From contig CADCHI010000006.1 of NCBI GenBank assembly GCA_902801165.1, positions 1 through 64,000 of the forward strand: a DNA stretch of 64,000 nucleotides, given 5' to 3'. Origin of the DNA: an uncultured Eubacteriales bacterium. Its GTDB lineage: Bacteria > Bacillota > Clostridia > Christensenellales > Aristaeellaceae. Shown one piece after another: positions 1 to 64,000 of the stretch; within the stretch, counting starts at the first letter, position 1, and every line of letters starts with the position of its first letter. The notes under the pieces were generated by a model that worked only from the letters and a program-made list of their open reading frames with translations, searched no databases and was not told the DNA's origin. The translations under genes and the position numbers were made by a program.

Positions 1-1908
1 GAGGACAGCCAGGGCGGCAAGTGCGACGTGTGCCACAGCGACGTGGTGCAGCTGCCCAAGGACGTGTGGTACCTGCGCATCACCCAGTACGCCGACAAGC
101 TGCTGGAGGGCTTGGAGACCGTGGACTACCCGGAGAGCATCAAGCAGCAGCAGGTCACCTGGATCGGCCGCTCCACCGGCGCGTTCGTGGACTTCGCCAT
201 CGACGGCATCCCCGAGACGCTGGAGATCTACACCACCCGCCCCGACACCCTGTTCGGCGTCACCTTCATGGTCATGGCCCCGGAGCATCCGCTGCTGGAC
301 AAGTACAGGGATCGCATTGCCAACTGGGCCGAGGTGGAGGCCTACCGCGAGGCCTGCGCCAAGAAGACCGAGTTCGAGCGCACCCAGCTGGCCAAGGACA
401 AGACCGGCGTGAAGCTGGCCGGCATCGAGGCGATCAACCCCGTCAGCGGCAAGAAGATCCCGATCTTCATCGCCGACTACGTGATGATGGGCTACGGCAC
501 CGGCGCCATTATGGCCGTGCCCGCCCACGACCAGCGCGACTGGGAGTTCGCCAAGAAGTTCGGCGCGGACATCATCGAGGTCATCCAGGGCGGCGACATC
601 ACCCAGGAGGCCTACACCGGCGACGGCCCGATGGTCAACTCTGACTTCCTGAACGCCTACGACAACAAGAAGGATTCCATCGCCGCCATGCTGGACTTCC
701 TCGCCCGGAAGGGCGTGGGCCGCAAGGGCGTGCAGTACAAGATGAAGGACTGGGCCTTCAACCGCCAGCGCTATTGGGGCGAGCCCATCCCGCTGATCCA
801 CTGCCCGGCATGCGGCACCGTTGGCGTGCCCTACGACCAGCTGCCGCTGACGCTGCCCGATGTGGAGAACTTCGAGCCCGGTCAGGACGGCCAGAGCCCG
901 CTGGCCCGCATCGAATCCTTCGTGAACTGCACCTGCCCGAAGTGCGGCGGCCCCGCCAAGCGCGAGACCGACACCATGCCCCAGTGGGCGGGCTCCAGCT
1001 GGTACTTCCTGCGCTTTGTGGATCCCCACAACGACCAGGCGTTTGCCAGCATGGACGAGATGAAGTACTGGATGCCCGTGGACTGGTACAACGGCGGCAT
1101 GGAGCACGTCACCCGCCACCTGCTGTACAGCCGCTTCTGGCACCGCTTCCTGTATGACATCGGCGAGGTCAACACCCCCGAGCCCTACGCCAAGCGCAGC
1201 TACCAGGGCCTGATCCTGGGCTCCGACGGCGAGAAGATGTCCAAGTCCAAGGGCAACGTGGTGGACCCGCTGGACATCGTGAAGCAGTACGGCGCGGACA
1301 CCCTGCGCCTGTACGTGCTGTTCATGGGCGACTACACCGCCGCCGCGCCGTGGAACGACGACTCCGTGAAGGGCTGCAAGCGCTTCCTGGACCGCGTGTG
1401 GCGCATGATGGAGTTCATGACCGACGAGGAGGGCATCTCCAAGGACCTGGCCTACGACGTGAACACCTGCATCAAGAAGGTGGGCGAGGACTACGAGAAG
1501 ATGAAGTACAACACCGCCATCGCCGCCATGATGACGCTGGTGAACGCCATCTACGCCAAGGGCAGCGTGACCCGCGGCGAGATGCTGGCGCTGGTGAAGC
1601 TGCTGAACCCCGTGGCGCCCCACATCACCGAGGAGATCAACCAGCTGTGCAAGCTGTCCGACGCCGAGCTGATGTACGCCGCCTGGCCCGAGTACGACGA
1701 GGCCGCCCTGGTCAAGGACACCGTGGAGGTCGCCCTGCAGATCAACGGCAAGGTGCGCGGCCGCATGAACGTGCCCGCTGACCTGACCCGCGAGACCGCC
1801 GGGGACTACTTCCTGGCCACCGACGAGGTCAAGAAGCTGATCTCCGGCAAGAGCATCAAGAAGCTGGTGTTCGTGCCCGGCCGCCTGGTGAACATCGTCG
1901 TGGGCTGA
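1..1908 (+). CDS. leuS: Leucyl-tRNA synthetase, 5'-truncated by the window edge
   Basis: Charges tRNA-Leu with leucine in the cytoplasm (class I aminoacyl-tRNA synthetase). The reading frame is open from base 1, so about 170-220 N-terminal residues, including the HIGH motif, lie outside the window; 635 residues are visible. They show the CP1 editing domain with TTRPDTLFG near visible residue 78, Cys pairs typical of the zinc insertion (HCPACG and CTCPKCGG, near visible residues 268 and 311), the KMSKS catalytic loop at visible residues 412-416, the anticodon-binding helical region, and the C-terminal domain with the INGKVRG motif. The gene ends in TGA and is followed at once by a strong terminator, so it is the last gene of its transcript. 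The identification is secure; only the start is unknown. Confidence 0.97.
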   Translation, partial: EDSQGGKCDVCHSDVVQLPKDVWYLRITQYADKLLEGLETVDYPESIKQQQVTWIGRSTGAFVDFAIDGIPETLEIYTTRPDTLFGVTFMVMAPEHPLLDKYRDRIANWAEVEAYREACAKKTEFERTQLAKDKTGVKLAGIEAINPVSGKKIPIFIADYVMMGYGTGAIMAVPAHDQRDWEFAKKFGADIIEVIQGGDITQEAYTGDGPMVNSDFLNAYDNKKDSIAAMLDFLARKGVGRKGVQYKMKDWAFNRQRYWGEPIPLIHCPACGTVGVPYDQLPLTLPDVENFEPGQDGQSPLARIESFVNCTCPKCGGPAKRETDTMPQWAGSSWYFLRFVDPHNDQAFASMDEMKYWMPVDWYNGGMEHVTRHLLYSRFWHRFLYDIGEVNTPEPYAKRSYQGLILGSDGEKMSKSKGNVVDPLDIVKQYGADTLRLYVLFMGDYTAAAPWNDDSVKGCKRFLDRVWRMMEFMTDEEGISKDLAYDVNTCIKKVGEDYEKMKYNTAIAAMMTLVNAIYAKGSVTRGEMLALVKLLNPVAPHITEEINQLCKLSDAELMYAAWPEYDEAALVKDTVEVALQINGKVRGRMNVPADLTRETAGDYFLATDEVKKLISGKSIKKLVFVPGRLVNIVVG

Positions 1909-1938
1909 CGCGCACGGCAGATTCCCAAAACAACAGCC

Positions 1939-1978
1939 GCCCCGGATTCCCAATCGGGAATCCGGGGCGATTGCTTTT
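1939..1978 (+). terminator. Rho-independent terminator after leuS
   Basis: A perfect 13-bp stem (1939-1951 pairing with 1956-1968) with an AATC loop is followed by a T-rich tract on the plus strand. The minus strand also reads a T-rich stretch after the stem, so it probably serves the convergent membrane-protein gene as well. Confidence 0.85.
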
Positions 1979-2011
1979 ACGGGCATTCTCTTTTCCCGGC
2001 ATCGATCGCTG

Positions 2012-2590
2012 TTATTTCAGCGCCTCCGCCAGCGCGCCTTCGGGCTCGACGCCGCTGCCGTCGCGGATCAGGCGGAACATCTCCCGGCGCTGCTTTTCGC
2101 TGTAGATGCCGGCATTCATGTGGTAGCGCTTGTTGTCCTTGGTGATGAAGGCCACCTCGTGCACGGGGAACAGCTTGTTCTTCTCCCCGCCCTGGCTGCG
2201 GTCGATGCGCTCGTAGCCCAGGTCCTCCACATAGCCGTACCTGGCGATGTTGTCCAGGCGGATGGTCTTGTCGACGAAGCGAATGTCCAGGTCTCCGGTG
2301 CGGAAGAGGAACGACGCCCGCTTCTCGCCCGCCTTCGGGCGAATGTTGGCGGGCCAGGCCATGCGCAGCCGCCCCTCGCCCACGGCCACCTGGCTGCGCA
2401 CGTACATCCAGGTATAGCAGAGCGCCAGGGCAAATATGACGTAGGAAAAGAAGGAAAAGCTGGCCATCATGTCCGGCTCCAGATGCCGGGTCTGCCGGTA
2501 AATCGTAAACACCACGTCGCTGAAGCACAGCAGCGTCAGCACATACAACACAATATAGCCCGCGCAGTGGGGTCGAAAGCGCTTCATCAT
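2012..2590 (-). CDS. Small membrane protein with a cytoplasmic C-terminal domain, unknown function
   Basis: Encodes 192 residues. I do not recognise the family. The N-terminal half has two hydrophobic helices (about residues 10-30 and 43-64) with a short loop between them, which predicts a two-pass inner-membrane protein. The rest is soluble and mixed-charge, with alternating strands that could form a PH-like or bPH-like fold; this is inference from pattern only. The start was chosen at 2590 because GGAGG lies seven bases upstream, and a TTGTTT-17-TATAAT promoter precedes it. It is transcribed toward leuS and shares the bidirectional terminator. The AraC-type regulator gene lies just upstream in the same direction, but the separate promoter argues for independent expression. 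Confidence 0.7.
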   Translation of the reverse strand: MMKRFRPHCAGYIVLYVLTLLCFSDVVFTIYRQTRHLEPDMMASFSFFSYVIFALALCYTWMYVRSQVAVGEGRLRMAWPANIRPKAGEKRASFLFRTGDLDIRFVDKTIRLDNIARYGYVEDLGYERIDRSQGGEKNKLFPVHEVAFITKDNKRYHMNAGIYSEKQRREMFRLIRDGSGVEPEGALAEALK

Positions 2591-2618
2591 CCATCAGCCT
2601 CCAAAGTTCATTCGCTTC

Positions 2619-2647
2619 ATTATATATCATTCCGGGGAAAAAAACAA
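2619..2647 (-). promoter_or_regulatory. Promoter for the 2012-2590 membrane protein
   Basis: On the minus strand, TTGTTT (2642-2647) and TATAAT (2619-2624) are separated by 17 bases and lie just upstream of the ribosome-binding site. Confidence 0.6.
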
Positions 2648-2658
2648 GAAGGCGCCGC

Positions 2659-3510
2659 TCACTTCAAGCCCTTGCGGTACTGGGTGGGCGAGCAGCCCAC
2701 GAACCGCCGGAAGGCGGAAGAGAAGTGCTCGATGGAGGAAAAGCCCAGGCGCTCGCCGATCTCGGTGACGGAGAGCTCCGTGTGGATCAGGTACTGAGAC
2801 GCCGCCGCCATCCGCGCCTCGGTCAGCTTCTGGGAGAAGCTCTTGCCGAAGTTGTTCTGCAGCAGCCGCTGGGTCTGGCGCACGCTCAGGTTGAGCAGGC
2901 CCGCCAGCTCCCCCAGCGTCAGCGTGCGATAGCGGTAGAAGAAGGCGTCCTCGATGACCGGCATCAGCCCCGCCCGGGTCAGCGCCGGCACGCGGCTCTC
3001 CGCCGCCTGGGCCGGGGCGACGTCCTGGCCGTACATCCGCGTCAGCGTCACGATGATCTGCCGCAGCAGCGCCTCGGACATCTCCCAGCTGCCGGGCTGG
3101 GGATGGCGGTTTTCCTCCACCAGCCGCACCAGCAGCGGGAAGATGCGCCCGCCGTCCTCCCCCATCCAGAAGGGGGTGTCCGCGAACAGGGCGAAGGGAC
3201 TGGACCCGCTCCGGGCGTCGTATTCGCAGTTCAGGTACAGGCAGTACTCCGTCACCGGGTTGGCGGGGTCCGAACGCTGGGCGTGCACGATGCCCGGGCC
3301 GGTGATGTACAGGGTGTCCGGCTCCACGCTGCGGCGAATGCCGTCGATGGTGACCAGGCCCCTGCCCCGCTCGGTGTAGTGGATCTCGTAGCTGGTGTTG
3401 GAATGGCGGTGCGCCGCGATGATCGGCTGCAGCTGCTCGATGCGCACGTGCACCGGCGCGATCAGCAGCGGTCCCAGCTCAAAGCTGTCCGAAAACTCAT
3501 ACGTCTCCAT
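2659..3510 (-). CDS. AraC-family transcriptional regulator
   Basis: A 283-residue DNA-binding regulator. The N-terminal part is a cupin-like sensing domain ([12 protein letters not shown] near residue 35, followed by strands). The C-terminal ~100 residues contain the two helix-turn-helix motifs of the AraC/XylS family, with [13 protein letters not shown] and the conserved second HTH plus [15 protein letters not shown] signature. The ATG at 3510 was chosen because a GGGGGAG ribosome-binding site sits immediately upstream. The frame stays open to 3678 only because the upstream heptamer array happens to be stop-free in this frame. The gene is divergent from the dehydrogenase/kinase/ABC-transporter genes, so it most likely senses the imported sugar or its product and controls that locus. 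The ligand cannot be told from sequence. Confidence 0.9.
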
Positions 3511-3527
3511 GCTCTCCCCCGATTCCC

Positions 3528-3639
3528 AATTCCCAATTTCCAATTCCCAATTCCCAATTCCCAATTCCCAATTCCCAATTCCCAATTCCCAATTCCCAAT
3601 TCCCAATTCCCAATTCCCAATTCCCAATTCCCAATTCCA
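3528..3639. repeat. Heptanucleotide tandem repeat (AATTCCC / GGGAATT)
   Basis: A 7-bp unit, AATTCCC on the plus strand, is repeated about 16 times. There are 13 perfect consecutive copies from 3542 to 3632, flanked by one perfect and two imperfect copies. Read on the minus strand the unit is GGGAATT, so runs of three G recur every seven bases. This matches the G3-N4 spacing that can form G-quadruplexes. The array lies between the AraC start codon (3510) and the probable -10 box of its promoter (3650-3655). Confidence 0.95.
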
Positions 3640-3649
3640 TTCCCAATTC

Positions 3650-3658
3650 ATTATACCA
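3650..3658 (-). promoter_or_regulatory. Extended -10 promoter for the AraC-type regulator
   Basis: The minus strand reads TGGTATAAT, an extended -10 (TGnTATAAT); the -35 match is weak. Transcription from here would start near 3643, so the whole heptamer array would lie in the 5' untranslated region. Confidence 0.55.
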
Positions 3659-3746
3659 CACTTATACCTATCTGACATCTACCTTCGCCAAAACGACACA
3701 TTTAACATGAAGTCGTCGGCTTTATCTCTAATCCGGCCCGGCGGAA

Positions 3747-3757
3747 TTTGGTATACT
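3747..3757 (+). promoter_or_regulatory. Extended -10 promoter for the alcohol dehydrogenase
   Basis: TTTGGTATACT gives a TGnTATACT extended -10 (TATACT at 3752-3757) about 40 bases before the start codon. The -35 box is poor, consistent with dependence on an activator such as the divergent AraC protein. Confidence 0.55.
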
Positions 3758-3796
3758 GTAAACAACCCATTAACGCAAATGAGGAGGAGTACATTC

Positions 3797-4858
3797 ATGG
3801 ATAAGAAGATTCTCGGCGCCATTCTGCCCGGCAACAGCACCGTAGAGCTGAAGGAATTCGACATGCCCAAGCCCGGCCACGGCCAGGTCGTGATCAAGAC
3901 GAAGGCCTCTACCATCTGCGGCTCCGATATCCGCTGCATCTACCGCGCCCACGTGGGCAAGGGCCCCGAGGGCTACCAGCCCGGCATGATCGCGGGCCAC
4001 GAGCCCTGCGGCATCATCGTCGAGGAGGGCGAGGGCCTGAAGCGGTTCAAGAAGGGCGACCGGGTTATCGTGTACCACATCTCCGGCTGCGGCGTGTGCT
4101 ATGACTGCCGCCGCGGTTACTACATCTCCTGCAAGAGCCCCTATCGCGCGGCCTACGGCTGGCAGCGCAACGGCGGCATGGCGCCCTACATGCTCTGCGA
4201 CGAAAAGGACCTGATCGCCCTGCCCGACGAGCTGAGCTACGAGGACGGCGCGCAGGTGGCCTGCGGCTTCGGCACCTGCTACGAGGCCCTGATGAAGATC
4301 GGCGTCTCCGGCAACGATCGCGTGCTGGTCACCGGCCTGGGCCCGGTGGGCCTGGCCACCCTGATGCTGGCCAAGGCCATGGGCTGCGACACCACCATCG
4401 GCTGCGACGTGAACGAGGAGCGCATGAAGCTGGCCAAGGACCTGGGCCTGGCGGACTACGTGTTCAATTCCAAGGACGTCGAGGCCTGCGAGAAGGCCAT
4501 CATGGACGTCACCCAGGGCTACGGCTGCGAGCGCGCCATCGACTGCTCCGCCAACAACTCCGCCCGCGCGATGGCGATCCGCTGCACCCGCGAGTGGGGC
4601 AAGATGGCCATGGTCGGCGAGGGCAACGACGTCACCTTCAACCCCTCCCCGGACATCATGCACGGCCAGAAGAGCATCTACGGCTCCTGGGTCACCTCCC
4701 TGTGGCGCATGGAGGAGCTGGTGGAGCATCTGGTCCGCTGGGGCATCCATCCCGACAAGCTGATCACCCACCGCTTCGAGCTGAAGGACGTGGACAAGGC
4801 CTACGCGCTGATGGCCTCCGGCCAGTGCGGCAAGGTCGCCGTCGTGTATCCCGACTGA
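3797..4858 (+). CDS. Zinc-dependent medium-chain alcohol/polyol dehydrogenase
   Basis: A 353-residue NAD(P)-dependent dehydrogenase of the MDR superfamily, related to sorbitol and threonine dehydrogenases. It oxidises a secondary alcohol or polyol, or catalyses the reverse reduction. Visible features are the catalytic zinc ligands C41 and H68-E69 (GHEPCG), four structural zinc cysteines C98, C101, C104 and C112, and a Rossmann nucleotide-binding loop VTGLGPVG near residue 180. The start has a GAGGAGGAG ribosome-binding site (3781-3789) seven bases upstream. The gene heads the plus-strand sugar locus opposite the AraC regulator. The aldo/keto reductase, sugar kinase and ABC importer that follow suggest it interconverts a sugar and its polyol. 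The substrate is unknown. Confidence 0.9.
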   Translation: MDKKILGAILPGNSTVELKEFDMPKPGHGQVVIKTKASTICGSDIRCIYRAHVGKGPEGYQPGMIAGHEPCGIIVEEGEGLKRFKKGDRVIVYHISGCGVCYDCRRGYYISCKSPYRAAYGWQRNGGMAPYMLCDEKDLIALPDELSYEDGAQVACGFGTCYEALMKIGVSGNDRVLVTGLGPVGLATLMLAKAMGCDTTIGCDVNEERMKLAKDLGLADYVFNSKDVEACEKAIMDVTQGYGCERAIDCSANNSARAMAIRCTREWGKMAMVGEGNDVTFNPSPDIMHGQKSIYGSWVTSLWRMEELVEHLVRWGIHPDKLITHRFELKDVDKAYALMASGQCGKVAVVYPD

Positions 4859-4872
4859 CATCATCGCACCTA

Positions 4873-4900
4873 CGGGCTGTTGGCAAGCGCCAGCAGCCCG
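4873..4900 (+). other. Stem-loop downstream of the dehydrogenase
   Basis: A 12-bp stem (4873-4884 with 4889-4900, one G-T pair) carries an AAGC loop. No T tract follows, so it may be an mRNA-stabilising or attenuating hairpin rather than a standard terminator. Confidence 0.5.
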
Positions 4901-4975
4901 CCCTGCGATTGCGGCGTCCGCATGCCCGAGCGCCCGCTTTCAGTTAACAAACATCGACCTATTTCAAAATAATTG

Positions 4976-5004
4976 TTGAATTATTCCCACCTGTAGTATA
5001 TAAT
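4976..5004 (+). promoter_or_regulatory. Promoter for the aldo/keto reductase
   Basis: TTGAAT (4976-4981) and TATAAT (4999-5004) are spaced by exactly 17 bases, about 60 bases upstream of the start codon. The reductase can therefore be expressed separately from the dehydrogenase. Confidence 0.75.
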
Positions 5005-5066
5005 AATCACAGTTTTGTTGGTTTTGATTAACCGGCGTCCTTGCGCCGGGATACGGAGGTCTGAAA

Positions 5067-6071
5067 ATGATCGATCCCAAGACGGTTCCTTCCTTTAAAC
5101 TGAACAACGGCGGCAGCATCCCCTGCATCGGCATGGGCACCTTCGGCTCCGACCGCGTGACTCCCGAGGAGGTCGCCGGCGCGGTGGCCGGCGGCATCCG
5201 CGTCGGCTATCGGCTGTTCGACTGCGCCGCCTGCTACGGCAACGAGGACCAGATCGGCAAGGTGTTCAAGGCCGCCTTCGACGAGGGCGTCGTGGCGCGC
5301 AAGGACCTGTTTATCATGTCCAAGGTGTGGAACGACATGCACCGCCGGGTGCGCGAGTCCTGCCTCAAGACCATCGCGGACCTGCAGTGCGACTACCTGG
5401 ACATGCTGTTCATCCACTGGCCCTTCCCCAACTACCACGCCCCCTTCTGCGACGTGGACTCCCGCAACCCCGACTCGAAGCCCTTCTCCGTGGCGGAGTT
5501 CCTGGACACCTACCGCCAGATCGAAGCGCTGGTGGACGAGGGCCTGGTGCGGCACATCGGCATCTCCAACATGACCATCCCCAAGCTGAACGCGGTGCTG
5601 GACAAGCTGCGCATCAAGCCCGCCGCCTGTGAATCGGAGCTGCACCCCTGCTTCCAGCAGCAGGAGCTGTTCGACTACCTGGTGGCCCGGGACATCCTGC
5701 CCATCGGCTACATGCCTCTCGGCTCGCCCCGCCGGCCGGAGCGCGACATACTGCCCGAGGACCTGGCCGACATGCAGATGCCCGAGCTGGTGGAGATCGC
5801 CAAGGCCCACGACTGCCACCCCGCCATCATCTGCCTGAAGTGGGCGCTGCAGCGCGGCCAGCTGCCGATCCCCTTCTCCGTACACAACTATGAGGCCAAC
5901 CTCCGCGCCGCCGTCACCGAGAAGCTGACGGACGAGGAGATGGCCACCATCGCCACGCTGGAGCGCGGCAACCGCCTGGTCAAGGGCCAGGTGTTCCTCT
6001 GGCCCGGCGCGAACGACTGGCACGACCTCTGGGACGAGGACGGCGTCATCGTGAGCTGCCCCGACGCCTGA
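5067..6071 (+). CDS. Aldo/keto reductase
   Basis: A 334-residue NAD(P)H-dependent reductase with a TIM-barrel fold that reduces aldehydes or ketones to alcohols. The complete AKR catalytic tetrad is present: D52 and Y57 (FDCAACYGNE), K86 (IMSKVW) and H117 (LFIHWP). The GISNM segment and the C-terminal nucleotide-binding stretch also match the family. The ribosome-binding site GGAGG lies nine bases before ATG. It has its own promoter and sits between a polyol dehydrogenase and a sugar kinase, so a role in sugar/polyol interconversion is plausible. The substrate cannot be assigned from sequence. Confidence 0.9.
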   Translation: MIDPKTVPSFKLNNGGSIPCIGMGTFGSDRVTPEEVAGAVAGGIRVGYRLFDCAACYGNEDQIGKVFKAAFDEGVVARKDLFIMSKVWNDMHRRVRESCLKTIADLQCDYLDMLFIHWPFPNYHAPFCDVDSRNPDSKPFSVAEFLDTYRQIEALVDEGLVRHIGISNMTIPKLNAVLDKLRIKPAACESELHPCFQQQELFDYLVARDILPIGYMPLGSPRRPERDILPEDLADMQMPELVEIAKAHDCHPAIICLKWALQRGQLPIPFSVHNYEANLRAAVTEKLTDEEMATIATLERGNRLVKGQVFLWPGANDWHDLWDEDGVIVSCPDA

Positions 6072-6256
6072 GGCTCGTGAACTGATCTCCGGCAATAAAC
6101 CCCGTCTTCTAACCCCGTGGGGAACGGGGTCCCGGGAGCGAACGCCTTCCAGGATTTCATTCCCCCTTCGGCAATTCCCGCCGTCCTTCCCATCCCGAGG
6201 GGACATCACTGCGTGGCCCGACCCCGCGTCGACCGCGCCGCCACGAGGTGAACGCC

Positions 6257-7615
6257 ATGGCCGCCATGGGCATCGACATCGGAACCACCACCCTCAGCCT
6301 CGTCCTGGTGGATGAGGGCAGCGGCGCGCTCGTCGCCAGCCGCACCCTCGCCCATGACGCCTTCATCGACGACGGCTGCCCGGCGGGCAAGGTCCAGGAC
6401 CCGGTGCGCATCTGGCTCCAGCTCCAGGACTGCGTCTCGGATCTGATCGCCGAGCACGGCCAGCCCTCCTGCATCGGCCTGACGGGCCAGATGCATGGCA
6501 TGCTGTACGTGGACCGCAGGGGCCGGGCCATCAGCCCTCTCTACACCTGGCAGGACGCCCGGAGCGCCGAACCCGGCGGGGACGGCGGCCCCTCCGCCGT
6601 CCAGTTGTTGAGGGACGCCGGCTGCGCCGCGGCGCCGGGCTACGGCCTGGCCACCCACTGTGCCCTGATCCGCTCGGGCAGCGTGCCCAGGCTGGCCGAG
6701 GGCATGGCCACCATCGCCGACTTCATCGGCATGAGGCTCACCGGAGCCTCCCGGCCCGCGCTGACACCGGACATGGCGGCCAGCTGGGGCGGCTTTGATT
6801 TGAAAAAACGGGCATTCCAGACCGACGCGCTGGAATCCCTCGGGCTGCGCCCGGAGCTGCTGCCCCGGGTGGACGCGGCCTACGGCATCCTGGGCGAGAC
6901 CCCCGCGGGCGTGCCCGTGGCCTGCGCCCTGGGCGACAACCAGGCCAGCGTCATCGGCTCGGTCGCGAGCCCCGAGGACACGGTGCTCATCAACATCGGC
7001 ACCGGCAGCCAGGTCACCGTCCCGATCCGCGAGTGGGCGGAATGCGGCGACGGACTGGAGCTGCGCCCCTGTCCCCCGGACGGCTACCTGCTGGTGGGCT
7101 GCGGCCTGTGCGGCGGGCGGGCCTACGCGATGCTGGAGCAGTTCTACCGGCAGGCCGCCGGCACGGACGAGCCCCGGTACGACCGCATGCTGGCCCAGGC
7201 CACGGAATTCGTCGACCGCTTCGGCGCGGACGCCGCCTGGCGGGTGCGGACCACCTTCTCCGGCACCCGGGCTGACCCCGACGCGCTGGGCGGCATTTCG
7301 GGCATCGGCATCCACAACTTCACCCCGGGAGCGCTGACGGCGGGCGTCGTTCGCGGCATCCTGGAGGAGTTGAAGGAACAATACGACGCCATGCGCGCCT
7401 TCTCCGGCATGAACGCCGCGCACCTGGTGGGCTCCGGCAACGGCCTCAGGAAGAACCCGCTGATGCGGCGCTTTGCCGAGGCGCTGTTCGGGCTGCCGCT
7501 GTCCATCCCCGCCCACAAGGAGGAGGCCGCCTTCGGCGCGGCGCTGCACGCCATGGCCGCCGCCGGCCGGGTCGCCTCCCTGGACGAAGCCCGGTCCCTG
7601 ATCCGCTACGAGTGA
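6257..7615 (+). CDS. FGGY-family carbohydrate kinase, sedoheptulokinase-like
   Basis: A 452-residue ATP-dependent sugar kinase that phosphorylates a ketose or polyol after uptake. The N-terminal phosphate loop GIDIGTTTLSL, the substrate region LTGQMHGMLY...YTWQD, the GDNQASVIGS loop and the ATP-binding GSGNGLRKNPLM motif are all visible. The TGQMHG plus TWQD combination is reminiscent of sedoheptulokinases rather than classical xylulokinases. ATG 6257 was preferred because GAGGTG lies six bases upstream; GTG 6248 in the same frame is possible. The ABC importer genes follow 112 bases downstream. The product is probably a sugar 7-phosphate or 5-phosphate, but the exact sugar is not determined. 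Confidence 0.85.
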   Translation: MAAMGIDIGTTTLSLVLVDEGSGALVASRTLAHDAFIDDGCPAGKVQDPVRIWLQLQDCVSDLIAEHGQPSCIGLTGQMHGMLYVDRRGRAISPLYTWQDARSAEPGGDGGPSAVQLLRDAGCAAAPGYGLATHCALIRSGSVPRLAEGMATIADFIGMRLTGASRPALTPDMAASWGGFDLKKRAFQTDALESLGLRPELLPRVDAAYGILGETPAGVPVACALGDNQASVIGSVASPEDTVLINIGTGSQVTVPIREWAECGDGLELRPCPPDGYLLVGCGLCGGRAYAMLEQFYRQAAGTDEPRYDRMLAQATEFVDRFGADAAWRVRTTFSGTRADPDALGGISGIGIHNFTPGALTAGVVRGILEELKEQYDAMRAFSGMNAAHLVGSGNGLRKNPLMRRFAEALFGLPLSIPAHKEEAAFGAALHAMAAAGRVASLDEARSLIRYE

Positions 7616-7727
7616 CAACCGCCGCGGCATCCCCTGTGTTTCGGAACGCCTTTCCGGGACACGCCCCTGCCCCGGCGCGATCATAGCAGAACGCAATCCC
7701 AAGAATACATGAAATGGAGGAAGTGTC

Positions 7728-9218
7728 GTGGGAGAAGTTATATTGACAATGAAGGGCATTGACAAATCCTTCCCGGGCGTTCACGCCCTGGACCACGTGG
7801 ATTTGGAAGTGCGCAAGGGCGAGGTACACGCGCTGATGGGCGAGAACGGCGCCGGCAAATCCACGCTGATGAAGGTGCTCACGGGCATCTACACCAAGGA
7901 TTCCGGCACGATCACCTACGAGGGGCGCGAGGTGGAGTTCCACAACCCGAAGGAGGCCCAGGAGGCGGGCATCGTCATCGTTCACCAGGAGCTGAACATG
8001 ATGAACCACCTGACCGTCGCCCAGAACATCTTCATCGGGCGCGAGTTCATGAAGGGCGGCCTGATCGACGACCAGAAGATGAACGAGGAATCCCGCAAGC
8101 TGTTCTCCCAGCTGGGCATCGACATCGACCCCTCCGAGAAGATGGGCAACCTCACCGTCGGCAAGCAGCAGATGTGCGAAATCGCCAAGGCGATTTCCCA
8201 CGAGGCGAAGGTCATCATCTTCGACGAGCCCTCCGCCGCGCTGACCGAGGCCGAGATCGAGGAGCTGTTCAAGATCATCCGCGACCTGCGCGCCAAGCAG
8301 CTGGGCATCGTCTACATCTCCCACCGCATGGACGAGATCAAGGTCATCACCGACCGCGTCACCGTCATGCGCGACGGCGGCTACGTGGGCACGCTGATCA
8401 CCGAGGAGTGCACCAAGGACGACATCATCAACATGATGGTGGGCCGCGTCATCTACGAGGACCCCAAGACCCACTCCGCGGTGCCCGAGAACGCGCCGGT
8501 GGTGCTGAAGGTGGAACACCTGAACGCCGGCAAGATGGTCCGGGACGTGTCCTTTGAGCTGCGCAAGGGCGAGATCCTCGGCTTCTCCGGCCTGATGGGC
8601 GCCGGCCGCACCGAGACGGCCCGCGCGCTGTTCGGCGCGGACCCGAAGGAGTCCGGCGACATCTACATCAACGGCAAGAAGGTGGAGATCCACTCTCCCC
8701 AGGACGCCGTCAAGAACGGCATCGGCTATCTGTCCGAGGACCGCAAGCGCTACGGCATCGTCGTGGGCAAGACCGTGGCGGAAAACTCCACCATGGCCAG
8801 CCTGACGGACTTCGTGAAGGGCCTGTTCATCGACAAGAAGAAGGAAAACGACGCCACGAAGAAGTACATCGACCGCCTCAAGACCAAGACGCCCAGCGTC
8901 GACCAGCTGGTGGTCAACCTCTCCGGCGGCAACCAGCAGAAGGTGGTCGTGGCCAAGTGGCTGGTGAAGAACTGCGACATACTGATCTTCGACGAGCCCA
9001 CCCGAGGCATTGACGTCGGCGCCAAGAGCGAGATCTACCACCTGATGAACGAGCTGGCCGCCGAGGGCAAGTCCATCATCATGATCTCCTCTGAAATGAC
9101 GGAGATCCTGCGCATGTCCGACCGCATCGTGGTGATGTGCGAGGGCCGCAAGACCGCGGAAATCGATATCGCAGAGGCGACGCAGGAGAAGATCATGCAC
9201 GCCGCGACGCTGCGATGA
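7728..9218 (+). CDS. Sugar ABC transporter ATP-binding protein (RbsA/MglA type)
   Basis: A 496-residue ATPase with two fused nucleotide-binding domains, typical of CUT2 importers for ribose, xylose or galactose. Domain one has Walker A GENGAGKST near residue 39 and Walker B IIFDEPSAAL. Domain two has a degenerate Walker A (GLMGAGRTE near residue 288), a LSGGNQQKV signature and ILIFDEPTRGID. This asymmetry is normal for the family. It starts at GTG 7728, seven bases after TGGAGG. The two permeases follow within 15 bases each, so ATPase and permeases form one transcript. It energises uptake together with the binding protein encoded at 11549-12595. Confidence 0.95.
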   Translation: MGEVILTMKGIDKSFPGVHALDHVDLEVRKGEVHALMGENGAGKSTLMKVLTGIYTKDSGTITYEGREVEFHNPKEAQEAGIVIVHQELNMMNHLTVAQNIFIGREFMKGGLIDDQKMNEESRKLFSQLGIDIDPSEKMGNLTVGKQQMCEIAKAISHEAKVIIFDEPSAALTEAEIEELFKIIRDLRAKQLGIVYISHRMDEIKVITDRVTVMRDGGYVGTLITEECTKDDIINMMVGRVIYEDPKTHSAVPENAPVVLKVEHLNAGKMVRDVSFELRKGEILGFSGLMGAGRTETARALFGADPKESGDIYINGKKVEIHSPQDAVKNGIGYLSEDRKRYGIVVGKTVAENSTMASLTDFVKGLFIDKKKENDATKKYIDRLKTKTPSVDQLVVNLSGGNQQKVVVAKWLVKNCDILIFDEPTRGIDVGAKSEIYHLMNELAAEGKSIIMISSEMTEILRMSDRIVVMCEGRKTAEIDIAEATQEKIMHAATLR

Positions 9219-9232
9219 CAGGAGGGTGACGC

Positions 9233-10204
9233 ATGGAGAATTTCAAGAACCTGCCAATCATCAAAAAGCTTGGCTTTAACCGCATCATACTGGTTTGCGT
9301 GCTGATACTGATGTACTTCCTGTTCTCGCTGGGCAGCGGGCGCATGCTGGGCAGCGGCGACATCAAGAACGCGCTGAACATGGTGGATTACCTGGGCTTC
9401 CTGGCCCTGGGCGTCACCTTCGTCATCGCCACCGGCGGCATCGACTTTTCCATCGGCCCGGTGATGGTGTGCGCCGGCCTGATCGCTGGCCGCCTGCTGG
9501 TCACCTTCGGCTGGCCCCTGTGGCTGGTGCTGATCATGTGCGTGGTCGTCGGCGCGCTCTTCGGCGTGGTCAACGGCATCCTGGTGGCCTACATGGGCCT
9601 GCCCTCCTTCATCTCCTCCATGGCGTCGATGATGCTGGCCAAGGGCGTGGGCTCCGTGTTCACCCACGTGCAGAACTCCAACTGGCCCGCCAGCGGCGCT
9701 GAGAACAGCTGGTACAAGTACCTGGTCACCTACAACGGCTTCCCCACCGGCCTGGTCTTCCTGCTGGTGGTGGCGGTCATCTGCGCCATCCTGCTGAACA
9801 AGACCAAGGTGGGCCGCTACATCCTGTGCATCGGCTCCAACCGCGAGGCCGTGCGCCTGTCCGGCGTCGACACCCGCAAGTGGGAGGCCCTGGCCTACGT
9901 GATCTGCGGCACCCTGGCGGGCATCGCAGCCATCACCTACGTGGGCGTCATCACCCAGGTCCAGCCGGGCCTCGGCGATGAGTTCAACAACAACGCCATC
10001 GCCAGCTGCGTGATGGGCGGCACCTCCATGGCGGGCGGCGTCGCCTCCATCGGCGGCACCATCATCGGCGTGCTGATCATCTCCCTGCTGCGCGTGGGCA
10101 TCCAGGCCATGGGCTTCAGGCCGGACTACCAGTACATCATCACCGGCATCATCGTGGCGCTGGCTGTGTTCGCGGACATCCGCAGCAGCCGCCGCAAGAA
10201 GTAA
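9233..10204 (+). CDS. Sugar ABC transporter permease 1 (RbsC family)
   Basis: A 323-residue integral membrane permease of the CUT2 class with about eight to ten hydrophobic helices. It shows the family signature IGSNREAVRLSGVDTRKWE around residues 200-220 and the terminal GGTSMAGGVASIGGTIIG segment. An AGGAGGGTG ribosome-binding site precedes the ATG, and the gene begins 14 bases after the ATPase stop. It forms half of the translocation channel with the next gene. Several Ile-Leu pairs are encoded ATA-CTG, a codon-pair habit seen through the window. Confidence 0.93.
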   Translation: MENFKNLPIIKKLGFNRIILVCVLILMYFLFSLGSGRMLGSGDIKNALNMVDYLGFLALGVTFVIATGGIDFSIGPVMVCAGLIAGRLLVTFGWPLWLVLIMCVVVGALFGVVNGILVAYMGLPSFISSMASMMLAKGVGSVFTHVQNSNWPASGAENSWYKYLVTYNGFPTGLVFLLVVAVICAILLNKTKVGRYILCIGSNREAVRLSGVDTRKWEALAYVICGTLAGIAAITYVGVITQVQPGLGDEFNNNAIASCVMGGTSMAGGVASIGGTIIGVLIISLLRVGIQAMGFRPDYQYIITGIIVALAVFADIRSSRRKK

Positions 10205-10216
10205 GGAGGCGCGATC

Positions 10217-11224
10217 ATGCAGATACAGGGAAATGAAAAGAGGGGCTTCGCCAACAACCCCATCGTCAAAGCCATCGGCCTGCAGCGCATCGTGGTCGTG
10301 CTGGCCGTCATACTGGAGGCCTTGCTGTTCAGCGTGCTGAGCCCCGCCTTCCGGCAGTACGCCACCGTCGTCAGCATACTGGACTACTCCTACTACATCA
10401 GCTTCATGGCCATCGGCGTCACCTTCTGCCTGATCTCCGGCGGCAACGACCTGTCCGTCGGCACGGGCATGATCTGCTACGCCCTGGCGGGCGGCTACCT
10501 GGTGCAGCACATGGGCTGGCCCGTGTGGGGCGGCATGCTGGTCACCATCGCCTTCGGCCTGTGCTTCGGCGTGCTGAACGGCGCGATGGTCGCCATCATG
10601 AACCTGCCGCCCTTCATCGCCACGCTGTGCACGATGCTGATCACCCGCGGCCTCGGCTCCATCCTCACCGGCGGCATGGCCGTCTCCTGGCCCTCCCGCA
10701 GCGCCAACGGCGGCTGGTTCCGCAGCATGTTCAAGATCATCAACAGCGGCAAGATCGTCCCGGTGGGCTTCATCATCGTGCTGTTCTTCATCATACTGAT
10801 GACACTGGTGCTGAACAAGACCAAGGTAGGCCGCTACATCATCGCCATCGGCTCCAACAAGGAGGCCGCGCGCCTGTCCGGCGTGAACGTGATCAAGTAT
10901 CAGATGATGGCCTACATCATCTCCGGTTTCTTCGCGGGCCTGGCGGGCATCGCCTACGCCGCCACCTTCTCCTCCTCCGTGGCTCCCGGCACCGGCGCGG
11001 GCCTCGAGCTGGACGCCATCGGCGGCGCGATCATCGGCGGCACGTCCATGACCGGCGGCTCGGGCAGCGTCATCGGCACGCTGCTGGGCGTGTTCGTCAT
11101 GTCGCTGCTGAAGACCGGCCTGCCCTACGTCGGCCTGCAGGCCAACTGGCAGCAGATCATCACCGGTCTGGTGCTGATCGTGGCCATCTACATCGACGTG
11201 CTGAAGAACAGGAAGACCGCGTGA
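10217..11224 (+). CDS. Sugar ABC transporter permease 2 (RbsC family)
   Basis: A 335-residue paralogue of the preceding permease with the same architecture: about nine transmembrane helices, IGSNKEAARLSGVNVIKYQ near residue 212, and GGTSMTGGSGSVIGTLLG near residue 274. It begins twelve bases after permease 1 with AAGGAGG upstream. Two non-identical permeases imply a heterodimeric channel. The binding protein is encoded 325 bases further on behind its own promoter, the usual way to make it in excess over membrane components. Confidence 0.93.
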   Translation: MQIQGNEKRGFANNPIVKAIGLQRIVVVLAVILEALLFSVLSPAFRQYATVVSILDYSYYISFMAIGVTFCLISGGNDLSVGTGMICYALAGGYLVQHMGWPVWGGMLVTIAFGLCFGVLNGAMVAIMNLPPFIATLCTMLITRGLGSILTGGMAVSWPSRSANGGWFRSMFKIINSGKIVPVGFIIVLFFIILMTLVLNKTKVGRYIIAIGSNKEAARLSGVNVIKYQMMAYIISGFFAGLAGIAYAATFSSSVAPGTGAGLELDAIGGAIIGGTSMTGGSGSVIGTLLGVFVMSLLKTGLPYVGLQANWQQIITGLVLIVAIYIDVLKNRKTA

Positions 11225-11231
11225 TGTCGAA

Positions 11232-11377
11232 TTGAAATTTGCGGAGCAAATTTCAACTTAAGGCAACAGGCATCAGGCAACAGTCAGAGTGTGGCTGCCG
11301 CTCAATGTCGTATGGATCGGCTGGCAACGCGGCAGCGGCATTCTGACTCATGCCTGTTGACTATTGCCTGCTGCCCT
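11232..11377. repeat. Hairpin plus long imperfect palindrome between permease and binding protein genes
   Basis: A perfect 11-bp hairpin (11232-11242 with 11246-11256, loop GGA) is followed by a larger imperfect inverted repeat. In that repeat the segment near 11262-11322 (GGCAACAGGCAT, AGTCAGAG, GGCTGCCGC) pairs with 11336-11377 (GCGGCAGC, TTCTGACT, ATGCCTGTTG, TTGCC). No gene is visible. It may be a structured RNA, an mRNA end or stabiliser for the permease transcript, or a palindromic repeat element. Confidence 0.65.
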
Positions 11378-11429
11378 GGACGAATTCCATTCGTCTCCGC
11401 CTGAACCATCGTGTTTTGTAAATCCCGTG

Positions 11430-11458
11430 TTGACTTCAATGTGCCGGGGTGCTATAAT
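11430..11458 (+). promoter_or_regulatory. Strong promoter for the sugar-binding protein
   Basis: TTGACT (11430-11435) and a perfect TATAAT (11453-11458) are 17 bases apart. The predicted leader is about 85 nucleotides before the start at 11549. Confidence 0.85.
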
Positions 11459-11548
11459 AAACATGGTGCGTTTGGACAATATGGAACATTTATGATGTTA
11501 ACCGCTGCGTGCGGTAAACATAAAACACATTATGTAGGAGGTATCCCC

Positions 11549-12595
11549 ATGAAGAAAGTTTTGGCTGTTGTCCTGGCTCTGATGCTGGTCTTCAGCGCCA
11601 CCGCCGCGTTCGCCGCGGAGTACGAGATCGTGTCCAAGGGCTTCCAGCACCAGTACTGGCAGGCCGTTCTGGCCGGCGCCCAGCAGAAGGCTGATGAACT
11701 CGGCGTCGAGATCAACTTCGTCGGTCCCGCCAACGAGTCCGCCTATGACGAGCAGCTGTCCCAGCTGAACTCCGCCATCAACGCCAGCCCCAAGGCCATC
11801 GGCCTGGCGGCCCTGTCCACCGAGACCTGCCTGGATGCCATCAAGGAAGCTCAGGCTGCCGGCATCCCGATCATCGGCTTCGACTCCGGCGTGCCGGATG
11901 CTCCCGAAGGCGCTGTTCTGGCCAATTGCGCCACCAACAACTACAATGCCGGCGCTCTGGCCGGTGAGAAGGTCTACGAAGCCATCGCCGATCGCATCGC
12001 CGCGGCTGAGGGCTCCGTCCGCATCGGCGTGTCCGCTCAGGACGCCGTCTCCGAGTCCGTCACCCAGCGTGGCCTGGGCTTCATCGACAAGATCGGTGAG
12101 CTGGCCGCTGCTGACGGCTACACCGTGAAGCTGGAAGGCAACGAGAAGTACGTCAACGATGCCAAGGTCGAGTCCGTGGACGACGGCAAGATCATCATCG
12201 AGACCCTGGTGCCCTCCCAGGTGACCTCCGAGCTGTCCGCCATCGACTGCCAGACCCTGCTGAACAAGGCTGACATCATCGCGATCTACGGCTCCAACCA
12301 GCACTCCGCTGAGGCCATCGTGACCGCCAACGAGAACCTGCAGAAGGTCGGCACCGGCGAAGGCCAGGTCATCGCTGCGGGCTTCGACTCCGGCGCCGTC
12401 ATCAAGGCCGCCGTCGCCGATGGCACCTTCCTGGGCGCCATCACTCAGGCTCCCTTCGCGATGGGCGCTGCCCTGGTCGACACCCTGGTGAAGGCTGCCA
12501 ACGGCGAGGAAGTCGCTGACGTCGACACCGGCTGCCAGTGGTACACCGCTGAGAACATGGAAGACCCCGACATCGCCATCAACCTGTACGACTAA
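11549..12595 (+). CDS. Sugar ABC transporter substrate-binding protein (RbsB-like)
   Basis: A 348-residue extracytoplasmic binding protein of the periplasmic-binding-protein type 1 (RbsB) family. The start at 11549 has AGGAGG seven bases upstream and gives a clean signal peptide: KK, a hydrophobic core, and cleavage after AFA near residue 22. There is no lipobox cysteine. The mature protein shows the family's repeated two-lobe pattern, with QLSQLNSAINASPKAIGLAAL, IPIIGFDSGV and GFDSGAVIKAAVADG. It should capture the sugar and deliver it to the two permeases. Its own strong promoter and terminator predict abundant, separately controlled expression. The codons look more biased and less extreme in GC than neighbours, as in highly expressed genes. 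Confidence 0.93.
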   Translation: MKKVLAVVLALMLVFSATAAFAAEYEIVSKGFQHQYWQAVLAGAQQKADELGVEINFVGPANESAYDEQLSQLNSAINASPKAIGLAALSTETCLDAIKEAQAAGIPIIGFDSGVPDAPEGAVLANCATNNYNAGALAGEKVYEAIADRIAAAEGSVRIGVSAQDAVSESVTQRGLGFIDKIGELAAADGYTVKLEGNEKYVNDAKVESVDDGKIIIETLVPSQVTSELSAIDCQTLLNKADIIAIYGSNQHSAEAIVTANENLQKVGTGEGQVIAAGFDSGAVIKAAVADGTFLGAITQAPFAMGAALVDTLVKAANGEEVADVDTGCQWYTAENMEDPDIAINLYD

Positions 12596-12634
12596 TTCGT
12601 ATCGCGGTTTGACGCTGTATGCGCAAAACAGCTT

Positions 12635-12666
12635 CGGCCCGCCCAGCAATGGGCGGGCCGTTTTTT
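12635..12666 (+). terminator. Rho-independent terminator after the binding-protein gene
   Basis: A perfect 11-bp GC-rich stem (12635-12645 with 12650-12660), a GCAA loop, then six T residues. Confidence 0.93.
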
Positions 12667-12691
12667 GGTTCTTCACGTTTTTCTGGGGAAA

Positions 12692-12799
12692 CCCCTCTCA
12701 GTCAGCCTGCGGCTGCCAGCTCTCCCCCTCACGGGGGAGAGCCAAGCACTGAAATATAACCCCGTGAGGGGGAGAGGTGCCCGAAGGGCGGAGAGGGGG
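12692..12799. repeat. Palindromic intergenic element
   Basis: About 108 bp with CCCCTCTC at one end and GAGAGGGG at the other. Inside it are perfect 17-bp arms (12720-12736 and 12760-12776) separated by a short AT-rich spacer. The CTCTCAGTCAGCCTGCGGCTG start resembles dispersed palindromic repeats I associate with gut Clostridia; that link is from memory, not a search. Confidence 0.7.
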
Positions 12800-13210
12800 C
12801 ATCTATTCCCCAAGTTTCCGTGAAGAGCCCGTTTTTTGGGGGATCGTACATGATTGGGAAAACAAAACGCTTTATGTCGGCGGGTTCTGAAAGAACCTGC
12901 CGACACAGGATGTTGACAAAGTCAACAGACTGGAGGCCGCTGAAAAGTTCGCAAGGCAAGGCGGCAAGCCTGCAAAAAAGGGAGCTTACCCAGCTGTAAG
13001 TGACTGCATTTTGCCGGCGCAGCCAACACAGCAAGCAAGAATCTCTGCCTGTTTCTTTTCGTTGGCAGAGATTCTTGCGTTTGCGGGCTTTGTCAGCGGT
13101 CTGGGGTTGGCGGGTAATGATGGAACCCACCAACAACCATTGCGCCGCGCGCATTCATCCTGATGGCCCGATTCGTCATTTTGCCCAACTTTTACCGCTT
13201 CATGATGCCC
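12800..13210. other. Non-coding region with serial hairpins
   Basis: About 400 bases with no convincing gene. Three dyads are visible: 12875-12905 (14-bp stem with one G-T), 12911-12927 (7-bp stem TGTTGAC/GTCAACA) and 13035-13078 (perfect 15-bp stem with a 14-base loop). The short open frames here lack ribosome-binding sites and family features. Confidence 0.6.
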
Positions 13211-13227
13211 AACATTGACAGCGGCCC

Positions 13228-13256
13228 TTGACTATGCTCCTTTGAAAGAATATAAT
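13228..13256 (+). promoter_or_regulatory. Promoter at the head of the polysaccharide cluster
   Basis: TTGACT (13228-13233) and TATAAT (13251-13256) with a 17-base spacer. An overlapping TTGACA at 13215-13220 is too far from the -10. The long AT-rich leader runs about 170 bases to the first start codon. Confidence 0.75.
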
Positions 13257-13429
13257 ATGTTATATTATACTGGTATAAAATATGCCTGTAAATGGGTTTA
13301 CCGGGCTGCACGGCGCTTCATCGAGGCGGAGCGGGTTCTGAAAAGGCTGAAAATCCGCGATTTCTCCCCCTCCTCTCCGCGGCGCGGCAGTTTGTTTCGC
13401 GACGCAAGATCAACGAAAGCAGTGACGAG

Positions 13430-14380
13430 ATGAAAGAGAAAGACAAGGCCGCGGCGGGCGCCATCGACAGCATGGCCCCCGAGGCGGAGGGCATGGCCGA
13501 CGCGAAGGTGCCTAAGAGGAAGCGCAGGGGGCTCAGGGTCCTCCTGGGCATCCTCCTGGCGCTGCTGCTCCTGGTTTTGGTGATCGGCGCGGTGGTATTC
13601 TTCTACGCCAGGTACACCAAGACCCACTATGAGATCACGTTCTACCAGGAGACCTCCACGAAGGTCAGCCAGAACATCCGCCTGGTCGTCATCGCGGACA
13701 TCCACAACCGGGAATACGGCGACGGGAACGCGACGCTGATTTCGGACATTCGCTCCCTGGACCCCGATCTCATACTGTTCGCGGGAGACATGGTGCTCTA
13801 CCATGACGACGATTACACGGCTGCGCTGCACCTGGTGGAGGAGTTGTCCGCGCTGGCGCCGTGCTACGGCGTCATGGGCAACCACGAAAACGAGCGGATC
13901 TACCTGGCAGGCGACACCCAGCTGCCCGAGCGCTTTGAGCAGGCCGGGCTGAAGCTGCTGCGCAACGCCGAGGAGAAGATCGCCATCGGCCCGGACACCC
14001 TCCAGCTGATCGGCGTGGAGGGAACCTCTGCCGGGTTTGAAAAGTACGGCGGCAGGAAGGCCATGGACGAGACCGAGATCGACCCCAAGTCCTACTGCAT
14101 CGTGATGGCGCACATCCCCATACTGTTCGACGGACAGCTGTCGGACTACGATTTCGACCTGGGAATCGCCGGGCATGTGCACGGCGGCATCGTGAACATT
14201 CCCCACTTCGGCGGACTGATCAGCATGGAGGAGGGCTTCTTCCCCACCTACTGCGCCGGAAGGTATACCCTGAGCCGACAGCAGTCCCTGCTCATCAGCC
14301 GGGGCCTGGCGGACTCCCGCCCCATCCCCCGCGTGAACAACCTGCCGGAGCTGATGGTGGTCGACATCAACTGGTGCTGA
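13430..14380 (+). CDS. Membrane-anchored metallophosphoesterase
   Basis: A 316-residue protein of the calcineurin-like phosphoesterase superfamily (YkuE/YaeI type). It has a charged cytoplasmic N terminus, one transmembrane helix (about residues 35-59), and an extracytoplasmic catalytic domain with the motifs in order: VIADIHN, LFAGDMV, MGNHEN, MAHIPI and GHVHGG. These bind a dinuclear metal centre and hydrolyse phosphoester bonds, often of lipid-linked or envelope substrates. The ATG at 13430 gives the natural basic N terminus; the frame runs further upstream without a ribosome-binding site. It is the first gene after the 13228-13256 promoter and precedes the EPS genes by about 100 bases, suggesting a role in lipid-carrier or polymer phosphate processing. 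Confidence 0.88.
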   Translation: MKEKDKAAAGAIDSMAPEAEGMADAKVPKRKRRGLRVLLGILLALLLLVLVIGAVVFFYARYTKTHYEITFYQETSTKVSQNIRLVVIADIHNREYGDGNATLISDIRSLDPDLILFAGDMVLYHDDDYTAALHLVEELSALAPCYGVMGNHENERIYLAGDTQLPERFEQAGLKLLRNAEEKIAIGPDTLQLIGVEGTSAGFEKYGGRKAMDETEIDPKSYCIVMAHIPILFDGQLSDYDFDLGIAGHVHGGIVNIPHFGGLISMEEGFFPTYCAGRYTLSRQQSLLISRGLADSRPIPRVNNLPELMVVDINWC

Positions 14381-14480
14381 GCGGTCCGGCACAATACGGG
14401 CTCTGCGGAACAGGGCGGTGCCCGCGCGCAAACCGGGTCGGCCCGCGCTGCCGCGCGGCCCGCGCAAAGAAGGAGTACGA

Positions 14481-15830
14481 ATGAATAGGGATAGGCAGAA
14501 GAGATGGCTGCAGCCCCAGGATATGGCAGCCTCGGGCGGTCCCGGGAAGGGCTGGGTCAGTCTGCGAAGGACCTTCGAGACCTTTGGCAAGCACAAGGTG
14601 CTGGCGCTGGTTCTGTTTTTGGCCGTATGCCTGGGGCTGAACGGCTATCATTATGTCAACAGCATGCGCAAGGCCAGCACGATCGTCTCCCTGGATTACG
14701 AGGAGGCAGCCAAGGGACTGACCCCCAGCAAGACGCGGTTCAACATCTACGAGATCGAGAGCGCAGAGGTCATGGAAAGGCTGATCGACTACGCCGGACT
14801 GCAGGGCGTCGTCAGCGCGGGCGCGCTGAACAAGTGCATCAGCGTCCGGGCGACGCACAACCGGAACGTCAGCGGCAATGTAAACTTCATCAGCACCTCC
14901 TATGTGATCGAGTTCACCAAGAGCAGCGCCATCCAGAAGCGTTCCGCCGAGACGATGCTGTCGCTCCTGTGCAAGGCCTACCGGGAATTCTTCGTGGAGC
15001 ACTACGGCATCAACCATTCCATACTGAGCTTTGACATCAACGACCTGAAGTTCAACGACGAATACCTGCTGGTCGTGGACCTGCTGGAGCTCAAGTGCGA
15101 GCAGCTGAAGAAGTACGTCCAGCTCTGCAAGAGGAGTAACAAGAACTACCGGGACCCCGACACCGGGATCACCTTCTCCGAGCTGGAGCAGCGGGTCAAC
15201 AATTTCTTCGACTATGACCTGGCGAGACTGCGCTCCTACATCATCGAAAACGGCATCGCGAACGACAAGACGAGCCTGGACGCCATGCTGGCCTACAAGA
15301 TCCAGATGAACAAGCTGGTGTACGACGAGCACATGGCGGCCTACGAGGAGGACAACAAGGGCATCCAGATGTACGACCCCTCCATGAGCGCCGTCGTCAT
15401 GATCCCCACGGAGGACGCGAGCCTGAAATACTACATGTCCCGTACGAAGACCGGCATGGACAACATGGCCCTCCATGCCGACGCCCAGCTTCTGGGGGCC
15501 ACGGAGTGCACGAAGGACATCGAGTACAACACCTACCTGATCGACAAGATGCAGGGCAACACGCCGCGCAGGGAACAGCGGGAAAAGGCCGACGCCATGA
15601 TCGGACAGATGGAGGCTTCCCTGGAAAACCTGGCTTCCGACATCCGGGCGGTGGACAATTCCTTCACCAGCTACAAGGCCAGGAACTACCTGAGCTTCCG
15701 GGACAGCCACATGCGCTTCCTGGACCGCATCGCCCCGGCGAACTCCATCGGCGTCGCCGTGGTCCTTCTGGCCGCGGCCTTCGCGATCGTCTTCCTGAGG
15801 AATCTGATCAAAAGAGATAGTGACGTATGA
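14481..15830 (+). CDS. Wzz-like polysaccharide co-polymerase / chain-length protein
   Basis: A 449-residue protein with the topology of polysaccharide co-polymerases: a cytoplasmic N terminus, a transmembrane helix at about 40-57, a long extracytoplasmic domain rich in helices (residues 60-415), and a second helix at about 421-441 followed by a short basic tail. Sequence similarity is too weak for a confident family name, but topology, length and position next to Wzy, Wzx and glycosyltransferases support the call. The start at 14481 has AAGGAG six bases upstream. Its stop overlaps the next gene by four bases (ATGA), so the two co-polymerase-like proteins are translationally coupled and may form a mixed ring. 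No tyrosine-kinase domain is attached or encoded nearby. Confidence 0.7.
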   Translation: MNRDRQKRWLQPQDMAASGGPGKGWVSLRRTFETFGKHKVLALVLFLAVCLGLNGYHYVNSMRKASTIVSLDYEEAAKGLTPSKTRFNIYEIESAEVMERLIDYAGLQGVVSAGALNKCISVRATHNRNVSGNVNFISTSYVIEFTKSSAIQKRSAETMLSLLCKAYREFFVEHYGINHSILSFDINDLKFNDEYLLVVDLLELKCEQLKKYVQLCKRSNKNYRDPDTGITFSELEQRVNNFFDYDLARLRSYIIENGIANDKTSLDAMLAYKIQMNKLVYDEHMAAYEEDNKGIQMYDPSMSAVVMIPTEDASLKYYMSRTKTGMDNMALHADAQLLGATECTKDIEYNTYLIDKMQGNTPRREQREKADAMIGQMEASLENLASDIRAVDNSFTSYKARNYLSFRDSHMRFLDRIAPANSIGVAVVLLAAAFAIVFLRNLIKRDSDV

Positions 15831-17650
15831 AGCAGTTCAGCATTCTTCGATACATCAAGCAGTTCAGCCTGCTGATCCTCCTGTTGGCCTTCGCGGGCTC
15901 GGTGGGGATCTATCGCTATGGCCAGTCCAAGCAGCGCTATATTGCTTCCACCACCATCCAATACACCAACACCGGAGCCAAGGACGGCTATACGCCGGAC
16001 GGCACCCCCCTGGATGTGGAGGAGATCTATTCCTCCACGGTGATTGACGCTGCCCTGAAGGACCTGGGCTACCAGGCCAACGTGGACTCCATACGCTCCA
16101 ACTGCTATGTCGAGGAGGTCATTCCGGAAGAACAGAAGAAGCTCAACGAGGTGCTGTTGGAAAAGGGCGAGCAGAGCACCTACACGGCAGACACCTACCG
16201 CGTGTTCTTTGTGGGCGGGAACGACACCAGCGCCAATTACGCGTGGAACGTCCTGGACGCGATCATCAAGAATTACTGCGAATTCTACACGGAAAAATAT
16301 GTCGAGGAACAGCTGCAGAACAACGCGGCCGCCGTGCTGTCCGAGGGGGACTACGATTTCATCGAGAGCGCCCAGGTGCTGGACGACGCGGTTTCCAAGA
16401 TGCTGGACTACCTGATGAGCCAGCGGACGGCCAGGCCGTATTTCCGCTCCATCGAGACGGGCTATACCTACAGCGACCTCTACAACATCTACGATCACCT
16501 CTACAGCTATGAGATCCCCAACCTGTACGCCACCATCCTCGGCAACGCGGAGAGCGGCGACATCGAGGTCCTGATGAGCCGCATGACAAAGGAATGCGAG
16601 GATCTCCAGCTGTCCATCACAAATCGGAGCCAGCAATCGGACCATCTGAAGTCCTTGATCGACAATTACAGCAATCGAAACAAGGAAATGATGGACTATC
16701 ATTACCACAATTCGGCGGACGCGGACAGCGGCAAAGGCAGCGGCAGCACCGAGTACATCCTGAAGGACGTGGAATACGACGCCGAAAACAACGACAAGGA
16801 AACCACCTATGACGGGCTGATCCAGGAATACGTGGACCTGAACATCAGCATCCGCCAGAGCGAGATCCAGAAGGCCCACAAGGAATACCTGCTCACGGTG
16901 TTTGAAGACGCCCTGCACACGGCGAATCGCCGGGTCTACAGCGCGGAGGAGATCCAGGGCAAGATCGACCACTGCTCCGACCTCGTGACCGAGTATTACC
17001 AGTACGTGGAGGAGACCGGGCGCGAGCTGAACCGCTACCTGAGCGCCGATTACCTGACCATGGTCAGCAGCATCAACGTGTCCGCTTCGGTGAATTCCAA
17101 GCTCTACCTGGTCATCGCGCTGGTGCTCTTCACCGTGGTCGGCATCGTGGGCGCCATCCTGCTGGGCAGGGTGCTGGACTTCATCGACTACTTCCTGTAC
17201 GTGGACAAGACCGTGGGCCTGCCGAACCGCGACAGGTGCGACGTGTACATCGAGGAGCGGTCCGACAAGCTCCTGGCGGAGAACTTCTCCTGCCTGGCCC
17301 TGAAGATGGATTCCCTGAGCGACATCAGCCGCGACTTCGGTCGCGCGACGGGCAACATGGTGCTGAAGGACTTCGCGCAGATCATCAAGAGCTTCGGCGA
17401 TCTCTACGGCTTTGTGGGACATAACGGCGGCGGCAACTTCATCGCCTTCTTCCCCAACTGCCCGGGCAACAAGGTCAACGTGATCATCGAGGCCATCGGC
17501 CGGCAGGTTGAGGAATACAACAAGCTCAATCCGGAACACGGGATACGCTACTCCTGCGGCAAGGCCGTCTCCGGCGACGACAGCGCCTTCGAGATTCGCA
17601 AGCTGCTCCGCCTCGCCATGAAGCGGATGAGCAGTCCCGAGGCGGAATGA
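15827..17650 (+). CDS. Wzz-like co-polymerase fused to a degenerate GGDEF domain
   Basis: A 607-residue protein. Residues 1-450 repeat the co-polymerase plan: a transmembrane helix at 13-29, a large extracytoplasmic helical domain, and a second helix at about 427-449. The cytoplasmic C terminus (about 460-600) is a diguanylate-cyclase-type domain: GLPNR at 464, a helix equivalent to the DxLTGLPNR/MDxFKxIND region, and GHNGGGNFIAFF around 531-542 where an active enzyme would read RxGGDEFxxLL. The GGDEF signature is replaced by GGGNF (534-538) and no RxxD inhibitory site precedes it, so it is probably a non-catalytic nucleotide sensor or scaffold. It overlaps the preceding gene by four bases. 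It could couple cytoplasmic signalling directly to polymer chain length. Confidence 0.8.
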   Translation: MKQFSILRYIKQFSLLILLLAFAGSVGIYRYGQSKQRYIASTTIQYTNTGAKDGYTPDGTPLDVEEIYSSTVIDAALKDLGYQANVDSIRSNCYVEEVIPEEQKKLNEVLLEKGEQSTYTADTYRVFFVGGNDTSANYAWNVLDAIIKNYCEFYTEKYVEEQLQNNAAAVLSEGDYDFIESAQVLDDAVSKMLDYLMSQRTARPYFRSIETGYTYSDLYNIYDHLYSYEIPNLYATILGNAESGDIEVLMSRMTKECEDLQLSITNRSQQSDHLKSLIDNYSNRNKEMMDYHYHNSADADSGKGSGSTEYILKDVEYDAENNDKETTYDGLIQEYVDLNISIRQSEIQKAHKEYLLTVFEDALHTANRRVYSAEEIQGKIDHCSDLVTEYYQYVEETGRELNRYLSADYLTMVSSINVSASVNSKLYLVIALVLFTVVGIVGAILLGRVLDFIDYFLYVDKTVGLPNRDRCDVYIEERSDKLLAENFSCLALKMDSLSDISRDFGRATGNMVLKDFAQIIKSFGDLYGFVGHNGGGNFIAFFPNCPGNKVNVIIEAIGRQVEEYNKLNPEHGIRYSCGKAVSGDDSAFEIRKLLRLAMKRMSSPEAE

Positions 17651-17714
17651 GCCGACCGCGCGGGCTCAATGCGCGCGCCGGGCACCGAGGAAAGAGCGTC
17701 CAGGGAGGAAGAGA

Positions 17715-19082
17715 ATGGCATACAGACAACTGCTGGCCCATGATGCGGCAGGGGTGGAGCCGTCGGCACCGAAAAAGTCGGTGCCGGGCATCGTGGTCAT
17801 TCTCACCGTCGCGTGCACCGTCATCGCCGGCCTGGGAGACTGGAAGGTCCTCAACGACGCGCTCAAGGGGCTGCCCAAGGTCGTCGCCCTGGGGACCATC
17901 GCCTGCGCGTTCCTGAACTTCCTGATCAAGGCGGACTTCGCCAACTTCAAAAAGGCGGTCAGCTACTTCCCGATGCTCCTGCTGCTGATCGCCCTGTACA
18001 CCCTGGTGAGCATGTACATCTGGATCACGGAATTCACAAAGATGGCCCTGATCAGCCGGGGCGCGCAGAAGATCCTCTTCCAGACGATCACGATCATCTA
18101 CGCGGTGTGCATGTGCTACCTCTTCGAGACCCGGGCGGTCAACATACTGTTCTTTTGCATGTGCGTCACCAACGGCGCCATCATGGTGCTGGAAATGCCC
18201 AAGTACGGCATCGCGGAGAGCATTTCCTCCGTCGTCACCTGCATCGTCACCTTCGGCGAGGCGGAGGGTTACGTGCGAGCCCTGGAGATCCACGACATCA
18301 CCTTCCTGTTCGGGCAGTTTCTCATCTACTACATGGCGTTCGCGCCCAGGGAGACGAAGGGTGAAAAGCGGTTTTGCCGGCTGGCCTCGTTCCTGTGCCT
18401 CTTCTTCATGCTGGTGGGCCTGAAGCGAAGCACCCTGCCCGCCGTATTCATGTCGCTGCTCTACGTCTGGATCGTCCGGCGATCCAAAAAAACGAACGGG
18501 CTGATCCTGGCAACCGGGATCGTCTTCTTCATCTTCTTCTATATCTTTCTCTACCTGGTGCGGACGGGCATGCTGGTGGAGTTCCTGGAATCCTTCGGAA
18601 TCGACATGATGGGCCGGCACCTGCTGTGGAGCCTGCCCAACCCCTACTACGAGTTCTCGCCGTTCTGGAAGGGACTGGGCTTTGAGGGCGTCACCGAGCT
18701 GACCGGCATGTGGTACGATGCCGGGATACTCAATCGCCCCTACCCCCTGCACAACGATATCCTCAAGCTGTTCATCGAGCTGGGAGCCCCGGGCTTCACG
18801 CTGTGGTCGCTCCTCAATTACGTATTCTTTCCGATCTACTGGATGAAGCGCCACGATACACAGACCGCCCTGCTGTACATGGCCATATTGGCCTACATGT
18901 CCGTCACTTACCTGACGGACAACACCGCGCTCTATTTCTGGAGCTGCATCGGCCTGCGGCTGATCCCCATGAGCTACAGCTACCGGCTCCACAAGCAGGA
19001 AAAGCAGCGGCTTTGGAAGGGCGTGACCGCCATGGACGCCGCCAACGAGATCTGGAACATCGAGATGAAGGGAAAGATATGA
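17715..19082 (+). CDS. Wzy-like O-antigen/capsule polymerase
   Basis: A 455-residue integral membrane protein with about eleven to twelve hydrophobic segments. The large extracytoplasmic loop near residues 300-350 reads GLGFEG...LHNDILKLFIELG, the pattern of O-antigen ligase/polymerase family members. It should join lipid-linked repeat units into polymer on the outer face of the membrane. The start at 17715 follows GGGAGG. It lies between the co-polymerases that would set chain length and the CDP-glycerol transferase. Overall sequence conservation in this family is low, so the assignment rests on topology, the loop motif and context. Confidence 0.82.
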   Translation: MAYRQLLAHDAAGVEPSAPKKSVPGIVVILTVACTVIAGLGDWKVLNDALKGLPKVVALGTIACAFLNFLIKADFANFKKAVSYFPMLLLLIALYTLVSMYIWITEFTKMALISRGAQKILFQTITIIYAVCMCYLFETRAVNILFFCMCVTNGAIMVLEMPKYGIAESISSVVTCIVTFGEAEGYVRALEIHDITFLFGQFLIYYMAFAPRETKGEKRFCRLASFLCLFFMLVGLKRSTLPAVFMSLLYVWIVRRSKKTNGLILATGIVFFIFFYIFLYLVRTGMLVEFLESFGIDMMGRHLLWSLPNPYYEFSPFWKGLGFEGVTELTGMWYDAGILNRPYPLHNDILKLFIELGAPGFTLWSLLNYVFFPIYWMKRHDTQTALLYMAILAYMSVTYLTDNTALYFWSCIGLRLIPMSYSYRLHKQEKQRLWKGVTAMDAANEIWNIEMKGKI

Positions 19083-19083
19083 C

Positions 19084-20262
19084 ATGCTGAACAAGTTCCG
19101 CCGCCTGTTGACCTACCTGAAGAATGTCATTCTGCTGGCGGCGCTCTGGCCGGCAGCCGCCCTGCTGCGGCGAACCAACAGGGGCTATCGACACCTCTGG
19201 CTGGTGTCGGAGCGCGGCATCGACGCCCGGGACAACGGCTATTGGTTCTATCGCTACCTGCGAAAGCAGCGCCCCGAGGTCAACGCCTGCTATGTCATCG
19301 ACGCGGACAGCCCGGACTACGCCAAGGTCGCCCAGCTGGGCCCCACGGTGAAGAAGGGCTCGATTCGGCACTACCTGATGTACCTGGCGGCGGACCGCCT
19401 CGTCAGCAGCCACGTGCAGCCCGCGGCCCCGGACCTGATGATCTACTATCACCTGCGCCGGGTCGGCATTCGTCCCCGGGGCAAGCAGGCGTTTTTGCAG
19501 CACGGGATCATCAAGGACGACATGCAGTGGATGCGCTATCCCCGCCTCAAAGTGGACTTCTTCGCCAGCGGCGGCAAGATGGAATACGACTACCTGGCCT
19601 CCGAATTCGGCTTCCCGGAGGGGGTCGTGCGCTATACGGGCCTGTGCCGCTTTGACAACCTGATGCGGGGAAAGCGTCAAACCAATCAGATCCTGGTGAT
19701 GCCCACCTGGCGCGGCTCCCAGTATCCCCAGGGGGAGAAGTTCGTCGAGACCGCCTTCTACCGGCACTTCCAGTCGCTTCTGGAGAGCCCCGAGCTCCTC
19801 AGGCTGCTGGAGGCGAACGACCTGAAGCTCATCTTCTATCCCCACATCGAGCTGCAGAAGGAGCTGGGCCGCTTTCACTCCCCCAGCGAGCGGATCGTGC
19901 TGGCGGACTGGCGCGACTACGACGTGCAGACGCTGCTCATGGAGTGCTGCGTGCTGATCACCGACTATTCCAGCGTGTTCTTCGACGTGGGCTACATGGA
20001 AAAGCCCGTAATCTACTACCAGTTCGACAAGGAGGAATTCCGCAAGTTCCACTACCAGGAGGGCTATTTCTCCTATGAGCAGCACGGCTTCGGCCCCGTC
20101 GTCGAGACGGAAGACGCCCTGCTCGAGGCCCTGCGCCGCTGCGCCGGCAACGGCTTCCACATGGAGAAGGAATACCTGGATCGGCTGGAGGCCTTCTTCC
20201 CGATGCGGGATGAGAACAACTGCGAGCGAACCTATCAGATTCTTTCTAAGCTGGGAGATTAA
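19084..20262 (+). CDS. CDP-glycerol glycerophosphotransferase family protein
   Basis: A 392-residue cytoplasmic/peripheral-membrane transferase of the TagB/TagF family, which moves glycerol-phosphate (or related polyol-phosphate) from a CDP donor to a lipid-linked or glycan acceptor. The diagnostic C-terminal domain is clear: QHGIIKDDMQW near residue 139, MPTWRGSQ near 206, and LITDYSSVFFDVGYMEKPVIYY near 291-312. The N-terminal helix (about 11-28) is amphipathic or hydrophobic, as in TagB-like enzymes. The start is two bases after the polymerase stop. No tagD-like cytidylyltransferase is present in the window, so the CDP-glycerol supply must be encoded elsewhere. Its presence predicts phosphoglycerol decoration of the exported polymer. 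Confidence 0.9.
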   Translation: MLNKFRRLLTYLKNVILLAALWPAAALLRRTNRGYRHLWLVSERGIDARDNGYWFYRYLRKQRPEVNACYVIDADSPDYAKVAQLGPTVKKGSIRHYLMYLAADRLVSSHVQPAAPDLMIYYHLRRVGIRPRGKQAFLQHGIIKDDMQWMRYPRLKVDFFASGGKMEYDYLASEFGFPEGVVRYTGLCRFDNLMRGKRQTNQILVMPTWRGSQYPQGEKFVETAFYRHFQSLLESPELLRLLEANDLKLIFYPHIELQKELGRFHSPSERIVLADWRDYDVQTLLMECCVLITDYSSVFFDVGYMEKPVIYYQFDKEEFRKFHYQEGYFSYEQHGFGPVVETEDALLEALRRCAGNGFHMEKEYLDRLEAFFPMRDENNCERTYQILSKLGD

Positions 20263-20265
20263 GCC

Positions 20266-21360
20266 ATGAGAACGGCGCTGTATGATGAAAAGTCGGATCG
20301 CGTGCTCTCGCGGGCGCACCCGTTCCACGACTGTGCCTTCCTGTCCCGGGAATCCATCTACCGCTTCCCGCCCACGCTGGACGTCTCGATCATCGTGCCC
20401 TGCTACAACGCGGAGCGCTTCCTCCCCCACTGCATCGAAAGCCTCGCCGCGCAGCAGACCGGCTGCCGCTACGAGGTGATCCTGGTCGACGACGGTTCCA
20501 GGGACGGCACCGGGGCGCTGCTGGAGGCCGCCGCCGAGGCGAACCCGGCGTTCCGCTGCTTCCATCAGGCCAACCAGGGGGCGGCCGCCGCGCGCAACGA
20601 GGGCCTGCGGAACGCCCGGGGCGAATACCTGCTCTTCGTGGACGCGGACGACGTGGTGTCACCGAACTACGTGCAGGCGCTGGTGGACTGCGTGAAGGCC
20701 GACGGCGCGGAGCTGGGCGTCTGCGCGTACTACTCCTTCGCCGGGGACGACCGGCGCTACAAGACCGTCCAGTGGGGGCCGACGATCGAGGCCCGGGACC
20801 TGAACGGAACGCCCTGGGGCAAGCTGTTCCACCGGAAGCTGTTCGAGCATCTGCTCTGGCCCTCGGGCTATTGGTACGAGGACACCGTGCTGGCCTTCCT
20901 GGTCTATCCCCGGGTCCGGAAAATCGCGGGCACCAACCTGTGCGCCTACGGCTACCGCAGCAGCCTGCAGAACGCCACCCACACGGGGCGAAACGCCCCC
21001 AAGGCGCTGGACAGCCTGTACATCACGGAGCTCGTCCTCCGCGCCATGGAAGCGGCGGGCCTTGCCGCGTGGCTGGACGGCGCGGAGGGACAGGAGCGGC
21101 TGATCGACCAGTTTTACCTCAACCAGTGCCGGGTCCAGAAGCTGCCCAAGGAATGCACGGGAGAGGTCTTCCGCCTGCAGAGCGCCTATGCGCGGCAGCT
21201 GCCGGTTTCCTCGGGAAGGCCGCGCTTCGATTCGCCCCTCTACGCGGCGGCGCTGCGAAACGGCAGTGCCGCGCTGGGAGACCTGGCCGTCCGGCTCGAA
21301 AAGGCCAACAAGGCGCTGCGGCTGCTGAAAAGCCGCCTCCCAGGACAGGCGCGGCGGTAA
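20266..21360 (+). CDS. Glycosyltransferase family 2
   Basis: A 364-residue GT-A fold glycosyltransferase that adds a sugar to the growing lipid-linked repeat. After an unusual ~38-residue N-terminal leader it shows SIIVPCYNAERFL, EVILVDDGSRDGT (nucleotide-binding aspartates), NQGAAAARNEGL and the DxD-like VDADDVVSP. The start has GGGAG upstream, four bases after the previous gene's stop. Donor and acceptor sugars cannot be inferred. Confidence 0.9.
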   Translation: MRTALYDEKSDRVLSRAHPFHDCAFLSRESIYRFPPTLDVSIIVPCYNAERFLPHCIESLAAQQTGCRYEVILVDDGSRDGTGALLEAAAEANPAFRCFHQANQGAAAARNEGLRNARGEYLLFVDADDVVSPNYVQALVDCVKADGAELGVCAYYSFAGDDRRYKTVQWGPTIEARDLNGTPWGKLFHRKLFEHLLWPSGYWYEDTVLAFLVYPRVRKIAGTNLCAYGYRSSLQNATHTGRNAPKALDSLYITELVLRAMEAAGLAAWLDGAEGQERLIDQFYLNQCRVQKLPKECTGEVFRLQSAYARQLPVSSGRPRFDSPLYAAALRNGSAALGDLAVRLEKANKALRLLKSRLPGQARR

Positions 21361-21411
21361 ACGGCGGCATCGTGAATCCCCAGGGCCGCATCACAGGAAG
21401 GAGCAGAACAG

Positions 21412-22536
21412 ATGATCCGTGTGCTTCATTCGGTCAGCAACATGGCGCGGGCAGGCATCGAGACCATGCTGATGAACTATTACCGGGAAGTGGACCGAAG
21501 CCAGATCCAGTTTGACTTTCTGGCAAACAAGCCCGTCCCGGGAGAGTACGACGACGAGATCCGCCGCATGGGCGGGCGGGTATTCGTCAGCCCCGGCCTC
21601 AACCCGCTGCACTATCCGCAATACAAGCGGTTTGTCGGGGAACTGCTGCGCGAAAACCCCGACATCAGGATCGTCCATGCCCACAACGAGGCCATGGGCT
21701 ATTACGCGCTCCAGAGCGCCAAGGGCGCCGGCATCCCCGTCCGCATCGCCCACGCGCACAACACGCAGATCATCCGCGACTACAAGTATCCGCTGAAGCT
21801 GGTCTGCAAGCAGCTGCTGCCCGGAGCGGCGACGGAATACTGGAGCTGCGGCAGGGACGCCGGCATCTACTACTTCGGCGAAAAGCGCTGGAGGGAATCC
21901 GGCTTCATCCTGCACAACGCCATCGACCTGGAGCGCTTTCGCTACCAGCCGGAGGTTCGCCGCCGCCTGAGGGCGTCCCACGGCCTGGAGGAGGCCTTTG
22001 TGCTGGGGCACGTCGGGCGCTTCAACTTCCAGAAGAACCACAGCCGACTGCTGGACATCTTCGCCGCCGTGGCCAAGGCCGCCCCGGAGGCGAGGCTGGC
22101 GCTGATCGGCGTCGGCGAGCTCGAGCAGGAGACAAAGGAAAAGGCCCGGAGCCTGGGCCTGGAGGACAAGGTCCTCTTCCTGGGCCAGATGGCCAACGTC
22201 AACGAGTGGTACCAGGCCATGGACTGCTTCGTGCTGCCCTCGCGCTTCGAAGGCCTGCCCGTGGTGGGCGTCGAGGCCCAGGCTGCCGGGCTGCCCTGCT
22301 TCTTTTCCCAGCAGGTGACCGACGAGATCCTGCTGACCCCGGAGGCCTGCCGGGTTTCCCTGGAGGCGGACGACGCCCAGTGGGCGCGGAAGATCCTCGC
22401 CTGCAGGGGGCAGGATCGGGACAGGACCCAAGGGGCGGAGCTGGTCCGGCAGGCCGGCTTTGACATCCATGTCGAGGGAAGAAAGCTGCAGGAGATCTAC
22501 CTGAAAATGGCCAAGTCCGGGAACGGGCCCCGATAA
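21412..22536 (+). CDS. Glycosyltransferase family 4 (GT-B), capsule type
   Basis: A 374-residue GT-B glycosyltransferase. The N-terminal acceptor domain has HSVSNMARAGIETMLMNYYR, typical of capsular EpsF-like enzymes. The C-terminal donor domain has GHVGRFNFQKNHSRLLDIFA and the E-x7-E motif region SRFEGLPVVGVEAQAAG. The ribosome-binding site AAGGAG lies about seven bases before ATG. It follows the GT2 gene by 51 bases in the same operon and likely adds one sugar of the repeat unit from a nucleotide-sugar donor. Confidence 0.92.
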   Translation: MIRVLHSVSNMARAGIETMLMNYYREVDRSQIQFDFLANKPVPGEYDDEIRRMGGRVFVSPGLNPLHYPQYKRFVGELLRENPDIRIVHAHNEAMGYYALQSAKGAGIPVRIAHAHNTQIIRDYKYPLKLVCKQLLPGAATEYWSCGRDAGIYYFGEKRWRESGFILHNAIDLERFRYQPEVRRRLRASHGLEEAFVLGHVGRFNFQKNHSRLLDIFAAVAKAAPEARLALIGVGELEQETKEKARSLGLEDKVLFLGQMANVNEWYQAMDCFVLPSRFEGLPVVGVEAQAAGLPCFFSQQVTDEILLTPEACRVSLEADDAQWARKILACRGQDRDRTQGAELVRQAGFDIHVEGRKLQEIYLKMAKSGNGPR

Positions 22537-22585
22537 TGCATCGGACGCCGTGACAATGGCCTGACGAGAGAGGAGAATCAGCGGT

Positions 22586-23767
22586 ATGGCTGTAGGAAGC
22601 GGAAACAGGAAAAGCGGGAAGAGGCCGATGCGAATCGCGATGATCGGCCATAAATTGATTCCATCCAGGAACGGCGGCGTGGAAGTGGTGGTCAGCAACC
22701 TGGCGCCGCGCCTCGTCACCCTCGGGGACGTGGTCACCTGCTACAACCGGACCAGCGAGGATTCCAAGAAGGACGGGCTGCCCCGGGAGTATCGGGGTGT
22801 GAAGCTGATATGGACGCCCACCATCAAGCGCCGCGGTCTGGCGGCCATGTCCTCCTCGATCATCGCCTCGATCATGGCCGCCTTCGGCCCCTACGACCTG
22901 ATCCACTATCACACGGAGGGCCCATGCGTGCTGTGCTGGCTGCCCCGGCTGTTTGGAAAAAAGATCGTGGTGACGGTGCACGGACTGGACCACATGCGCC
23001 AGAAATGGGGGCGCTTCGCCTCGGCCTACATCATGCAGGGAGAAAAGTCGGCGGTTCGCCACGCCCACAGGATCATCGTGCTGAGCAAGGGCGTGCAGGA
23101 CTACTTCATGGAGCGTTACCACCGCGAGACCGTGTTGATCCCCAACGGCATCGATCCGGCGGAGCCCCGTCCCGCCGAGGAGATCGCCCGGCAGTTCAAC
23201 CTCAAGAGACGGGAATACATACTGTTCCTGGGCCGCCTGGTGCCGGAAAAGGGCATCCACTACCTGATCGAAGCCTACAAGTCCCTGAAGACGGACAAAA
23301 AGCTGGTAATCGTGGGCGGCACCTCGGATACCGACGACTACGTGCGGCAGCTGTACCAGATGGCGGACAACGACCCCTCCATCATCTTCACCGGCTTCCA
23401 GCAGGGAAGGCCCGCGGAGGAGCTGTACAGCAACGCCTACCTCTACGTGCTTCCCAGCGACCTGGAGGGCATGCCGCTGACGCTTCTGGAGGCCATGAAC
23501 TACGGCTGCTGCTGCGTGACCTCCGACATCGGGGAATGCGTGGACGTGATGGGCGACAGCGGTTTTTCCTTCCCCAAGGGAAATGTGCAGGCGCTGCGGG
23601 AGACGCTGCAGGATCTGTGCGATCACCCGGAAAAGGTCGACGCCCACCGGGGCAAGGCCAAGGCCGTGGTCTCCGCCAAGTACACCTGGCGGGACATCTC
23701 CGCCCAGACCAACGAACTGTACAGGACGCTTCTTGAAGGCGAGGGAAAAAAAAGAAATTCAGCGTGA
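22586..23767 (+). CDS. Glycosyltransferase family 4, rhamnosyltransferase-like
   Basis: A 393-residue GT-B glycosyltransferase. IAMIGHKLIPSRNGGVEVVVSNLA near residues 17-40 is the hallmark of capsule rhamnosyl- or mannosyltransferases of the Cps2F type, followed by VTVHGLDHMRQKWG, IPNGID, and the donor site FLGRLVPEKGIHYLIEA plus SDLEGMPLTLLEAM. The start is uncertain between 22586 and Met15 (22628); the first has AGGAG ten bases upstream. The C terminus ends in a run of eight A residues, and its TGA overlaps the GTG of the next glycosyltransferase (GTGA). A -1 slip on the A run would fuse it to that gene; see findings. Confidence 0.9.
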   Translation: MAVGSGNRKSGKRPMRIAMIGHKLIPSRNGGVEVVVSNLAPRLVTLGDVVTCYNRTSEDSKKDGLPREYRGVKLIWTPTIKRRGLAAMSSSIIASIMAAFGPYDLIHYHTEGPCVLCWLPRLFGKKIVVTVHGLDHMRQKWGRFASAYIMQGEKSAVRHAHRIIVLSKGVQDYFMERYHRETVLIPNGIDPAEPRPAEEIARQFNLKRREYILFLGRLVPEKGIHYLIEAYKSLKTDKKLVIVGGTSDTDDYVRQLYQMADNDPSIIFTGFQQGRPAEELYSNAYLYVLPSDLEGMPLTLLEAMNYGCCCVTSDIGECVDVMGDSGFSFPKGNVQALRETLQDLCDHPEKVDAHRGKAKAVVSAKYTWRDISAQTNELYRTLLEGEGKKRNSA

Positions 23768-24812
23768 TCGTTCCCATCTACAAGGTCGAAGAGTACATCC
23801 ACCGCTGCGTGGACAGCGTGCTTGCCCAGACTATACCGATTTCGAGCTTCTCCTGGTGGACGACGGCTCGCCGGACAACTGCCCTGCAATCTGCGACGAG
23901 TACGCCCGCAAGGACCCTCGGGTGCGGGTGATCCACAAGCCCAACGGCGGCCTGATCTCCGCCCGGAACGCCGGCATCATGGCTGCCCAGGGGGAGTACA
24001 TCTGCTATGTGGACGGGGACGACTTGGCCAAGGAGAACATGCTCCAGTTCGTCAGCGACAGGCTGGCCGAGTCCCCCGTTCCGCTGGACATGGTGCTCTT
24101 TGCCGCCGACAACGTGTTTGAGGACCACCTCGAGGAGACCATCAACGACGCGCCGGAGGGCTACTACGACCGGGCGCGGCTGGAGAAGGAGATTTTCCCC
24201 CAGCTGATTGTGGACACCCGCAACGGCGTCCGGGCTGGCAGCATGGTGCAGGCCCACACCTGGGACAAGGCCGTGCGGCGGGAGCTGCAGGTCAAGTACT
24301 ATACCCGGGACGAGCGCATCCGCGTCTTCACCGACGTGCCCATGACCTACGAATGCCTGCTGAACAGCCAGAACGTGTACATCTGCAACGAGCACCTGTA
24401 CATGTACAACAAGACCAACGAGAGCTCCATCCGCGCCCTGAGCCGGGAAAACTTCCTGACCAAGAGCTTCTACTACCTGAACGTCTACATGAAGGAGCAC
24501 CTGGGCGGCTTCTCCCCCTCCGTGGACTGGCAGCTCAACGAATTCGTGGCCATGCTGATCCTGCGCACCGCCAAGTGGCGCGCCCAGACCGATCCCTCCA
24601 TCCAGGAGGCCGCGCGGCACATGAAGGAAGGCCTGCGGGAATCCGAGCTGCTGTCGCTGGTCTCCGTCAAGGGGCTGACGCGCAAGCACAAGATCCTGGT
24701 CTCCCTGTTCAAGCTGGGCCTGTATACGCCCGCCATGCTGCTGTTCGCCGGCAAGGTCAGGCAGCAGCGGCGACAGGGCGGAACGATTAGATCACGTTTC
24801 CAAAATGCCTGA
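23764..24812 (+). pseudogene. Glycosyltransferase family 2, frameshifted near 23830
   Basis: A GT2 enzyme of about 348 residues split by one frame change. Its N terminus (VIVPIYKVEEYIHRCVDSVLAQ) reads in frame from GTG 23764, which overlaps the upstream TGA. At about 23830 one base appears to be missing, and the rest (YTDFELLLVDDGSPDNC...HKPNGGLISARNAG...YVDGDDLAKEN) continues in another frame to 24812. The paralogue at 26465-27460 aligns without interruption (CVDSLLAQSYPNIEVLLVDDGS), which locates the lesion. It may be a real mutation, an assembly error or recoding. The last few residues and the stop lie in a repeat-element remnant. If intact, it would add a sugar to the repeat unit. Confidence 0.8.
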
Positions 24813-24853
24813 AATACACTTTGGGGCAAATGTTCCCGCATTTCTCGCATTGA
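24796..24853. repeat. Partial copy of a small inverted-repeat element (copy 3)
   Basis: GTTTCCAAAATGCCTGAA followed by a CACTTT segment and GCATTTCTCGCATTGA matches, with substitutions, the left part of the 164-bp element at 50820-50983 and the 69-bp copy at 56351-56419. It supplies the stop codon of the preceding glycosyltransferase. No second terminal repeat is visible. Confidence 0.6.
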
Positions 24854-24872
24854 GTTGTTCCAAGGAGGCAAT

Positions 24873-26450
24873 ATGAACGAAGGAAAAAGGACAGAGGTCA
24901 AGCTGGAGCGCGGCAAGAACGCGGCCCGCAATGTCCTTTTTGGCGGCATCTACAGGATCTATGCCATGCTGACCCCCTTTGTGATGCGGACGGTGATCCT
25001 GTACCAGCTGGGCGTTGATTTTCTGGGCCTGGACAGCCTGTTTACCTCCATACTGCAGGTGTTGAACCTGGCGGAGCTGGGCGTGGGCAGCGCCATGGTG
25101 TTCAGCATGTACAAGCCCATCGTGGACGACGACCGGGAAAGCATCTGCGCCCTGCTGAACCTGTACAGGAAGATCTACTACGGCATCGGCGCGGTCATCC
25201 TCGTCGCCGGACTCGCGATCACGCCGCTGCTCCCCACCCTGGTGAAGGGAACCATTCCCGAGGGGATGAACCTGTACACCCTGTATTACCTCAACCTGGG
25301 CAGCACGGTCCTGTCCTACTGGGTGTTCGCCTACAAGGGCTGCCTCTTCGACGCCCATCAAAGGCTGGATGTCGCCCACAAGATCCACCTGCTGGTCGAC
25401 ACGATGAAGTATATCCTCGCCATCCTGCTGGTGTGCGTCTACCACAACTACTACTATTACCTCATCACCCGGCTGGTCTTTGACCTGGTCTACAACGCGA
25501 TCCGTTTTTTGTACGCCGGAAAGCACTATCCCGACTACCAGCCCAGGGGTACCCTGGACCCGGCCCGCAAGAAGATGATCGTCTCGAGGGTCATGGACCT
25601 GTTTACCGCCCGGCTGGGCGGCGTCGTGATGAACGCCTCGGACGCCCTGGTCATCTCCAGCTTCCTGGGCCTCCACGAGCTGGCCATATACCAGAACTAC
25701 TACTTCATCGTCTCCTCCCTGCGGGCCTGCCTGGAGGTGATCCTGTCCGCCTCCCTCGCCGGCATCGGCAACAGCCTGCTGACCGAGACCAAGGACAAGA
25801 ACTATTGGGACTTCCGCCGGCTGACCTTCATCTTCTGCTGGATCACGGGCCTGTCGTGCTGCATGCTGATGGCGCTGTACCAGCCCTTCATGCGCCTCTG
25901 GACCGGCGACCAGCTGCTGATGCCCATGAGCGTGGTCATCAGCCTGGTGCTGTACCTCTACGTGGTGGAGGTCAACCGCATCACCAACATCTACAAGGAC
26001 GCGGCTGGCATCTGGCATGAGGACCGCTTCCGCCCGCTGACGGCGGCCATCGTGAACGTGTGCCTGAACATCCTCACCATCCGCTGGATCGGCGTGTTCG
26101 GCGTCATCTTCTCCACGGTGATCGCGATTTCCGTCGTGGAGCTGCCGTGGCTGATCCACAACCTGTTCAAGCTGATCTTCCCGCGGGACTACATCGCCTC
26201 CTACGTGCGCCAGCTGCTGTTCTACCTGCTGACCGTGGCGGTCGTCTGCGCCGGAACCTACGCCGTCTGCACCGTTCCGCGGCTGAGCCTGATCCCCACG
26301 CTGGTCGTCCGCTTCCTGATTTCCCTGATCCTGCCGAACCTGCTGTTCCTGCTCGTGTATCGGCGCACGGATGAATTCAAGGGCTCCCTGGAAATGGCGG
26401 ATCGCCTGACCCACGGCAAACTGAAGGTGTTGAGCCGGCTCAAAGGCTGA
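24873..26450 (+). CDS. Wzx-type polysaccharide flippase
   Basis: A 525-residue polytopic membrane protein with about twelve to fourteen hydrophobic helices, a basic cytoplasmic N terminus (KLERGKNAARNVLFGGIYRI) and the polysaccharide biosynthesis protein/MATE-like pattern (TVILYQLGVDFLGLDSLFTSILQVLNLAELGVG). It should flip the completed lipid-linked repeat unit to the outer leaflet for Wzy. ATG 24873 was chosen over the in-frame TTG 24855 because AGGAGG lies four bases upstream. It sits downstream of four glycosyltransferase genes and before the fifth, a normal place in Wzx/Wzy clusters. Confidence 0.9.
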   Translation: MNEGKRTEVKLERGKNAARNVLFGGIYRIYAMLTPFVMRTVILYQLGVDFLGLDSLFTSILQVLNLAELGVGSAMVFSMYKPIVDDDRESICALLNLYRKIYYGIGAVILVAGLAITPLLPTLVKGTIPEGMNLYTLYYLNLGSTVLSYWVFAYKGCLFDAHQRLDVAHKIHLLVDTMKYILAILLVCVYHNYYYYLITRLVFDLVYNAIRFLYAGKHYPDYQPRGTLDPARKKMIVSRVMDLFTARLGGVVMNASDALVISSFLGLHELAIYQNYYFIVSSLRACLEVILSASLAGIGNSLLTETKDKNYWDFRRLTFIFCWITGLSCCMLMALYQPFMRLWTGDQLLMPMSVVISLVLYLYVVEVNRITNIYKDAAGIWHEDRFRPLTAAIVNVCLNILTIRWIGVFGVIFSTVIAISVVELPWLIHNLFKLIFPRDYIASYVRQLLFYLLTVAVVCAGTYAVCTVPRLSLIPTLVVRFLISLILPNLLFLLVYRRTDEFKGSLEMADRLTHGKLKVLSRLKG

Positions 26451-26464
26451 AAGGAGGTTCGCGC

Positions 26465-27460
26465 ATGACCATGAATCCCGAAGGCGGCGCAATGCCCCTG
26501 ATCTCCGTCATCGTGCCCATCTACAAGGTGGAGCAGTACCTGAATCGCTGTGTGGACAGCCTCCTGGCCCAGAGCTACCCGAACATCGAGGTGCTCCTGG
26601 TCGACGACGGCTCGCCGGACCAGTGCCCCCGCATCTGCGACGCCTATGCCGAGCGGGACGCACGGGTGCGCGTCATCCACAAGCCCAACGGCGGCCTGTC
26701 CGACGCCCGGAACGCCGGCATGGACGCGGCGAAGGGCGAATACCTGGCCTTTGTGGACGGGGACGACTATGTGGACCCGGACATGTACGCCGTCCTCTAC
26801 CAGGCGCTGCAAAAAACCGGCGACAAGCTGGCCATCTGCGGCTTCACCAAGATCACGGACACGGGCGTGATCCGGAGGAAAACCGACATGCGCTTCCCCC
26901 AGCGCATGACCGAGGATGAATTCTGGTACCAGCTCTTCTTCCCCAAGCGGGACCTGGGAACGGTGGCTTGGAACAAGCTCTATCACCGCTCCATACTCGA
27001 GGGGCTGCGCTTCCCGGTGGGCGCGATCCACGAGGACGAATGGCTGGTCCATCAGTACGTCAGTCGTGCGGGGCACATCTCCGTCGCCAATCAATGCCTG
27101 TACTACTACGTGGTCCGGGAGGGCAGTATCACGTCCCAGGCGCTTTCGCCCCGCTCGCTCTCCATTCTCCCCGCGTTCAGCCAACGCCTGGCCTATTTTG
27201 CGGAGAACAACAAGCAGCGGGCCGTGACGCTGACCATGCGAAACTATGCGCGTTACGTGGTCTTTTTCCTCAGCGACTGGCGGGGCGAGGCGCGCTACGC
27301 AAGCTACGTCTCCCAGGTCAAGGAGGACTTCAAGCGGGAAATCAAGCGCTACAAGGCGCAGGTATCCGCAAAGGAAGTCGCGTACTGGAAATGCGCACTG
27401 ATTGCGCCGACCCTGATGCGCCGTCTGCTGGACCACAAGGAACAGCAAAAGAGGAAATGA
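26465..27460 (+). CDS. Glycosyltransferase family 2
   Basis: A 331-residue GT-A glycosyltransferase with SVIVPIYKVEQYLNRCVDSLLAQSYP-type N terminus, VLLVDDGSPDQCP, HKPNGGLSDARNAGM, and the metal-binding FVDGDDYVDP. It is a close paralogue of the frameshifted GT2 at 23764-24812 and shows what that gene should look like. ATG 26465 has AAGGAGG six bases upstream and lies 14 bases after the flippase stop. It is the last gene of the main EPS transcript before a 188-base gap holding a new promoter. Confidence 0.92.
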   Translation: MTMNPEGGAMPLISVIVPIYKVEQYLNRCVDSLLAQSYPNIEVLLVDDGSPDQCPRICDAYAERDARVRVIHKPNGGLSDARNAGMDAAKGEYLAFVDGDDYVDPDMYAVLYQALQKTGDKLAICGFTKITDTGVIRRKTDMRFPQRMTEDEFWYQLFFPKRDLGTVAWNKLYHRSILEGLRFPVGAIHEDEWLVHQYVSRAGHISVANQCLYYYVVREGSITSQALSPRSLSILPAFSQRLAYFAENNKQRAVTLTMRNYARYVVFFLSDWRGEARYASYVSQVKEDFKREIKRYKAQVSAKEVAYWKCALIAPTLMRRLLDHKEQQKRK

Positions 27461-27510
27461 GAGCAGGCTGCCCGCGCGTCGAAAACCTTCCTTACGCGGC
27501 AGATTGTGAA

Positions 27511-27539
27511 TTGACAGCGCAAAGGCGCGACGGTATACT
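27511..27539 (+). promoter_or_regulatory. Internal promoter for the phosphoglycosyltransferase
   Basis: A consensus TTGACA (27511-27516) and TATACT (27534-27539) with a 17-base spacer lie in the gap before the last EPS gene. It gives a leader of about 100 nucleotides. Confidence 0.82.
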
Positions 27540-27648
27540 ACTTATAGAGAAGTCGGGTTTTTGTAACATCGGCGGAATCCCCTGGCGCGCGGAGGGAATG
27601 CCGCCGGGCCACCCGGTAACGACCCTCACATGAAGGAGAGGCAAGAGT

Positions 27649-29142
27649 ATGTACAAGAGAAAAACCAGCGGTTGGTCCCAGCACCTGGATTTCATGGCGC
27701 TGGATATTCTCTGCCTGGAGATCGCATGGCTCGGCTCCGCCCTGTTGCGCTCCTCCTGGCAGGAGCTGTGCTACAACACCACCTTCTGGGTGCTGTGTGT
27801 CGGCATGGCCTTCATCGATCTGCTGACCATGGTGCTGATGGACGCGTACCACAGCGTCATCCGCCGCGATTCCTACAAGGAAGCGCGCGGGGTCTTCAAC
27901 CAGACGCTGTACCTGACAGCCGGCCTCGTCGTGTTCGTGCTGCTGCTCAGGAACGACAGCATCAACACCGTCCAGGTACTGATGCCCACGCTGCCCATCT
28001 ATTTCCTGCTCTGCCTCAATATGCGCGTGCTGTGGAAGGAACACCTGCGCAAGCACCTGCATTTGAAGAACCGGACCGGCATGCTGGTCGTGGCCGCGCA
28101 GAGCCGCCTGCGGGATGTGGTCACGGCGCTGGTCAACCACAACTACAACAGCTACCGCTTTGTGGGCGCCGCTCTGCTGGAAGATGAGGGCGATTTCGCG
28201 GAGGCGGAAAGGGAACTGGCCCACATCAAGCACGGCGACCAGGAAATCGAGGCGCTGAAGGTGGTGGCCAACCGCAGCACCCTCATCTCCTACCTGATCA
28301 ACAGCTGGGTGGACGAGGTGTACGTGGACATCGCCGCCGGCGACCCCATGCCGGTGGAACTGATCAACGAAATCATGGGCATGGGCATCACCGTCCACGT
28401 GGCCCTGAACAGCATGGACCAGCTGGAGGCCCGACACAAGAATGTGGAATGGGTCTGCGGTCAGGTCACCATCACCACCAGCCTTGGCTACGTCACAGGC
28501 CGCGATCTGCTGCTGAAGCGGATCATGGATATCGCCGGCGGACTGGTCGGCTGCGCGATCACCGGGGTCCTGACCCTTATCCTCGCGCCGTTCATCTACT
28601 CGGCGTCCCCCGGCCCCATCTTCTTCAAGCAGATGCGCATCGGTGAAAACGGCAGGCGCTTCTGGATCTACAAATTCCGCAGCATGTACATGGACGCGGA
28701 GAAACGCAAGCAGGAGGTGGCCGCCGCCGAGGGCCAGCAGGACCATCTCATGTTCAAGATGGAGCATGACCCGCGCATCATCGGCCAGGTCCAGCGCCCC
28801 GACGGCAGCTGGAAGAAGGGCATCGGCGGCTGGATCAGGGACCTGTCCCTGGACGAGTTCCCACAGTTCTTCAACGTGCTCAAGGGCGATATGTCCCTGG
28901 TGGGCACCCGCCCGCCCACGGTGGACGAGTGGGAGCGCTATGAGCCCTACCACCGCGGCAGGATGTCCACGAAGCCCGGAATCACGGGCCTGTGGCAGAT
29001 CAGCGGCCGCAGCAAGATCCGCGATTTCAACCAGGTGGTTCAGCTGGACCGCGAATACATCGAGAACTGGTCCCTGCTGCTGGACTGCAAGATCCTGCTG
29101 CGCACGGTGTGGGTGGTGATCACGCGCAGCGGCGCCATGTAA
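27649..29142 (+). CDS. Polyprenyl-phosphate glycosyl-1-phosphate transferase (WbaP/WcaJ type)
   Basis: A 497-residue initiating enzyme that transfers sugar-1-phosphate from a UDP-sugar to undecaprenyl phosphate. The N-terminal third has four transmembrane helices, the middle is a CoA-binding-like Rossmann domain (residues ~130-270), and the C-terminal catalytic domain has a membrane re-entrant helix, KRIMDIAGGLVG, the basic YKFRSMYMDAE segment, the Asp-Glu pair in DLSLDEFPQ near residue 400, GTRPPTVDEWERY and KPGITGLWQISGRS. It uses ATG 27649 with GGAGAGG upstream. Placement at the end of the cluster behind its own promoter and before a terminator means initiation of synthesis can be tuned apart from the other steps. 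Confidence 0.95.
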   Translation: MYKRKTSGWSQHLDFMALDILCLEIAWLGSALLRSSWQELCYNTTFWVLCVGMAFIDLLTMVLMDAYHSVIRRDSYKEARGVFNQTLYLTAGLVVFVLLLRNDSINTVQVLMPTLPIYFLLCLNMRVLWKEHLRKHLHLKNRTGMLVVAAQSRLRDVVTALVNHNYNSYRFVGAALLEDEGDFAEAERELAHIKHGDQEIEALKVVANRSTLISYLINSWVDEVYVDIAAGDPMPVELINEIMGMGITVHVALNSMDQLEARHKNVEWVCGQVTITTSLGYVTGRDLLLKRIMDIAGGLVGCAITGVLTLILAPFIYSASPGPIFFKQMRIGENGRRFWIYKFRSMYMDAEKRKQEVAAAEGQQDHLMFKMEHDPRIIGQVQRPDGSWKKGIGGWIRDLSLDEFPQFFNVLKGDMSLVGTRPPTVDEWERYEPYHRGRMSTKPGITGLWQISGRSKIRDFNQVVQLDREYIENWSLLLDCKILLRTVWVVITRSGAM

Positions 29143-29203
29143 CGCGAGCCTGTCGCAAGGCGAACGGGTCCCGCGGTTCGACAATTGTATTGCCACGGAT
29201 TCA

Positions 29204-29242
29204 CGCCCCGGAAAGCGCCGCATATCGGCGCTTTTCGGGGCG
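29204..29242 (+). terminator. Terminator of the polysaccharide cluster
   Basis: A 17-bp stem with one G-T pair (29204-29220 with 29226-29242) and a five-base loop, followed by a T-rich stretch (TTGCTGCTTCTT). Confidence 0.75.
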
Positions 29243-29260
29243 TTGCTGCTTCTTGCAGGC

Positions 29261-29302
29261 AAAAAAGGCGGGGCGGCAGGACCTTCCCGGTCCTGCCGCC
29301 CC
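29261..29302 (-). terminator. Terminator for the small acidic protein gene
   Basis: On the minus strand a perfect 14-bp GC-rich stem (29289-29302 with 29270-29283) is followed within three bases by six T residues (29261-29266). Confidence 0.9.
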
Positions 29303-29320
29303 ACATCTCAATATCCCCAG

Positions 29321-29629
29321 CTACAGCTCCAGATTCCTTCCCATCTGCGCCGCCATGTCCAGGCGCTCCGCCAGCGGCCCGACGCCGTCGATCCGCTCCG
29401 CCATGGCGCGATAGTCCCCGGCCAGCGCGCCGAGCTCCTCCAGCGCGTCGTCCAGCTCCTCCCGGGCGTCCTCTCCGCCCAGCTCGTCGAACAGCATCAG
29501 CGCGTCGTCAAATTCCGCGTTGAGCTCCTCCAGCGCCTCGGCCTCCCCGCCGTCCAGCGACTCCGCCAGAGCGTCCAGCTCCGCGAGGATCTCCCGCAGC
29601 CGGTCCACATAGTTGTCCATTGCCAGCAC
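29321..29629 (-). CDS. Small acidic helical protein, unknown function
   Basis: Encodes 102 residues, very acidic and almost entirely helical or coiled-coil by pattern (DALAESLDGGEAEALEELNAEF and similar heptads). It has no signal peptide or membrane segment. The start is GTG 29629, because GAGGAGG lies six to seven bases upstream; ATG 29620 is the fallback. A TTGCGG-17-TATACT promoter precedes it and a strong terminator follows, so it is an independent single-gene unit. I do not recognise the family, and no function is proposed. Confidence 0.7.
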   Translation of the reverse strand: MLAMDNYVDRLREILAELDALAESLDGGEAEALEELNAEFDDALMLFDELGGEDAREELDDALEELGALAGDYRAMAERIDGVGPLAERLDMAAQMGRNLEL

Positions 29630-29650
29630 GATACCGCCTCCTCGTCCTCC

Positions 29651-29679
29651 AGTATACCGCCAAATCGCCGTTCCCGCAA
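29651..29679 (-). promoter_or_regulatory. Promoter for the small acidic protein
   Basis: Minus strand TTGCGG (29674-29679) and TATACT (29651-29656), 17 bases apart, directly upstream of the ribosome-binding site. Confidence 0.6.
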
Positions 29680-29806
29680 GCGCCGGAAGGCTTCATGTCC
29701 CGGCGCAAACAAAATTTCTCCGCGCTCCGCCATTTTGGAAGGTAAAACGGGCCCTTTGATCGAATATTTGTATGATGTGCTTTTCTTTCACAACGGAGGT
29801 AAATCT

Positions 29807-30067
29807 ATGGACAAGAAGACCGCGCTGATCCGCCGCCTGCGCACGGCGACCGCGCTGATCCTGGTGGGGCTGTACGTCCTGGGCCTGATCGCCATGGTGG
29901 CCTTTTCCTTCCAGGCAGGGCTCATCCTCTGGGTGATCTCCACGCTGGGCGGCATCGGCCTGCTGTACTGGATCCGCACCGTGGACAAGCGGAACGCGCC
30001 GGAGGAGAATCAGAAGCCCGACGGACCGGAGCAGCCCTCCGGGGAGGCGGACAAGCCATGCGAATGA
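29807..30067 (+). CDS. Small two-pass membrane protein
   Basis: Encodes 86 residues: a short basic N terminus, two hydrophobic helices (about 13-34 and 38-56) and a charged proline/glutamate-rich cytoplasmic tail. It was chosen from ATG 29807 with CGGAGG seven bases upstream; the frame further upstream is fortuitous. It overlaps the trmB start by ten bases, so the two are probably co-transcribed. Not recognised as a named family. Confidence 0.72.
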   Translation: MDKKTALIRRLRTATALILVGLYVLGLIAMVAFSFQAGLILWVISTLGGIGLLYWIRTVDKRNAPEENQKPDGPEQPSGEADKPCE

Positions 30068-30759
30068 GGCGAAAGCCCTGGACGGAGCTGGAGCTGGCCG
30101 CCAGTGCCTGCTTCATCGAGGAGCCGGCCATTCACCGGGGCCGCTGGCAGACGCTGTTCCCGGAAACGCGCCCGGTGCATCTGGAGATCGGCTGCGGCAA
30201 GGGCGTCTCCACCGCGCAGATGGCCCGCGCCAACCCGGGCATCAACTACATCGCCGTGGACGAGGTGCGCCACGTCCTCGCGGTGGCCGTCCGCAACGCC
30301 AGGCAGGCCTATGAGGGCCGGGAGCCGGAAAACCTCCGGTTTTCCGCGGTGGACGCCATGCGCATCTACGACACCTTCTCCCCCGCCGACGGCATCCAGC
30401 GCATCTACATCAACTTCTGCAACCCCTGGGACGAGCGGGCCAAGCACCACAAGCGCCGCCTGACCCACCCCCGGCAGCTCAACCAGTACCGGGACTTCCT
30501 CGCCCCCGGCGGCGAGCTCTGGTTCAAGACGGACAACGACGCCCTGTTCACCGCCACCAAGCGCTACCTGGGCGAGTGCGCCTTCGAGATCCTCTACCAG
30601 ACCGACGATCTCCACGCCTCGGGCTTTACGCCGAACTACGTCAGCGAGCACGAGCAGCTGTACGTCGGCATGGGCAAGAACATCCACTTCCTGATCGCAA
30701 GGATGGTGCCGCTTCCCGGCACAGATGATATTCACCAGACAGATGGAGGGAAACAAAAC
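30058..30759 (+). CDS. trmB: tRNA (guanine-N7-)-methyltransferase, open into the next gene
   Basis: Residues 1-234 of a 593-residue open frame are a complete TrmB, the SAM-dependent enzyme that methylates G46 of tRNA. Motifs are the N-terminal RRKPWTELEL, SAM-binding HLEIGCGKGVSTAQMA, YIAVDEVRHVL, the characteristic INFCNPWDERAKHHKRRLT, and WFKTDNDALF. Normal family members end near this point. No stop codon follows: the frame runs straight into the aldolase gene, whose own ATG (30760) has a TGGAGGG ribosome-binding site. The end given here is that boundary, not a stop. Either a real TrmB-aldolase fusion is made, or the trmB stop has been lost and both forms are produced. Confidence 0.88.
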
Positions 30760-31839
30760 ATGAGCAGCTTCTTTGAAACCAACCGCGATCGCCTCGAAAA
30801 CTTCACCCGCGTCTCCGGCAGCGTCGGCGCCCGCGCCGACTATGTGCAGGGCGGCGGCGGCAACACCTCCGCCAAGCTGGACGGCGGCCTGATGGCCATC
30901 AAGGCCTCTGGCTACTGCCTGAAGGACATCCGCCCCGACGCCGCCTACGCCGTGCTGGACTACGAGGCCCTCCGCGCCTTCTACAACGGCAGCAACCCCG
31001 CCGACTTCGAGGACGTGGAGAAGGCCGGCAGCGACCAGGCCAAGGCCAACACCCGCGCGATCGAGGGCCTTGCCGCGCTGCGCCCCTCGGTGGAGGCCGG
31101 CTTCCACTCCATTCTCAGCACCTACGTCGCCCACAGCCACAGCGTCTACGCCAACCTGGCCGCCTGCAGCGAAGAGCTCGCCGCCATCGCCGCCAAGGCC
31201 CTCGAAGGCGCGGACTACACCTGGGGCTGGGTCTCCTACGTCGATCCCGGCGCCCGCCTGACCTTCTCCATCCGGGACGAGCTGAAGCGCGTCAAGGTAG
31301 CGACCGGTCGCGTGCCCGCCGCCATCTTCATGCAGAACCACGGCCTGATCGTCCACAGCGACGATCCCGACGAGTGCATCCGCATCCACACCGACGTCAA
31401 CAACCGCATCGCCAAAGCCTTCGGCATCGAAAACGGCGACTTCCCCGCCGTCTCCGTCCGCGAGGCGGGCGACGGCCTGGTGGAGGCGGTGTGCCCCTAC
31501 CTCGCCGAGCAGCTGGCCTCCGGCGACTTCAGCGAGAAATTCCTGCTGGAGTCCCCGCTGTACCCCGACCAGCTGGTGTTCCTGACCGGCGCCTTCTCCT
31601 TCGGCGAGGGCAAGCCCGAGGCGGGCGCGGCCGTGGCCAACCCCAAGACCGGCGTCGTCACCTTCAACATGCCCGCCGCGAAGGCCCAGGTCATCGCCGA
31701 TACGCTGACCGCCGTCACCTTCATCTGCCGCACCATCGCCAGGAACGGCTATCACCTCTCCACCATGGGCGAGGCCGCCAAGGCCTTCATCGCCAACTGG
31801 GAGAGCGAGAAGTACCGCAAGTCCCTGGCCGGAAAATAA
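30760..31839 (+). CDS. Class II aldolase/adducin-family protein
   Basis: A 359-residue zinc-dependent aldolase-type protein, related to rhamnulose-1-phosphate and fuculose-phosphate aldolases and their longer relatives. GGGNTSAKLDGGLMAIKASG near residue 30 (phosphate/substrate binding), STYVAHSHSVYANLAA (His-x-His zinc ligands near residue 128) and FMQNHGLIVHSDDPDE (third His) are present. ATG 30760 has TGGAGGG nine bases upstream, so it can be translated by itself, although it is also in frame with trmB. It probably cleaves a phosphorylated sugar or, like some family members, has another carbonyl chemistry. The substrate is unknown. Confidence 0.88.
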   Translation: MSSFFETNRDRLENFTRVSGSVGARADYVQGGGGNTSAKLDGGLMAIKASGYCLKDIRPDAAYAVLDYEALRAFYNGSNPADFEDVEKAGSDQAKANTRAIEGLAALRPSVEAGFHSILSTYVAHSHSVYANLAACSEELAAIAAKALEGADYTWGWVSYVDPGARLTFSIRDELKRVKVATGRVPAAIFMQNHGLIVHSDDPDECIRIHTDVNNRIAKAFGIENGDFPAVSVREAGDGLVEAVCPYLAEQLASGDFSEKFLLESPLYPDQLVFLTGAFSFGEGKPEAGAAVANPKTGVVTFNMPAAKAQVIADTLTAVTFICRTIARNGYHLSTMGEAAKAFIANWESEKYRKSLAGK

Positions 31840-31845
31840 AAAACA

Positions 31846-31881
31846 GGCTGCGGACCGGTGCCGTCAGCACAGTCCGCAGCC
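31846..31881. other. Stem-loop between aldolase and NlpC genes
   Basis: A perfect 10-bp stem (31846-31855 with 31872-31881) with a 16-base loop. An A-rich run lies on its left, so it has terminator form only for the minus strand; on the plus strand it may be a processing or attenuation hairpin. Confidence 0.55.
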
Positions 31882-31915
31882 CGTCGCCGCCAAATGCCGA
31901 TACAAAGGAGTTTCC

Positions 31916-32395
31916 ATGCACAGAGCCGCCCGCTTTCTCCTGATCCAGACCGCCGCGCTGTGGCTGTGTCTGCTCCTGATCTGCCTCGCGGGCACGGGGC
32001 TGACCCAGGGCGAGCGCGTGGCGCTGCGCGCCCTCGAGCACCTCGGCAAGCCCTACGTGCTGGGCGCGCGGGGCCCCGAGCGGTTCGACTGCAGCGGCCT
32101 GGTCATGTACTGCCTGGAGCCGGAGGGGTTCACCTTCGCGCGCCACTCCGCCGAGGAGATCGGCACCGACGCGCGCTATCCCCTCATCACCCGCCCGTCG
32201 GCGCTGCTGACGGGCGACGTGGTGTGCTTTGACACCGTGCAGGATCGGGACCCCAGCGACCACATGGGCTTCTACATCGGCGGCAAACAGTTCGTCCACG
32301 CCTCCTCCACCGGCGAGGTCAAGATCAGCGCCCTGGAGGGCTATTATCTCGAGTGCTTTACCGGCGCGCGGCGCTATGTCAGCGTCTACTTCTGA
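31916..32395 (+). CDS. NlpC/P60-family cell-wall hydrolase
   Basis: A 159-residue exported cysteine peptidase. A basic N terminus and a hydrophobic segment (about residues 8-27) act as signal peptide or anchor. The catalytic triad is visible: C59 in RFDCSGLV, H116 in SDHMGFYIG and H128 in FVHASS. Family members cut gamma-D-glutamyl-diamino acid bonds in peptidoglycan stem peptides. AAAGGAG lies five bases before the ATG. It is compact, a single domain without SH3 or LysM repeats, and lies between the aldolase and cobT with no obvious functional link. Confidence 0.88.
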   Translation: MHRAARFLLIQTAALWLCLLLICLAGTGLTQGERVALRALEHLGKPYVLGARGPERFDCSGLVMYCLEPEGFTFARHSAEEIGTDARYPLITRPSALLTGDVVCFDTVQDRDPSDHMGFYIGGKQFVHASSTGEVKISALEGYYLECFTGARRYVSVYF

Positions 32396-32438
32396 CGCGC
32401 CCGCCCGCTTCCAAGCCATCAAAGGAAAGCGACACGCC

Positions 32439-33536
32439 ATGGAACAGTTTCTGCAAAACCTGATCGACGCCATTCCCGAGCCGGATCAATCGGCCATCGA
32501 GGCCGCGCTGGCTCGCCAGGACAGCCTCGCCAAGCCGCCCCACAGCCTGGGCAAGCTGGAGGACCTCTCCGTAAAGCTGGCGGGCATGACGGGCAAGCTA
32601 TACAACCCGGTGGATCGCCGCCGGGTGCTGATCTTCGCCTCCGACAACGGCATCGTCGCCGAGGGCGTCGCCAGCTGCCCCCAGAGCGTCACCCTCAGCC
32701 AGACCATCAACTTCACCCGGGGCCTCACCGGCGTGGCCGTGCTGGCCCGCCACTTCGGGGCCGACCTTGACGTGATGGACGTGGGCATCAACGCGGACTT
32801 CCAGCATCCCGGCGTCCGGAACCTGAAGATCGCCCACGGCACCCGCAACTTCGCCGTGGAGCCCGCCATGACCCGCGAGCAGGCCCTGCGCGCCATCGAA
32901 ATCGGCGCGGAGGCCGCCCGGCGCGCCGTGGGCGACGGCATCCAGATCGTCGGCGTGGGCGAAATGGGCATCGGCAACACCTCCACCTCCAGCGCGGTGC
33001 TCTCGACGTTGACGGGCCTGCCCGCCGCCCAGACGGTCAGCCGCGGCGCGGGCATCGGCGACAACGCCTTTGCCAAAAAGCTGCGGGTCATCGACGAGGC
33101 CCTCGCCCGCTGGCAGCCCGACCCGGAGGACCCCGTGGACGTGCTCACGAAGGTGGGCGGCTTCGATCTCGCCGCCATGTGCGGCGCGTTCCTCGGCGCG
33201 GCGTCCCTGCGCCTGCCCGTGGTCATCGACGGCTTCATCAGCGCCGTGGCCGCGCTCTGCGCCTTCCGCCTCGCGCCCCTGTCCGCCGCCTACATGATCC
33301 CCTCCCACGCCTCCGCCGAGCGGGGCTACCGCGTCGCCATGGAGGCCATGGGCCTGGAGCCCATGCTGCTGATGAACATGCGCCTCGGCGAGGGCAGCGG
33401 CTGCCCCATCGCCTTTGAGATCGTCGCCGCTTCCCAGACCGTCCTCCGGGAGATGGCCACCTTCCAGGAGGCCGCCATCGACGACGGCTACCTCGAGGGC
33501 ATCCGCGGCAACAAGGCCGCCCTGGGGGAAGCATGA
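32439..33536 (+). CDS. cobT: Nicotinate-nucleotide--dimethylbenzimidazole phosphoribosyltransferase
   Basis: A 365-residue enzyme that activates the lower-ligand base for cobamides by transferring phosphoribose from nicotinate mononucleotide. Characteristic stretches are QDSLAKPPHSLGKLEDL, VLIFASDNGIVAEGV, GVGEMGIGNTSTSSA, and the C-terminal catalytic Glu region GEGSGCPIAFEIV. The start at 32439 was chosen for AAAGGAAAG upstream and the natural N terminus; the longer frame upstream overlaps the NlpC gene. It overlaps cobU by four bases (ATGA), opening a tightly coupled nucleotide-loop operon. Confidence 0.95.
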   Translation: MEQFLQNLIDAIPEPDQSAIEAALARQDSLAKPPHSLGKLEDLSVKLAGMTGKLYNPVDRRRVLIFASDNGIVAEGVASCPQSVTLSQTINFTRGLTGVAVLARHFGADLDVMDVGINADFQHPGVRNLKIAHGTRNFAVEPAMTREQALRAIEIGAEAARRAVGDGIQIVGVGEMGIGNTSTSSAVLSTLTGLPAAQTVSRGAGIGDNAFAKKLRVIDEALARWQPDPEDPVDVLTKVGGFDLAAMCGAFLGAASLRLPVVIDGFISAVAALCAFRLAPLSAAYMIPSHASAERGYRVAMEAMGLEPMLLMNMRLGEGSGCPIAFEIVAASQTVLREMATFQEAAIDDGYLEGIRGNKAALGEA

Positions 33537-34063
33537 GCACGTTCATCTCCGGCGGCTGCAAGAACGGCAAGTCCTTCTACGCCCAGCGCATCGCCCAGCA
33601 GGGAGGCCGTCCCCTGTACTACATCGCCACCATGATCCCCCACGACGACGAGGATCAGGCCCGCATCCGCCGCCATCGGCAGGAGCGGGCGGGCTGGGGT
33701 TTCGAGACGCTGGAGTGCGGAAGAGACATTCTCAGCTGCCTCGACCGCGCCGACCCCAGGGGCTCCTTCCTGCTGGACAGCGTCACCGCGCTGCTCTCCA
33801 ACGAGATGTTCGCCCCGGAGGGCATCCACTCGGACGCCCACCTGGCCCTGGCCGACGACCTGGCCGAGTTCGTGCGCCGCGCGCCGAACACGGTGTTGGT
33901 CTCCGACTACATCTATTCCGACGCCACGCTCTACGATGAGCTGACCGAGGCCTACCGCGCCGCGCTGGCCCACATCGACCGGCGGCTCGCCCGCTGCTGC
34001 GACAACGTCATCGAGGTCGTCAGCGGCCAAATCCTGCTGCACAAGGGGGTGCTGCCCCTATGA
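33533..34063 (+). CDS. cobU: Adenosylcobinamide kinase/guanylyltransferase
   Basis: A 176-residue bifunctional enzyme that phosphorylates adenosylcobinamide and attaches GMP. The P-loop reads GGCKNGKSFYAQ near residue 7, with IATMIPHDDEDQARIRRHRQER (switch region with the conserved His-Arg) and LLDSVTALLSNEMF following. The usual P-loop serine is changed to Asn (GGxxSGKS to GGCKNGKS), a modest deviation. It overlaps cobT and cobS by four bases each, so translation is coupled. Confidence 0.88.
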   Translation: MSTFISGGCKNGKSFYAQRIAQQGGRPLYYIATMIPHDDEDQARIRRHRQERAGWGFETLECGRDILSCLDRADPRGSFLLDSVTALLSNEMFAPEGIHSDAHLALADDLAEFVRRAPNTVLVSDYIYSDATLYDELTEAYRAALAHIDRRLARCCDNVIEVVSGQILLHKGVLPL

Positions 34064-34794
34064 AGCGCCTGTTCCGCGCCTTCTTCATGAGCCTGGGCAT
34101 GTTCACGGCCCTGCCCTGCCCCTATCGCCCCTGGGACGAGGACGCCCGCCCGCTGATGCTGGTGTGTCTGCCCCTGGTAGGCCTCGTGGTGGGCCTGCTG
34201 TGGTTCACTCTCGGCCTGCTGGCGCTTCGCGTGCTGCCGGCGGTCTCCGCCGCGTTGATCGCCGCGCTGCCCTGGCTGCTCACGGGCTTCATCCACCTGG
34301 ACGGCTACATGGACACCTGCGACGCGCTGCTGTCCTGGCGGCCGCTGGAGCAGCGCCTGCGCATCCTGAAGGACGTCCACGTCGGCGCCTTCGCCGTGGT
34401 GGGCCTGGGCCTTCTAATGCTGTTCAGCTATGACGCCGCCCGGGCCGTGACTGCGAAAGGCGACCTGCGCGCGCTGCTGCTGGTCCCCATGGTCTCGCGG
34501 TGCGGCTCCGCGCTCTGCGTGCTCACTCTCAAGCCCATCGGACACAGCGAGTACGCCCGCGTGGAGGGCAGCGCCGCCCAGCGCCTCGCCGTCTGCGCCG
34601 TCTGGCTGGTTGCCGTCGTCTGCGCCGTCTGGCTGAAGGTTCAGGCGCTTGCCCTGCTGGCGGGCACGCTGGCCTACGCCGCGGCCATGCTCTGGGCCGC
34701 CCGAACCCTCAAGGGCGTTTCCGGCGACCTGGCAGGCTTCGCGCTCACCATCTCAGAGTGCGCCGCCCTGATCGCCCTGGCCCACATTCCATAA
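34060..34794 (+). CDS. cobS: Adenosylcobinamide-GDP ribazoletransferase (cobalamin synthase)
   Basis: A 244-residue polytopic membrane enzyme (about six helices) that joins adenosylcobinamide-GDP with alpha-ribazole phosphate to give the complete cobamide. The diagnostic segment GFIHLDGYMDTCDALLSWRPLEQRLRILKDVHVGAFAVVGL near residues 85-125 includes the metal-binding DGxxDxxDAL-type motif. It overlaps cobU by ATGA. Typical family length. Confidence 0.95.
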   Translation: MKRLFRAFFMSLGMFTALPCPYRPWDEDARPLMLVCLPLVGLVVGLLWFTLGLLALRVLPAVSAALIAALPWLLTGFIHLDGYMDTCDALLSWRPLEQRLRILKDVHVGAFAVVGLGLLMLFSYDAARAVTAKGDLRALLLVPMVSRCGSALCVLTLKPIGHSEYARVEGSAAQRLAVCAVWLVAVVCAVWLKVQALALLAGTLAYAAAMLWAARTLKGVSGDLAGFALTISECAALIALAHIP

Positions 34795-34813
34795 TTCCCG
34801 GGAGGTAATGTCC

Positions 34814-35194
34814 ATGATACTCATCACCGGCGGCCGCTACCAGGGCAAGCTGGACTACGCCCGCAGCCGCTTCGGCCTCACTGACGCGGACATCCAGGTC
34901 TGCGGCGAAGACACCTCCGCCGTGGATCTCAGCCGCCGCTGCATCGCCCGGCTGGACCTCTATGCGCTGAACCGGGTCCGCGCCGGCGCGGAGCCCGCGG
35001 AAGAACTGCTGGCCGACATCGATCGACTCCGCGACAAGGTCCTGATCACCACGGACATCTCCTGCGGCGTGGTGCCCATCGACGCCACCCTTCGCGCCTG
35101 GCGCGAGGCCTGCGGGCGCATGAACAACGCGCTGGCCGCCCGGGCGGACGAGGTCTGGCGGCTGTTCTGCGGCCTGCCCCAGCAGCTCAAATGA
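34814..35194 (+). CDS. Short CobU-like protein
   Basis: A 126-residue second CobU-related protein: P-loop variant ITGGRYQGKLDYA at the N terminus, VLITTDISCGVVPIDATLRAWREACGRMN in the middle and ALAARADEVWRLFCGLP at the end, the conserved tail of CobU/CobP proteins. It is about 50 residues shorter than a full CobU and lacks the middle switch segment. The start at 34814 was preferred over ATG 34808, because GGAGG (34801-34805) is only two bases from the latter and eight from the former. It may be a dedicated kinase or a regulatory partner. Short paralogues of this kind occur in Clostridia cobamide operons. Confidence 0.82.
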   Translation: MILITGGRYQGKLDYARSRFGLTDADIQVCGEDTSAVDLSRRCIARLDLYALNRVRAGAEPAEELLADIDRLRDKVLITTDISCGVVPIDATLRAWREACGRMNNALAARADEVWRLFCGLPQQLK

Positions 35195-35772
35195 GGTCGC
35201 TGATCCTGCTGCGCCACAGCCTCACCGAGGGCAACGAGCGCCGGCTGTACTACGGCTCCACGGACCTGCCCCTTTCCCCCGCCGGGATCGCGCTGGCAGA
35301 GGCTTCCGCCCGGGAAAGCCCCCTGCCGCCCTGCGCGCTGTACGTCACCAGCGGGCTGAAGCGTGCGAACGAGACGCTCCTGCTGCTCACCGGCCGCACC
35401 CCGGGCCTCGTCCTTTCCGACCTTCGGGAGATGGAATTCGGGGCCTTCGAGATGCGCGGCTATGAGGAATTGAAGTCCGACCCCGACTACCAGCGCTGGA
35501 TCGCCGACCTGATGGACGAGGGTCGAATGCCCTGTCCCGGCGGCGAGTCCCAGGCCCAATTCCAGGACCGGGTGCTGCGGGGCGGGGAGGAATTGCTGCG
35601 CCACGACTGGCAGACCGCCCTGGCCGTCGTCCACGGCGGCGTCATCGCCACGCTGCTGGCCCAATGGTTCCCAGAGGAACCTCGCGGCTTCTACGACTGG
35701 CAGCCCGCACCCTGCCATGGCTGGCGCGTGGAATTCGAAGGTGCGAAGTCCCAGAGCTTCCAGGCCCTGTAG
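35191..35772 (+). CDS. cobC: Histidine phosphatase, alpha-ribazole phosphatase-like
   Basis: A 193-residue phosphoglycerate-mutase-like phosphatase. The catalytic RHG-type motif reads LLRHSLTEGN at residues 5-14, EMEFGAFEMRGYEEL follows, and the second catalytic His is in VVHGGVIATLL. In this operon it probably removes the 5'-phosphate from alpha-ribazole phosphate or from cobalamin phosphate. It overlaps the preceding gene by four bases (ATGA) and is the last of the cobamide operon. The symbol is assigned from context; the fold itself is shared with other phosphatases. Confidence 0.82.
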   Translation: MRSLILLRHSLTEGNERRLYYGSTDLPLSPAGIALAEASARESPLPPCALYVTSGLKRANETLLLLTGRTPGLVLSDLREMEFGAFEMRGYEELKSDPDYQRWIADLMDEGRMPCPGGESQAQFQDRVLRGGEELLRHDWQTALAVVHGGVIATLLAQWFPEEPRGFYDWQPAPCHGWRVEFEGAKSQSFQAL

Positions 35773-35867
35773 GCCACATGAAAGCCTCGTTCGACAGACA
35801 AATGTCAATGTGTCCCCAGTGAACCGGCTGAACCGAAACATCCCGATTTTCAAAGCCCGTAAAAAGT

Positions 35868-35887
35868 AAAAGCCCGCCGAAGCGGGC
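35868..35887 (-). terminator. Hairpin with minus-strand T tract
   Basis: A 6-bp GC stem (35872-35877 with 35882-35887) and a CGAA/TTCG loop; the minus strand continues with TTTTAC. It may end transcription coming leftward from the prophage, and weakly that of the cobamide operon. The rest of 35773-35910 shows no gene. Confidence 0.5.
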
Positions 35888-35910
35888 GGCAACAAGCGAG
35901 GAGGATTCCC

Positions 35911-36267
35911 ATGAGATTCAAGGCCATACTGGCAGACATCGCCCGCAAGCGCTATCCGCTCTCCATACTGATCCTGGCGGTCGGCGTGCTCGTCGTGCCG
36001 TTCACCTACCTGCTCTTCCGCTTCGGCCTGGAGCTGACCGACGGCTGGTGGCCCTTCCTCAGCATCGGCATCGGCGTCATCGCCGGCTGCGCGATGGTCG
36101 GCCTGGGCTCCCTGGTGGAGGACATCCACGACATCTCCATGCACACCATGGGCTACGACCTGGAGCTGGGCGAGCCCGAGGAACCGGAGTACGAGGAAGA
36201 GCCTGTCGCGCCGGAGGCCGAAGCGCAGGGCGAAGCCGAAGCGCCTGCAGAGCAGCCCAAGCCCTGA
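35911..36267 (+). CDS. Small two-pass membrane protein with acidic tail
   Basis: Encodes 118 residues: basic N terminus, two hydrophobic helices (about 17-37 and 46-68), then an acidic Glu/Pro/Ala-rich cytoplasmic tail. GAGGAGG lies seven bases before the ATG. It is the last host-type gene before the prophage region. Its plan resembles the 29807-30067 protein, but no family is recognised. Confidence 0.72.
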   Translation: MRFKAILADIARKRYPLSILILAVGVLVVPFTYLLFRFGLELTDGWWPFLSIGIGVIAGCAMVGLGSLVEDIHDISMHTMGYDLELGEPEEPEYEEEPVAPEAEAQGEAEAPAEQPKP

Positions 36268-36426
36268 CCCGATCACAATCCGCATATTCAAACGGCGTCC
36301 CGCCAACGAACCCCTCCGCCGCGCGGCGACTGCCCTTCACATGCTTCGATCCATCCACTCGCGCCGTCGCGGCCTCGCGGCGGCGCTTTCACATGCCGCG
36401 CCACGTGAAGTAAAACTATTCCACCA

Positions 36427-36630
36427 TTACGGCTGCTTCTCCAGTTCCGGCAGCCCGGCCACGCTGGTCAGCAGGCTCAGCAGCCCCGCCAGCAACGACG
36501 CGGAAGCGACCATCACCCAATTGACCTCGCTGATCGCCACGCCGGTGCCGATCGTCGCCGCGGCGGTCTGCGCCACGGTCTTGACGGCGCGAATGCCCGC
36601 CGCCCTGATCCACGCTCTCCAATCCCTCAT
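36427..36630 (-). CDS. Phage holin, r1t-like
   Basis: A 67-residue membrane protein with an amphipathic N terminus (RDWRAWIRAAGIRAVKTVAQTAAATIG) and one or two hydrophobic helices ending LLAGLLSLLTSVAGLP, the pattern of r1t-type holins that form the membrane lesion releasing the endolysin. It overlaps the upstream gene by four bases (ATGA) and is the last gene of the phage operon. About 160 bases to its left show no gene. Confidence 0.72.
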   Translation of the reverse strand: MRDWRAWIRAAGIRAVKTVAQTAAATIGTGVAISEVNWVMVASASLLAGLLSLLTSVAGLPELEKQP

Positions 36631-36851
36631 GTCTTCGCACTCCCCTTCAAATCCCTGATATCGTGTTCCACCTCGGTCATCCGCCCCTCCAGCTTGAAGG
36701 TGCGCTCGATGACCGAGTTGTGCTTATCCACCTTTTCCTCCAGCCTCTGGAGCCGGAACTGCGTCAGCTTCGCGGAAGTCATCACCCCCACGAACGCCCC
36801 CAGGCCGGAGCCGCACACCCCGATCAGCGCCACGACAATCGCTTCGCTCAT
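36627..36851 (-). CDS. Lysis-module accessory protein (XhlA/holin-like)
   Basis: A 74-residue protein: one N-terminal transmembrane helix (about 3-25) followed by a charged coiled coil (LQRLEEKVDKHNSVIERTFKLEGRMTEVEHDIRDLKG). This is the plan of hemolysin XhlA-type or holin-associated proteins in Firmicute prophages, here with the helix N-terminal. It lies between the holin and a 53-residue gene with four-base overlaps on both sides. Confidence 0.7.
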   Translation of the reverse strand: MSEAIVVALIGVCGSGLGAFVGVMTSAKLTQFRLQRLEEKVDKHNSVIERTFKLEGRMTEVEHDIRDLKGSAKT

Positions 36852-37009
36852 GCAGCGGCCACTTCCCCAGTCAATTCCAGCGGCTCACCACTGAACAGCG
36901 CTGCCCTCGTAAACCGCATCCTGAAGGTGCCCTCACCCATGCGGCAGCGGCCACGCTCGTGATCGCAGATGATCGTCATCTTCAAGCGGGTGATCGCACT
37001 GTTGTCCAT
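36848..37009 (-). CDS. 53-residue protein in the lysis module, unknown function
   Basis: A small gene with ATG 37009 and GAGGAGGGG upstream. It encodes a basic protein beginning MDNSAITRLKMTIICDH and ending in GEVAAA. Two cysteines (CDHERGRCR) could bind metal or form a disulfide. Its TGA overlaps the next start (ATGA) and its ATG overlaps the preceding TGA (TGATG), so coupling on both sides supports its reality. The family is not recognised. Confidence 0.6.
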   Translation of the reverse strand: MDNSAITRLKMTIICDHERGRCRMGEGTFRMRFTRAALFSGEPLELTGEVAAA

Positions 37010-37149
37010 CAACGCCTACCCCTCCTCAATCCCCAAACAAACACCGCGCCGACGCTGGCGCAGATCGAGACCCGGATCGCCCGCCAGATCGCCGCGAGTA
37101 CCAGATCCACCCACGCCACGCCGACCAGTATCAGCCTCGTCGCATCCAA
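37009..37149 (-). CDS. 46-residue membrane peptide in the lysis module, TTG start
   Basis: Starts at TTG 37149, six bases after GGAGG, and encodes MDATRLILVGVAWVDLV (initiator Met) followed by a second hydrophobic stretch and a basic RRGRR tail. It fits exactly between the endolysin stop (37151-37153) and the next gene with a one-base overlap. It could be a second small holin, an antiholin or a spanin-like peptide. The TTG start and small size limit certainty. Confidence 0.5.
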   Translation of the reverse strand: MDATRLILVGVAWVDLVLAAIWRAIRVSICASVGAVFVWGLRRGRR

Positions 37150-37150
37150 T

Positions 37151-38254
37151 TCAATCCTCCAGGCGGCTGTAGCGGGAGGACACCCAGCCGTCTCCGCTCC
37201 CATGCGCCACGCGGTACCAGTCCCGACTCTCCCACGCCCGGGCCTCGCCCCGGCAGGGCAGCACATCTCCCCTGTGCGCCACGCCCAGAATCCTGGAATC
37301 CGTGCCGGGAGCGCTTCTCACGTTCACGCTGTTCCCGGTGATGACCACGTACTTCCGGCCATCGAGGGCCTTTGCCAAGGCATCCCGCGTCGCTGCGTCG
37401 TACACACCGGTCAAGTCAAGCCCGTGATCCTGCTGGAAGTCCTTCAAGGCTTTGAGGGTTTCACTGCCGAAGTCCCCGTCCGCGCCACACTTCGGAAGAT
37501 CGTAGCCCAGCCGCAAGAGCTTGCGCTGCATGTCCCGAACATCTGTCCCCTCGTCGCCGTATCTCAGGCCGTCCACAGAAGCCTCTCCTGTTCCCTGTTC
37601 TTCCGGGCCTGCCGACCTCATCTCGCTGGAAACAGTCCCCTGGATTGTTTCCCTGGCGCTCGCTGTCCCTGTTCCCTCATAGTCAAAATACTTATCCATG
37701 ATGCCCCAGAAGTTGGGCTTGCGTGACAGCAGCTTGGACTTCACGACGCCATAGGCCACGCCCTTCGCCTCGATGATGTACCAGTCGCCATCGGGCTTGC
37801 CCGCAGTGACCGGCTTCCACAGGTAGGCCACGTGGTGGATGCTCCCCGCGCCGCTGTTGCTCCAGAACACCGCCGCGCCAGGCACCCGAAACGCCGCGGG
37901 AATCATGCCAGATCCCTTCGAGGAACACCACTCGGCGTAGTTGTGCCGCGCCTTGGAGTTAATGCATGTGCCGGTGTAAATCTCGTAGATGCCCTCGGCC
38001 ATGCCGTTGCAGTCCCAAACGCGGGTGCACTTCTTGCGCCACTTGAGCGCCGCCGTGCGCTGACTCCCGCTGTACTGCGTGTAGTAGTAGCCGTTTTCCT
38101 TCCACGAACTCTTGCACTTGCTCTCCGACACGGACAGATCCAGGTAGCCCGTGCGCGGGTTCTGGCCGTAGCTTCCCATGATGTAGCCGTCACCCCGGTT
38201 CAGGGCGGCGACGAGTTCCTCAACAAACTTGCCAATCGGCATTCGCTTCGCCAT
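37151..38254 (-). CDS. Phage endolysin: NlpC/P60-like catalytic domain, PG-binding and SH3 domains
   Basis: A 367-residue lysin. Residues 1-200 form a cysteine-peptidase-like domain with the nucleophile in VWDCNGMAEG (C82) and the histidine in SIHHVAYLW (H140/H141). Residues ~225-292 are a peptidoglycan-binding domain 1 (LRYGDEGTDVRDMQRKLLRLGY, DGDFGSETLKALKDFQ). Residues ~300-367 are a bacterial SH3 domain (NSVNVRSAPGTDSRILG, GWVSSRYSRL). It degrades host peptidoglycan at lysis. AAGGAGG lies seven bases upstream of ATG. Confidence 0.9.
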   Translation of the reverse strand: MAKRMPIGKFVEELVAALNRGDGYIMGSYGQNPRTGYLDLSVSESKCKSSWKENGYYYTQYSGSQRTAALKWRKKCTRVWDCNGMAEGIYEIYTGTCINSKARHNYAEWCSSKGSGMIPAAFRVPGAAVFWSNSGAGSIHHVAYLWKPVTAGKPDGDWYIIEAKGVAYGVVKSKLLSRKPNFWGIMDKYFDYEGTGTASARETIQGTVSSEMRSAGPEEQGTGEASVDGLRYGDEGTDVRDMQRKLLRLGYDLPKCGADGDFGSETLKALKDFQQDHGLDLTGVYDAATRDALAKALDGRKYVVITGNSVNVRSAPGTDSRILGVAHRGDVLPCRGEARAWESRDWYRVAHGSGDGWVSSRYSRLED

Positions 38255-38266
38255 GCCGTACCCTCC

Positions 38267-38923
38267 TTATGTGTTCTTCGCGTAGGCCACCCGGACAGTG
38301 CCGGTAATCGTCTGCTGTACTCCACCATTGATGATGTGCAAAAACGCCTGTGTCCCGTTGTAGATGTTTGCCGTCACCGTGGATGCCAGTATGTTCGTCG
38401 TCGACTGGATGACCGTAGCGCCAATGGGGGTATACCCGGATACGGCGATGCCAGAACTGTCAACGCGCTTATGCAGCACCGCATTCGCCGCAAGTGTCTC
38501 GCTGAAACTGTAATCGCGGTAGATGACAGGCGGGTTTTTGCTCGTATAGATTTCGTATCCCCGGTCTACGGATAAATCGGACAGCGTGGCCGGAAACACA
38601 AAGTCCTCGAAATGCGTACCAGGCGGAGCGTAACTCCTGAACCGAAGCTGAGCCTTCTCGCTGTCGGTCAACGTGAGCACATAGACCTTTGCGCCTGCGC
38701 TATGGCTATCCCCCTGCGACAGCATAATCTGAACGCCCCCGCCGGCCTTAATTGCAAGCATGTCCGTCATGGTGTCCCCGGTGCTCTTGACAAAGTTCCC
38801 CAGCGTTTTCAGCGCCGCCGCCAGCGTGGCCCCGGTCAGCTTGTAGGTCACGCCGTTGATCTCAATGGCAATGACATCATCGTTAGAAAAAGAAGCGCCC
38901 GCCGGAAGCTCATTTATCTGCAT
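38267..38923 (-). CDS. Tail-tip/fibre accessory protein
   Basis: A 218-residue protein between the tail hub gene and the endolysin, beginning MQINELPAGASFSNDDVIAIEING, a segment common in phage tail-fibre or baseplate accessory proteins of gut Firmicutes. The rest is strand-rich without catalytic motifs. GGGAGG precedes the ATG. Function by position: adhesion or baseplate decoration. Confidence 0.65.
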   Translation of the reverse strand: MQINELPAGASFSNDDVIAIEINGVTYKLTGATLAAALKTLGNFVKSTGDTMTDMLAIKAGGGVQIMLSQGDSHSAGAKVYVLTLTDSEKAQLRFRSYAPPGTHFEDFVFPATLSDLSVDRGYEIYTSKNPPVIYRDYSFSETLAANAVLHKRVDSSGIAVSGYTPIGATVIQSTTNILASTVTANIYNGTQAFLHIINGGVQQTITGTVRVAYAKNT

Positions 38924-38937
38924 TCCTGTTTCCTCCC

Positions 38938-41628
38938 TTACGCAATACGGGTGATCAGGCCCTTGGTCACGGTCACGGTCTTGCCATCTGCCGTCGTGAA
39001 CGTGCCGCTTGCGCCCGCCGTGCCGTTGATGCTCAAACCGTTCACCACGAAGTCCAGCACGCCGTTGTCAACCTGAATGGTAAACGTGCCGCCCATCAAG
39101 GCCGCAAGGTAGTTGGCGGCGATTTCAAGGTCCGCCTCATACCCGTTGCCCTTGTCCTCGGTGATGGCAATGCTGTCCGGGTTGAGCTGCAAGCCGGAGC
39201 TGCCGCGAAGCAGAACCAGCATGGCCTCTTTCAGCATCATTTCAAAGGGCGAGCCGCCGTTGTAGGTCTGCACGGCGTAGAACGGGGTCACCGCCGTCAC
39301 GCCGTTGTACTCAGCGGGGCCATAGAGCTGCACGAAATTCCAAGCCTCGCCCAGCTTCAGCTTCTCGTTGTCCCAAACGCCGATTTGGTTCCCATTCTCA
39401 TCCAATATCGCCAGTTGGCCGCTGATGTTGTCCAAGCCACCGAGCTTCAGCGTGCCGCCCTGGATGAAGTCGGCGACCAGCTTGCCGAACCGCGCATAGT
39501 CGAGGTTCAGGAACAGCTTCTTCTCCCCCGCCGCGCTGGGGCCCTCGTTGGTTGTCGCCTCAAGGGCAAGGCCCTGCTCCAGGCCGCCGTCCGTCAAGCG
39601 GTCAAAAATTTCTTGCTGGGTGAGGGACAGGTCGAGCTGGTTGGTCTGTTTCGCCGCCACCTGTCGCGCGTCATCAATCGCCTCGCTCAGATCACTCTGC
39701 ACCCTGGCCGTGTTCTCATTCGCGCTGGCCTCCGCCCGGGCTGCCGCCGCGTCGGCGTACTGCAAAGCCCGGTTGTAGTTGCGCTGGGCCACCCCGATAT
39801 AGGGGTATTCGTCGGCCAGCTCCCCGGCCTCTGGCGCGGAGATGTCGCCCCGGAACGCGGGGCCCAGGGACGCGCTCTCCATGTACAGCACAGAGGCCAC
39901 CTCGCCGTTCGCGCCTGCCCGCACGTAGTCGCCCAGCTCCGCCGCCGGGTCGTACACCGCGCCGCGCAGCTCGTAGGACTGGTAAGTCACGCCGCCCAGC
40001 TTCGCCAGCAGGGCTGACGCCACCGCCTCGGACACCTCCGCGTCGATCACGATGCCGGTGTCGTTTCCGGCGGTCCGGCTCTCCCCGTCCACGGTGTATC
40101 GGATTCCCGTCACCGTGCCGCCGCCGTTCACGGCCATCTGGCCGGTCACGCCCAGCACGTCCACGGCGTTCTCCGCGCTGGCCGCGTTCGCCGCCGACAC
40201 GACGGGGACCAGCCGCAGCCTGCCCTCGGGCGTGATGATCCAGTTGCCGCCGTGGGCCGCCGCGATCAGGCCGAGCACCGTGTTGATGGTCGCCCCGGCT
40301 CCGGGGTCCGCCACCGTGTAGCTCTCCCCCGTCTCGATCTGCGTCCGCGGGTCGAGCTCCAGGCCCATCAGCAGGAGGATGTCCTCCAGCAGCGTGTCCA
40401 TCCGGCGGGGATAGCCCGCACTGAAATACAGCGGTTCCCCGGCGTCGTTGGTCACGATCTCGCCGGTGTTCGTCGTCCAGGGGACCTGCTTCAGCTCCGC
40501 GTTGCCCTTCAGGAGCGCGTCATAGCACTCCAGGGACAGCACGTTGGTAATGGGGTCTCGGGTCCGATGGCTGATGTAGAAGGTTCCCGCCGTCAGCCAT
40601 TCGGAGGCGGTCACGCCGTCCGTCAGCCGCATCTTCACCACGACCTCGGCGCTCTTGGCAATGATGTCCGGGGTCCGCACGCTGAACTGGCAGGTCGCGC
40701 TCACCGCGTTGCCGACGGACAGGCCGCCTTGCATCAGCCCGCGGGTGATCAGCGGCGCGGAGATGTCCGCGTACTCCACGCCGTCAATGACCGCCTTGGC
40801 CTCCAGCATGGCCCCCGGAGACGCGAGCGCCACCGTCACGGCCCCACAATCCGCCCAGAAGCTGTTCGCGCCTTGTAACAATTCAATGGCCGTCGGCGCG
40901 ACGTCGTATGTTCCGGCGCTTTCAGCGGGGTCCGTTACCGTCAGCTTGCCGTTTATCACATCCAGCGTGCCGCCGTAGACCGTACCCGGGAAAGATACCG
41001 ACGTGGCATAGGATTCATACGGTTCGTATGAAGCGTCCGAGATGGCGGCCAGCCGGATCATGGGATAAAACACAGCGTCGGAAATAGTGCCGTATGTGCT
41101 CAGATATACGGGATATTCACCATCCGCGTTCACCGTAAACTGTGTGCCGGGAACAGATGCATATTTGTTGCCGTTGGCGGTGACATACAGCTGGAAAGTT
41201 TGCCACGACGGCGCGGTCGAAACGCCATTGAGGATGTATTGCTCTCCGGCTTTCAGCTTGACCGTGCCCAGCGCAACATTAACTTGTTTTGAATACGTTC
41301 CACTTACCCGTATTTCAACAACTTTCCCGGCGTCGCCCGTTTGAAACTCAAACGACATTCCTGCTTCTGTCGCCGTGTTCCCGGTCCAGCTCTTATCCTT
41401 GTTGATGGCTTTTAATCTGTCTATCAGCAGCGGGATCAGGTTCTTCCCGCACCGCGTCAGCGTCGCGCCGGTCACGCCGGACTCAGAGTCAATCGCAATC
41501 GTCGCGGCCTTGGGGTATGTATACCCGGGGTTGTCGAACGAAACCAGGGTCCCGGAATATTCAGCGGGCGGCAGGCCCTTCCCGCCGTCCGCCCACATCC
41601 ACTTCCACAGTGCGCTCGTCGTCTGCAT
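38938..41628 (-). CDS. Phage tail hub / receptor-binding protein
   Basis: An 896-residue tail-tip protein. The first ~230 residues look like a carbohydrate-binding-type beta-sandwich inserted after SGTLVSFDNPG (a segment with CGKNLIPLL and SDASYEPYESY). Residues ~300-560 resemble the tail-associated hub (TCQFSVRTPDIIAKSAEVVVKMRL, WLTAGTFYISHR, RRMDTLLEDILLLMG). A helical coiled coil (residues ~650-700, AAARAEASANENTARVQSDLSEAI) then leads to a strand-rich C-terminal fibre. It follows the DUF6711-like gene and should mediate host contact. No endopeptidase motif is seen. Confidence 0.78.
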   Translation of the reverse strand: MQTTSALWKWMWADGGKGLPPAEYSGTLVSFDNPGYTYPKAATIAIDSESGVTGATLTRCGKNLIPLLIDRLKAINKDKSWTGNTATEAGMSFEFQTGDAGKVVEIRVSGTYSKQVNVALGTVKLKAGEQYILNGVSTAPSWQTFQLYVTANGNKYASVPGTQFTVNADGEYPVYLSTYGTISDAVFYPMIRLAAISDASYEPYESYATSVSFPGTVYGGTLDVINGKLTVTDPAESAGTYDVAPTAIELLQGANSFWADCGAVTVALASPGAMLEAKAVIDGVEYADISAPLITRGLMQGGLSVGNAVSATCQFSVRTPDIIAKSAEVVVKMRLTDGVTASEWLTAGTFYISHRTRDPITNVLSLECYDALLKGNAELKQVPWTTNTGEIVTNDAGEPLYFSAGYPRRMDTLLEDILLLMGLELDPRTQIETGESYTVADPGAGATINTVLGLIAAAHGGNWIITPEGRLRLVPVVSAANAASAENAVDVLGVTGQMAVNGGGTVTGIRYTVDGESRTAGNDTGIVIDAEVSEAVASALLAKLGGVTYQSYELRGAVYDPAAELGDYVRAGANGEVASVLYMESASLGPAFRGDISAPEAGELADEYPYIGVAQRNYNRALQYADAAAARAEASANENTARVQSDLSEAIDDARQVAAKQTNQLDLSLTQQEIFDRLTDGGLEQGLALEATTNEGPSAAGEKKLFLNLDYARFGKLVADFIQGGTLKLGGLDNISGQLAILDENGNQIGVWDNEKLKLGEAWNFVQLYGPAEYNGVTAVTPFYAVQTYNGGSPFEMMLKEAMLVLLRGSSGLQLNPDSIAITEDKGNGYEADLEIAANYLAALMGGTFTIQVDNGVLDFVVNGLSINGTAGASGTFTTADGKTVTVTKGLITRIA

Positions 41629-41634
41629 CCGTCG

Positions 41635-42009
41635 TCACCTCTCAGTCATGCTGAAGCTCATGCCGTCGTAGTAGGGCGCTCCCGTCTCCCGGTCGTAGCG
41701 CTGAGCCCCGAAGGGCACGGTGGACGTGTAAAACGTCTTGGTCACCTGTGCCCCCGTGGCCGGGTCAACCACCGTCGCGCTGTAGTAGGTCGGCGACAGG
41801 TCGTCGTGCAGCTGCTGCATCTCAGCCTGGGACAGCCGCAGCATCTTCACATCCGCTTTCATCTTCGAGGCGATCCGCGTGCGGTACATCAGCCCGGTCT
41901 GCACGTCGCGCCCGCTGCCGTCGGCGTCAAGGTCGTTTCGGGAGATGTTCAGTTCCTCCACGCTGGCCGCGTAGTCGTGGCCGTTGATGATCAGGACCGG
42001 CTGTGCCAT
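41635..42009 (-). CDS. Phage tail protein (DUF6711-like)
   Basis: A 124-residue protein beginning MAQPVLIINGHDYA with DVQTGLMYRTRIASKMKADVKMLRLS and ending MSFSMTER. This matches small Firmicute phage tail proteins that sit between the tape measure and the tail hub (distal-tail-like). A GGGAG ribosome-binding site lies upstream of the ATG. Confidence 0.72.
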   Translation of the reverse strand: MAQPVLIINGHDYAASVEELNISRNDLDADGSGRDVQTGLMYRTRIASKMKADVKMLRLSQAEMQQLHDDLSPTYYSATVVDPATGAQVTKTFYTSTVPFGAQRYDRETGAPYYDGMSFSMTER

Positions 42010-42013
42010 CCCG

Positions 42014-44926
42014 TCACACTCCCTTCAAGGGCGAGGCGCTGAACATCTGCGTCCGCCGGTTGATTTCATTGATGACCTGCTGGGCGGTGAGGGGGCTCCC
42101 CGTCGCGCCGTTGCGCTCCATGGCCTGGAGGGCGGCGACAATCGCCGTGGTTTGCGCCCCGATCACCGATATGATGGTCTGGATCAGGTCCTCGTTGTTG
42201 GCGTCCAGCGTCGCCTGCATGTCCGCCGCGCTCGTGGCCGCCTGCGCCGCCACCTCGTAGGGCACGGCGCTGGTCGTCACGGCTGGGAGCCGGAAGGTGA
42301 TGCTCCGCAGGGCGGTCAACATGCCGATCGTCACCGCGCTCTGCATGGTCTGGGCCAGCTGGCTCTTGTTCAAAACCTCGGTCCGGCCGCCAACGTGCCC
42401 GACGATCTCAGGGCCCGCCTCACCGGCGACAAACAGCGTGCCGTGCGCCCGGCTCGTGCCGGAGGCGTACTTCTGTACGCCTCCCCACCAGGAGGCCCGG
42501 CCGCTGTTCATGATCGTGCCGCCGGAGGCGAACTGCTTCACGATGCCGCTCGCCGTGATGATGCCGCCGGTGGCAAGGCTGATGCCCAGCTTGGCCGCCG
42601 CGCTCTTCAACGCGCTCTGGACGCCACTCAGGGCCAGGGTGATGCCGACCTTGCCGCTGGTGCTGCCGGTCAACCACTTGAGCAGGCCGTCCTTCCAGTT
42701 GCTTTCACGGGCCAGGGCGATGATCGCGCTCAAAACGTTGTTCGTCCCAACGTAGTGCGACAGGGAACTCCACCCGGACTTTGCAAGCTGAATCAACGCC
42801 GCCAGCGGATTGTTCGTGCCGACGAACAGAGACAGCGCAGACCACCCGTACTTCGCCAGCTGGATCAACGCCGCCAACGGACTGCTCGTGCCTACAAAGT
42901 TCGGCAAGGCGCTCCAACCGTGCTTTACCAGGCCGATCAAGGCCGACAGCGGATTATTTGTACCGATGAACAGGGACAGCGCAGACCAACCATGCTTTAC
43001 CAGGCCGATCAGCGCGGAAAGCGGGCTGTTCGTCCCGACGAAGGTCTTAAGGTCGCTCCAGCCCTGCTTGATCAATTCAACCCGGGTCTTTGCGTCCACG
43101 CCCGGCGCAAAGATGTTCTGCAGGTATTTCAGCAATCCGCCATTCTTGTTGACGTCGGACCCGCCGCCACCGGGCAGGAAATCCACGCCGATCTCCAGGC
43201 CCGGCACGCTGACCCGCCATCGGCCCGCGTCAAGCCCGGAGTTCCCCAGCAGATCCGCGAGCGCCCCGCCGATGCCCCGTTTCTCCGCCTGCGTCTTTTC
43301 CTTCTCGTCCCGCTTCTCCGCGCGTCGGCTCTGCTTTCCACCCAGGCCCAGCAGCTTCATCACACCGCCGGCGCCCATGGCGCCCCGCAGCAGCTCCTGC
43401 CACAGACCGCCGCCCATGGCCTCGGCGAGGCCGCGCATTCCCTCGGAGATCAGTTCCATCAGCTTCTCGCCGATCTCGACCCAGTCGATCCTGCCCAGCG
43501 CCGCGCTCAGGTTCTCACCGAAGGCCTTCCAGTCAAAGTCTGCCGCCGCCCGGATCAGGAAGTCCAGCGCGCCATCCATCAGGCCGTTCAGGGCGAGCCC
43601 CAGGCCCTCCCAGTCCACGGATTCCTGCAGGCTGTTCAGCGTCCGGGCAAAGGCCGCCCCGGCCTCGCCCCACTTGAAGTTCGCCACGGCCCGCTTCAAC
43701 AGCCGCAGCGGGATGCCCGCCAGGGTGGCCAGCAGCGTGCCGACGCCCTCCCAATCCACCGTCTCCGCCGCCAGGTTCAGGGCGTCGGTGACGCGCTGGG
43801 CCACTTCTTCCCAGGGAATCGCCCCGAGAACCTCCGTCACGCGCTCCAGGAACCGGTTGAACCCGGTTGAAAGCCCCAGCGCCGCCGCCGACCAGTCGAA
43901 GGAGAGCGCGGCGGAAGCGATCACCCGCAGCTTCAGTGTCATCAGCTCAGCCAGCGTCCGACCGAACAGCTCCCAATCGATGTCCCGCGCCAGCCCCGCC
44001 AGCGCCTCGCCGATCGCCCTGCCGACGCCCTCCCAGCGGATGCCGGTCAGCAGCAGCTCCGCGGCGTGCAGCGCCGTGCCGATGCCCGCCGCCAGCGTCC
44101 CGCTGACGCCAGGCCAGTCGACGCCTTCCACCAGCCCGTTGAATATCCCGGTGAACGCGCCGATGTGCTTCGACACCGCCTCGCCCACGCGCTCCCAGCG
44201 GATCAGTTCCCCGGCGCGCTTGAAGGCATCGTTGACGCCATGCGCGACCACCCGACCGATCTCCTCAAACTCGCCCGCGGCGAACAGCTCCCGAATCCGC
44301 CGCGCCAGCGCCATTATGCCGTCCTCGATGGTCACCGACTCAAACGCGCCGCCGATGCCTCCGCCGCCCCCGCCCCCGCCGCTCGAGGACCGCGACAGGA
44401 TGTCCAGATTGTCGAAGGACGCCAGCTGACGCCTCAGCGACCGGGCCGCGCCGCTGCTCCTGCCCAGGCTCTTGGCGTAGGCGTCCTGTCCCCGCGCCGC
44501 CCGGGTGAACACGCTCTGCCCAGACAGCGCCGCCATGAACGCGCCGACGCGGTTCGCGCCTTCCGCCAGCCGGTCGATCAGCGATGACAACGCCGGCGCC
44601 ATCGTCGACAGCACCGGTGCCGACGCCGCGTAGAGGCTGTTCTTCAGCCGATCCAGCGCCCGGGACATCCCGTCGATCGCCCCGTTCGCCGGAGCCAGCT
44701 GCCGGGGCAGCGCCTTCATCGCGGCGGACAGCCGCTTCACCAAACCCGCCGACTCCGAAAGCCCCCGCAGGCTCAGCCCCGAAAAGGCCGTCCTCAGTCC
44801 GTCCCCCAGTCCCTTCGTCCGGCGGCGCAGGGACTGAATCGCCGCCGTCATTTCCTTCGATCCCGTCAGGAACTCCCCGGGATCCAGCCGCACGCTGACG
44901 ATCATCGCGCCGCCGTCCGCTGCCAT
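42014..44926 (-). CDS. Tail tape-measure protein with internal 24-residue repeats
   Basis: A 970-residue tape-measure protein that sets tail length and is delivered during DNA ejection. The N-terminal ~180 residues are helical/coiled-coil (SLRRRTKGLGDGLRTAFSGL). The middle has many Trp-rich amphipathic repeats (ITWEGVGxxL-like: VDWEGVGTLLATLAG, IDWELFGRTLAEL). Residues ~620-740 contain about five near-identical 24-residue units of the form LSALIGLVKHGWSALSLFIG, a 72-bp period at about 42740-43090. Hydrophobic segments follow. It is the largest gene of the tail module, as expected for this family. Confidence 0.9.
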   Translation of the reverse strand: MAADGGAMIVSVRLDPGEFLTGSKEMTAAIQSLRRRTKGLGDGLRTAFSGLSLRGLSESAGLVKRLSAAMKALPRQLAPANGAIDGMSRALDRLKNSLYAASAPVLSTMAPALSSLIDRLAEGANRVGAFMAALSGQSVFTRAARGQDAYAKSLGRSSGAARSLRRQLASFDNLDILSRSSSGGGGGGGGIGGAFESVTIEDGIMALARRIRELFAAGEFEEIGRVVAHGVNDAFKRAGELIRWERVGEAVSKHIGAFTGIFNGLVEGVDWPGVSGTLAAGIGTALHAAELLLTGIRWEGVGRAIGEALAGLARDIDWELFGRTLAELMTLKLRVIASAALSFDWSAAALGLSTGFNRFLERVTEVLGAIPWEEVAQRVTDALNLAAETVDWEGVGTLLATLAGIPLRLLKRAVANFKWGEAGAAFARTLNSLQESVDWEGLGLALNGLMDGALDFLIRAAADFDWKAFGENLSAALGRIDWVEIGEKLMELISEGMRGLAEAMGGGLWQELLRGAMGAGGVMKLLGLGGKQSRRAEKRDEKEKTQAEKRGIGGALADLLGNSGLDAGRWRVSVPGLEIGVDFLPGGGGSDVNKNGGLLKYLQNIFAPGVDAKTRVELIKQGWSDLKTFVGTNSPLSALIGLVKHGWSALSLFIGTNNPLSALIGLVKHGWSALPNFVGTSSPLAALIQLAKYGWSALSLFVGTNNPLAALIQLAKSGWSSLSHYVGTNNVLSAIIALARESNWKDGLLKWLTGSTSGKVGITLALSGVQSALKSAAAKLGISLATGGIITASGIVKQFASGGTIMNSGRASWWGGVQKYASGTSRAHGTLFVAGEAGPEIVGHVGGRTEVLNKSQLAQTMQSAVTIGMLTALRSITFRLPAVTTSAVPYEVAAQAATSAADMQATLDANNEDLIQTIISVIGAQTTAIVAALQAMERNGATGSPLTAQQVINEINRRTQMFSASPLKGV

Positions 44927-44930
44927 AACC

Positions 44931-45479
44931 TCACCTCAATATCGCCTCAAGTCGCTCCTTCTCCGCCGCCTCCGCCTCGGTCAGGCGGCTCCTGAGCCTG
45001 CATATCCCGGCGTTCTGCTGCCAGAACTCCCGCTCATGCTTTTCCAGCCGCTTGCCCCGGGCCTTCTTCTGCCGCAGGGACAGCACCGTGGCATAGGTGC
45101 TGTCCCGAATCTCCATGAAGTAGCCCAGGAACGTCCACCAGTGCAGGTAGTCCACCGCCCGCACCTCAAAGCCCGCCGCCCGATTCACCGCCGGAAAGAT
45201 CAGCGGCGCGTCCTGGATCCAGTCCATCGTCCGGGGACCGGGCTTGCCGTCGCCGCCCCGGTCGATGAACGCCACCGCCGCGTCATAGGCCGCCTGGTAC
45301 AGCTTCCGGGGCATGTCGACAAAGTCCTCGTAGAGGTTGTTCAGGCACACATAGGCCCTGTCACCGGCCTCCAGCTCCGGGTCCTCAAAGGCGGCCAGTA
45401 TGGTCAGCACCTCCCGGTAGTCCGTTCGGATCGCCCAGGACCGCCCGCCGACCTCCAGGGCCGTGGGTAGCTCGAACAT
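44931..45479 (-). CDS. Phage Gp15-family tail assembly protein
   Basis: A 182-residue member of the bacteriophage Gp15 family. LPTALEVGGRSWAIRTDYREVLTILAAFEDPEL near the start and MDWIQDAPLIFPAVNR, DYLHWWTFLGYFMEI, LSLRQKKARGKRLEKHEREFW further on are the conserved blocks. It works with the preceding gene product as tail-assembly chaperone for the tape measure. ATG 45479 gives the typical N terminus; GTG 45506 overlaps the upstream TGA (GTGA) and is an alternative. Confidence 0.87.
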   Translation of the reverse strand: MFELPTALEVGGRSWAIRTDYREVLTILAAFEDPELEAGDRAYVCLNNLYEDFVDMPRKLYQAAYDAAVAFIDRGGDGKPGPRTMDWIQDAPLIFPAVNRAAGFEVRAVDYLHWWTFLGYFMEIRDSTYATVLSLRQKKARGKRLEKHEREFWQQNAGICRLRSRLTEAEAAEKERLEAILR

Positions 45480-45502
45480 CCCCGCAGCTCCACTCCCCGG
45501 CG

Positions 45503-45967
45503 TCACTTCTTCGCGCCTCGGGCGTACTTCGCCACCCGCTTCTTGAACTTCGCCGTCTCGGCGTCGAACTGGTCGGAGATGAACTTGCCCACCACACCCA
45601 GCACCTGCTCGCAGTAGAATGCTCCGTTCACCGGGCTGAAGGGATGCATCCTGCCGAAGAACGCCCCCGCCGCGTCCCCGCCGAACAGCTCGTTCACCGC
45701 GGCATACAGCCGCTTCTCCGCCTCCGCAAGGGCTTCCCGGCGCGCCGCGTCGCCCGCCTCCCCGGCGTCGTCCCCCGGGATCGCCTCCAGCGGCTCGGTG
45801 ATCCTGTCGAAGCTGTCCGCCAGCCGATTGAACCGGTCCACAATGCCGATGTCCGTGGGGCGGAAGGTGAACGCGCCGATCTCCTCCCCGTCCATGTTCA
45901 GAATCGGAACGCGGCGCGAGCCGTCGTCCACCGTGATCGCCAAATCCATGCGCTTCATCTCAGCCAT
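45503..45967 (-). CDS. Tail assembly chaperone (DUF6673-like)
   Basis: A 154-residue protein between the major tail protein and Gp15, with DGEEIGAFTFRPTDIGIVDRFNRLADSFDRI and the C-terminal FSPVNGAFYCEQVLGVVGKFISDQF, matching small Firmicute tail-chaperone proteins. ATG 45967 was chosen because AAGGAGG lies seven bases upstream; the longer frame to 46087 runs into the repeat array. Confidence 0.75.
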   Translation of the reverse strand: MAEMKRMDLAITVDDGSRRVPILNMDGEEIGAFTFRPTDIGIVDRFNRLADSFDRITEPLEAIPGDDAGEAGDAARREALAEAEKRLYAAVNELFGGDAAGAFFGRMHPFSPVNGAFYCEQVLGVVGKFISDQFDAETAKFKKRVAKYARGAKK

Positions 45968-46050
45968 ATCTCTGCCTCCTTGTATCAATATCAAATCCAC
46001 CCAGCGACTTCCAAAGTGATGGGGAGCCGGCCCCACCGGCTCCCCATTCC

Positions 46051-46262
46051 CCGCATGAACGCCAAATTGGCGTCCGATACCCGCCAATCCTCCCGCATGA
46101 ACGTCCTAATTGGCGTCCGAAGCCCGCCAACCCTCTCGTAGAGACGTCATAATTGGCGTCCGATACCCGCCAATCCTCCCACACGAACACCATAATTGGC
46201 CTCCGAAACCCGTCAGCTATCCCGCGTAAACGCCATAATTGGCGTCCGCCTCATCTGCACTC
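46051..46262. repeat. Tandem array of ~43-bp hairpin-containing repeats
   Basis: Five units whose AATTGGC core recurs at 46065, 46108, 46151, 46194 and 46237, a 43-bp period throughout. Units are imperfect copies of a sequence holding ACGCCAnnTTGGCGT-type dyads and, in several units, ATTGGCG...CGCCAAT arms (for example 46066-46072 with 46082-46088). The array fills most of a 318-base non-coding gap in the phage tail operon. Confidence 0.92.
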
Positions 46263-46285
46263 CCTCACGGCATCCCCTTCACCCG

Positions 46286-46786
46286 TCACGCCTGCGCGGT
46301 AAACACGCCCGTGTCGATCTTGAAGGTGCCCTTCGTCTTGCCACCCACATAGTTGACGGTGAAGGGGATCTGATAGCCGCTGGTGTCGCCGCCATAGCTG
46401 ATCGGCACCACGTAGCACGCCTGGCGATAGGCCTCAAAGGTGTTCTCGCCGGTCTCGCTCTTCCACAGGTGCACCTCCACCGCGGTGGTCTTCAGGCCAT
46501 CGTCGGTGATCTGCTCGTCCACGATCTGCTGGAGCTTCTCAAACAGCGCGTCGCCCACCTTCGCGTAGAAGGGCTCCGCGTCCGCGGAGGGCTCGTAGCC
46601 GTTGTGCCGGAAGGAGCTCTCCCCCAGAATGTTCTTGCTGGTCTCGGTGTCGGGGTTCAGCTCCACGTTGAACTCCTCCAGGTCCTCGCCCAGTCGATAG
46701 TAGTCGGCAGTCTCCCCGCCGAAGGAAGCGTCGATGTAATGCGCCATGTACTTGCGCGCAATCTTGCCGTTGATGGTATCCGCCAT
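46286..46786 (-). CDS. Phage major tail tube protein
   Basis: A 166-residue protein of the size and position of a major tail protein. It begins MADTINGKIARKYMAHYID, contains GEDLEEFNVELNPDTETSKNILGE, and ends in a strand-rich beta-sandwich-type region. GGAGGAG lies upstream of ATG 46786. The 43-bp repeat array follows it. Assigned by position and size between the terminator-like protein and tail chaperones. Confidence 0.75.
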   Translation of the reverse strand: MADTINGKIARKYMAHYIDASFGGETADYYRLGEDLEEFNVELNPDTETSKNILGESSFRHNGYEPSADAEPFYAKVGDALFEKLQQIVDEQITDDGLKTTAVEVHLWKSETGENTFEAYRQACYVVPISYGGDTSGYQIPFTVNYVGGKTKGTFKIDTGVFTAQA

Positions 46787-46803
46787 GATAATCTCCTCCT
46801 GTC

Positions 46804-47244
46804 TCAATCCGTCTCATAGAGTACCCGCAGCTGAATCCGGTATCGGGCGTCCTTCGCCCCATACTCCACCGGCGCGCCGGTCAGCGCGGGCAGTATGGCC
46901 CTCACGCGCCCGCCCTCCCACTCGGGCAGGTTGCCCGCGGCGCTCCTGGCCAGTATCCAGCGCGCCACGCCCTGAAGCGCGGCCAGGTTCCCGGCGTTCC
47001 GTCCGCTGTCCGTCCCGTAGGGCAGCCGTGCGTCCAGCCGGAAGTTCTGCGCCTGGCGGCGCTCCGCCTTTCGTTCGCCCAGAATGTTCTCCCGGTAGTT
47101 CAGCGGCGACGCCTCGCTGAGCAGCGCGTATTGCACCGGCTCGCTGCCCAGGTAGTCCACGCCAAACCGCGCGCCCGCTTCAAAGGACGGGCACTGCCTC
47201 AGCCAATCCCTCAGGCGCTCCGCGTTGCCGTCGCTCATTCGCAC
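46804..47244 (-). CDS. Phage minor capsid/tail terminator-like protein
   Basis: A 146-residue protein with the pattern of Firmicute phage 'minor capsid' proteins that act as tail terminators (LRDWLRQCPSF, then NAGNLAALQGVARWILARSAAGNLPEW). The start was taken at GTG 47244, five bases after GGAGG; ATG 47238, overlapping the upstream TGA, is the alternative. Confidence 0.65.
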   Translation of the reverse strand: MRMSDGNAERLRDWLRQCPSFEAGARFGVDYLGSEPVQYALLSEASPLNYRENILGERKAERRQAQNFRLDARLPYGTDSGRNAGNLAALQGVARWILARSAAGNLPEWEGGRVRAILPALTGAPVEYGAKDARYRIQLRVLYETD

Positions 47245-47639
47245 TCAATCCTCCAATGCCGCCCCAGCCTGCCCCGCCGTTTGTCCGACACGGCCCTCAC
47301 GGTGAGGGCCGAATACCTTCGCCGCAGCTCATCGGGGCGAAGCCCCTCTTCGGTCACCTCGCCCCGGACCACCAGGTCCCCGGGCAGCAGGGTAAAGCAC
47401 TCCCCGGAAGCCCCGTCGAACGCGGCAGGCGCCACATACCGCTTCCCTGAAAACCCGGCGTCCTCGGGAATGCGGATCACGCAGCCGTCCGACGCCCGAC
47501 TGCCGCCCTTCTCCGCCGCCGCGCCCCGCGCCTCGGCCCAGGAGCAGCCTGAAATCACCGTCTTGAGGTACACGTCCTCGCCCGTCGCAGGGTCCAACCC
47601 CGCGTTGTACAGGGTAATCGTCTCGTCACACAGCCTCAC
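47235..47639 (-). CDS. Phage head-closure/connector protein (DUF6751-like)
   Basis: A 134-residue protein: MRLCDETITLYNAGLDPATGEDVYLKTVISGCSW at the N terminus, IRIPEDAGFSGKRYV in the middle and ALTVRAVSDKRRGRLGRHWRIE at the end. This is a recognisable family in Clostridia prophages located between the connector and the tail terminator. The start is GTG 47639 with GGGAGGTG upstream. Confidence 0.72.
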   Translation of the reverse strand: MRLCDETITLYNAGLDPATGEDVYLKTVISGCSWAEARGAAAEKGGSRASDGCVIRIPEDAGFSGKRYVAPAAFDGASGECFTLLPGDLVVRGEVTEEGLRPDELRRRYSALTVRAVSDKRRGRLGRHWRIECE

Positions 47640-47664
47640 GCTTCGCCGTCACCTCCCCCGATCC

Positions 47665-48042
47665 TCACTGCACCCTCCGGCACAGCAGCGGCGCGCCGCT
47701 ATCATCCGCCTCATCCCACAGCAGCCGGGCGATCTCGGCGTTCAGCGCCTCCTCTAGCGCCTCCGCCCGCTGCGCCGGGCTCGCGTAGGTCTCCGAATAG
47801 CCGTCGCTGGCGAAGGAGGCGACCGGCGGGGCATCCACCTGTGCGCCGGTCCCCAAAACGCCCTCCGCCTTCACGATGCTCAGCACGCACTGCTTCACCG
47901 CGCCGGGAACCTCCGCCATCGCCTGGATGCGTCCCGCGGTCAGGTAGTCCAGCCGCTTGCGCGCCCTGAACTCCGCCAGCGCGTATTCCGCCTCGGTCAG
48001 CGTCCCGCCCATCGCCATGTACTCCTCATAGGTCAGGTACAC
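47665..48042 (-). CDS. Head-tail connector protein (Gp6/Gp15-like)
   Basis: A 125-residue, mainly helical protein directly downstream of the major capsid gene: MYLTYEEYMAMGGTLTEAEYALAEFRARKRLDYLT and VKQCVLSIVKAEG match the adaptor protein that docks on the portal. The start is GTG 48042 with a GGGAGG-type ribosome-binding site. Confidence 0.78.
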   Translation of the reverse strand: MYLTYEEYMAMGGTLTEAEYALAEFRARKRLDYLTAGRIQAMAEVPGAVKQCVLSIVKAEGVLGTGAQVDAPPVASFASDGYSETYASPAQRAEALEEALNAEIARLLWDEADDSGAPLLCRRVQ

Positions 48043-48075
48043 GCCTCTCGCCTCCCCTCATCACCTGCGCCGCGA

Positions 48076-49152
48076 TCAGCCCAGGCTGATGATGCGCGTG
48101 ATGGGAATCGCCTTGTGGGCGATGGTCTTCCTGGCCGAGCCGGTCTTGCCATTGTTCACCAGCTCCCAGTTCGCGCCGTTCTGCAGCTCCGCGTCGGTGG
48201 GGCTGTCCTTGGCCATCACCTGCTTGGTGAAGCTGATGCCGTAAGGCGCGAAGGCCTTCCTCTGGCGGGCATACAGCGTGTCCTCGCCGCCGTGGGTCTT
48301 CGGGTCGCGATGCACCTCGTAGGGCGTCTTCACGCCGCAATCGGTGTACTCGATCGCGCCGTCGCCCAGCACATAGGTGGTGTACTTCATCCGGGTGTCC
48401 CCGCCCACAGTGACCTCCTCGCAGGGCATGGCGTCGTCCACCAGCACGCTCCTGCCGTTCAGCGTCGCCAGGGCCAGGTCGCGCTCGATGCCCTCGCTGT
48501 CGGTGTACTTCATGTACGCCAGCACCTTCAGGTTCTCCAGGTTCATCGCCACCATGCTGTGCATGATCACCAGCGAGAACTTGCCCTTGTTGTCGCCGCA
48601 GGCCTTCTGGATGCCGGTGTTCAGCGTGGTGGCGTCCATCGCGCCCAGCACGCCCTCGCTGTTGGTCTTGGCGGTCACGTCGTAGGTATGGGCGGCCACG
48701 AACGCCGCGCCTTCGGCATCGCTCATGCTGAACACGCCGTTCAGTATGGCGATGATGGTGTCCTGGTCGACCTCCTCCCAGTATTCAGAGATCTGCTCCG
48801 CCACGTTCTCCAGGAAGTCCACGCCGCCGGTGGCGTCGCAGGAGAAGTCCCGCTCGGTCCAGCCGTTGGCGCGGCCCACCACCACGCGGGACTGTGCGAA
48901 GCTGTCGGTGACGTTCGCCGTCAGGTCCGTCTGGCCGTCGTAATTCTGGGCGGCGGTGCCGCTGATCAGCCCCAGCATGGGCGTGGTCAGGTAGTTGCCG
49001 CCGGTCTGCTCGGCCATGGCCGCGGCCAGGTCCGGGCGGGGTCGAACGGCGCGGGAGCGTATCAGCTCGCGGCGCCGGGTGTTGGGGATGCGCTCCAGGT
49101 ACTTCTGGAACACCTCCGCGTTGAACAGCTTGCCATCAAAGATACCAGGCAT
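48076..49152 (-). CDS. Phage major capsid protein
   Basis: A 358-residue capsid protein. It begins MPGIFDGKLFNAEVFQKYLERIPNTRRREL, has NYDGQTDLTANVTDSFAQSRVVVGRANGWTERDF, and the middle LVIMHSMVAMNLENLKVLAYMK typical of SPP1-like major capsids. It forms the icosahedral shell on the scaffold encoded upstream. AAAGGA precedes the ATG. Confidence 0.88.
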   Translation of the reverse strand: MPGIFDGKLFNAEVFQKYLERIPNTRRRELIRSRAVRPRPDLAAAMAEQTGGNYLTTPMLGLISGTAAQNYDGQTDLTANVTDSFAQSRVVVGRANGWTERDFSCDATGGVDFLENVAEQISEYWEEVDQDTIIAILNGVFSMSDAEGAAFVAAHTYDVTAKTNSEGVLGAMDATTLNTGIQKACGDNKGKFSLVIMHSMVAMNLENLKVLAYMKYTDSEGIERDLALATLNGRSVLVDDAMPCEEVTVGGDTRMKYTTYVLGDGAIEYTDCGVKTPYEVHRDPKTHGGEDTLYARQRKAFAPYGISFTKQVMAKDSPTDAELQNGANWELVNNGKTGSARKTIAHKAIPITRIISLG

Positions 49153-49202
49153 TCAAATCATCCTTTCTTTCGTCCTTGGGTTCTCCCCGGGCAGGCGCTT
49201 CG

Positions 49203-49757
49203 TCAGTCGAAGACGACCTCCATGCCCGGATTCTCGTTCTTCGCCTTCATCAGCTCCGCAAGGCCGGGGCCGCGCCCGGGCGCCGGCGCCGTCCAGGAGG
49301 GCAGCACCACCGCCGGCGTCCTGCCGGACGCCCCCTGCGCCGGAAGGAAGTACTCCTCATAGGCCTCGCGGATGTCCTCCAGCTGCGCATCGACGGGTTT
49401 CGCGCCGTCCTCGCGATTCACCAGCCCATAGACCGTCTCGAAGAACTTGGGCTTCACTTCCTTGAAGTCCGCGGACGTTCGCGCCGCCTGCATGGCCTTG
49501 TAGGCGCTGAACTCGCCCTCCAGGGCCTTGTACTCGTCGCTCGCCCTCGGGTCGGGGGGCGTCTGTTCCTTCGCCCATGCCGCCTTGGCGCTCTCCAGCG
49601 CGTCCTGCTGGGCCTGCTGCGCTGCGCTCTTGGAGATGTAGCCATCGTCCAGCGCGCGGCCGTACAGGCTATACACCTGCTCTGTCCGCTGCTGGGGCGT
49701 GAGGTTTTCATCCTCCATGATCTTGTTCAGCGCGTTCCTGGTGAAAATACCTGCCAT
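49203..49757 (-). CDS. Capsid scaffold protein
   Basis: A 184-residue helical, charged protein immediately before the major capsid gene: MAGIFTRNALNKIMEDENLTPQQRTEQVYSLYGRALDDG, with a coiled-coil-prone middle and a proline-rich segment near residue 150. Position, length and helical content fit the scaffolding protein of Firmicute siphophages. GGAGGAG lies upstream of the ATG. It follows two tandem terminators, so capsid genes may need their own or read-through transcription. Confidence 0.75.
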   Translation of the reverse strand: MAGIFTRNALNKIMEDENLTPQQRTEQVYSLYGRALDDGYISKSAAQQAQQDALESAKAAWAKEQTPPDPRASDEYKALEGEFSAYKAMQAARTSADFKEVKPKFFETVYGLVNREDGAKPVDAQLEDIREAYEEYFLPAQGASGRTPAVVLPSWTAPAPGRGPGLAELMKAKNENPGMEVVFD

Positions 49758-49836
49758 ATACTCCTCCTTTTTACGGCCCCATAGGGAGTTGGGCCGCCCG
49801 CGTGTTTCTCGTCCCGCCGGACGTAATGGTATGAAA

Positions 49837-49860
49837 AAAGCACCTCCGAAAAGGTGCTTT
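49837..49860 (-). terminator. Tandem terminator 2 downstream of the low-GC cassette
   Basis: A 9-bp stem (49852-49860 with 49837-49845) with a six-base loop; the minus strand continues with T residues. Confidence 0.85.
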
Positions 49861-49873
49861 GATCAGCGATTAA

Positions 49874-49895
49874 AAAACCGCCCGAAGGCGGTTTT
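49874..49895 (-). terminator. Tandem terminator 1 downstream of the low-GC cassette
   Basis: A perfect 9-bp stem (49887-49895 with 49874-49882) with a TTCG-type loop, followed on the minus strand by TTAATC. It lies nine bases after the stop of the 71-residue gene. Confidence 0.88.
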
Positions 49896-49903
49896 AAGGT
49901 GGT

Positions 49904-50119
49904 CTAGTTGCTTTTCTTCCAGGGGTTTACTTCTTGTTCCGAGTAACCCAGATCCAAAAGAGCTTGTAGGCAAATGCTGGATACATATCGCATATCCCCA
50001 AGGTGGCTATCACCATCGAAAGCGGCCATTTTCATATATTCCTCGAACGGATACGGCTCAGCTTCACGCACTGACCTCAGGCAGAAATCAAGGTCTTCTC
50101 GCTTGATAATGAATGCCAT
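49904..50119 (-). CDS. 71-residue protein overlapping the HNHPS-domain gene; possible immunity partner
   Basis: A small acidic/mixed helical protein (MAFIIKREDLDFCLRSVREAEPYPFEEYMKM...). Its start overlaps the end of the upstream HNHPS-domain frame by 32 bases, the arrangement of toxin-immunity or modifier pairs. The DNA here is clearly poorer in GC than the surrounding phage genes. AAAGGA lies upstream of the ATG. Two terminators follow at once. I do not recognise the family; a neutralising or accessory role for its neighbour is inference from layout only. Confidence 0.65.
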   Translation of the reverse strand: MAFIIKREDLDFCLRSVREAEPYPFEEYMKMAAFDGDSHLGDMRYVSSICLQALLDLGYSEQEVNPWKKSN

Positions 50120-50819
50120 AGGCTTCTAATCCTTTCAGAAAATCGTCTTCTGATTTGAAAGATATATACCCCTTGTCAACCTTAGCTCTGAACAATGCAA
50201 AACCCAGGAGATCATAATCGCCACTCTTTAACAGCGTAAAAGCATTCGCGCCATTATTCCCGATCGCAACTATCCCTACGCAATTCGCTCGCATTCCAAA
50301 CGCGTCAATATCCGCGAAGGAAAAAGTTTCATTACTCGGGTGATTATGCACCGCGAGGTATGGCTCATTCAGATCAATGGGCACTACTGTGCCTTCCCCT
50401 GGTTCGCCCTCAGTTTTTTCAGTAGATAAATCCGACAGACGCACTGAAATAGCTTCTTCTGTTCCTAATGGCCTGTGTTCCATATCTTTGAGTACATCAA
50501 CACATGCTTTATGAACAGCTTCATTTGCCCCGACGGTTTCGAACTCAGAAAAACGTGGTACGGCTTGCATCGATTCCGGCGTAATAGCCTGCCAATTACC
50601 GCGCCCATCCACCATCATTGTACCATTCCCAGCGCCGTCCGTCAACGCGTTTCCCGTATGTATTTGCGCCCTTGACTGGTTGCCCGCCGCCGGCCCATAC
50701 TCTCGTTCTCTTCTCCTCCGTCGGCCGGTCTCCCTCTCGAAGGCATTCAGCTTCGAGTCGGCCCACCGCAGCTTCTCGGCAGCGGCCTTGACCGTGGCCT
50801 CGCCCGCGCCTCTGGCTTT
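50088..50819 (-). pseudogene. 3' remnant of a phage minor head protein carrying a C-terminal HNHPS (JAB-like) domain
   Basis: An open frame of 243 codons runs from the edge of the inserted element (50820) to 50088. Its first ~50 residues (AAAEKLRWADSKLNAFERETG...ERE...G) look like the C-terminal end of SPP1 gp7/minor-capsid-2 proteins. The rest is a separate domain containing YLAVHNHPSNETFSFADIDAFG, an H-x-H...S...D arrangement like JAB/MPN metallo-isopeptidases (one residue shorter than the canonical motif). The N-terminal ~300 residues of the head protein are missing. From TTG 50645 or ATG 50618 onward it could still be translated as a 185-176-residue protein. GC is low from about 50650 leftward, suggesting the domain was acquired separately. 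Confidence 0.72.
50617..50645 (-). promoter_or_regulatory. Promoter-like sequence inside the cassette
   Basis: On the minus strand TTGACG (50640-50645) and TACAAT (50617-50622) are 17 bases apart, with a TGG extension before the -10. It could drive the HNHPS domain and the 71-residue gene in the lysogenic state. It lies inside a coding frame, so chance is possible. Confidence 0.5.
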
Positions 50820-50983
50820 TAGAGTCTGTTTCTAAAATGCCTGAAGCGCATTTTCGGCGTATTAGACTGCATTTCTGCGTTGATTTCCCTTGACTTAGCC
50901 CCACTAAGCCTTCGGGAACTCGCCTTGAAATGCAGCCAAATCCACTCGAAACTGCATCTCCCGGCATTTAGAAACACACTCTA
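50820..50983. mobile_element. MITE-like element, full copy (164 bp)
   Basis: Terminal inverted repeats of about 21 bp: TAGAGTCTGTTTCTAAAA at the left and, reversed, TAGAGTGTGTTTCTAAAT at the right, both continuing TGCC. The ends are TA...TA, as for TA-targeting elements. No transposase is encoded. The right end supplies the TAG stop of the portal gene and the left end abuts the truncated minor head gene. A 69-bp internally deleted copy is at 56351-56419 and a partial one at 24796-24853. Confidence 0.88.
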
Positions 50984-52402
50984 GCCCTCCGCATTTCCCT
51001 CCCGCCGCTCGGCTTCCACTGCGCGAATGGCCGCCTTCGCCTGCGCCTCGGTCTCGCCGAGGTACCACTGGCGAAGCTCCGCCCTGCCGATCACGCCGCT
51101 GTTCACCAGCATCAACCGCTCCTGGAGCTGTTGGCCCACGTCGGTCAGTATGCTGTCGTCCCACTCAAAGGACACCGTGAACGCGCCTTCCGGAGCCAGA
51201 CGGTAAGCCGTGGCATACACATCCATCGCTCGGATCACGTCCCTGAGGCACTTTTCCAGCGCCCGCTGGTTGTCCGCGACGGTGGCGTAGCTCCTCTGGC
51301 GAAGAATCCTCAGCTCCGTCGCCGTCCGCGCCTCCGCGCTGGCCTCCGACAGCGTCCCCCGGGACAGCCCGCACAGGTCCTCGATCCGCATCAGCAGCTG
51401 GTTGAGTCCGTTCACCAGACTCCCGTCCCGCAGCTCCGGGGCAAACACCCGATAGGTCTCCTCCGCGCCGGTGTCCACCGCCCGGAACAGCCGCTCGTTC
51501 AGCTTGGGCAGCGCGTTCCCCGCGCCGTCGGTCCGGGAGATCAGCGCCGTGGGGTCCACGTCTACGGCCAGTTCGCCGCCCTCAAACTCCCACAGCAGCC
51601 GCGAATACTGCATGTCCGCCTCCCGGATGACCTCCGCCGCGCGGGCGTACACCGAGGCTCCCAGCGGGCACCCCACGTCCACGGGGTTCGCCGCCGCGGC
51701 CCGGTACCAGCCGAACAGCGCGCCGCCCGCGTCGGTTATGCGGGCCGAACACTGGAGCCCCGCCCACCGGGGCACCGTGGAAAGCGGCACCTCCACGCCC
51801 AGGGGGTCCTCCCGGCTGGACCTGAAGGCCCGCTGGGTGATCACCACGTCACCGCCCTCCAGGCGATGCCGTTCCAGCCGCGTGTACACGCAATCTCCCT
51901 CCCGGAACACATCCGGGATGATCACGTCCGAAAGGCCCCCGCCATCGCCAAACGCCAGCGGGCAGATGCCCCAGTCCATGGCGAAGTCGAAGTAGATGTG
52001 CCCGTCCAGCGGGTTCGGCCAGGGCTTGACGATCATGCCGCCCGCGGCGCAGCCCTGCTCCAGCTTCTGCCGCAGCACGTCCATCAGCTTTTCAAACTCC
52101 GCGCTCAGGTACTTCGCCCGGGCGTCCCCGCCCGGCGCGCGGCCGGGCTCCGGCGCCTCGATCTTCCACTTCAATTCCAGCACCACCTGCCGGGCGATCT
52201 CCCCGGCGATCATCGACGCCAGGTTCAGGCTCTTCACCACCCCCGGCTTCTTCCAAGGCGCTCGATCCTGGTACATCCGGTACCACAGCTCCAGCGCGTT
52301 CACCATCGCCGGGGCCAGCGGCGTCCGCATGCCCTCCGTCTGCTCAATGCTCCTGTACGGTATCAACCTTCCCCACATCCTTCCGAGGAATTGCCTCATC
52401 AT
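50981..52402 (-). CDS. Phage portal protein (SPP1 Gp6-like)
   Basis: A 473-residue portal that forms the DNA channel at one capsid vertex. Conserved blocks are IELWYRMYQDRAPW-like (ALELWYRMYQDRAPWKKP), VKSLNLASMIAGEIARQVVLE, the clip/stem region LCGLSRGTLSEASAEARTATELRILRQRSYATVADNQRALE and the C-terminal ETEAQAKAAIRAVEAERREG. ATG 52402 gives the usual N terminus; the frame upstream overlaps terL. The stop codon is donated by the inserted element, so a few C-terminal residues may have been lost. Confidence 0.88.
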   Translation of the reverse strand: MMRQFLGRMWGRLIPYRSIEQTEGMRTPLAPAMVNALELWYRMYQDRAPWKKPGVVKSLNLASMIAGEIARQVVLELKWKIEAPEPGRAPGGDARAKYLSAEFEKLMDVLRQKLEQGCAAGGMIVKPWPNPLDGHIYFDFAMDWGICPLAFGDGGGLSDVIIPDVFREGDCVYTRLERHRLEGGDVVITQRAFRSSREDPLGVEVPLSTVPRWAGLQCSARITDAGGALFGWYRAAAANPVDVGCPLGASVYARAAEVIREADMQYSRLLWEFEGGELAVDVDPTALISRTDGAGNALPKLNERLFRAVDTGAEETYRVFAPELRDGSLVNGLNQLLMRIEDLCGLSRGTLSEASAEARTATELRILRQRSYATVADNQRALEKCLRDVIRAMDVYATAYRLAPEGAFTVSFEWDDSILTDVGQQLQERLMLVNSGVIGRAELRQWYLGETEAQAKAAIRAVEAERREGNAEG

Positions 52403-52478
52403 TTCAACGATGGCCGTAAATTCACCACCCTCCGCCGGCGCGGGAATCCCCCGCCCCGCATTGCCTGCGCCATCCGCC

Positions 52479-53777
52479 CTACGCGCCTCTCCTGCGCCAA
52501 ATGCGCTCCGTGGCGTAGCGCGCGGCGTCGATGGCATGATCGTCGCCGTCCGGGTAGCCGTTCAGCGGCTCCCCGGACGGCGTCCGCGCGTATTCGTACT
52601 GGCTGAACTCCCGCGCCGCATGGGGACACCGCGCCGGGTCGATCACGATCTTCCGCAGCGACTGCAGCCACTTGAAGGAATATCGACGGCTGTCCGGTCC
52701 CTTTACCGCGGCGCGGCACAGGCTCCCGTAGCTTCTGAAATCCTGTATCGACTTCTCCTCGGCGCTGTCCGCGATGATCAAATCGCATTCCCGCACGCCC
52801 TTTTCCGCCTTCAACGCCTGCCATGCGTCCGAATTCTTCTGCCGATACGCCCGGTATTCGTCGATCACGTACAGCGCCTGCCGCCCCGCGTCGTAGTGCA
52901 GCTTCACCCACTGGAAGGGGTCCGGATACCATCCCCAGTCGATCCCCATCAGCAGGTTGTCGAACCTCTCCAGCTCCGCGTCCGAAATCGGCCTCAGCTC
53001 CAGGTTCTCAAACACCTCGCCACCGGTCCCGGTGACCTCCCCCAGGTACTCGTGCCGGTACGCCCGGGCGTTGCTCCTCTCCAGTTCCTCCGCGGCGTCA
53101 AAGAACGCCTTGCCCAGCCACCTTCGCGGCATCTCCAGATAGCTGGACCGATGCCTCAGGGTATCCCGGGCGGGCTGCGTCACATAGGTGTTGACCCAGT
53201 TCGACCGGCTCACGGGCGGGTTGAAGCTCTTGAACACCACAAACCGATCCCCACCGCGCAGCACCGACTGCTGTACGCTGCGCACCTCCTCGGGCCCGTC
53301 AAACTCGTCCAGCTCCTCGAACCACAGGTATTTCAGGTAGCCCCTCGACACCTTCACCGACTTCAGCTTCCGGGCGCTGTCCAACCCCCGGAACAGTATC
53401 GCCTGTCCCGTCGGCACGTAGGTCGCCCGATACGGGCTGACGCCGCACTGCCACCGCCCGGAGACTCCCAGCGCGTCGATGGCCCACAGGATCTGCTCGT
53501 ACACGCTGGTCCCGATGGTGTTTCCCACCTTGCGGAACACCACCGCGTTGGCGGCAGGATCGCTCATGATCCCCAGCACGATCTCCACCGATATAAAGCT
53601 GGACTTCCCGCTGCCCCGCCCGCCGTAGAGGTCATAGTAGGTGTGCCGCCCCTCCGCGATGTCCCAGTGCAAGCCGTAGAAGGACGGCGCGATCAGCTGG
53701 GACAGCCGGACGACCGGAGCGCTCTCCGCGCCGCCGCGCCGAGCCATCGGATCCCGCTTCCCGCTCCGACCCTTCAC
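52479..53777 (-). CDS. terL: Terminase large subunit
   Basis: A 432-residue packaging motor of the PBSX/Terminase_3 type. ATPase: Walker A GGRGSGKSS at residues 52-60, Walker B YLWFEELDEF, and coupling motif FKSFNPP. Nuclease: acidic residues in GIDWGWYPDP, IIADSAEEKSI and DGDDHAIDAARYA. Its start overlaps terS by four bases. Complete length suggests it was functional when inserted. Confidence 0.95.
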   Translation of the reverse strand: MKGRSGKRDPMARRGGAESAPVVRLSQLIAPSFYGLHWDIAEGRHTYYDLYGGRGSGKSSFISVEIVLGIMSDPAANAVVFRKVGNTIGTSVYEQILWAIDALGVSGRWQCGVSPYRATYVPTGQAILFRGLDSARKLKSVKVSRGYLKYLWFEELDEFDGPEEVRSVQQSVLRGGDRFVVFKSFNPPVSRSNWVNTYVTQPARDTLRHRSSYLEMPRRWLGKAFFDAAEELERSNARAYRHEYLGEVTGTGGEVFENLELRPISDAELERFDNLLMGIDWGWYPDPFQWVKLHYDAGRQALYVIDEYRAYRQKNSDAWQALKAEKGVRECDLIIADSAEEKSIQDFRSYGSLCRAAVKGPDSRRYSFKWLQSLRKIVIDPARCPHAAREFSQYEYARTPSGEPLNGYPDGDDHAIDAARYATERIWRRRGA

Positions 53778-54571
53778 TCTTCCGCCCCCGTCGGCAACGG
53801 TCCGAACATCCCGGATTCACCGCCGAAGTCTCCCGCACCTTCGGAGCCCGCCGTTTCCAGGCATTCCACCGGCCCGGAGGACATCCCCGCCGTGCCTTCC
53901 CCTTCATCCGGGACATCCGACGGGCTGCCCTCCCGGGGAATGTCGCACAGGATCTGTACCGGCTGAACGCCCTCGTCCGGCCCGATCCTTCCGGCCTCGT
54001 CGCCCCACGCCTCCGGCGCGCGCTTTTCCAGCCAGAACTTCTGGGCGCTCATGTTGGGCGGCACGTGCACGTCGTCGATGCCCGTCTCCAGCTCCTCGTA
54101 TTCCCGCAGCTTTCGCCCGTTCTCGCCGTACTCCACGTGCTTCACCTTGTAGGTCTTGCGCAGCGACTTCGTGTAGCCCACCGCCAGGCTGTGCAGCGCG
54201 GACTCCACCTCAGCGTTCGCCAGCTCCCCGTCGTAGTTCAGCGCCTCGGCGATCTCCGGGTACTGCTGCTTCCATCGGCCGAGGGTACTCCGGGCAACGC
54301 CGCACTTCCCGGCGATCTCCCGTTCCGACAGGCCCTCCCGCGCCCATGCCCGCAGCAGCGTCAGCCCGTCCGCCTGCCGCCATTTGTGGTACTTGCCCTG
54401 ATCCTCACGGTTCGGCGCCACATGCTCCGACCGGCGCTTGTCGATCTCCTCCAAGGCGCTCTCCTCGCCTGTTCTCTGCCCGTCGCGCCGCTTTGGGCCC
54501 GGCCCAGTCCCTTCGTCCGCTTCGGTCGCGCCGTGAACCATTTCCTCCAGCGCTTCCTCCCGTCCCGCCAT
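53774..54571 (-). CDS. terS: Terminase small subunit
   Basis: A 265-residue DNA-recognition subunit. Residues ~65-105 form a helix-turn-helix (LTLLRAWAREGLSEREIAGKCGVARSTLGRWKQQYPEI), followed by the oligomerisation segment and the family's conserved SLRKTYKVKHVEYGENGRKLREYEELE. The N-terminal 60 and C-terminal 60 residues are low-complexity and acidic. GGGAGGGATCTG precedes ATG. It is the first gene of the long structural operon. Confidence 0.88.
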   Translation of the reverse strand: MAGREEALEEMVHGATEADEGTGPGPKRRDGQRTGEESALEEIDKRRSEHVAPNREDQGKYHKWRQADGLTLLRAWAREGLSEREIAGKCGVARSTLGRWKQQYPEIAEALNYDGELANAEVESALHSLAVGYTKSLRKTYKVKHVEYGENGRKLREYEELETGIDDVHVPPNMSAQKFWLEKRAPEAWGDEAGRIGPDEGVQPVQILCDIPREGSPSDVPDEGEGTAGMSSGPVECLETAGSEGAGDFGGESGMFGPLPTGAEE

Positions 54572-54661
54572 CAGATCCCTCCCTTCATACGAAAAAGGCG
54601 AACTGCGCCCGGCATTCCATGGCCTTCAAACCACCACCGGCATCGCGCACTTCACCAATAA

Positions 54662-54810
54662 CCATTCTACACCGCATTCCCTGTCACCGCCTGTCGACTT
54701 CCGCCGCCACGCCTCCAGCACCCTTTCCTTTGCTCAAAAGAGCGCGCCTCCCTCGGCGCGCTCTCCCACATTACCCATTCTACACCGTTTCCGCTGTCGC
54801 GGTCTGTCAA
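54662..54810 (-). promoter_or_regulatory. Two 36-bp direct repeats upstream of terS
   Basis: Minus-strand copies at 54775-54810 and 54662-54697 share GACAG...GACAG...GGAA and end in an identical CGGTGTAGAATGG. They are 113 bases apart, flank the terminator at 54736-54764, and lie just upstream of the structural operon. I read them as candidate late-promoter/activator sites. Confidence 0.55.
54736..54764 (-). terminator. Terminator between the late regulator and terS
   Basis: A perfect 10-bp stem (54755-54764 with 54739-54748) followed on the minus strand by TTTTGAGC. It would separate regulator transcription from the structural operon. The rest of 54572-54911 holds the 36-bp repeats and a purine/pyrimidine-biased low-complexity stretch near 54850-54907 with two 14-bp units. 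Confidence 0.72.
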
Positions 54811-54911
54811 CTTCAAGTCCTCTCCACTCTTTCCTCCCCAACTCCACGCCCAACGCTCCACACTCCACACTCCACTCTCAACTCTAAACTCTCAACTCTA
54901 AACTCTCCTCC

Positions 54912-55337
54912 CTACGCCGCCTCCGGCACCTTCACGGCGTTCAGCGCTTCCCGGTGCAAATGCCATATCCGGTCCACGCTGTACAGCATCACCTGGGCGA
55001 TGCGCTCCCAGCTCCACCCGTTCAGATACCGATAGGTCAACAGATCCCGGTACCTCTGATCCGGCACGGCGTCGATGGTCTCGCCGATCTCCCGGCTCAG
55101 CTGCGCCAAATCGTCGATCCGCCGCTCGATCTCCCTCGCCAGGTCCGCCATCTTGCAGCCGTACTCCTCCACGCTGCTGACCCGCTGCGTCGAGCCGTGA
55201 CGGCTCCCACCCGCGCTGTAGCGATAGTGCGTCGTGCACTGAGCCGCCAGCACCTCATAGCGCCGCCGACGCTCCTTCAACGCCTCGATCCTCACGTTCA
55301 TCTGTCGCGCCTGCTGCAAATACTCCTTGGCTGTCAT
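54912..55337 (-). CDS. Phage late-gene transcriptional regulator (ArpU/RinA/DUF1492-like)
   Basis: A 141-residue protein: an N-terminal coiled coil (AKEYLQQARQMNVRIEALKERRRRYEVLA), a long helix and a C-terminal sigma-70-region-4-like HTH (YRDLLTYRYLNGWSWERIAQVMLYSVDRIWHLHREAL). This is the plan of ArpU/RinA-type activators of late genes in Firmicute prophages. ATG 55337 was chosen with GGGGGG-type ribosome-binding site upstream. The TACAAT box and operator dyad in front of it indicate control by the divergent repressor. It probably switches on the packaging/structural operon. Confidence 0.82.
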   Translation of the reverse strand: MTAKEYLQQARQMNVRIEALKERRRRYEVLAAQCTTHYRYSAGGSRHGSTQRVSSVEEYGCKMADLAREIERRIDDLAQLSREIGETIDAVPDQRYRDLLTYRYLNGWSWERIAQVMLYSVDRIWHLHREALNAVKVPEAA

Positions 55338-55363
55338 TGAATATCCCCCCACTCTTTGCTTTT

Positions 55364-55382
55364 ATTGTATCCACATTGTGGA
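55364..55382 (-). promoter_or_regulatory. Leftward promoter -10 box overlapped by an operator dyad
   Basis: Minus strand TACAAT (55364-55369) with a weak -35 (55387-55392). A dyad TCCACA-T-TGTGGA (55370-55382) abuts and sits within the spacer, the expected place for repressor binding. Confidence 0.65.
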
Positions 55383-55520
55383 CTTCACACGATGTTTTTC
55401 GGGCGCACACCGCCCATCGCCCCGGGATAAGCTGTGCATTCTCACTTTTCCGGCAAATGCGCACCCACTCCATCATTAGACGCGGTGTCTGTCGCAACTT
55501 TCCCCGTCGCTCAAGTTCAC

Positions 55521-55599
55521 TTTGTGGACATCAAGATCATACCACACTCCTTATCCCTTGTCAACTACATTGTGGACATTTTCCTTGCATTTGTGGACA
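55521..55599. promoter_or_regulatory. Three direct operator copies (WTTGTGGACA)
   Basis: TTTGTGGACA at 55521-55530, ATTGTGGACA at 55569-55578 and TTTGTGGACA at 55590-55599. The last two are 21 bp apart (two helical turns), and the last lies within the spacer of the repressor's own promoter. With the dyad at 55370-55382 they form a coherent set of operators. Confidence 0.72.
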
Positions 55600-55613
55600 A
55601 AATGTGCTATCAT
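55585..55613 (+). promoter_or_regulatory. Promoter of the prophage repressor
   Basis: TTGCAT (55585-55590) and extended -10 TGCTATCAT (TATCAT 55608-55613), 17-base spacer containing an operator copy; predicts autorepression. Confidence 0.65.
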
Positions 55614-55631
55614 AACCCTGAGGTGATCACC

Positions 55632-56306
55632 ATGGCGAGTTTCCAGCACAGATTTTCTGAATTGTTGTCCCGCTCCGCGCTGAACGACAGCGCCGTCGCC
55701 GAGGCCCTCGGCGTCTCCAAACAGACCGTCAGCGCCTGGAAGAGCGGCGACCGCACCCCCAAGCGCCCCACCGTCATCACCATCGCTTCCTACTTCAACG
55801 TCAGCGTCCCCTGGCTGCTCGGCGTCTCCGACGACGATCAGGCCGGCTTCACCCGCCCGCTGCCCGCCAGCCTGCGGCCCGTCCAGTCGCTGCACCGCCA
55901 GCGCGTGCCGCTGATCGGCAGGGTGGCCGCCGGCAAGCCCATCATGGCGGAGACCGACTACGAATCCTACGTGGACACCCCCGTGGAGTGCGACTGCGCC
56001 CTGGAGGTGGAGGGCGACAGCATGGTCCCCACCTACCTTCCCGGCGACATCCTCTACATCCGCCACCAGCCCGACGTCGCCGATGGCCAGATCGCAGTGG
56101 TCCTCATCGACGACCGCGCCGCCATCAAGCACGTCTACCACGATCCCGACGGCCTGACCCTCATCAGCGACAACCCGGCCTATCCCCCCATGCGCGTCAG
56201 CGGCAAGGACCACGACTACATCGCCGTCTACGGCGTGCCCATGGGCTTCACCCGCATGTACAAGCACGACCCCTCCAAGCTGATCCACAAGGGCTTTGGC
56301 CACTGA
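55632..56306 (+). CDS. Prophage repressor, HTH plus S24 (LexA-like) autoprotease
   Basis: A 224-residue CI/LexA-like repressor. Residues ~8-62 form a Cro/CI helix-turn-helix (LNDSAVAEALGVSKQTVSAWKSGDRTPKRPT). A linker leads to the peptidase S24 domain with the cleavage site at A100-G101 (GRVAAGKPIM), the nucleophile S130 (VEGDSMVPTYLPGD) and the general base K166 (DRAAIKHVYH). RecA-stimulated self-cleavage would induce the prophage after DNA damage. ATG 55632 with GAGGTGATC upstream. It is transcribed away from the late-regulator gene across the operator region. Confidence 0.92.
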   Translation: MASFQHRFSELLSRSALNDSAVAEALGVSKQTVSAWKSGDRTPKRPTVITIASYFNVSVPWLLGVSDDDQAGFTRPLPASLRPVQSLHRQRVPLIGRVAAGKPIMAETDYESYVDTPVECDCALEVEGDSMVPTYLPGDILYIRHQPDVADGQIAVVLIDDRAAIKHVYHDPDGLTLISDNPAYPPMRVSGKDHDYIAVYGVPMGFTRMYKHDPSKLIHKGFGH

Positions 56307-56350
56307 GCATCCCAAAACAGCACTTTTGCGAAAATCACCGGGCGATGCGT

Positions 56351-56419
56351 TAGAGCCTGTTTCTAAAATGCCTGAAGCGCATTTTCGGCGTATTTGATTG
56401 CATTTAGAAACACACTTTA
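56351..56419. mobile_element. MITE-like element, short copy (69 bp)
   Basis: The same ends as the 164-bp copy (TAGAGCCTGTTTCTAAAA at the left; reversed right end TAAAGTGTGTTTCTAAAT) with an internal deletion. It lies just downstream of the repressor gene. A palindrome GGGCGCCATAATTGGCGCCC follows at 56433-56452, sharing its core with the 43-bp repeats. The remaining bases to 56606 show no gene. Confidence 0.85.
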
Positions 56420-56606
56420 GATTCCGCCGTAGGGGCGCCATAATTGGCGCCCGCTGCCAGCATTTCTGCCGCACCTGCGGATGGTTTTACAATGTCGTTT
56501 GTTCTGATACAATCCCAAAAGCACCATCCCCTCGGCGGTAATAAACTCCAAAACAAACGCAGGGCGGCGATTCCTCTCCGGAACCGCCGCCCCACCTTAT
56601 CTCTTT

Positions 56607-58205
56607 CTATTCCTCTTCGTAGTCGGGAATCCGGCTCTCAAACAGCACCGTATCCCCATCGTCGGAGATCTCCTGCAACACCTCCGAGGCGTCGTCCATG
56701 TCGTCGGCCATGTGCAGGTTTGAGCGGGAGAACCCGGACTGCACCATGCCCCGCACGATGCTCCGGGAGAAGCCCCGACGCCCCACCAGGATCACGGCGT
56801 CCGCGCAGTCCGCCATCACCGTGCCCAGGGCGTAGTTCACATCGGCGTCCCGGGAGCCCTGGTCCCGCAAGCCCGGCGTCACCACGATCCGCCGCCCCGG
56901 CATCTGGCTCAGCACCCGCAGGGCCTCGAAGGCGCTGTCCGAATCCTCGTTCAGCGTGTCGTCGATCACGTTCAGCTCCCCGGGGATCAGCTGCATCCGG
57001 TGCTCGATGGGCGACAGCTTCCGCACCCCCTCGGCGATCTCCTCCATCGTCAGCCCCATCTTGTGTGCCAGCGCCGCCGCCAGCAGTATGTTCTTGATGT
57101 TGTAGCTGCCCAGCAGCCGGGTGCGGCAGTGGACCCGCTCCCCGTCCGCGCACACCATGGCGAAGCCCGAGCCCTTCTCGCTGTAGGTGATCTTCTCCGC
57201 CCGCATGTAGGCGCCCTCGTCACCGTCCAGCCCGATGCGGCACTTGTCGTGCCGGCACATGGCGTACAGCCGGCTGATGTAGTCGTCCCCGGAGCCGAAC
57301 ACGGCCAGACCGCTCTTGGGAAGTCCCTGGATCAGCTCAAACTTCGTGCTGGCGATGTTCTCCAGCGAGCCGAAGGTGTCCATGTGCCGGGGGCCGATGC
57401 TGGTCAGTATGCCATACTTCGGGTGCACCAGGTCCACCAGCTCCTTGATGTCGCCCACGTGGGTCGCGCCCATCTCCGCGATGAACACCTGGTGCTCGTC
57501 CGTCAGCTGGTCGTTCACCACCCGGGAAATGCCCATGGCGGTGTTGAAGCTGGCCGGCGTGGCCAGCACCTTGTACTTCATGGACAGCAGGTCCCGCAGT
57601 ATGAACTTCACGTTCGTCTTGCCGTAGCTGCCGGTGATGCCGATGGTGATCAGGTCCTTGTGCTCCCGGATCTTCTTTCGGGCGCTCTTGAAGAAGCTGG
57701 CGTTCAGCCGCGTCTCATAGGGGTTGATGATCATCGCCGCCGCCTGCACCAGGAAGGGCATCGCGGCAAACAGGAAATGGGCCGGAATGTGCAGCAGCTT
57801 CAGCAGCGTCGCGCTCAGCAGGCACAGCGCGAACAGCACACCCAGCAGCCTGCGGATCCGCTGCGTCACCACGAAGGGCTTCTTGCTGGGCTTGCTGTAG
57901 TCCCGCCAGGCGATCCACGCCATCAGGCCGCAGAACAGCAGCAGCACCGTCCAGCCCGCCAGGGCGTTCCTCGCCGCCTCGCCCGACATGAACATCGACA
58001 GCAGCACCGGCAGGTACAGGCTGGACACGCCGCCCAAAAACGCCCACAGGACGTTCTCCTTCAGGATTCGGTCCCGGTTCCGCGACAGCCACAGCCGATA
58101 GGCCGGCAGCTGGTAGCGCTCCATCTGCAAAACATGAATGTAGTGCACCGACGCCGCGCAGCACGCCACCGTCAGGAGCACGACCTCCACAATCATAAAC
58201 AACAT
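56607..58205 (-). CDS. Mur ligase-family protein with N-terminal membrane domain (MurF-like)
   Basis: A 532-residue protein. Residues 1-165 contain about five hydrophobic helices. From ~185 a MurF-type ligase follows: ATP loop IGITGSYGKTNVK near 190, FIAEMGATHVGDI, GRHM-like GPRHMDTFGSLENIASTK, and the C-terminal domain with SPIEHRMQLIPGELNVIDDTLNEDSDS. Mur ligases join amino acids or dipeptides to UDP-MurNAc-peptides with ATP. The membrane anchor is uncommon and is seen in some Clostridia. It could act on peptidoglycan precursors near MraY. The frame ends 13 bases before rimI. Confidence 0.87.
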   Translation of the reverse strand: MLFMIVEVVLLTVACCAASVHYIHVLQMERYQLPAYRLWLSRNRDRILKENVLWAFLGGVSSLYLPVLLSMFMSGEAARNALAGWTVLLLFCGLMAWIAWRDYSKPSKKPFVVTQRIRRLLGVLFALCLLSATLLKLLHIPAHFLFAAMPFLVQAAAMIINPYETRLNASFFKSARKKIREHKDLITIGITGSYGKTNVKFILRDLLSMKYKVLATPASFNTAMGISRVVNDQLTDEHQVFIAEMGATHVGDIKELVDLVHPKYGILTSIGPRHMDTFGSLENIASTKFELIQGLPKSGLAVFGSGDDYISRLYAMCRHDKCRIGLDGDEGAYMRAEKITYSEKGSGFAMVCADGERVHCRTRLLGSYNIKNILLAAALAHKMGLTMEEIAEGVRKLSPIEHRMQLIPGELNVIDDTLNEDSDSAFEALRVLSQMPGRRIVVTPGLRDQGSRDADVNYALGTVMADCADAVILVGRRGFSRSIVRGMVQSGFSRSNLHMADDMDDASEVLQEISDDGDTVLFESRIPDYEEE

Positions 58206-58217
58206 ATCAAACCTTCT

Positions 58218-58706
58218 TTACTCCCGCACGAGCATCGGATCGTTCTCCGGGTTGCCCTCGGGCAGGTGCTCCAGCGCCATGATCAGCGCGTCCTCGCTGT
58301 TCTCATAGTAGCGCTTGCGGTATCCCACGTCGATGAACCCCAGCTTGTGATACAGGTTCTGCGCCGCCACGTTGGAGCGCCGCACCTCCAGCGTCATCCA
58401 GCTCATGCCGCTGTCCGCGGCCAGCTGGATCATCGCCCGGGTCACCTGCTCGCCGTAGCCCATGCCCTGCCGGTCCGGGCGCACGGCGATGTTGGTGATG
58501 TGCCCCTCGTCCAGCACGAACCACACCCCGGCATAGGCAATGGCCACGCCGTCCTCCCGAACCACCACGTACCGGGCGCAGGCGTTGTCCGTCACCTCGC
58601 GGTAAAAGGAATCCTTGGACCAGGGCGTCTTGAAGCAGGCCACCTCGATGGCGTGCACCGCATCCACGTCCTCCAGCGTCATCAATCCCAGCGTAATCTC
58701 ACTCAT
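58218..58706 (-). CDS. rimI: Ribosomal-protein-alanine N-acetyltransferase
   Basis: A 162-residue GNAT acetyltransferase: MTLEDVDAVHAIEVACFKTPWSKDSF at the start, HITNIAVRPDRQGMGYGEQV (acetyl-CoA pyrophosphate loop Q/RxxGxG/A) and LEVRRSNVAAQNLYHKLGFIDVGYRKRYY. RimI acetylates the N-terminal alanine of ribosomal protein S18 in model bacteria. Its location directly after tsaB is the usual one. The start at 58706 was chosen to match the family N terminus; the ribosome-binding site is weak. Confidence 0.9.
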   Translation of the reverse strand: MSEITLGLMTLEDVDAVHAIEVACFKTPWSKDSFYREVTDNACARYVVVREDGVAIAYAGVWFVLDEGHITNIAVRPDRQGMGYGEQVTRAMIQLAADSGMSWMTLEVRRSNVAAQNLYHKLGFIDVGYRKRYYENSEDALIMALEHLPEGNPENDPMLVRE

Positions 58707-58771
58707 CCGATCGTCCCATTCCGTTCTCGCGAATTCCGGTTTCGCGCGTCGATCGCGCCTCCCCGCGCGCG

Positions 58772-59491
58772 TCATTTCTCCGCCAGCGCGGCCTTTCTCT
58801 GCCGCTCCGCCTGGGGCGCGCGCAGGTAGATGGGCCTTAGCAGCCTGGCCTCCACCCAGCTCTCCGGCCGGGCCGCGGCCAGCAGGCAGGCGGCGTCCGC
58901 CCGAAGGTCCCGCAGGCTCGGCGGCGCGATCAGCGCCCGGTCCCCCAGCGCCCTTCGCACGGCCTCGCCGTGCACCGGCACACCGTCGCCCACGAAGATC
59001 AGCCGCCGATCCTCCGGCAGCCGCGCCAGGAACGCCTCCAGCGGCTGGGCGGCGTCCTCCAGCGCCCGCTCGGGCATGCCCCGGGACATGTCGAAGGCGG
59101 CGCAGTACACCTGCCCCCGCCGTGCGTCCAGAATCGGGCAGCACAGCCCGTCAAAGCCATAGGCGTTCATGGCCAGCGCCTCCAGGGCATGCACCGCCGC
59201 GCAGGGCTTTCCCGCGCCGTGGGCCAACCCCTTCGCCGCGCACACGCCGATGCGCACCCCAGTGAAGGACCCCGGGCCCGCCACCGCCGCGAACACGTCC
59301 ACGTCGGCGCACCGCAGGCCGACGGCGCTCAGCGCCTCGTCCACCGCGGGCATGATCGTCTCGGAGTGGGTCAGCCCGTGGTTCATCGCCACCAGGTGGA
59401 CGATCTTCCCATCCTTCAGCACCGCGCAGCCCGCCACGGGACCGGAGGTGTCGATGGCCAGCACCGTGGGCCGCATTACCTCATTCGCCAT
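58772..59491 (-). CDS. tsaB: tRNA threonylcarbamoyladenosine biosynthesis protein TsaB
   Basis: A 239-residue ASKHA-fold partner of TsaD, needed to make t6A37 on ANN-decoding tRNAs. VLAIDTSGPVAGCAVL near the start, HSETIMPAVDEAL, and AAVAGPGSFTGVRIGV are diagnostic. It overlaps tsaE by eleven bases. GGAGGG lies upstream of ATG 59491. Confidence 0.93.
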   Translation of the reverse strand: MANEVMRPTVLAIDTSGPVAGCAVLKDGKIVHLVAMNHGLTHSETIMPAVDEALSAVGLRCADVDVFAAVAGPGSFTGVRIGVCAAKGLAHGAGKPCAAVHALEALAMNAYGFDGLCCPILDARRGQVYCAAFDMSRGMPERALEDAAQPLEAFLARLPEDRRLIFVGDGVPVHGEAVRRALGDRALIAPPSLRDLRADAACLLAAARPESWVEARLLRPIYLRAPQAERQRKAALAEK

Positions 59492-59954
59492 CGTCAACCC
59501 TCCACTCGGCCAGCGTGGCGGGATCAAATCCCGCGACGCCGTCGTTTTCAAGCTCAATGCGCCGGTCATCCTCCCCGACGCCCCGGCTCAGCCGGGCATA
59601 CAGCGCCGGATGGGGGGATAAATCCGCCATCTGCGGCCACTCCACCACCGCCACGCCGTCACCGCCCACGAACTCGTCCAGCCCGGCGGCGTAGTATTCA
59701 TCCTCGTCCGACAGCCGGTACAGGTCGAAGTGATAGAGCTTTTTCCCCTCCGCCTCATAGGGCACCATCAGCGTAAAGGTCGGGCTGGGCATCGGGCCGG
59801 CTATGCCCATGCCCCGGGCGATTCCCCGGGCCAGCACGGACTTGCCCGCGCCCAGGTCGCCCTCCAGCAGCACCGTGTCTCCGGCCGCCAGCATCGGTGC
59901 CAGCCGCGCGGCAAACCTCATCGTCTCCGCTTCCGAGCGGGTTTCATACGTCAT
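59481..59954 (-). CDS. tsaE: tRNA threonylcarbamoyladenosine biosynthesis ATPase TsaE
   Basis: A 157-residue P-loop ATPase of the t6A complex: Walker A LEGDLGAGKSVLARG, then SPTFTLMVPYEAEGKKLYHFDLYRL and VAVVEWPQ. Overlaps tsaB, with rimI next. Typical length for the family. Confidence 0.95.
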   Translation of the reverse strand: MTYETRSEAETMRFAARLAPMLAAGDTVLLEGDLGAGKSVLARGIARGMGIAGPMPSPTFTLMVPYEAEGKKLYHFDLYRLSDEDEYYAAGLDEFVGGDGVAVVEWPQMADLSPHPALYARLSRGVGEDDRRIELENDGVAGFDPATLAEWRVDDGE

Positions 59955-60059
59955 CTTCTTGCCTCGTCACATCGTATTTCAGCGGCAGGGCCCGGAAAAC
60001 CGTTCGCGCAACCTGCGTTTCCGGCCTTCATGTCCCCGGAACCCGCCGCGTATCTCTCC

Positions 60060-61307
60060 TTACCGGATGCACACCACGCCCTCGGGCCTGATCGCCAGCA
60101 CGGTGGTGGCCTTCTCGCCGAACACGCCGTCCATGGCCTTGCGATAGGTCTCCAGCATGTCAAAGGGCACGAACGCCAGAATCGTCCCGGCGAACCCACC
60201 GCCGTGGATGCGCCACGCGCCTTTGCCCTCCAGCAGCCTGCGGCTCATCTCCAGCGCCAGGGGCATCTCCTGGTTGTCGCTGGTGGCCACGTGCAGGTTC
60301 TGCAGCAGCTTCCAGCTGCTCTCGCCGGAGGCGATCACGACCTTGAAGAAGCCCTCCAGGTCGTCCCTGCGCAGGGCGTCCACCGCCTGCTCCACCCGGC
60401 GGGTCTCGTCCACGTAGTGGAACGCCCGCAGGATCGCCCGGTCGCTGACCCTGTTCTTCAGCGCCGGCAGCGCCTCGAACAGCCGCTCCGGCGTCACGTT
60501 CTGCAGCAGCTCCTCGCCCAGCGCCGCCGCCACCTGCTTCATCTCGGCGGGAATGGCCGCGTAGTCCGCCGTCAGGTTGCCGTGCTCACCGCCCGCGCTC
60601 ACCACACACAGGGCATAGCCCTTCGCGCCAAAGTCGTAGTGCAGCGCCTCCACGGAGGCCGGGCTCACGGCGAAGTCCATCGTCACCAGGCCGCCCACGG
60701 CGCTGGCCGACTGATCCAGCAGGCCGCTGGGCTTGCCGAAGTACACGTTCTCCGCGTACTGGGAGATCCGCGCGTTCTCCTTGGCGTCCACGGTCCAGCC
60801 GTTGTACAGCGCGTCCAGCGCCGCCACCAGCATCACCTCGAAGGCCGCCGAGGAGGACAGACCGCTGCCCTTGAACACGGTGCTGGTCACGCTGGCGTCG
60901 AAGCCGCCCACCTTGTAGCCCAGCTGCCCGAGCCGCGCGGCCACGCCGCGGATCAGCGCGAAGGTGGTCTCCTTCTCGTCCTCCCGCACGCCGTCGTCGG
61001 CCAGGTCCACCTCGAAGGGCACGTCATAGCCCTCGGAGTACAGCACCACCCTGCCGTCGTCCCTGGGGGCGATGGCGGCCACGGTGTCCAGGTTCACAGA
61101 CGCCGCCAGCACCTTGCCGTTCTGGTGGTCGGTGTGGTTGCCAACCACCTCGGTGCGCCCCGGCGCGGAGACAAAGGCCACCGGCTCCCGGCCGAACTGG
61201 GCCCGGAAGCTGTTCGCCAGCTTTTCATAGCGCTCAAACTGGTCCTGGCCCGCGTACAGCGCGTCCATGCGCGCCTTGTTTGCATTCAGCAGCGTCCTGA
61301 CATCCAT
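60060..61307 (-). CDS. galK: Galactokinase
   Basis: A 415-residue GHMP kinase that phosphorylates galactose at C1, the first step of the Leloir pathway. FVSAPGRTEVVGNHTDHQNGKVL (substrate recognition), FKGSGLSSSAAFEVML (ATP loop) and GGGFAGTILAFV (motif 3) are all present. ATG 61307 has AAGGA upstream; the longer frame to 61409 lies over the promoter. No other gal genes are adjacent, so it is a stand-alone unit with a strong promoter. Confidence 0.93.
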   Translation of the reverse strand: MDVRTLLNANKARMDALYAGQDQFERYEKLANSFRAQFGREPVAFVSAPGRTEVVGNHTDHQNGKVLAASVNLDTVAAIAPRDDGRVVLYSEGYDVPFEVDLADDGVREDEKETTFALIRGVAARLGQLGYKVGGFDASVTSTVFKGSGLSSSAAFEVMLVAALDALYNGWTVDAKENARISQYAENVYFGKPSGLLDQSASAVGGLVTMDFAVSPASVEALHYDFGAKGYALCVVSAGGEHGNLTADYAAIPAEMKQVAAALGEELLQNVTPERLFEALPALKNRVSDRAILRAFHYVDETRRVEQAVDALRRDDLEGFFKVVIASGESSWKLLQNLHVATSDNQEMPLALEMSRRLLEGKGAWRIHGGGFAGTILAFVPFDMLETYRKAMDGVFGEKATTVLAIRPEGVVCIR

Positions 61308-61380
61308 ATTCCTTACCCCCTGTATAATCTGCACGAGCTCGCGGCGCGCCTTCGCGCCACTGCCTATTTTCCTATCATCT

Positions 61381-61409
61381 ATTGTAACCCATCCCCCTGC
61401 ATTCTGCAA
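61381..61409 (-). promoter_or_regulatory. Promoter of galK
   Basis: Minus strand TTGCAG (61404-61409) and TACAAT (61381-61386), 17-base spacer. Confidence 0.72.
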
Positions 61410-61411
61410 GT

Positions 61412-61457
61412 AAAAAATCGGCCCCAGAACGGGATCAAATCCCGCTCCGGAGCCGAT
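61412..61457 (-). terminator. Terminator after the repeat-protein gene
   Basis: A 19-base imperfect stem (61439-61457 with 61417-61435), CAA/TTG loop, followed on the minus strand by six T residues. Confidence 0.88.
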
Positions 61458-61473
61458 TCTCTATTCCATGCCG

Positions 61474-64000
61474 TCAGGCTTCGGTGGAATCTACTATCGC
61501 GTACGTCGGCGGCTTGCAGTAGGGGCAAGCCTTGTAGTCCCAATCCAGCACGTACTGCAGCGTCACCTTCGTGCCGCCGGAGAACCCGGCATCCTTGCAC
61601 TTGGCGGACTTGTGATAGTAGTTGTTGGCGCTGCCGATGTCGATGTACACGTTGCTGTCGCTGGCCGCCCCGTACTCCTCCTGGGAGACCGGCGCGTCCT
61701 CGGCACCGCCATTGTCATACTCGTTGCTGCCCGGCGAGAGCACCGTGCACAGCGGGCAGGCCTTCATGCCGTAGGCCCTGGCCTCGGCCAGCGTGCCGGC
61801 GGTTGCGCCAGATCCCGCGTGGGCCTTGCTGTAGTGGTAGTACTTGCCGCCCGGCGTCGCGTACACCTTCCGGCTGGCGGAGCTCAGGCAGATCGGGCAG
61901 GCCTTCTTGCCGTAGTTCAGCGCCGTCTCCAGGGCGATCTTGCTCGCGCCGGTCAGACCGGAGCAATCCTTCTTGGAGTGGTAGTACTTGCTTCCCAGCG
62001 TGGCGTACACCTTGATGCCGGAGGTGCCCACGGTGTAGGTGTCCTCGGCGTTCTGCGCCGCCTCCCGGGCCTGCTCCAGCTTGCGCACGCAGTTCGGGCA
62101 CGGATCCAGCCCGTAGGCCAGCGCCGACGCCAGCGTTCCCTGCTTCGCGCCGGAGCCCGCGTCGCTCTTGCTGTAGTGGTAATACTTGCCGCCCTTGGTG
62201 GCATACACCTTTCGGCTCGCCGCGCCGGCGCAGTCCGGGCAAGCCTTCTTGCCGTAGTTCAGCGCCGTCTCCAGCGTCACGCGGGAGGGACTGCCGGTCA
62301 TGTTGGGGCAGTTGCTCTTGGTGTGGTAGTATTTGCCCGTCACCGACGCGTACACCCGGATGCCGGACTTGCCGGACCGATAGGTGGTGCTGCCCTGCTG
62401 GGCCACCGCGCCCGCGGCCTGCACCGCCGCCTGATACTGCGCCGCGGCGGCCTGGGCCGCCTCCGCCCGGGCCTTGCTGCTCAGGCAGTAGGGGCAGGCG
62501 GTCTGGTTCAGCATCAGCGCCTCGGCCAGGGTGCGCTTCTTGCCGTTCTTCATGCCCGAAGGGGCGCAAACGCTGGCCACGTGGTAGTGGTCGCCGTTCT
62601 TGGTGGAGTACACCGTGCGCTTGGCCGCGCTGGCACAGGTCGGGCAGGGCTTCTTGCCGGCGTTGATGGCCGTCTTCAGCGTCACCCGGCTGGCGTCGGT
62701 CATGCCGCTGCACGAGCTCTTCAGGTGATAATAGGCACCGCTGCGGGTGGCGTACACGTAGGTGTTGCTCGCCGTCGCCTTGGAGGCCGCGGTGCTCTGG
62801 CGGGTGTTCGTCGTGGTCGTCTCATTCCCGCCGTTCTGCTGCGCCTGGGCCGCCGCCTGCCGCTGTTGCTGTTGCTGCTGGGCGGAGGCGGTCTGCGTGG
62901 CGTTGTTGTTGCTGCCCCAGCACTTCGGGCAGCGCTTGTAGCCCGCCGCCAGCGCGTCCGCCAGGGTGCCGCTCGCCGCGCCGGTCATGCCGGAGCAGGT
63001 GGCGTAGGAATGGTAGTACTTGCCGCCCTTGGTCGCGTACACCGTGGTGTTCGCCGCAGAGGCGCAGGTCGGGCAGGCCTTCTTGCCTGCCAGGATCATG
63101 GACTTCAGCGAGTACAGCTGGGCGTCCTTCATGCCGCTGCAATTGCTGCGGGTGTGGTAGTAGGTGCCGTTCTTCGTGGCGTACACCTTCACATCACCGG
63201 ACGCGGTGGTCAGCGACACGGTGTTGCCATCGCCGTCGCCGCCCGCGCTGGCGGCATCGCCGCCGCTGGAGCCCTTCATGCACACGTCGCACTTGGTCTT
63301 GCCCATGACCATGGCCTCGGCCCGCGTGATCTGCTTCGCCTTGGTCATGCCCTGGCAGTTCTTGTCAACGTGGTAGGACTTGCCGCCGCTGGTGCAGTAC
63401 ACCAGCTCGCCCGCCGCCGCGCAGCAGGTCGGGCAGGCCTTCTTGCCCGCCAGCAGGGCGTCCCTCAGCGCGCCCTTCGTGGCATTCTTCATGCCGCTGC
63501 AATCGCTCTTGACATGGAAGTAGGTGCCATCCTTCGTGGCGTACACCTCCACGCCGCTCTGGTCGCGGGTGTTGGAGTCGATGAACACCGTGCCCACGTC
63601 GTCGGTCTGATCCAGGCTCTCCTGGGTCTTCAGGATGCACACCGGGCAGGGCGACTTGCCCTGGCTCTCGGCTGCCTCCTTGGTGTAGACCAGCGGGTTG
63701 CGCATGTTGCTGCACCTGGAATCCGAGTGGTAGTACTTGCCGCCCACCGTGGCGTAGTAGGTCGTCGTCGTGCCGCCGCCGATGCAGTCCGGGCAGGGGC
63801 TCTGGTGACGGCTGTTCTCCGCGATCTCCCGGGTCACCCGGGTGGTGGTGACGCCCTCCCCGATGCTGGGGCAGGTGTCCGTGGCGTGGTAGTACAGGCC
63901 GGTGGCCGGGCTGTAGACGAACACCGCGGTCTCGGTGCCCGTGCCGCTGCCGGAGCCGCTCAGGGGCGTCGGAGAGGGCTGCACCTCGGTGCCGGCATCC
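61474..64000 (-). CDS. Protein with at least 13 Cys/His metal-finger-like repeats, N terminus beyond the window
   Basis: At least 841 residues; the frame is open through base 64000, so the N terminus and any signal peptide are outside. The visible part consists of 13 units of about 45-60 residues with the pattern VYATKGGKYYH...C(S/P)GM...TLxxALxxGxKACPxC. Each unit thus carries one His and three Cys (H-C-CxxC), like the small Cys/His domain found at the ends of some secreted nucleases and cell-wall proteins of Firmicutes. Two units (near 62150 and 61820) lack the first Cys, reading YSKSDAGSGA or YSKAHAGSGA. Linkers are Ser/Thr- and Gln-rich, which suggests an extracellular protein. Function unknown; zinc binding or surface adhesion is inference. 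Confidence 0.8.
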   Translation of the reverse strand, partial: DAGTEVQPSPTPLSGSGSGTGTETAVFVYSPATGLYYHATDTCPSIGEGVTTTRVTREIAENSRHQSPCPDCIGGGTTTTYYATVGGKYYHSDSRCSNMRNPLVYTKEAAESQGKSPCPVCILKTQESLDQTDDVGTVFIDSNTRDQSGVEVYATKDGTYFHVKSDCSGMKNATKGALRDALLAGKKACPTCCAAAGELVYCTSGGKSYHVDKNCQGMTKAKQITRAEAMVMGKTKCDVCMKGSSGGDAASAGGDGDGNTVSLTTASGDVKVYATKNGTYYHTRSNCSGMKDAQLYSLKSMILAGKKACPTCASAANTTVYATKGGKYYHSYATCSGMTGAASGTLADALAAGYKRCPKCWGSNNNATQTASAQQQQQQRQAAAQAQQNGGNETTTTNTRQSTAASKATASNTYVYATRSGAYYHLKSSCSGMTDASRVTLKTAINAGKKPCPTCASAAKRTVYSTKNGDHYHVASVCAPSGMKNGKKRTLAEALMLNQTACPYCLSSKARAEAAQAAAAQYQAAVQAAGAVAQQGSTTYRSGKSGIRVYASVTGKYYHTKSNCPNMTGSPSRVTLETALNYGKKACPDCAGAASRKVYATKGGKYYHYSKSDAGSGAKQGTLASALAYGLDPCPNCVRKLEQAREAAQNAEDTYTVGTSGIKVYATLGSKYYHSKKDCSGLTGASKIALETALNYGKKACPICLSSASRKVYATPGGKYYHYSKAHAGSGATAGTLAEARAYGMKACPLCTVLSPGSNEYDNGGAEDAPVSQEEYGAASDSNVYIDIGSANNYYHKSAKCKDAGFSGGTKVTLQYVLDWDYKACPYCKPPTYAIVDSTEA

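Follow-up and report, generated by a model that had tools for sequence, protein, structure and literature searches.

The question raised by this locus is why a membrane protein encoded in a polysaccharide gene cluster should end in a domain of the GGDEF family, and what such a domain could do there. The gene lies in a window of 64,000 nucleotides (the whole stretch of DNA analysed) of contig CADCHI010000006.1, from an uncultured Eubacteriales bacterium, and the features around it are collected in Table 1.

The co-polymerase pair and its cluster

The preliminary description had pictured a two-helix membrane protein with a GGDEF-type C terminus, overlapped by a second co-polymerase without that domain, and both points were borne out. 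Two hydrophobic segments (best hydropathy windows residues 4-22 and 428-446) flank a large outer domain, as expected of a polysaccharide co-polymerase, and the Pfam GGDEF match lies behind the second; the domain between the helices would be extracytoplasmic and the tail cytoplasmic. The overlapping gene specifies a tail-less paralog, PCP1, which is 22% identical to the tailed protein (E 1.3e-6), and for which searches of Pfam and NCBIfam gave nothing over the cut-off. The ATGA sequence shared by the two genes likely couples their translation.

Table 1. Features of the locus, with positions numbered along the window
Feature	Position	Strand	Evidence or description
Membrane-anchored calcineurin-like metallophosphoesterase	13424..14380	+	Pfam Metallophos, E 2.8e-15; one N-terminal hydrophobic segment
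Tail-less co-polymerase paralog (PCP1)	14481..15830	+	449 aa; two hydrophobic segments
Probable co-polymerase with C-terminal pseudo-GGDEF domain	15827..17650	+	607 aa, ATG start; family alignment
ATGA overlap of the two co-polymerase genes	15827..15830	+	Sequence
Second membrane segment (residues 428-446), tail behind it	17108..17164	+	Hydropathy
GGDEF-family domain, residues 458-601	17198..17629	+	PF00990, E 1.6e-13
GHNGGGNF replacing the catalytic RxGG(D/E)EF region	17417..17440	+	Sequence and family residue table
Wzy-type polymerase/ligase	17715..19082	+	Pfam Wzy_C, E 1.2e-7; 32.1 bits, barely over the cut-off of 31.7
CDP-glycerol glycerophosphotransferase family (TagF-type)	19084..20262	+	Pfam, E 6.4e-40
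Three glycosyltransferases (one GT2-type, two GT4-type)	20266..23767	+	Pfam
Multi-pass membrane protein, probable Wzx-type flippase	24873..26450	+	Inspection only; homologs in clade A clusters
Homolog of initiating phosphoglycosyltransferase	28516..29133	+	tblastn with L063:5540-6217

The polysaccharide setting assumed for the pair also holds, with a Wzy-type polymerase, glycosyltransferases, a putative flippase and a homolog of an initiating transferase around it. The flippase was recognised by inspection and gave no match in a Pfam search, while the query that located the initiating transferase is itself a strong Pfam Bac_transf match (E 3.1e-64). The arrangement recurs among relatives: the metallophosphoesterase gene is a neighbour of the co-polymerase pair in 54 of the 57 loci, with contig ends cutting the remaining three, and a Wzy-type gene follows the pair in most loci of sufficient length, L054 being an exception.

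The label 'Wzz-like' given earlier finds no support in the window protein by itself, which has no Wzz match in Pfam even at E ≤10, and it rests instead on the family. Among 42 homologs chosen for alignment, PF02706 matched 18 at E ≤0.01 (best 2.3e-6) and TIGR01006 matched five (best 3.3e-6); across an alignment of 52 GGDEF-tailed members, PF02706 matched just five at E ≤1 (best 0.032). For comparison, relatives of the window supplied 16 ordinary Wzz loci (L091-L106), and a profile was built from 14 of them, L095 and L104 being left out. The outer-domain profile matched it with 94.3% probability, solely over the first ~105 residues, indicating a remote homology, and five other profile-profile comparisons gave 2.3% or less. 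When the mixed profile of the 42 homologs was compared with the PDB, the tail region matched GGDEF proteins, and there was no solved Wzz among the best 60 of 82 matches; a match of the outer domain to the PI3K p85 coiled coil was taken as coiled-coil noise. Taken with its gene neighbours, the tailed protein is probably a co-polymerase.

Ordinary Wzz proteins of these relatives are mostly 225-290 aa long and carry no pseudo-GGDEF tail, and 14 of their 16 loci have a BY-kinase (eight of those 14 kinases built the search profile). No BY-kinase was found in the two locus sets of the present family (0/57 and 0/25), a result that holds for the locus DNA examined, since in the larger set many loci are short contigs. 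Nothing in the window's genome exceeded the cut-off of TIGR01007 (best 51 of 108 bits). In the DNA examined, the tailed family shows no fused or adjacent BY-kinase of the kind that defines PCP-2a and PCP-2b. The idea that the tail replaces this kinase is weakened by the tail-less pairs, which are without BY-kinases too, and a simple exchange of kinase for tail does not fit.

A pseudo-GGDEF tail

An HMM check of the C terminus and a survey of its architecture in related genomes had been proposed earlier, and both gave positive answers. The PF00990 match scored 51.2 bits (cut-off 23.8) and that of TIGR00254 remained below its own (30.7 against 37.4); the survey recovered 51 further complete homologs, after five of 56 loci (L053, L065, L082, L084 and L085) were left out as cut or wrongly started. 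All 52 aligned members matched PF00990 at E ≤1. Their profile matched 49 distinct PDB sequences over the tail region (best E 1.5e-13), most of which bear the name of a diguanylate cyclase or a GGDEF protein. The hosts are mostly uncultured Clostridia, represented by rumen and gut bins.

The domain had been called degenerate on account of two motifs, GLPNR and GHNGGGNF. The second does stand where RxGGDEF would be, while the first belongs to what we take to be an ordinary element of GGDEF domains (LTGLPNR), its NR being kept in the family, and is no sign of degeneracy by itself; the replacement of RxGGDEF is confined to HNGGGNF. Residues were tabulated for 63 tails, comprising the 52 aligned members and 11 of the 19 full-length loci, other than the window's, from a class-wide search; these counts are not independent, since some of the latter loci may be the same bins as the former. 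An active diguanylate cyclase should show GG(D/E)EF with the catalytic Glu, and a metal-binding Asp. The catalytic Glu was found in none of the 63 tails. The RxxD I-site, which we assume to lie nine to six residues before the motif, as in PleD, was likewise absent from all 63, with the Arg alone in one and the Asp in none. By contrast, Asn occupies the x of RxGGDEF in 63/63, Arg the GH position in 60/63, and the Asp of GD is present in 62/63, the window protein alone having Asn there. In clade A, to which the window protein belongs, the guanine-binding Asn is replaced by Ser and the metal-binding Asp by Lys or Arg (each 22/22), whereas clade B retained the former in 32/32 and the latter in 29/32.

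Judged by these residues, the tail appears to be neither a cyclase nor an I-site receptor of the PelD/YdaK type. Could it simply be a decaying, functionless remnant of a former diguanylate cyclase? Among the 25 lowest-dS pairs (of 112), 23 had a higher dN/dS in the tail than in the outer domain, as decay would predict, yet the tail values themselves (0.09-0.36) point to purifying selection, and divergent clades have retained a new signature, [YH]-N-G-x-G-x-F, making this explanation very improbable. On sequence evidence, the tail is instead best described as a conserved, catalytically dead pseudo-GGDEF domain under selection.

Relatives exist in which the tail is of another type. In 11 genomes an EAL domain replaces GGDEF on the same scaffold, and a tree of 42 outer domains placed the GGDEF-tailed forms in one clade (support 99/95) and the EAL-tailed forms in another (99/99), so that the two forms were apparently gained separately. 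Nine of the 11 EAL tails are without some catalytic residues but retain other active-site residues, while that of L143 has all seven catalytic residues that could be placed. Tail-less forms were found in 17 genomes (not 18, because the G223 protein is cut by a contig end).

The preliminary description proposed that the chain-length regulator is itself a receptor or a scaffold. Of these, scaffold is the better fit, because the RxxD site is missing throughout and in clade A the guanine-binding Asn and metal-binding Asp are gone as well, which argues against reception through a known site. A direct sensor of another kind may be envisaged, with c-di-GMP, GTP or another nucleotide, such as a nucleotide sugar, bound not at the I-site but in an active-site pocket that has been remodelled, and with occupancy altering the complex. 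The constrained pocket residues described above, the retention of guanine- and metal-binding residues in clade B, and the partly preserved active sites of the EAL tails would all suit such a sensor; the clade A replacements, the window protein's own loss of the GD Asp and the missing RxxD speak against it, and on balance we regard it as somewhat unlikely.

c-di-GMP signalling around the loci

The earlier description had also tied the tail to cyclic dinucleotide signalling, a link that was recovered by way of relatives only, in the form of EAL tails, of riboswitches and of c-di-GMP genes in their clusters. Of 53 genomes, 13 have a c-di-GMP-I or -II riboswitch on the strand of the locus and no more than 15 kb away (0.52 expected), but the P value of 1.8e-14 is only indicative, as the radius was picked after the positions had been seen, placement was taken to be uniform, and genomes that are related do not count as independent. 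The genome scans used stricter filters, by which weak matches were lost. By tail type, the counts were 7/11 for EAL-tailed, 4/24 for GGDEF-tailed and 2/18 for other forms, and since the second is not clearly above the tail-less value, the riboswitch association is a property of the wider family rather than of the GGDEF tail. Among 12 genomes with ordinary Wzz genes, none had a c-di-GMP-I riboswitch (the only class sought) on the Wzz contig, a weak control given that just 2/12 have any and one class was sought.

Genes for EAL, GGDEF and HD-GYP-type proteins occur in some relatives' clusters. An EAL gene was present in all 24 clade B loci with sufficient downstream DNA, and in the GGDEF-tailed locus L171 a c-di-GMP-II riboswitch precedes a gene whose product joins the initiating transferase to an HD-GYP-type domain with intact motifs. 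One idea considered, that the EAL proteins of clade B hold a further copy of the pseudo-GGDEF domain in their N-terminal half, gained no support (profile-profile probability 2.1%), although in such clusters Pfam did detect weak GGDEF similarity in another two EAL proteins (E 1.7e-5 and 1.7e-4).

In the window's own genome there are eight further GGDEF matches, including a protein with a canonical RYGGDEF, and three EAL matches, but neither a PilZ match nor a c-di-GMP-I or -II riboswitch. The window DNA gave no such riboswitch at the gathering score or among matches up to E 5, and its cluster has no EAL gene. Across clade A, riboswitches were found near the locus in 0/3 genomes (G000, G044, G068) and 0/4 sources scanned, and no locus had an EAL match. 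With neither riboswitch nor clustered EAL gene there, the connection to c-di-GMP seen in parts of the wider family extends to the window's species and clade by inference only.

Another explanation would give the tail a passive, structural part only: it would dimerise like an ordinary GGDEF domain and aid subunit assembly, the c-di-GMP context of some relatives reflecting transcriptional control alone. The loss of catalytic and I-site residues, the riboswitches by which transcription is already controlled in some relatives (also tail-less ones), and the 17 tail-less genomes are consistent with it. It accounts poorly for the gain of an EAL domain at this very position of the scaffold, and for the complete set of placeable catalytic residues in L143, so we consider it unlikely.

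Proposed role and relation to known systems

The reading we put forward, to which we would give an even chance, is that the tail is a docking and switching module of the co-polymerase pair, tying polymer assembly to the c-di-GMP state. The tailed protein would be one member of a pair within a Wzx/Wzy-type cluster; with its two helices and outer domain it would join the paralog in a membrane complex that, judging from the family and neighbouring genes, may help the polymerase to set chain length. Conceivably such a mixed complex could be tuned through the ratio of its subunits, as the preliminary description suggested. The tail would occupy the cytoplasmic place of the PCP-2a tyrosine kinase and could pair there with another protein, for instance a diguanylate cyclase, an EAL protein or a glycosyltransferase, and this pairing would link assembly to the c-di-GMP state of the cell. 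More tentatively, the family may constitute an additional class of Wzy-pathway co-polymerase in Clostridia, without a BY-kinase, in which a tail of a c-di-GMP-related family (pseudo-GGDEF or EAL) is the assembly switch, and in some members one messenger would serve both riboswitch-controlled transcription and chain assembly.

To our knowledge, post-transcriptional control by c-di-GMP is far less clear for Wzx/Wzy-dependent polysaccharides than for the synthase-dependent ones (cellulose, alginate, Pel). Here a co-polymerase carries the signalling domain itself, and c-di-GMP enzymes or riboswitches are often present in the clusters of its family; should the tail be a switch, it would offer a direct second-messenger route to polymer assembly, an alternative to the tyrosine phosphorylation of Wzc/CpsD. 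The data suggest a little-known route, in which surface-sugar assembly would be controlled through a dead signalling tail on a co-polymerase. The preliminary description knew of no example of this fusion, and none is described in the titles and abstract openings of the literature matches listed.

Several known systems share part of the design. PssE of Listeria is presumably one further degenerate-GGDEF protein of a polysaccharide machine. In Wzy-dependent systems, Wzc and CpsC (with CpsD) are two-helix co-polymerases that have a regulatory tyrosine kinase at or beside the cytoplasmic end (PMC12220298). They resemble the tailed family in joining such a co-polymerase to a cytoplasmic regulatory part, but their regulator is a kinase, intrinsic or separate, whereas in the tailed family the corresponding part is a pseudo-GGDEF or EAL domain, and the loci examined showed no BY-kinase. 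YdaK, PelD and BcsE place a degenerate GGDEF domain in a polysaccharide machine; they are described as binding c-di-GMP via the I-site RxxD (PMC8461298, PMC9800504), which the present tails lack, and here the domain is fused to the co-polymerase. The nearest precedent for the fusion is Alg44, an alginate co-polymerase that bears a c-di-GMP-type domain on itself, as the tailed family does, although it acts in a synthase pathway and its domain is a PilZ, with direct c-di-GMP binding reported (PMC8461298), in place of GGDEF or EAL.

The gene pair and its cluster

The tailed protein, 607 residues long, has two membrane segments by hydropathy, separated by about 400 residues (the outer domain), and the HMM search of its C terminus suggested in the preliminary description matched Pfam GGDEF at residues 458-601 (E 1.6e-13). 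Over its GGDEF stretch the family profile also matched 49 distinct PDB sequences, most of which bear the name of a diguanylate cyclase or GGDEF protein. The start of the gene lies within the stop of the preceding gene, in an ATGA overlap, and that gene encodes a paralog with no tail. Both structural claims of the preliminary description, a GGDEF-type domain on a two-helix membrane protein and an overlap with a second co-polymerase lacking it, were borne out.

Features of the window and of related loci
Feature	Location	Strand	Remark
Metallophosphoesterase, membrane-anchored, calcineurin-like	window 13424-14380		beside gene pair
Tail-less paralog	window 14481-15830		
Tailed protein	window 15827-17650	+	
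ATGA overlap	window 15827-15830		
Gene pair	window 14481-17650		
Wzy-type protein			cluster around pair
TagF-type transferase			cluster around pair
Glycosyltransferases, three			cluster around pair
Probable flippase			cluster around pair; by inspection
Bac_transf homolog			cluster around pair
GGDEF-tailed protein, 880 aa	L120 1501-4140	+	~275 extra compositionally biased residues past GGDEF domain
Stand-alone membrane protein, ~250 aa	L168 1312-2070	+	C-terminal related GGDEF domain with RNGGNEF
c-di-GMP-I riboswitch	L143 734-825	+	heads EAL-tailed cluster
HD-GYP-type domain fused to Bac_transf initiating sugar transferase	L171 1987-3270	+	HDIGK, HHERYDGSGYP; motifs intact
RT-5 RNA (RF03026)	L032 319-424	-	75.9 bits; close to locus edge

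By itself the window protein had no Pfam Wzz match, and only 5 of the 52 full-length GGDEF-tailed homologs in alignment A2 matched Wzz at E<=1 (best 0.032). Among 42 widely chosen relatives, 18 matched Wzz at E<=0.01 (best 2.3e-6) and five matched the CpsC-type model TIGR01006 (best 3.3e-6). Profile-profile comparison of the outer domain with 14 ordinary Wzz proteins of relatives gave 94.3% probability, over the first ~105 residues only, and five other comparisons gave 2.3% at most. Because of the matches among relatives, the outer-domain alignment and the neighbouring genes, the tailed protein is likely, but not proven, to be a co-polymerase.

A profile built from eight tyrosine kinases adjoining ordinary Wzz genes matched in 14 of 16 ordinary Wzz loci (the eight source kinases included), in none of the 57 loci of the tailed family and in none of 25 loci from the Clostridia class search; the window's genome gave nothing over the TIGR01007 cut-off. 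The tail is not a simple kinase substitute, because tail-less pairs are also without the kinase.

Distribution of the pair and of a second type of tail

In a search of 100 genomes, the window's own included, full-length homologs were found in four of 99 relatives (29-68% identity), and a scan of genome contigs gave 56 loci. The survey of related genomes that the preliminary description had proposed thus yielded 51 further complete proteins, mostly from rumen or gut Clostridia bins. Of 57 loci, the window counted, 56 have the paralog and 54 the phosphoesterase, the remaining loci in each case ending at a contig edge. The usual order is phosphoesterase, paralog, tailed protein, except in one locus (L054), where the phosphoesterase lies downstream. 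One typical clade A cluster (L039) came from a record assigned to a Bacteroidales bin, possibly a binning error.

Among 391 Clostridia genomes, 54 had a match at E<=1e-20: 20 full-length with GGDEF (the window's own included), five matching in GGDEF only and 29 in the outer domain only. These 29 comprised 11 with an EAL domain, 17 with no tail and one with a cut protein. In a phylum sample of 398 genomes four matched, the window's being the sole GGDEF-tailed one, and the full-length form was absent from all 27 other species of the window's genus (E<=1e-5). This absence from genus-mates, together with the lower G+C of the pair (0.58, against 0.65 for window 30000-64000), hints at acquisition by horizontal transfer.

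The EAL domain ends 11 proteins of the same scaffold (Pfam 11/11, best E 5.1e-60). All seven placeable catalytic residues are intact in one (L143) and one is changed in another (L144), while in nine DD has lost its second Asp and EGVE its Glu. The phosphoesterase accompanies the pair in EAL-tailed loci also. In an unrooted tree of 42 outer domains, GGDEF-tailed proteins formed one clade (99/95) and EAL-tailed proteins another (99/99), with tail-less proteins on both sides; the simplest reading of this unrooted tree is that the two tails were gained separately.

Residues of the tail and a proposed role

Sixty-three tails were aligned to a canonical cyclase-like protein (RYGGDEF) of the window's own genome; residue roles and I-site spacing follow work on PleD. 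The GGDEF domain is degenerate, as had been described: the catalytic Glu occurs in 0/63 tails, and the residue ahead of the first Gly is Asn in 63/63. The signature is [YH]-N-G-x-G-x-F, with Asn in first place in one tail and the first Gly replaced by Asp in one; the second fixed Gly is missing in 5/63, all of clade C. RxxD was found in no tail, its Arg being present in one and its Asp in none. Clade B alone retains the metal Asp (29/32), whereas the GD Asp is kept in 62/63 tails, the exception being the window's (Asn). Among the 25 lowest-dS pairs of 112, tail dN/dS was 0.09-0.36, and 23 of these pairs had a higher value for the tail than for the outer domain. These losses and ratios argue that the tail is a pseudo-enzyme, selected for a role other than c-di-GMP synthesis or I-site binding. 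The stand-alone protein of L168 possibly resembles the donor of the tail.

The sequences thus show a co-polymerase-like protein that ends in a dead but conserved GGDEF domain and has a tail-less partner; its loci contain no kinase, and clusters of relatives carry c-di-GMP riboswitches or enzymes. The two proteins may form one complex, in which the tail would dock a cytoplasmic partner and so relay the c-di-GMP state to the machinery of assembly. The leading alternative to docking is direct ligand binding by the tail in a remodelled pocket; the guanine-binding Asn of such a pocket is kept in clade B (32/32) and clade C (7/9), and is Ser throughout clade A, the window included (22/22).

Links to c-di-GMP and comparison with known systems

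Riboswitches of types c-di-GMP-I and -II were sought in 53 genomes with tailed or tail-less loci, and 13 had one within 15 kb of the gene, all on its strand and 11 upstream, against a chance expectation of 0.52 (the radius was picked post hoc and the genomes are related). By type these were 7/11 EAL-tailed, 4/24 GGDEF-tailed and 2/18 others, the GGDEF-tailed frequency being not clearly above the tail-less one. Where a genome had exactly one riboswitch (n=18), it lay near the co-polymerase locus in 11. As a weak control, 12 genomes with ordinary Wzz had no c-di-GMP-I riboswitch on the Wzz contig, only two having any.

In two loci (L172, L173) the riboswitch stands ahead of the EAL gene that starts a same-strand run up to the GGDEF-tailed gene, and in L174 it has a GGDEF gene on one side and an EAL gene on the other, beyond the cluster; the GGDEF proteins adjoining it in L172 and L174 have RMGGDEF. 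In clade B, all 24 loci with sufficient downstream DNA encode an EAL protein of ~455 aa, with the patterns for the EAL Glu, the Asn, DD and EGxE in all 24; the patterns for the second Glu, the Lys and the Gln missed 1, 1 and 4. In L171, a c-di-GMP-II riboswitch precedes the HD-GYP/transferase fusion gene, followed by a 379-aa protein, phosphoesterase, paralog and GGDEF-tailed protein. The fusion places a c-di-GMP-type domain on the pathway's first enzyme.

In clade A, no riboswitch was near the locus in three genomes and four sources scanned, and the loci had no EAL match. The window's cluster has no EAL gene, and its genome (88.6% complete assembly) showed no c-di-GMP riboswitch or PilZ match. 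Its nine GGDEF matches, the tailed gene among them, and three EAL matches suggest that c-di-GMP is probably made in this species; the tie to the tail there would rest on kinship. The earlier reading of the tailed protein as a receptor stands only in part: the clusters of relatives support a tie to c-di-GMP, RxxD is missing from the tails, and the evidence in the window's clade is thinner. The architecture, a co-polymerase with a c-di-GMP-family domain, is real, conserved and functionally suggestive, and the family-level evidence exceeds the original observation.

The belief that this fusion was undescribed agrees with titles and abstract openings, where no Wzz-type fusion to GGDEF or EAL was found among the papers listed; as most subscription journals lay outside the search, this does not prove that none is in print. 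In a 2025 review (PMC12220298), co-polymerases of the same pathway have intrinsic or separate tyrosine kinases, and the term GGDEF does not appear. A 2021 review (PMC8461298) describes degenerate GGDEF domains of PelD and BcsE that bind c-di-GMP, and names Alg44 as a PilZ-bearing co-polymerase. The EPS-system receptor YdaK has a degenerate GGDEF domain with an I-site (PMC9800504), whereas RxxD is absent from all 63 tails described here.
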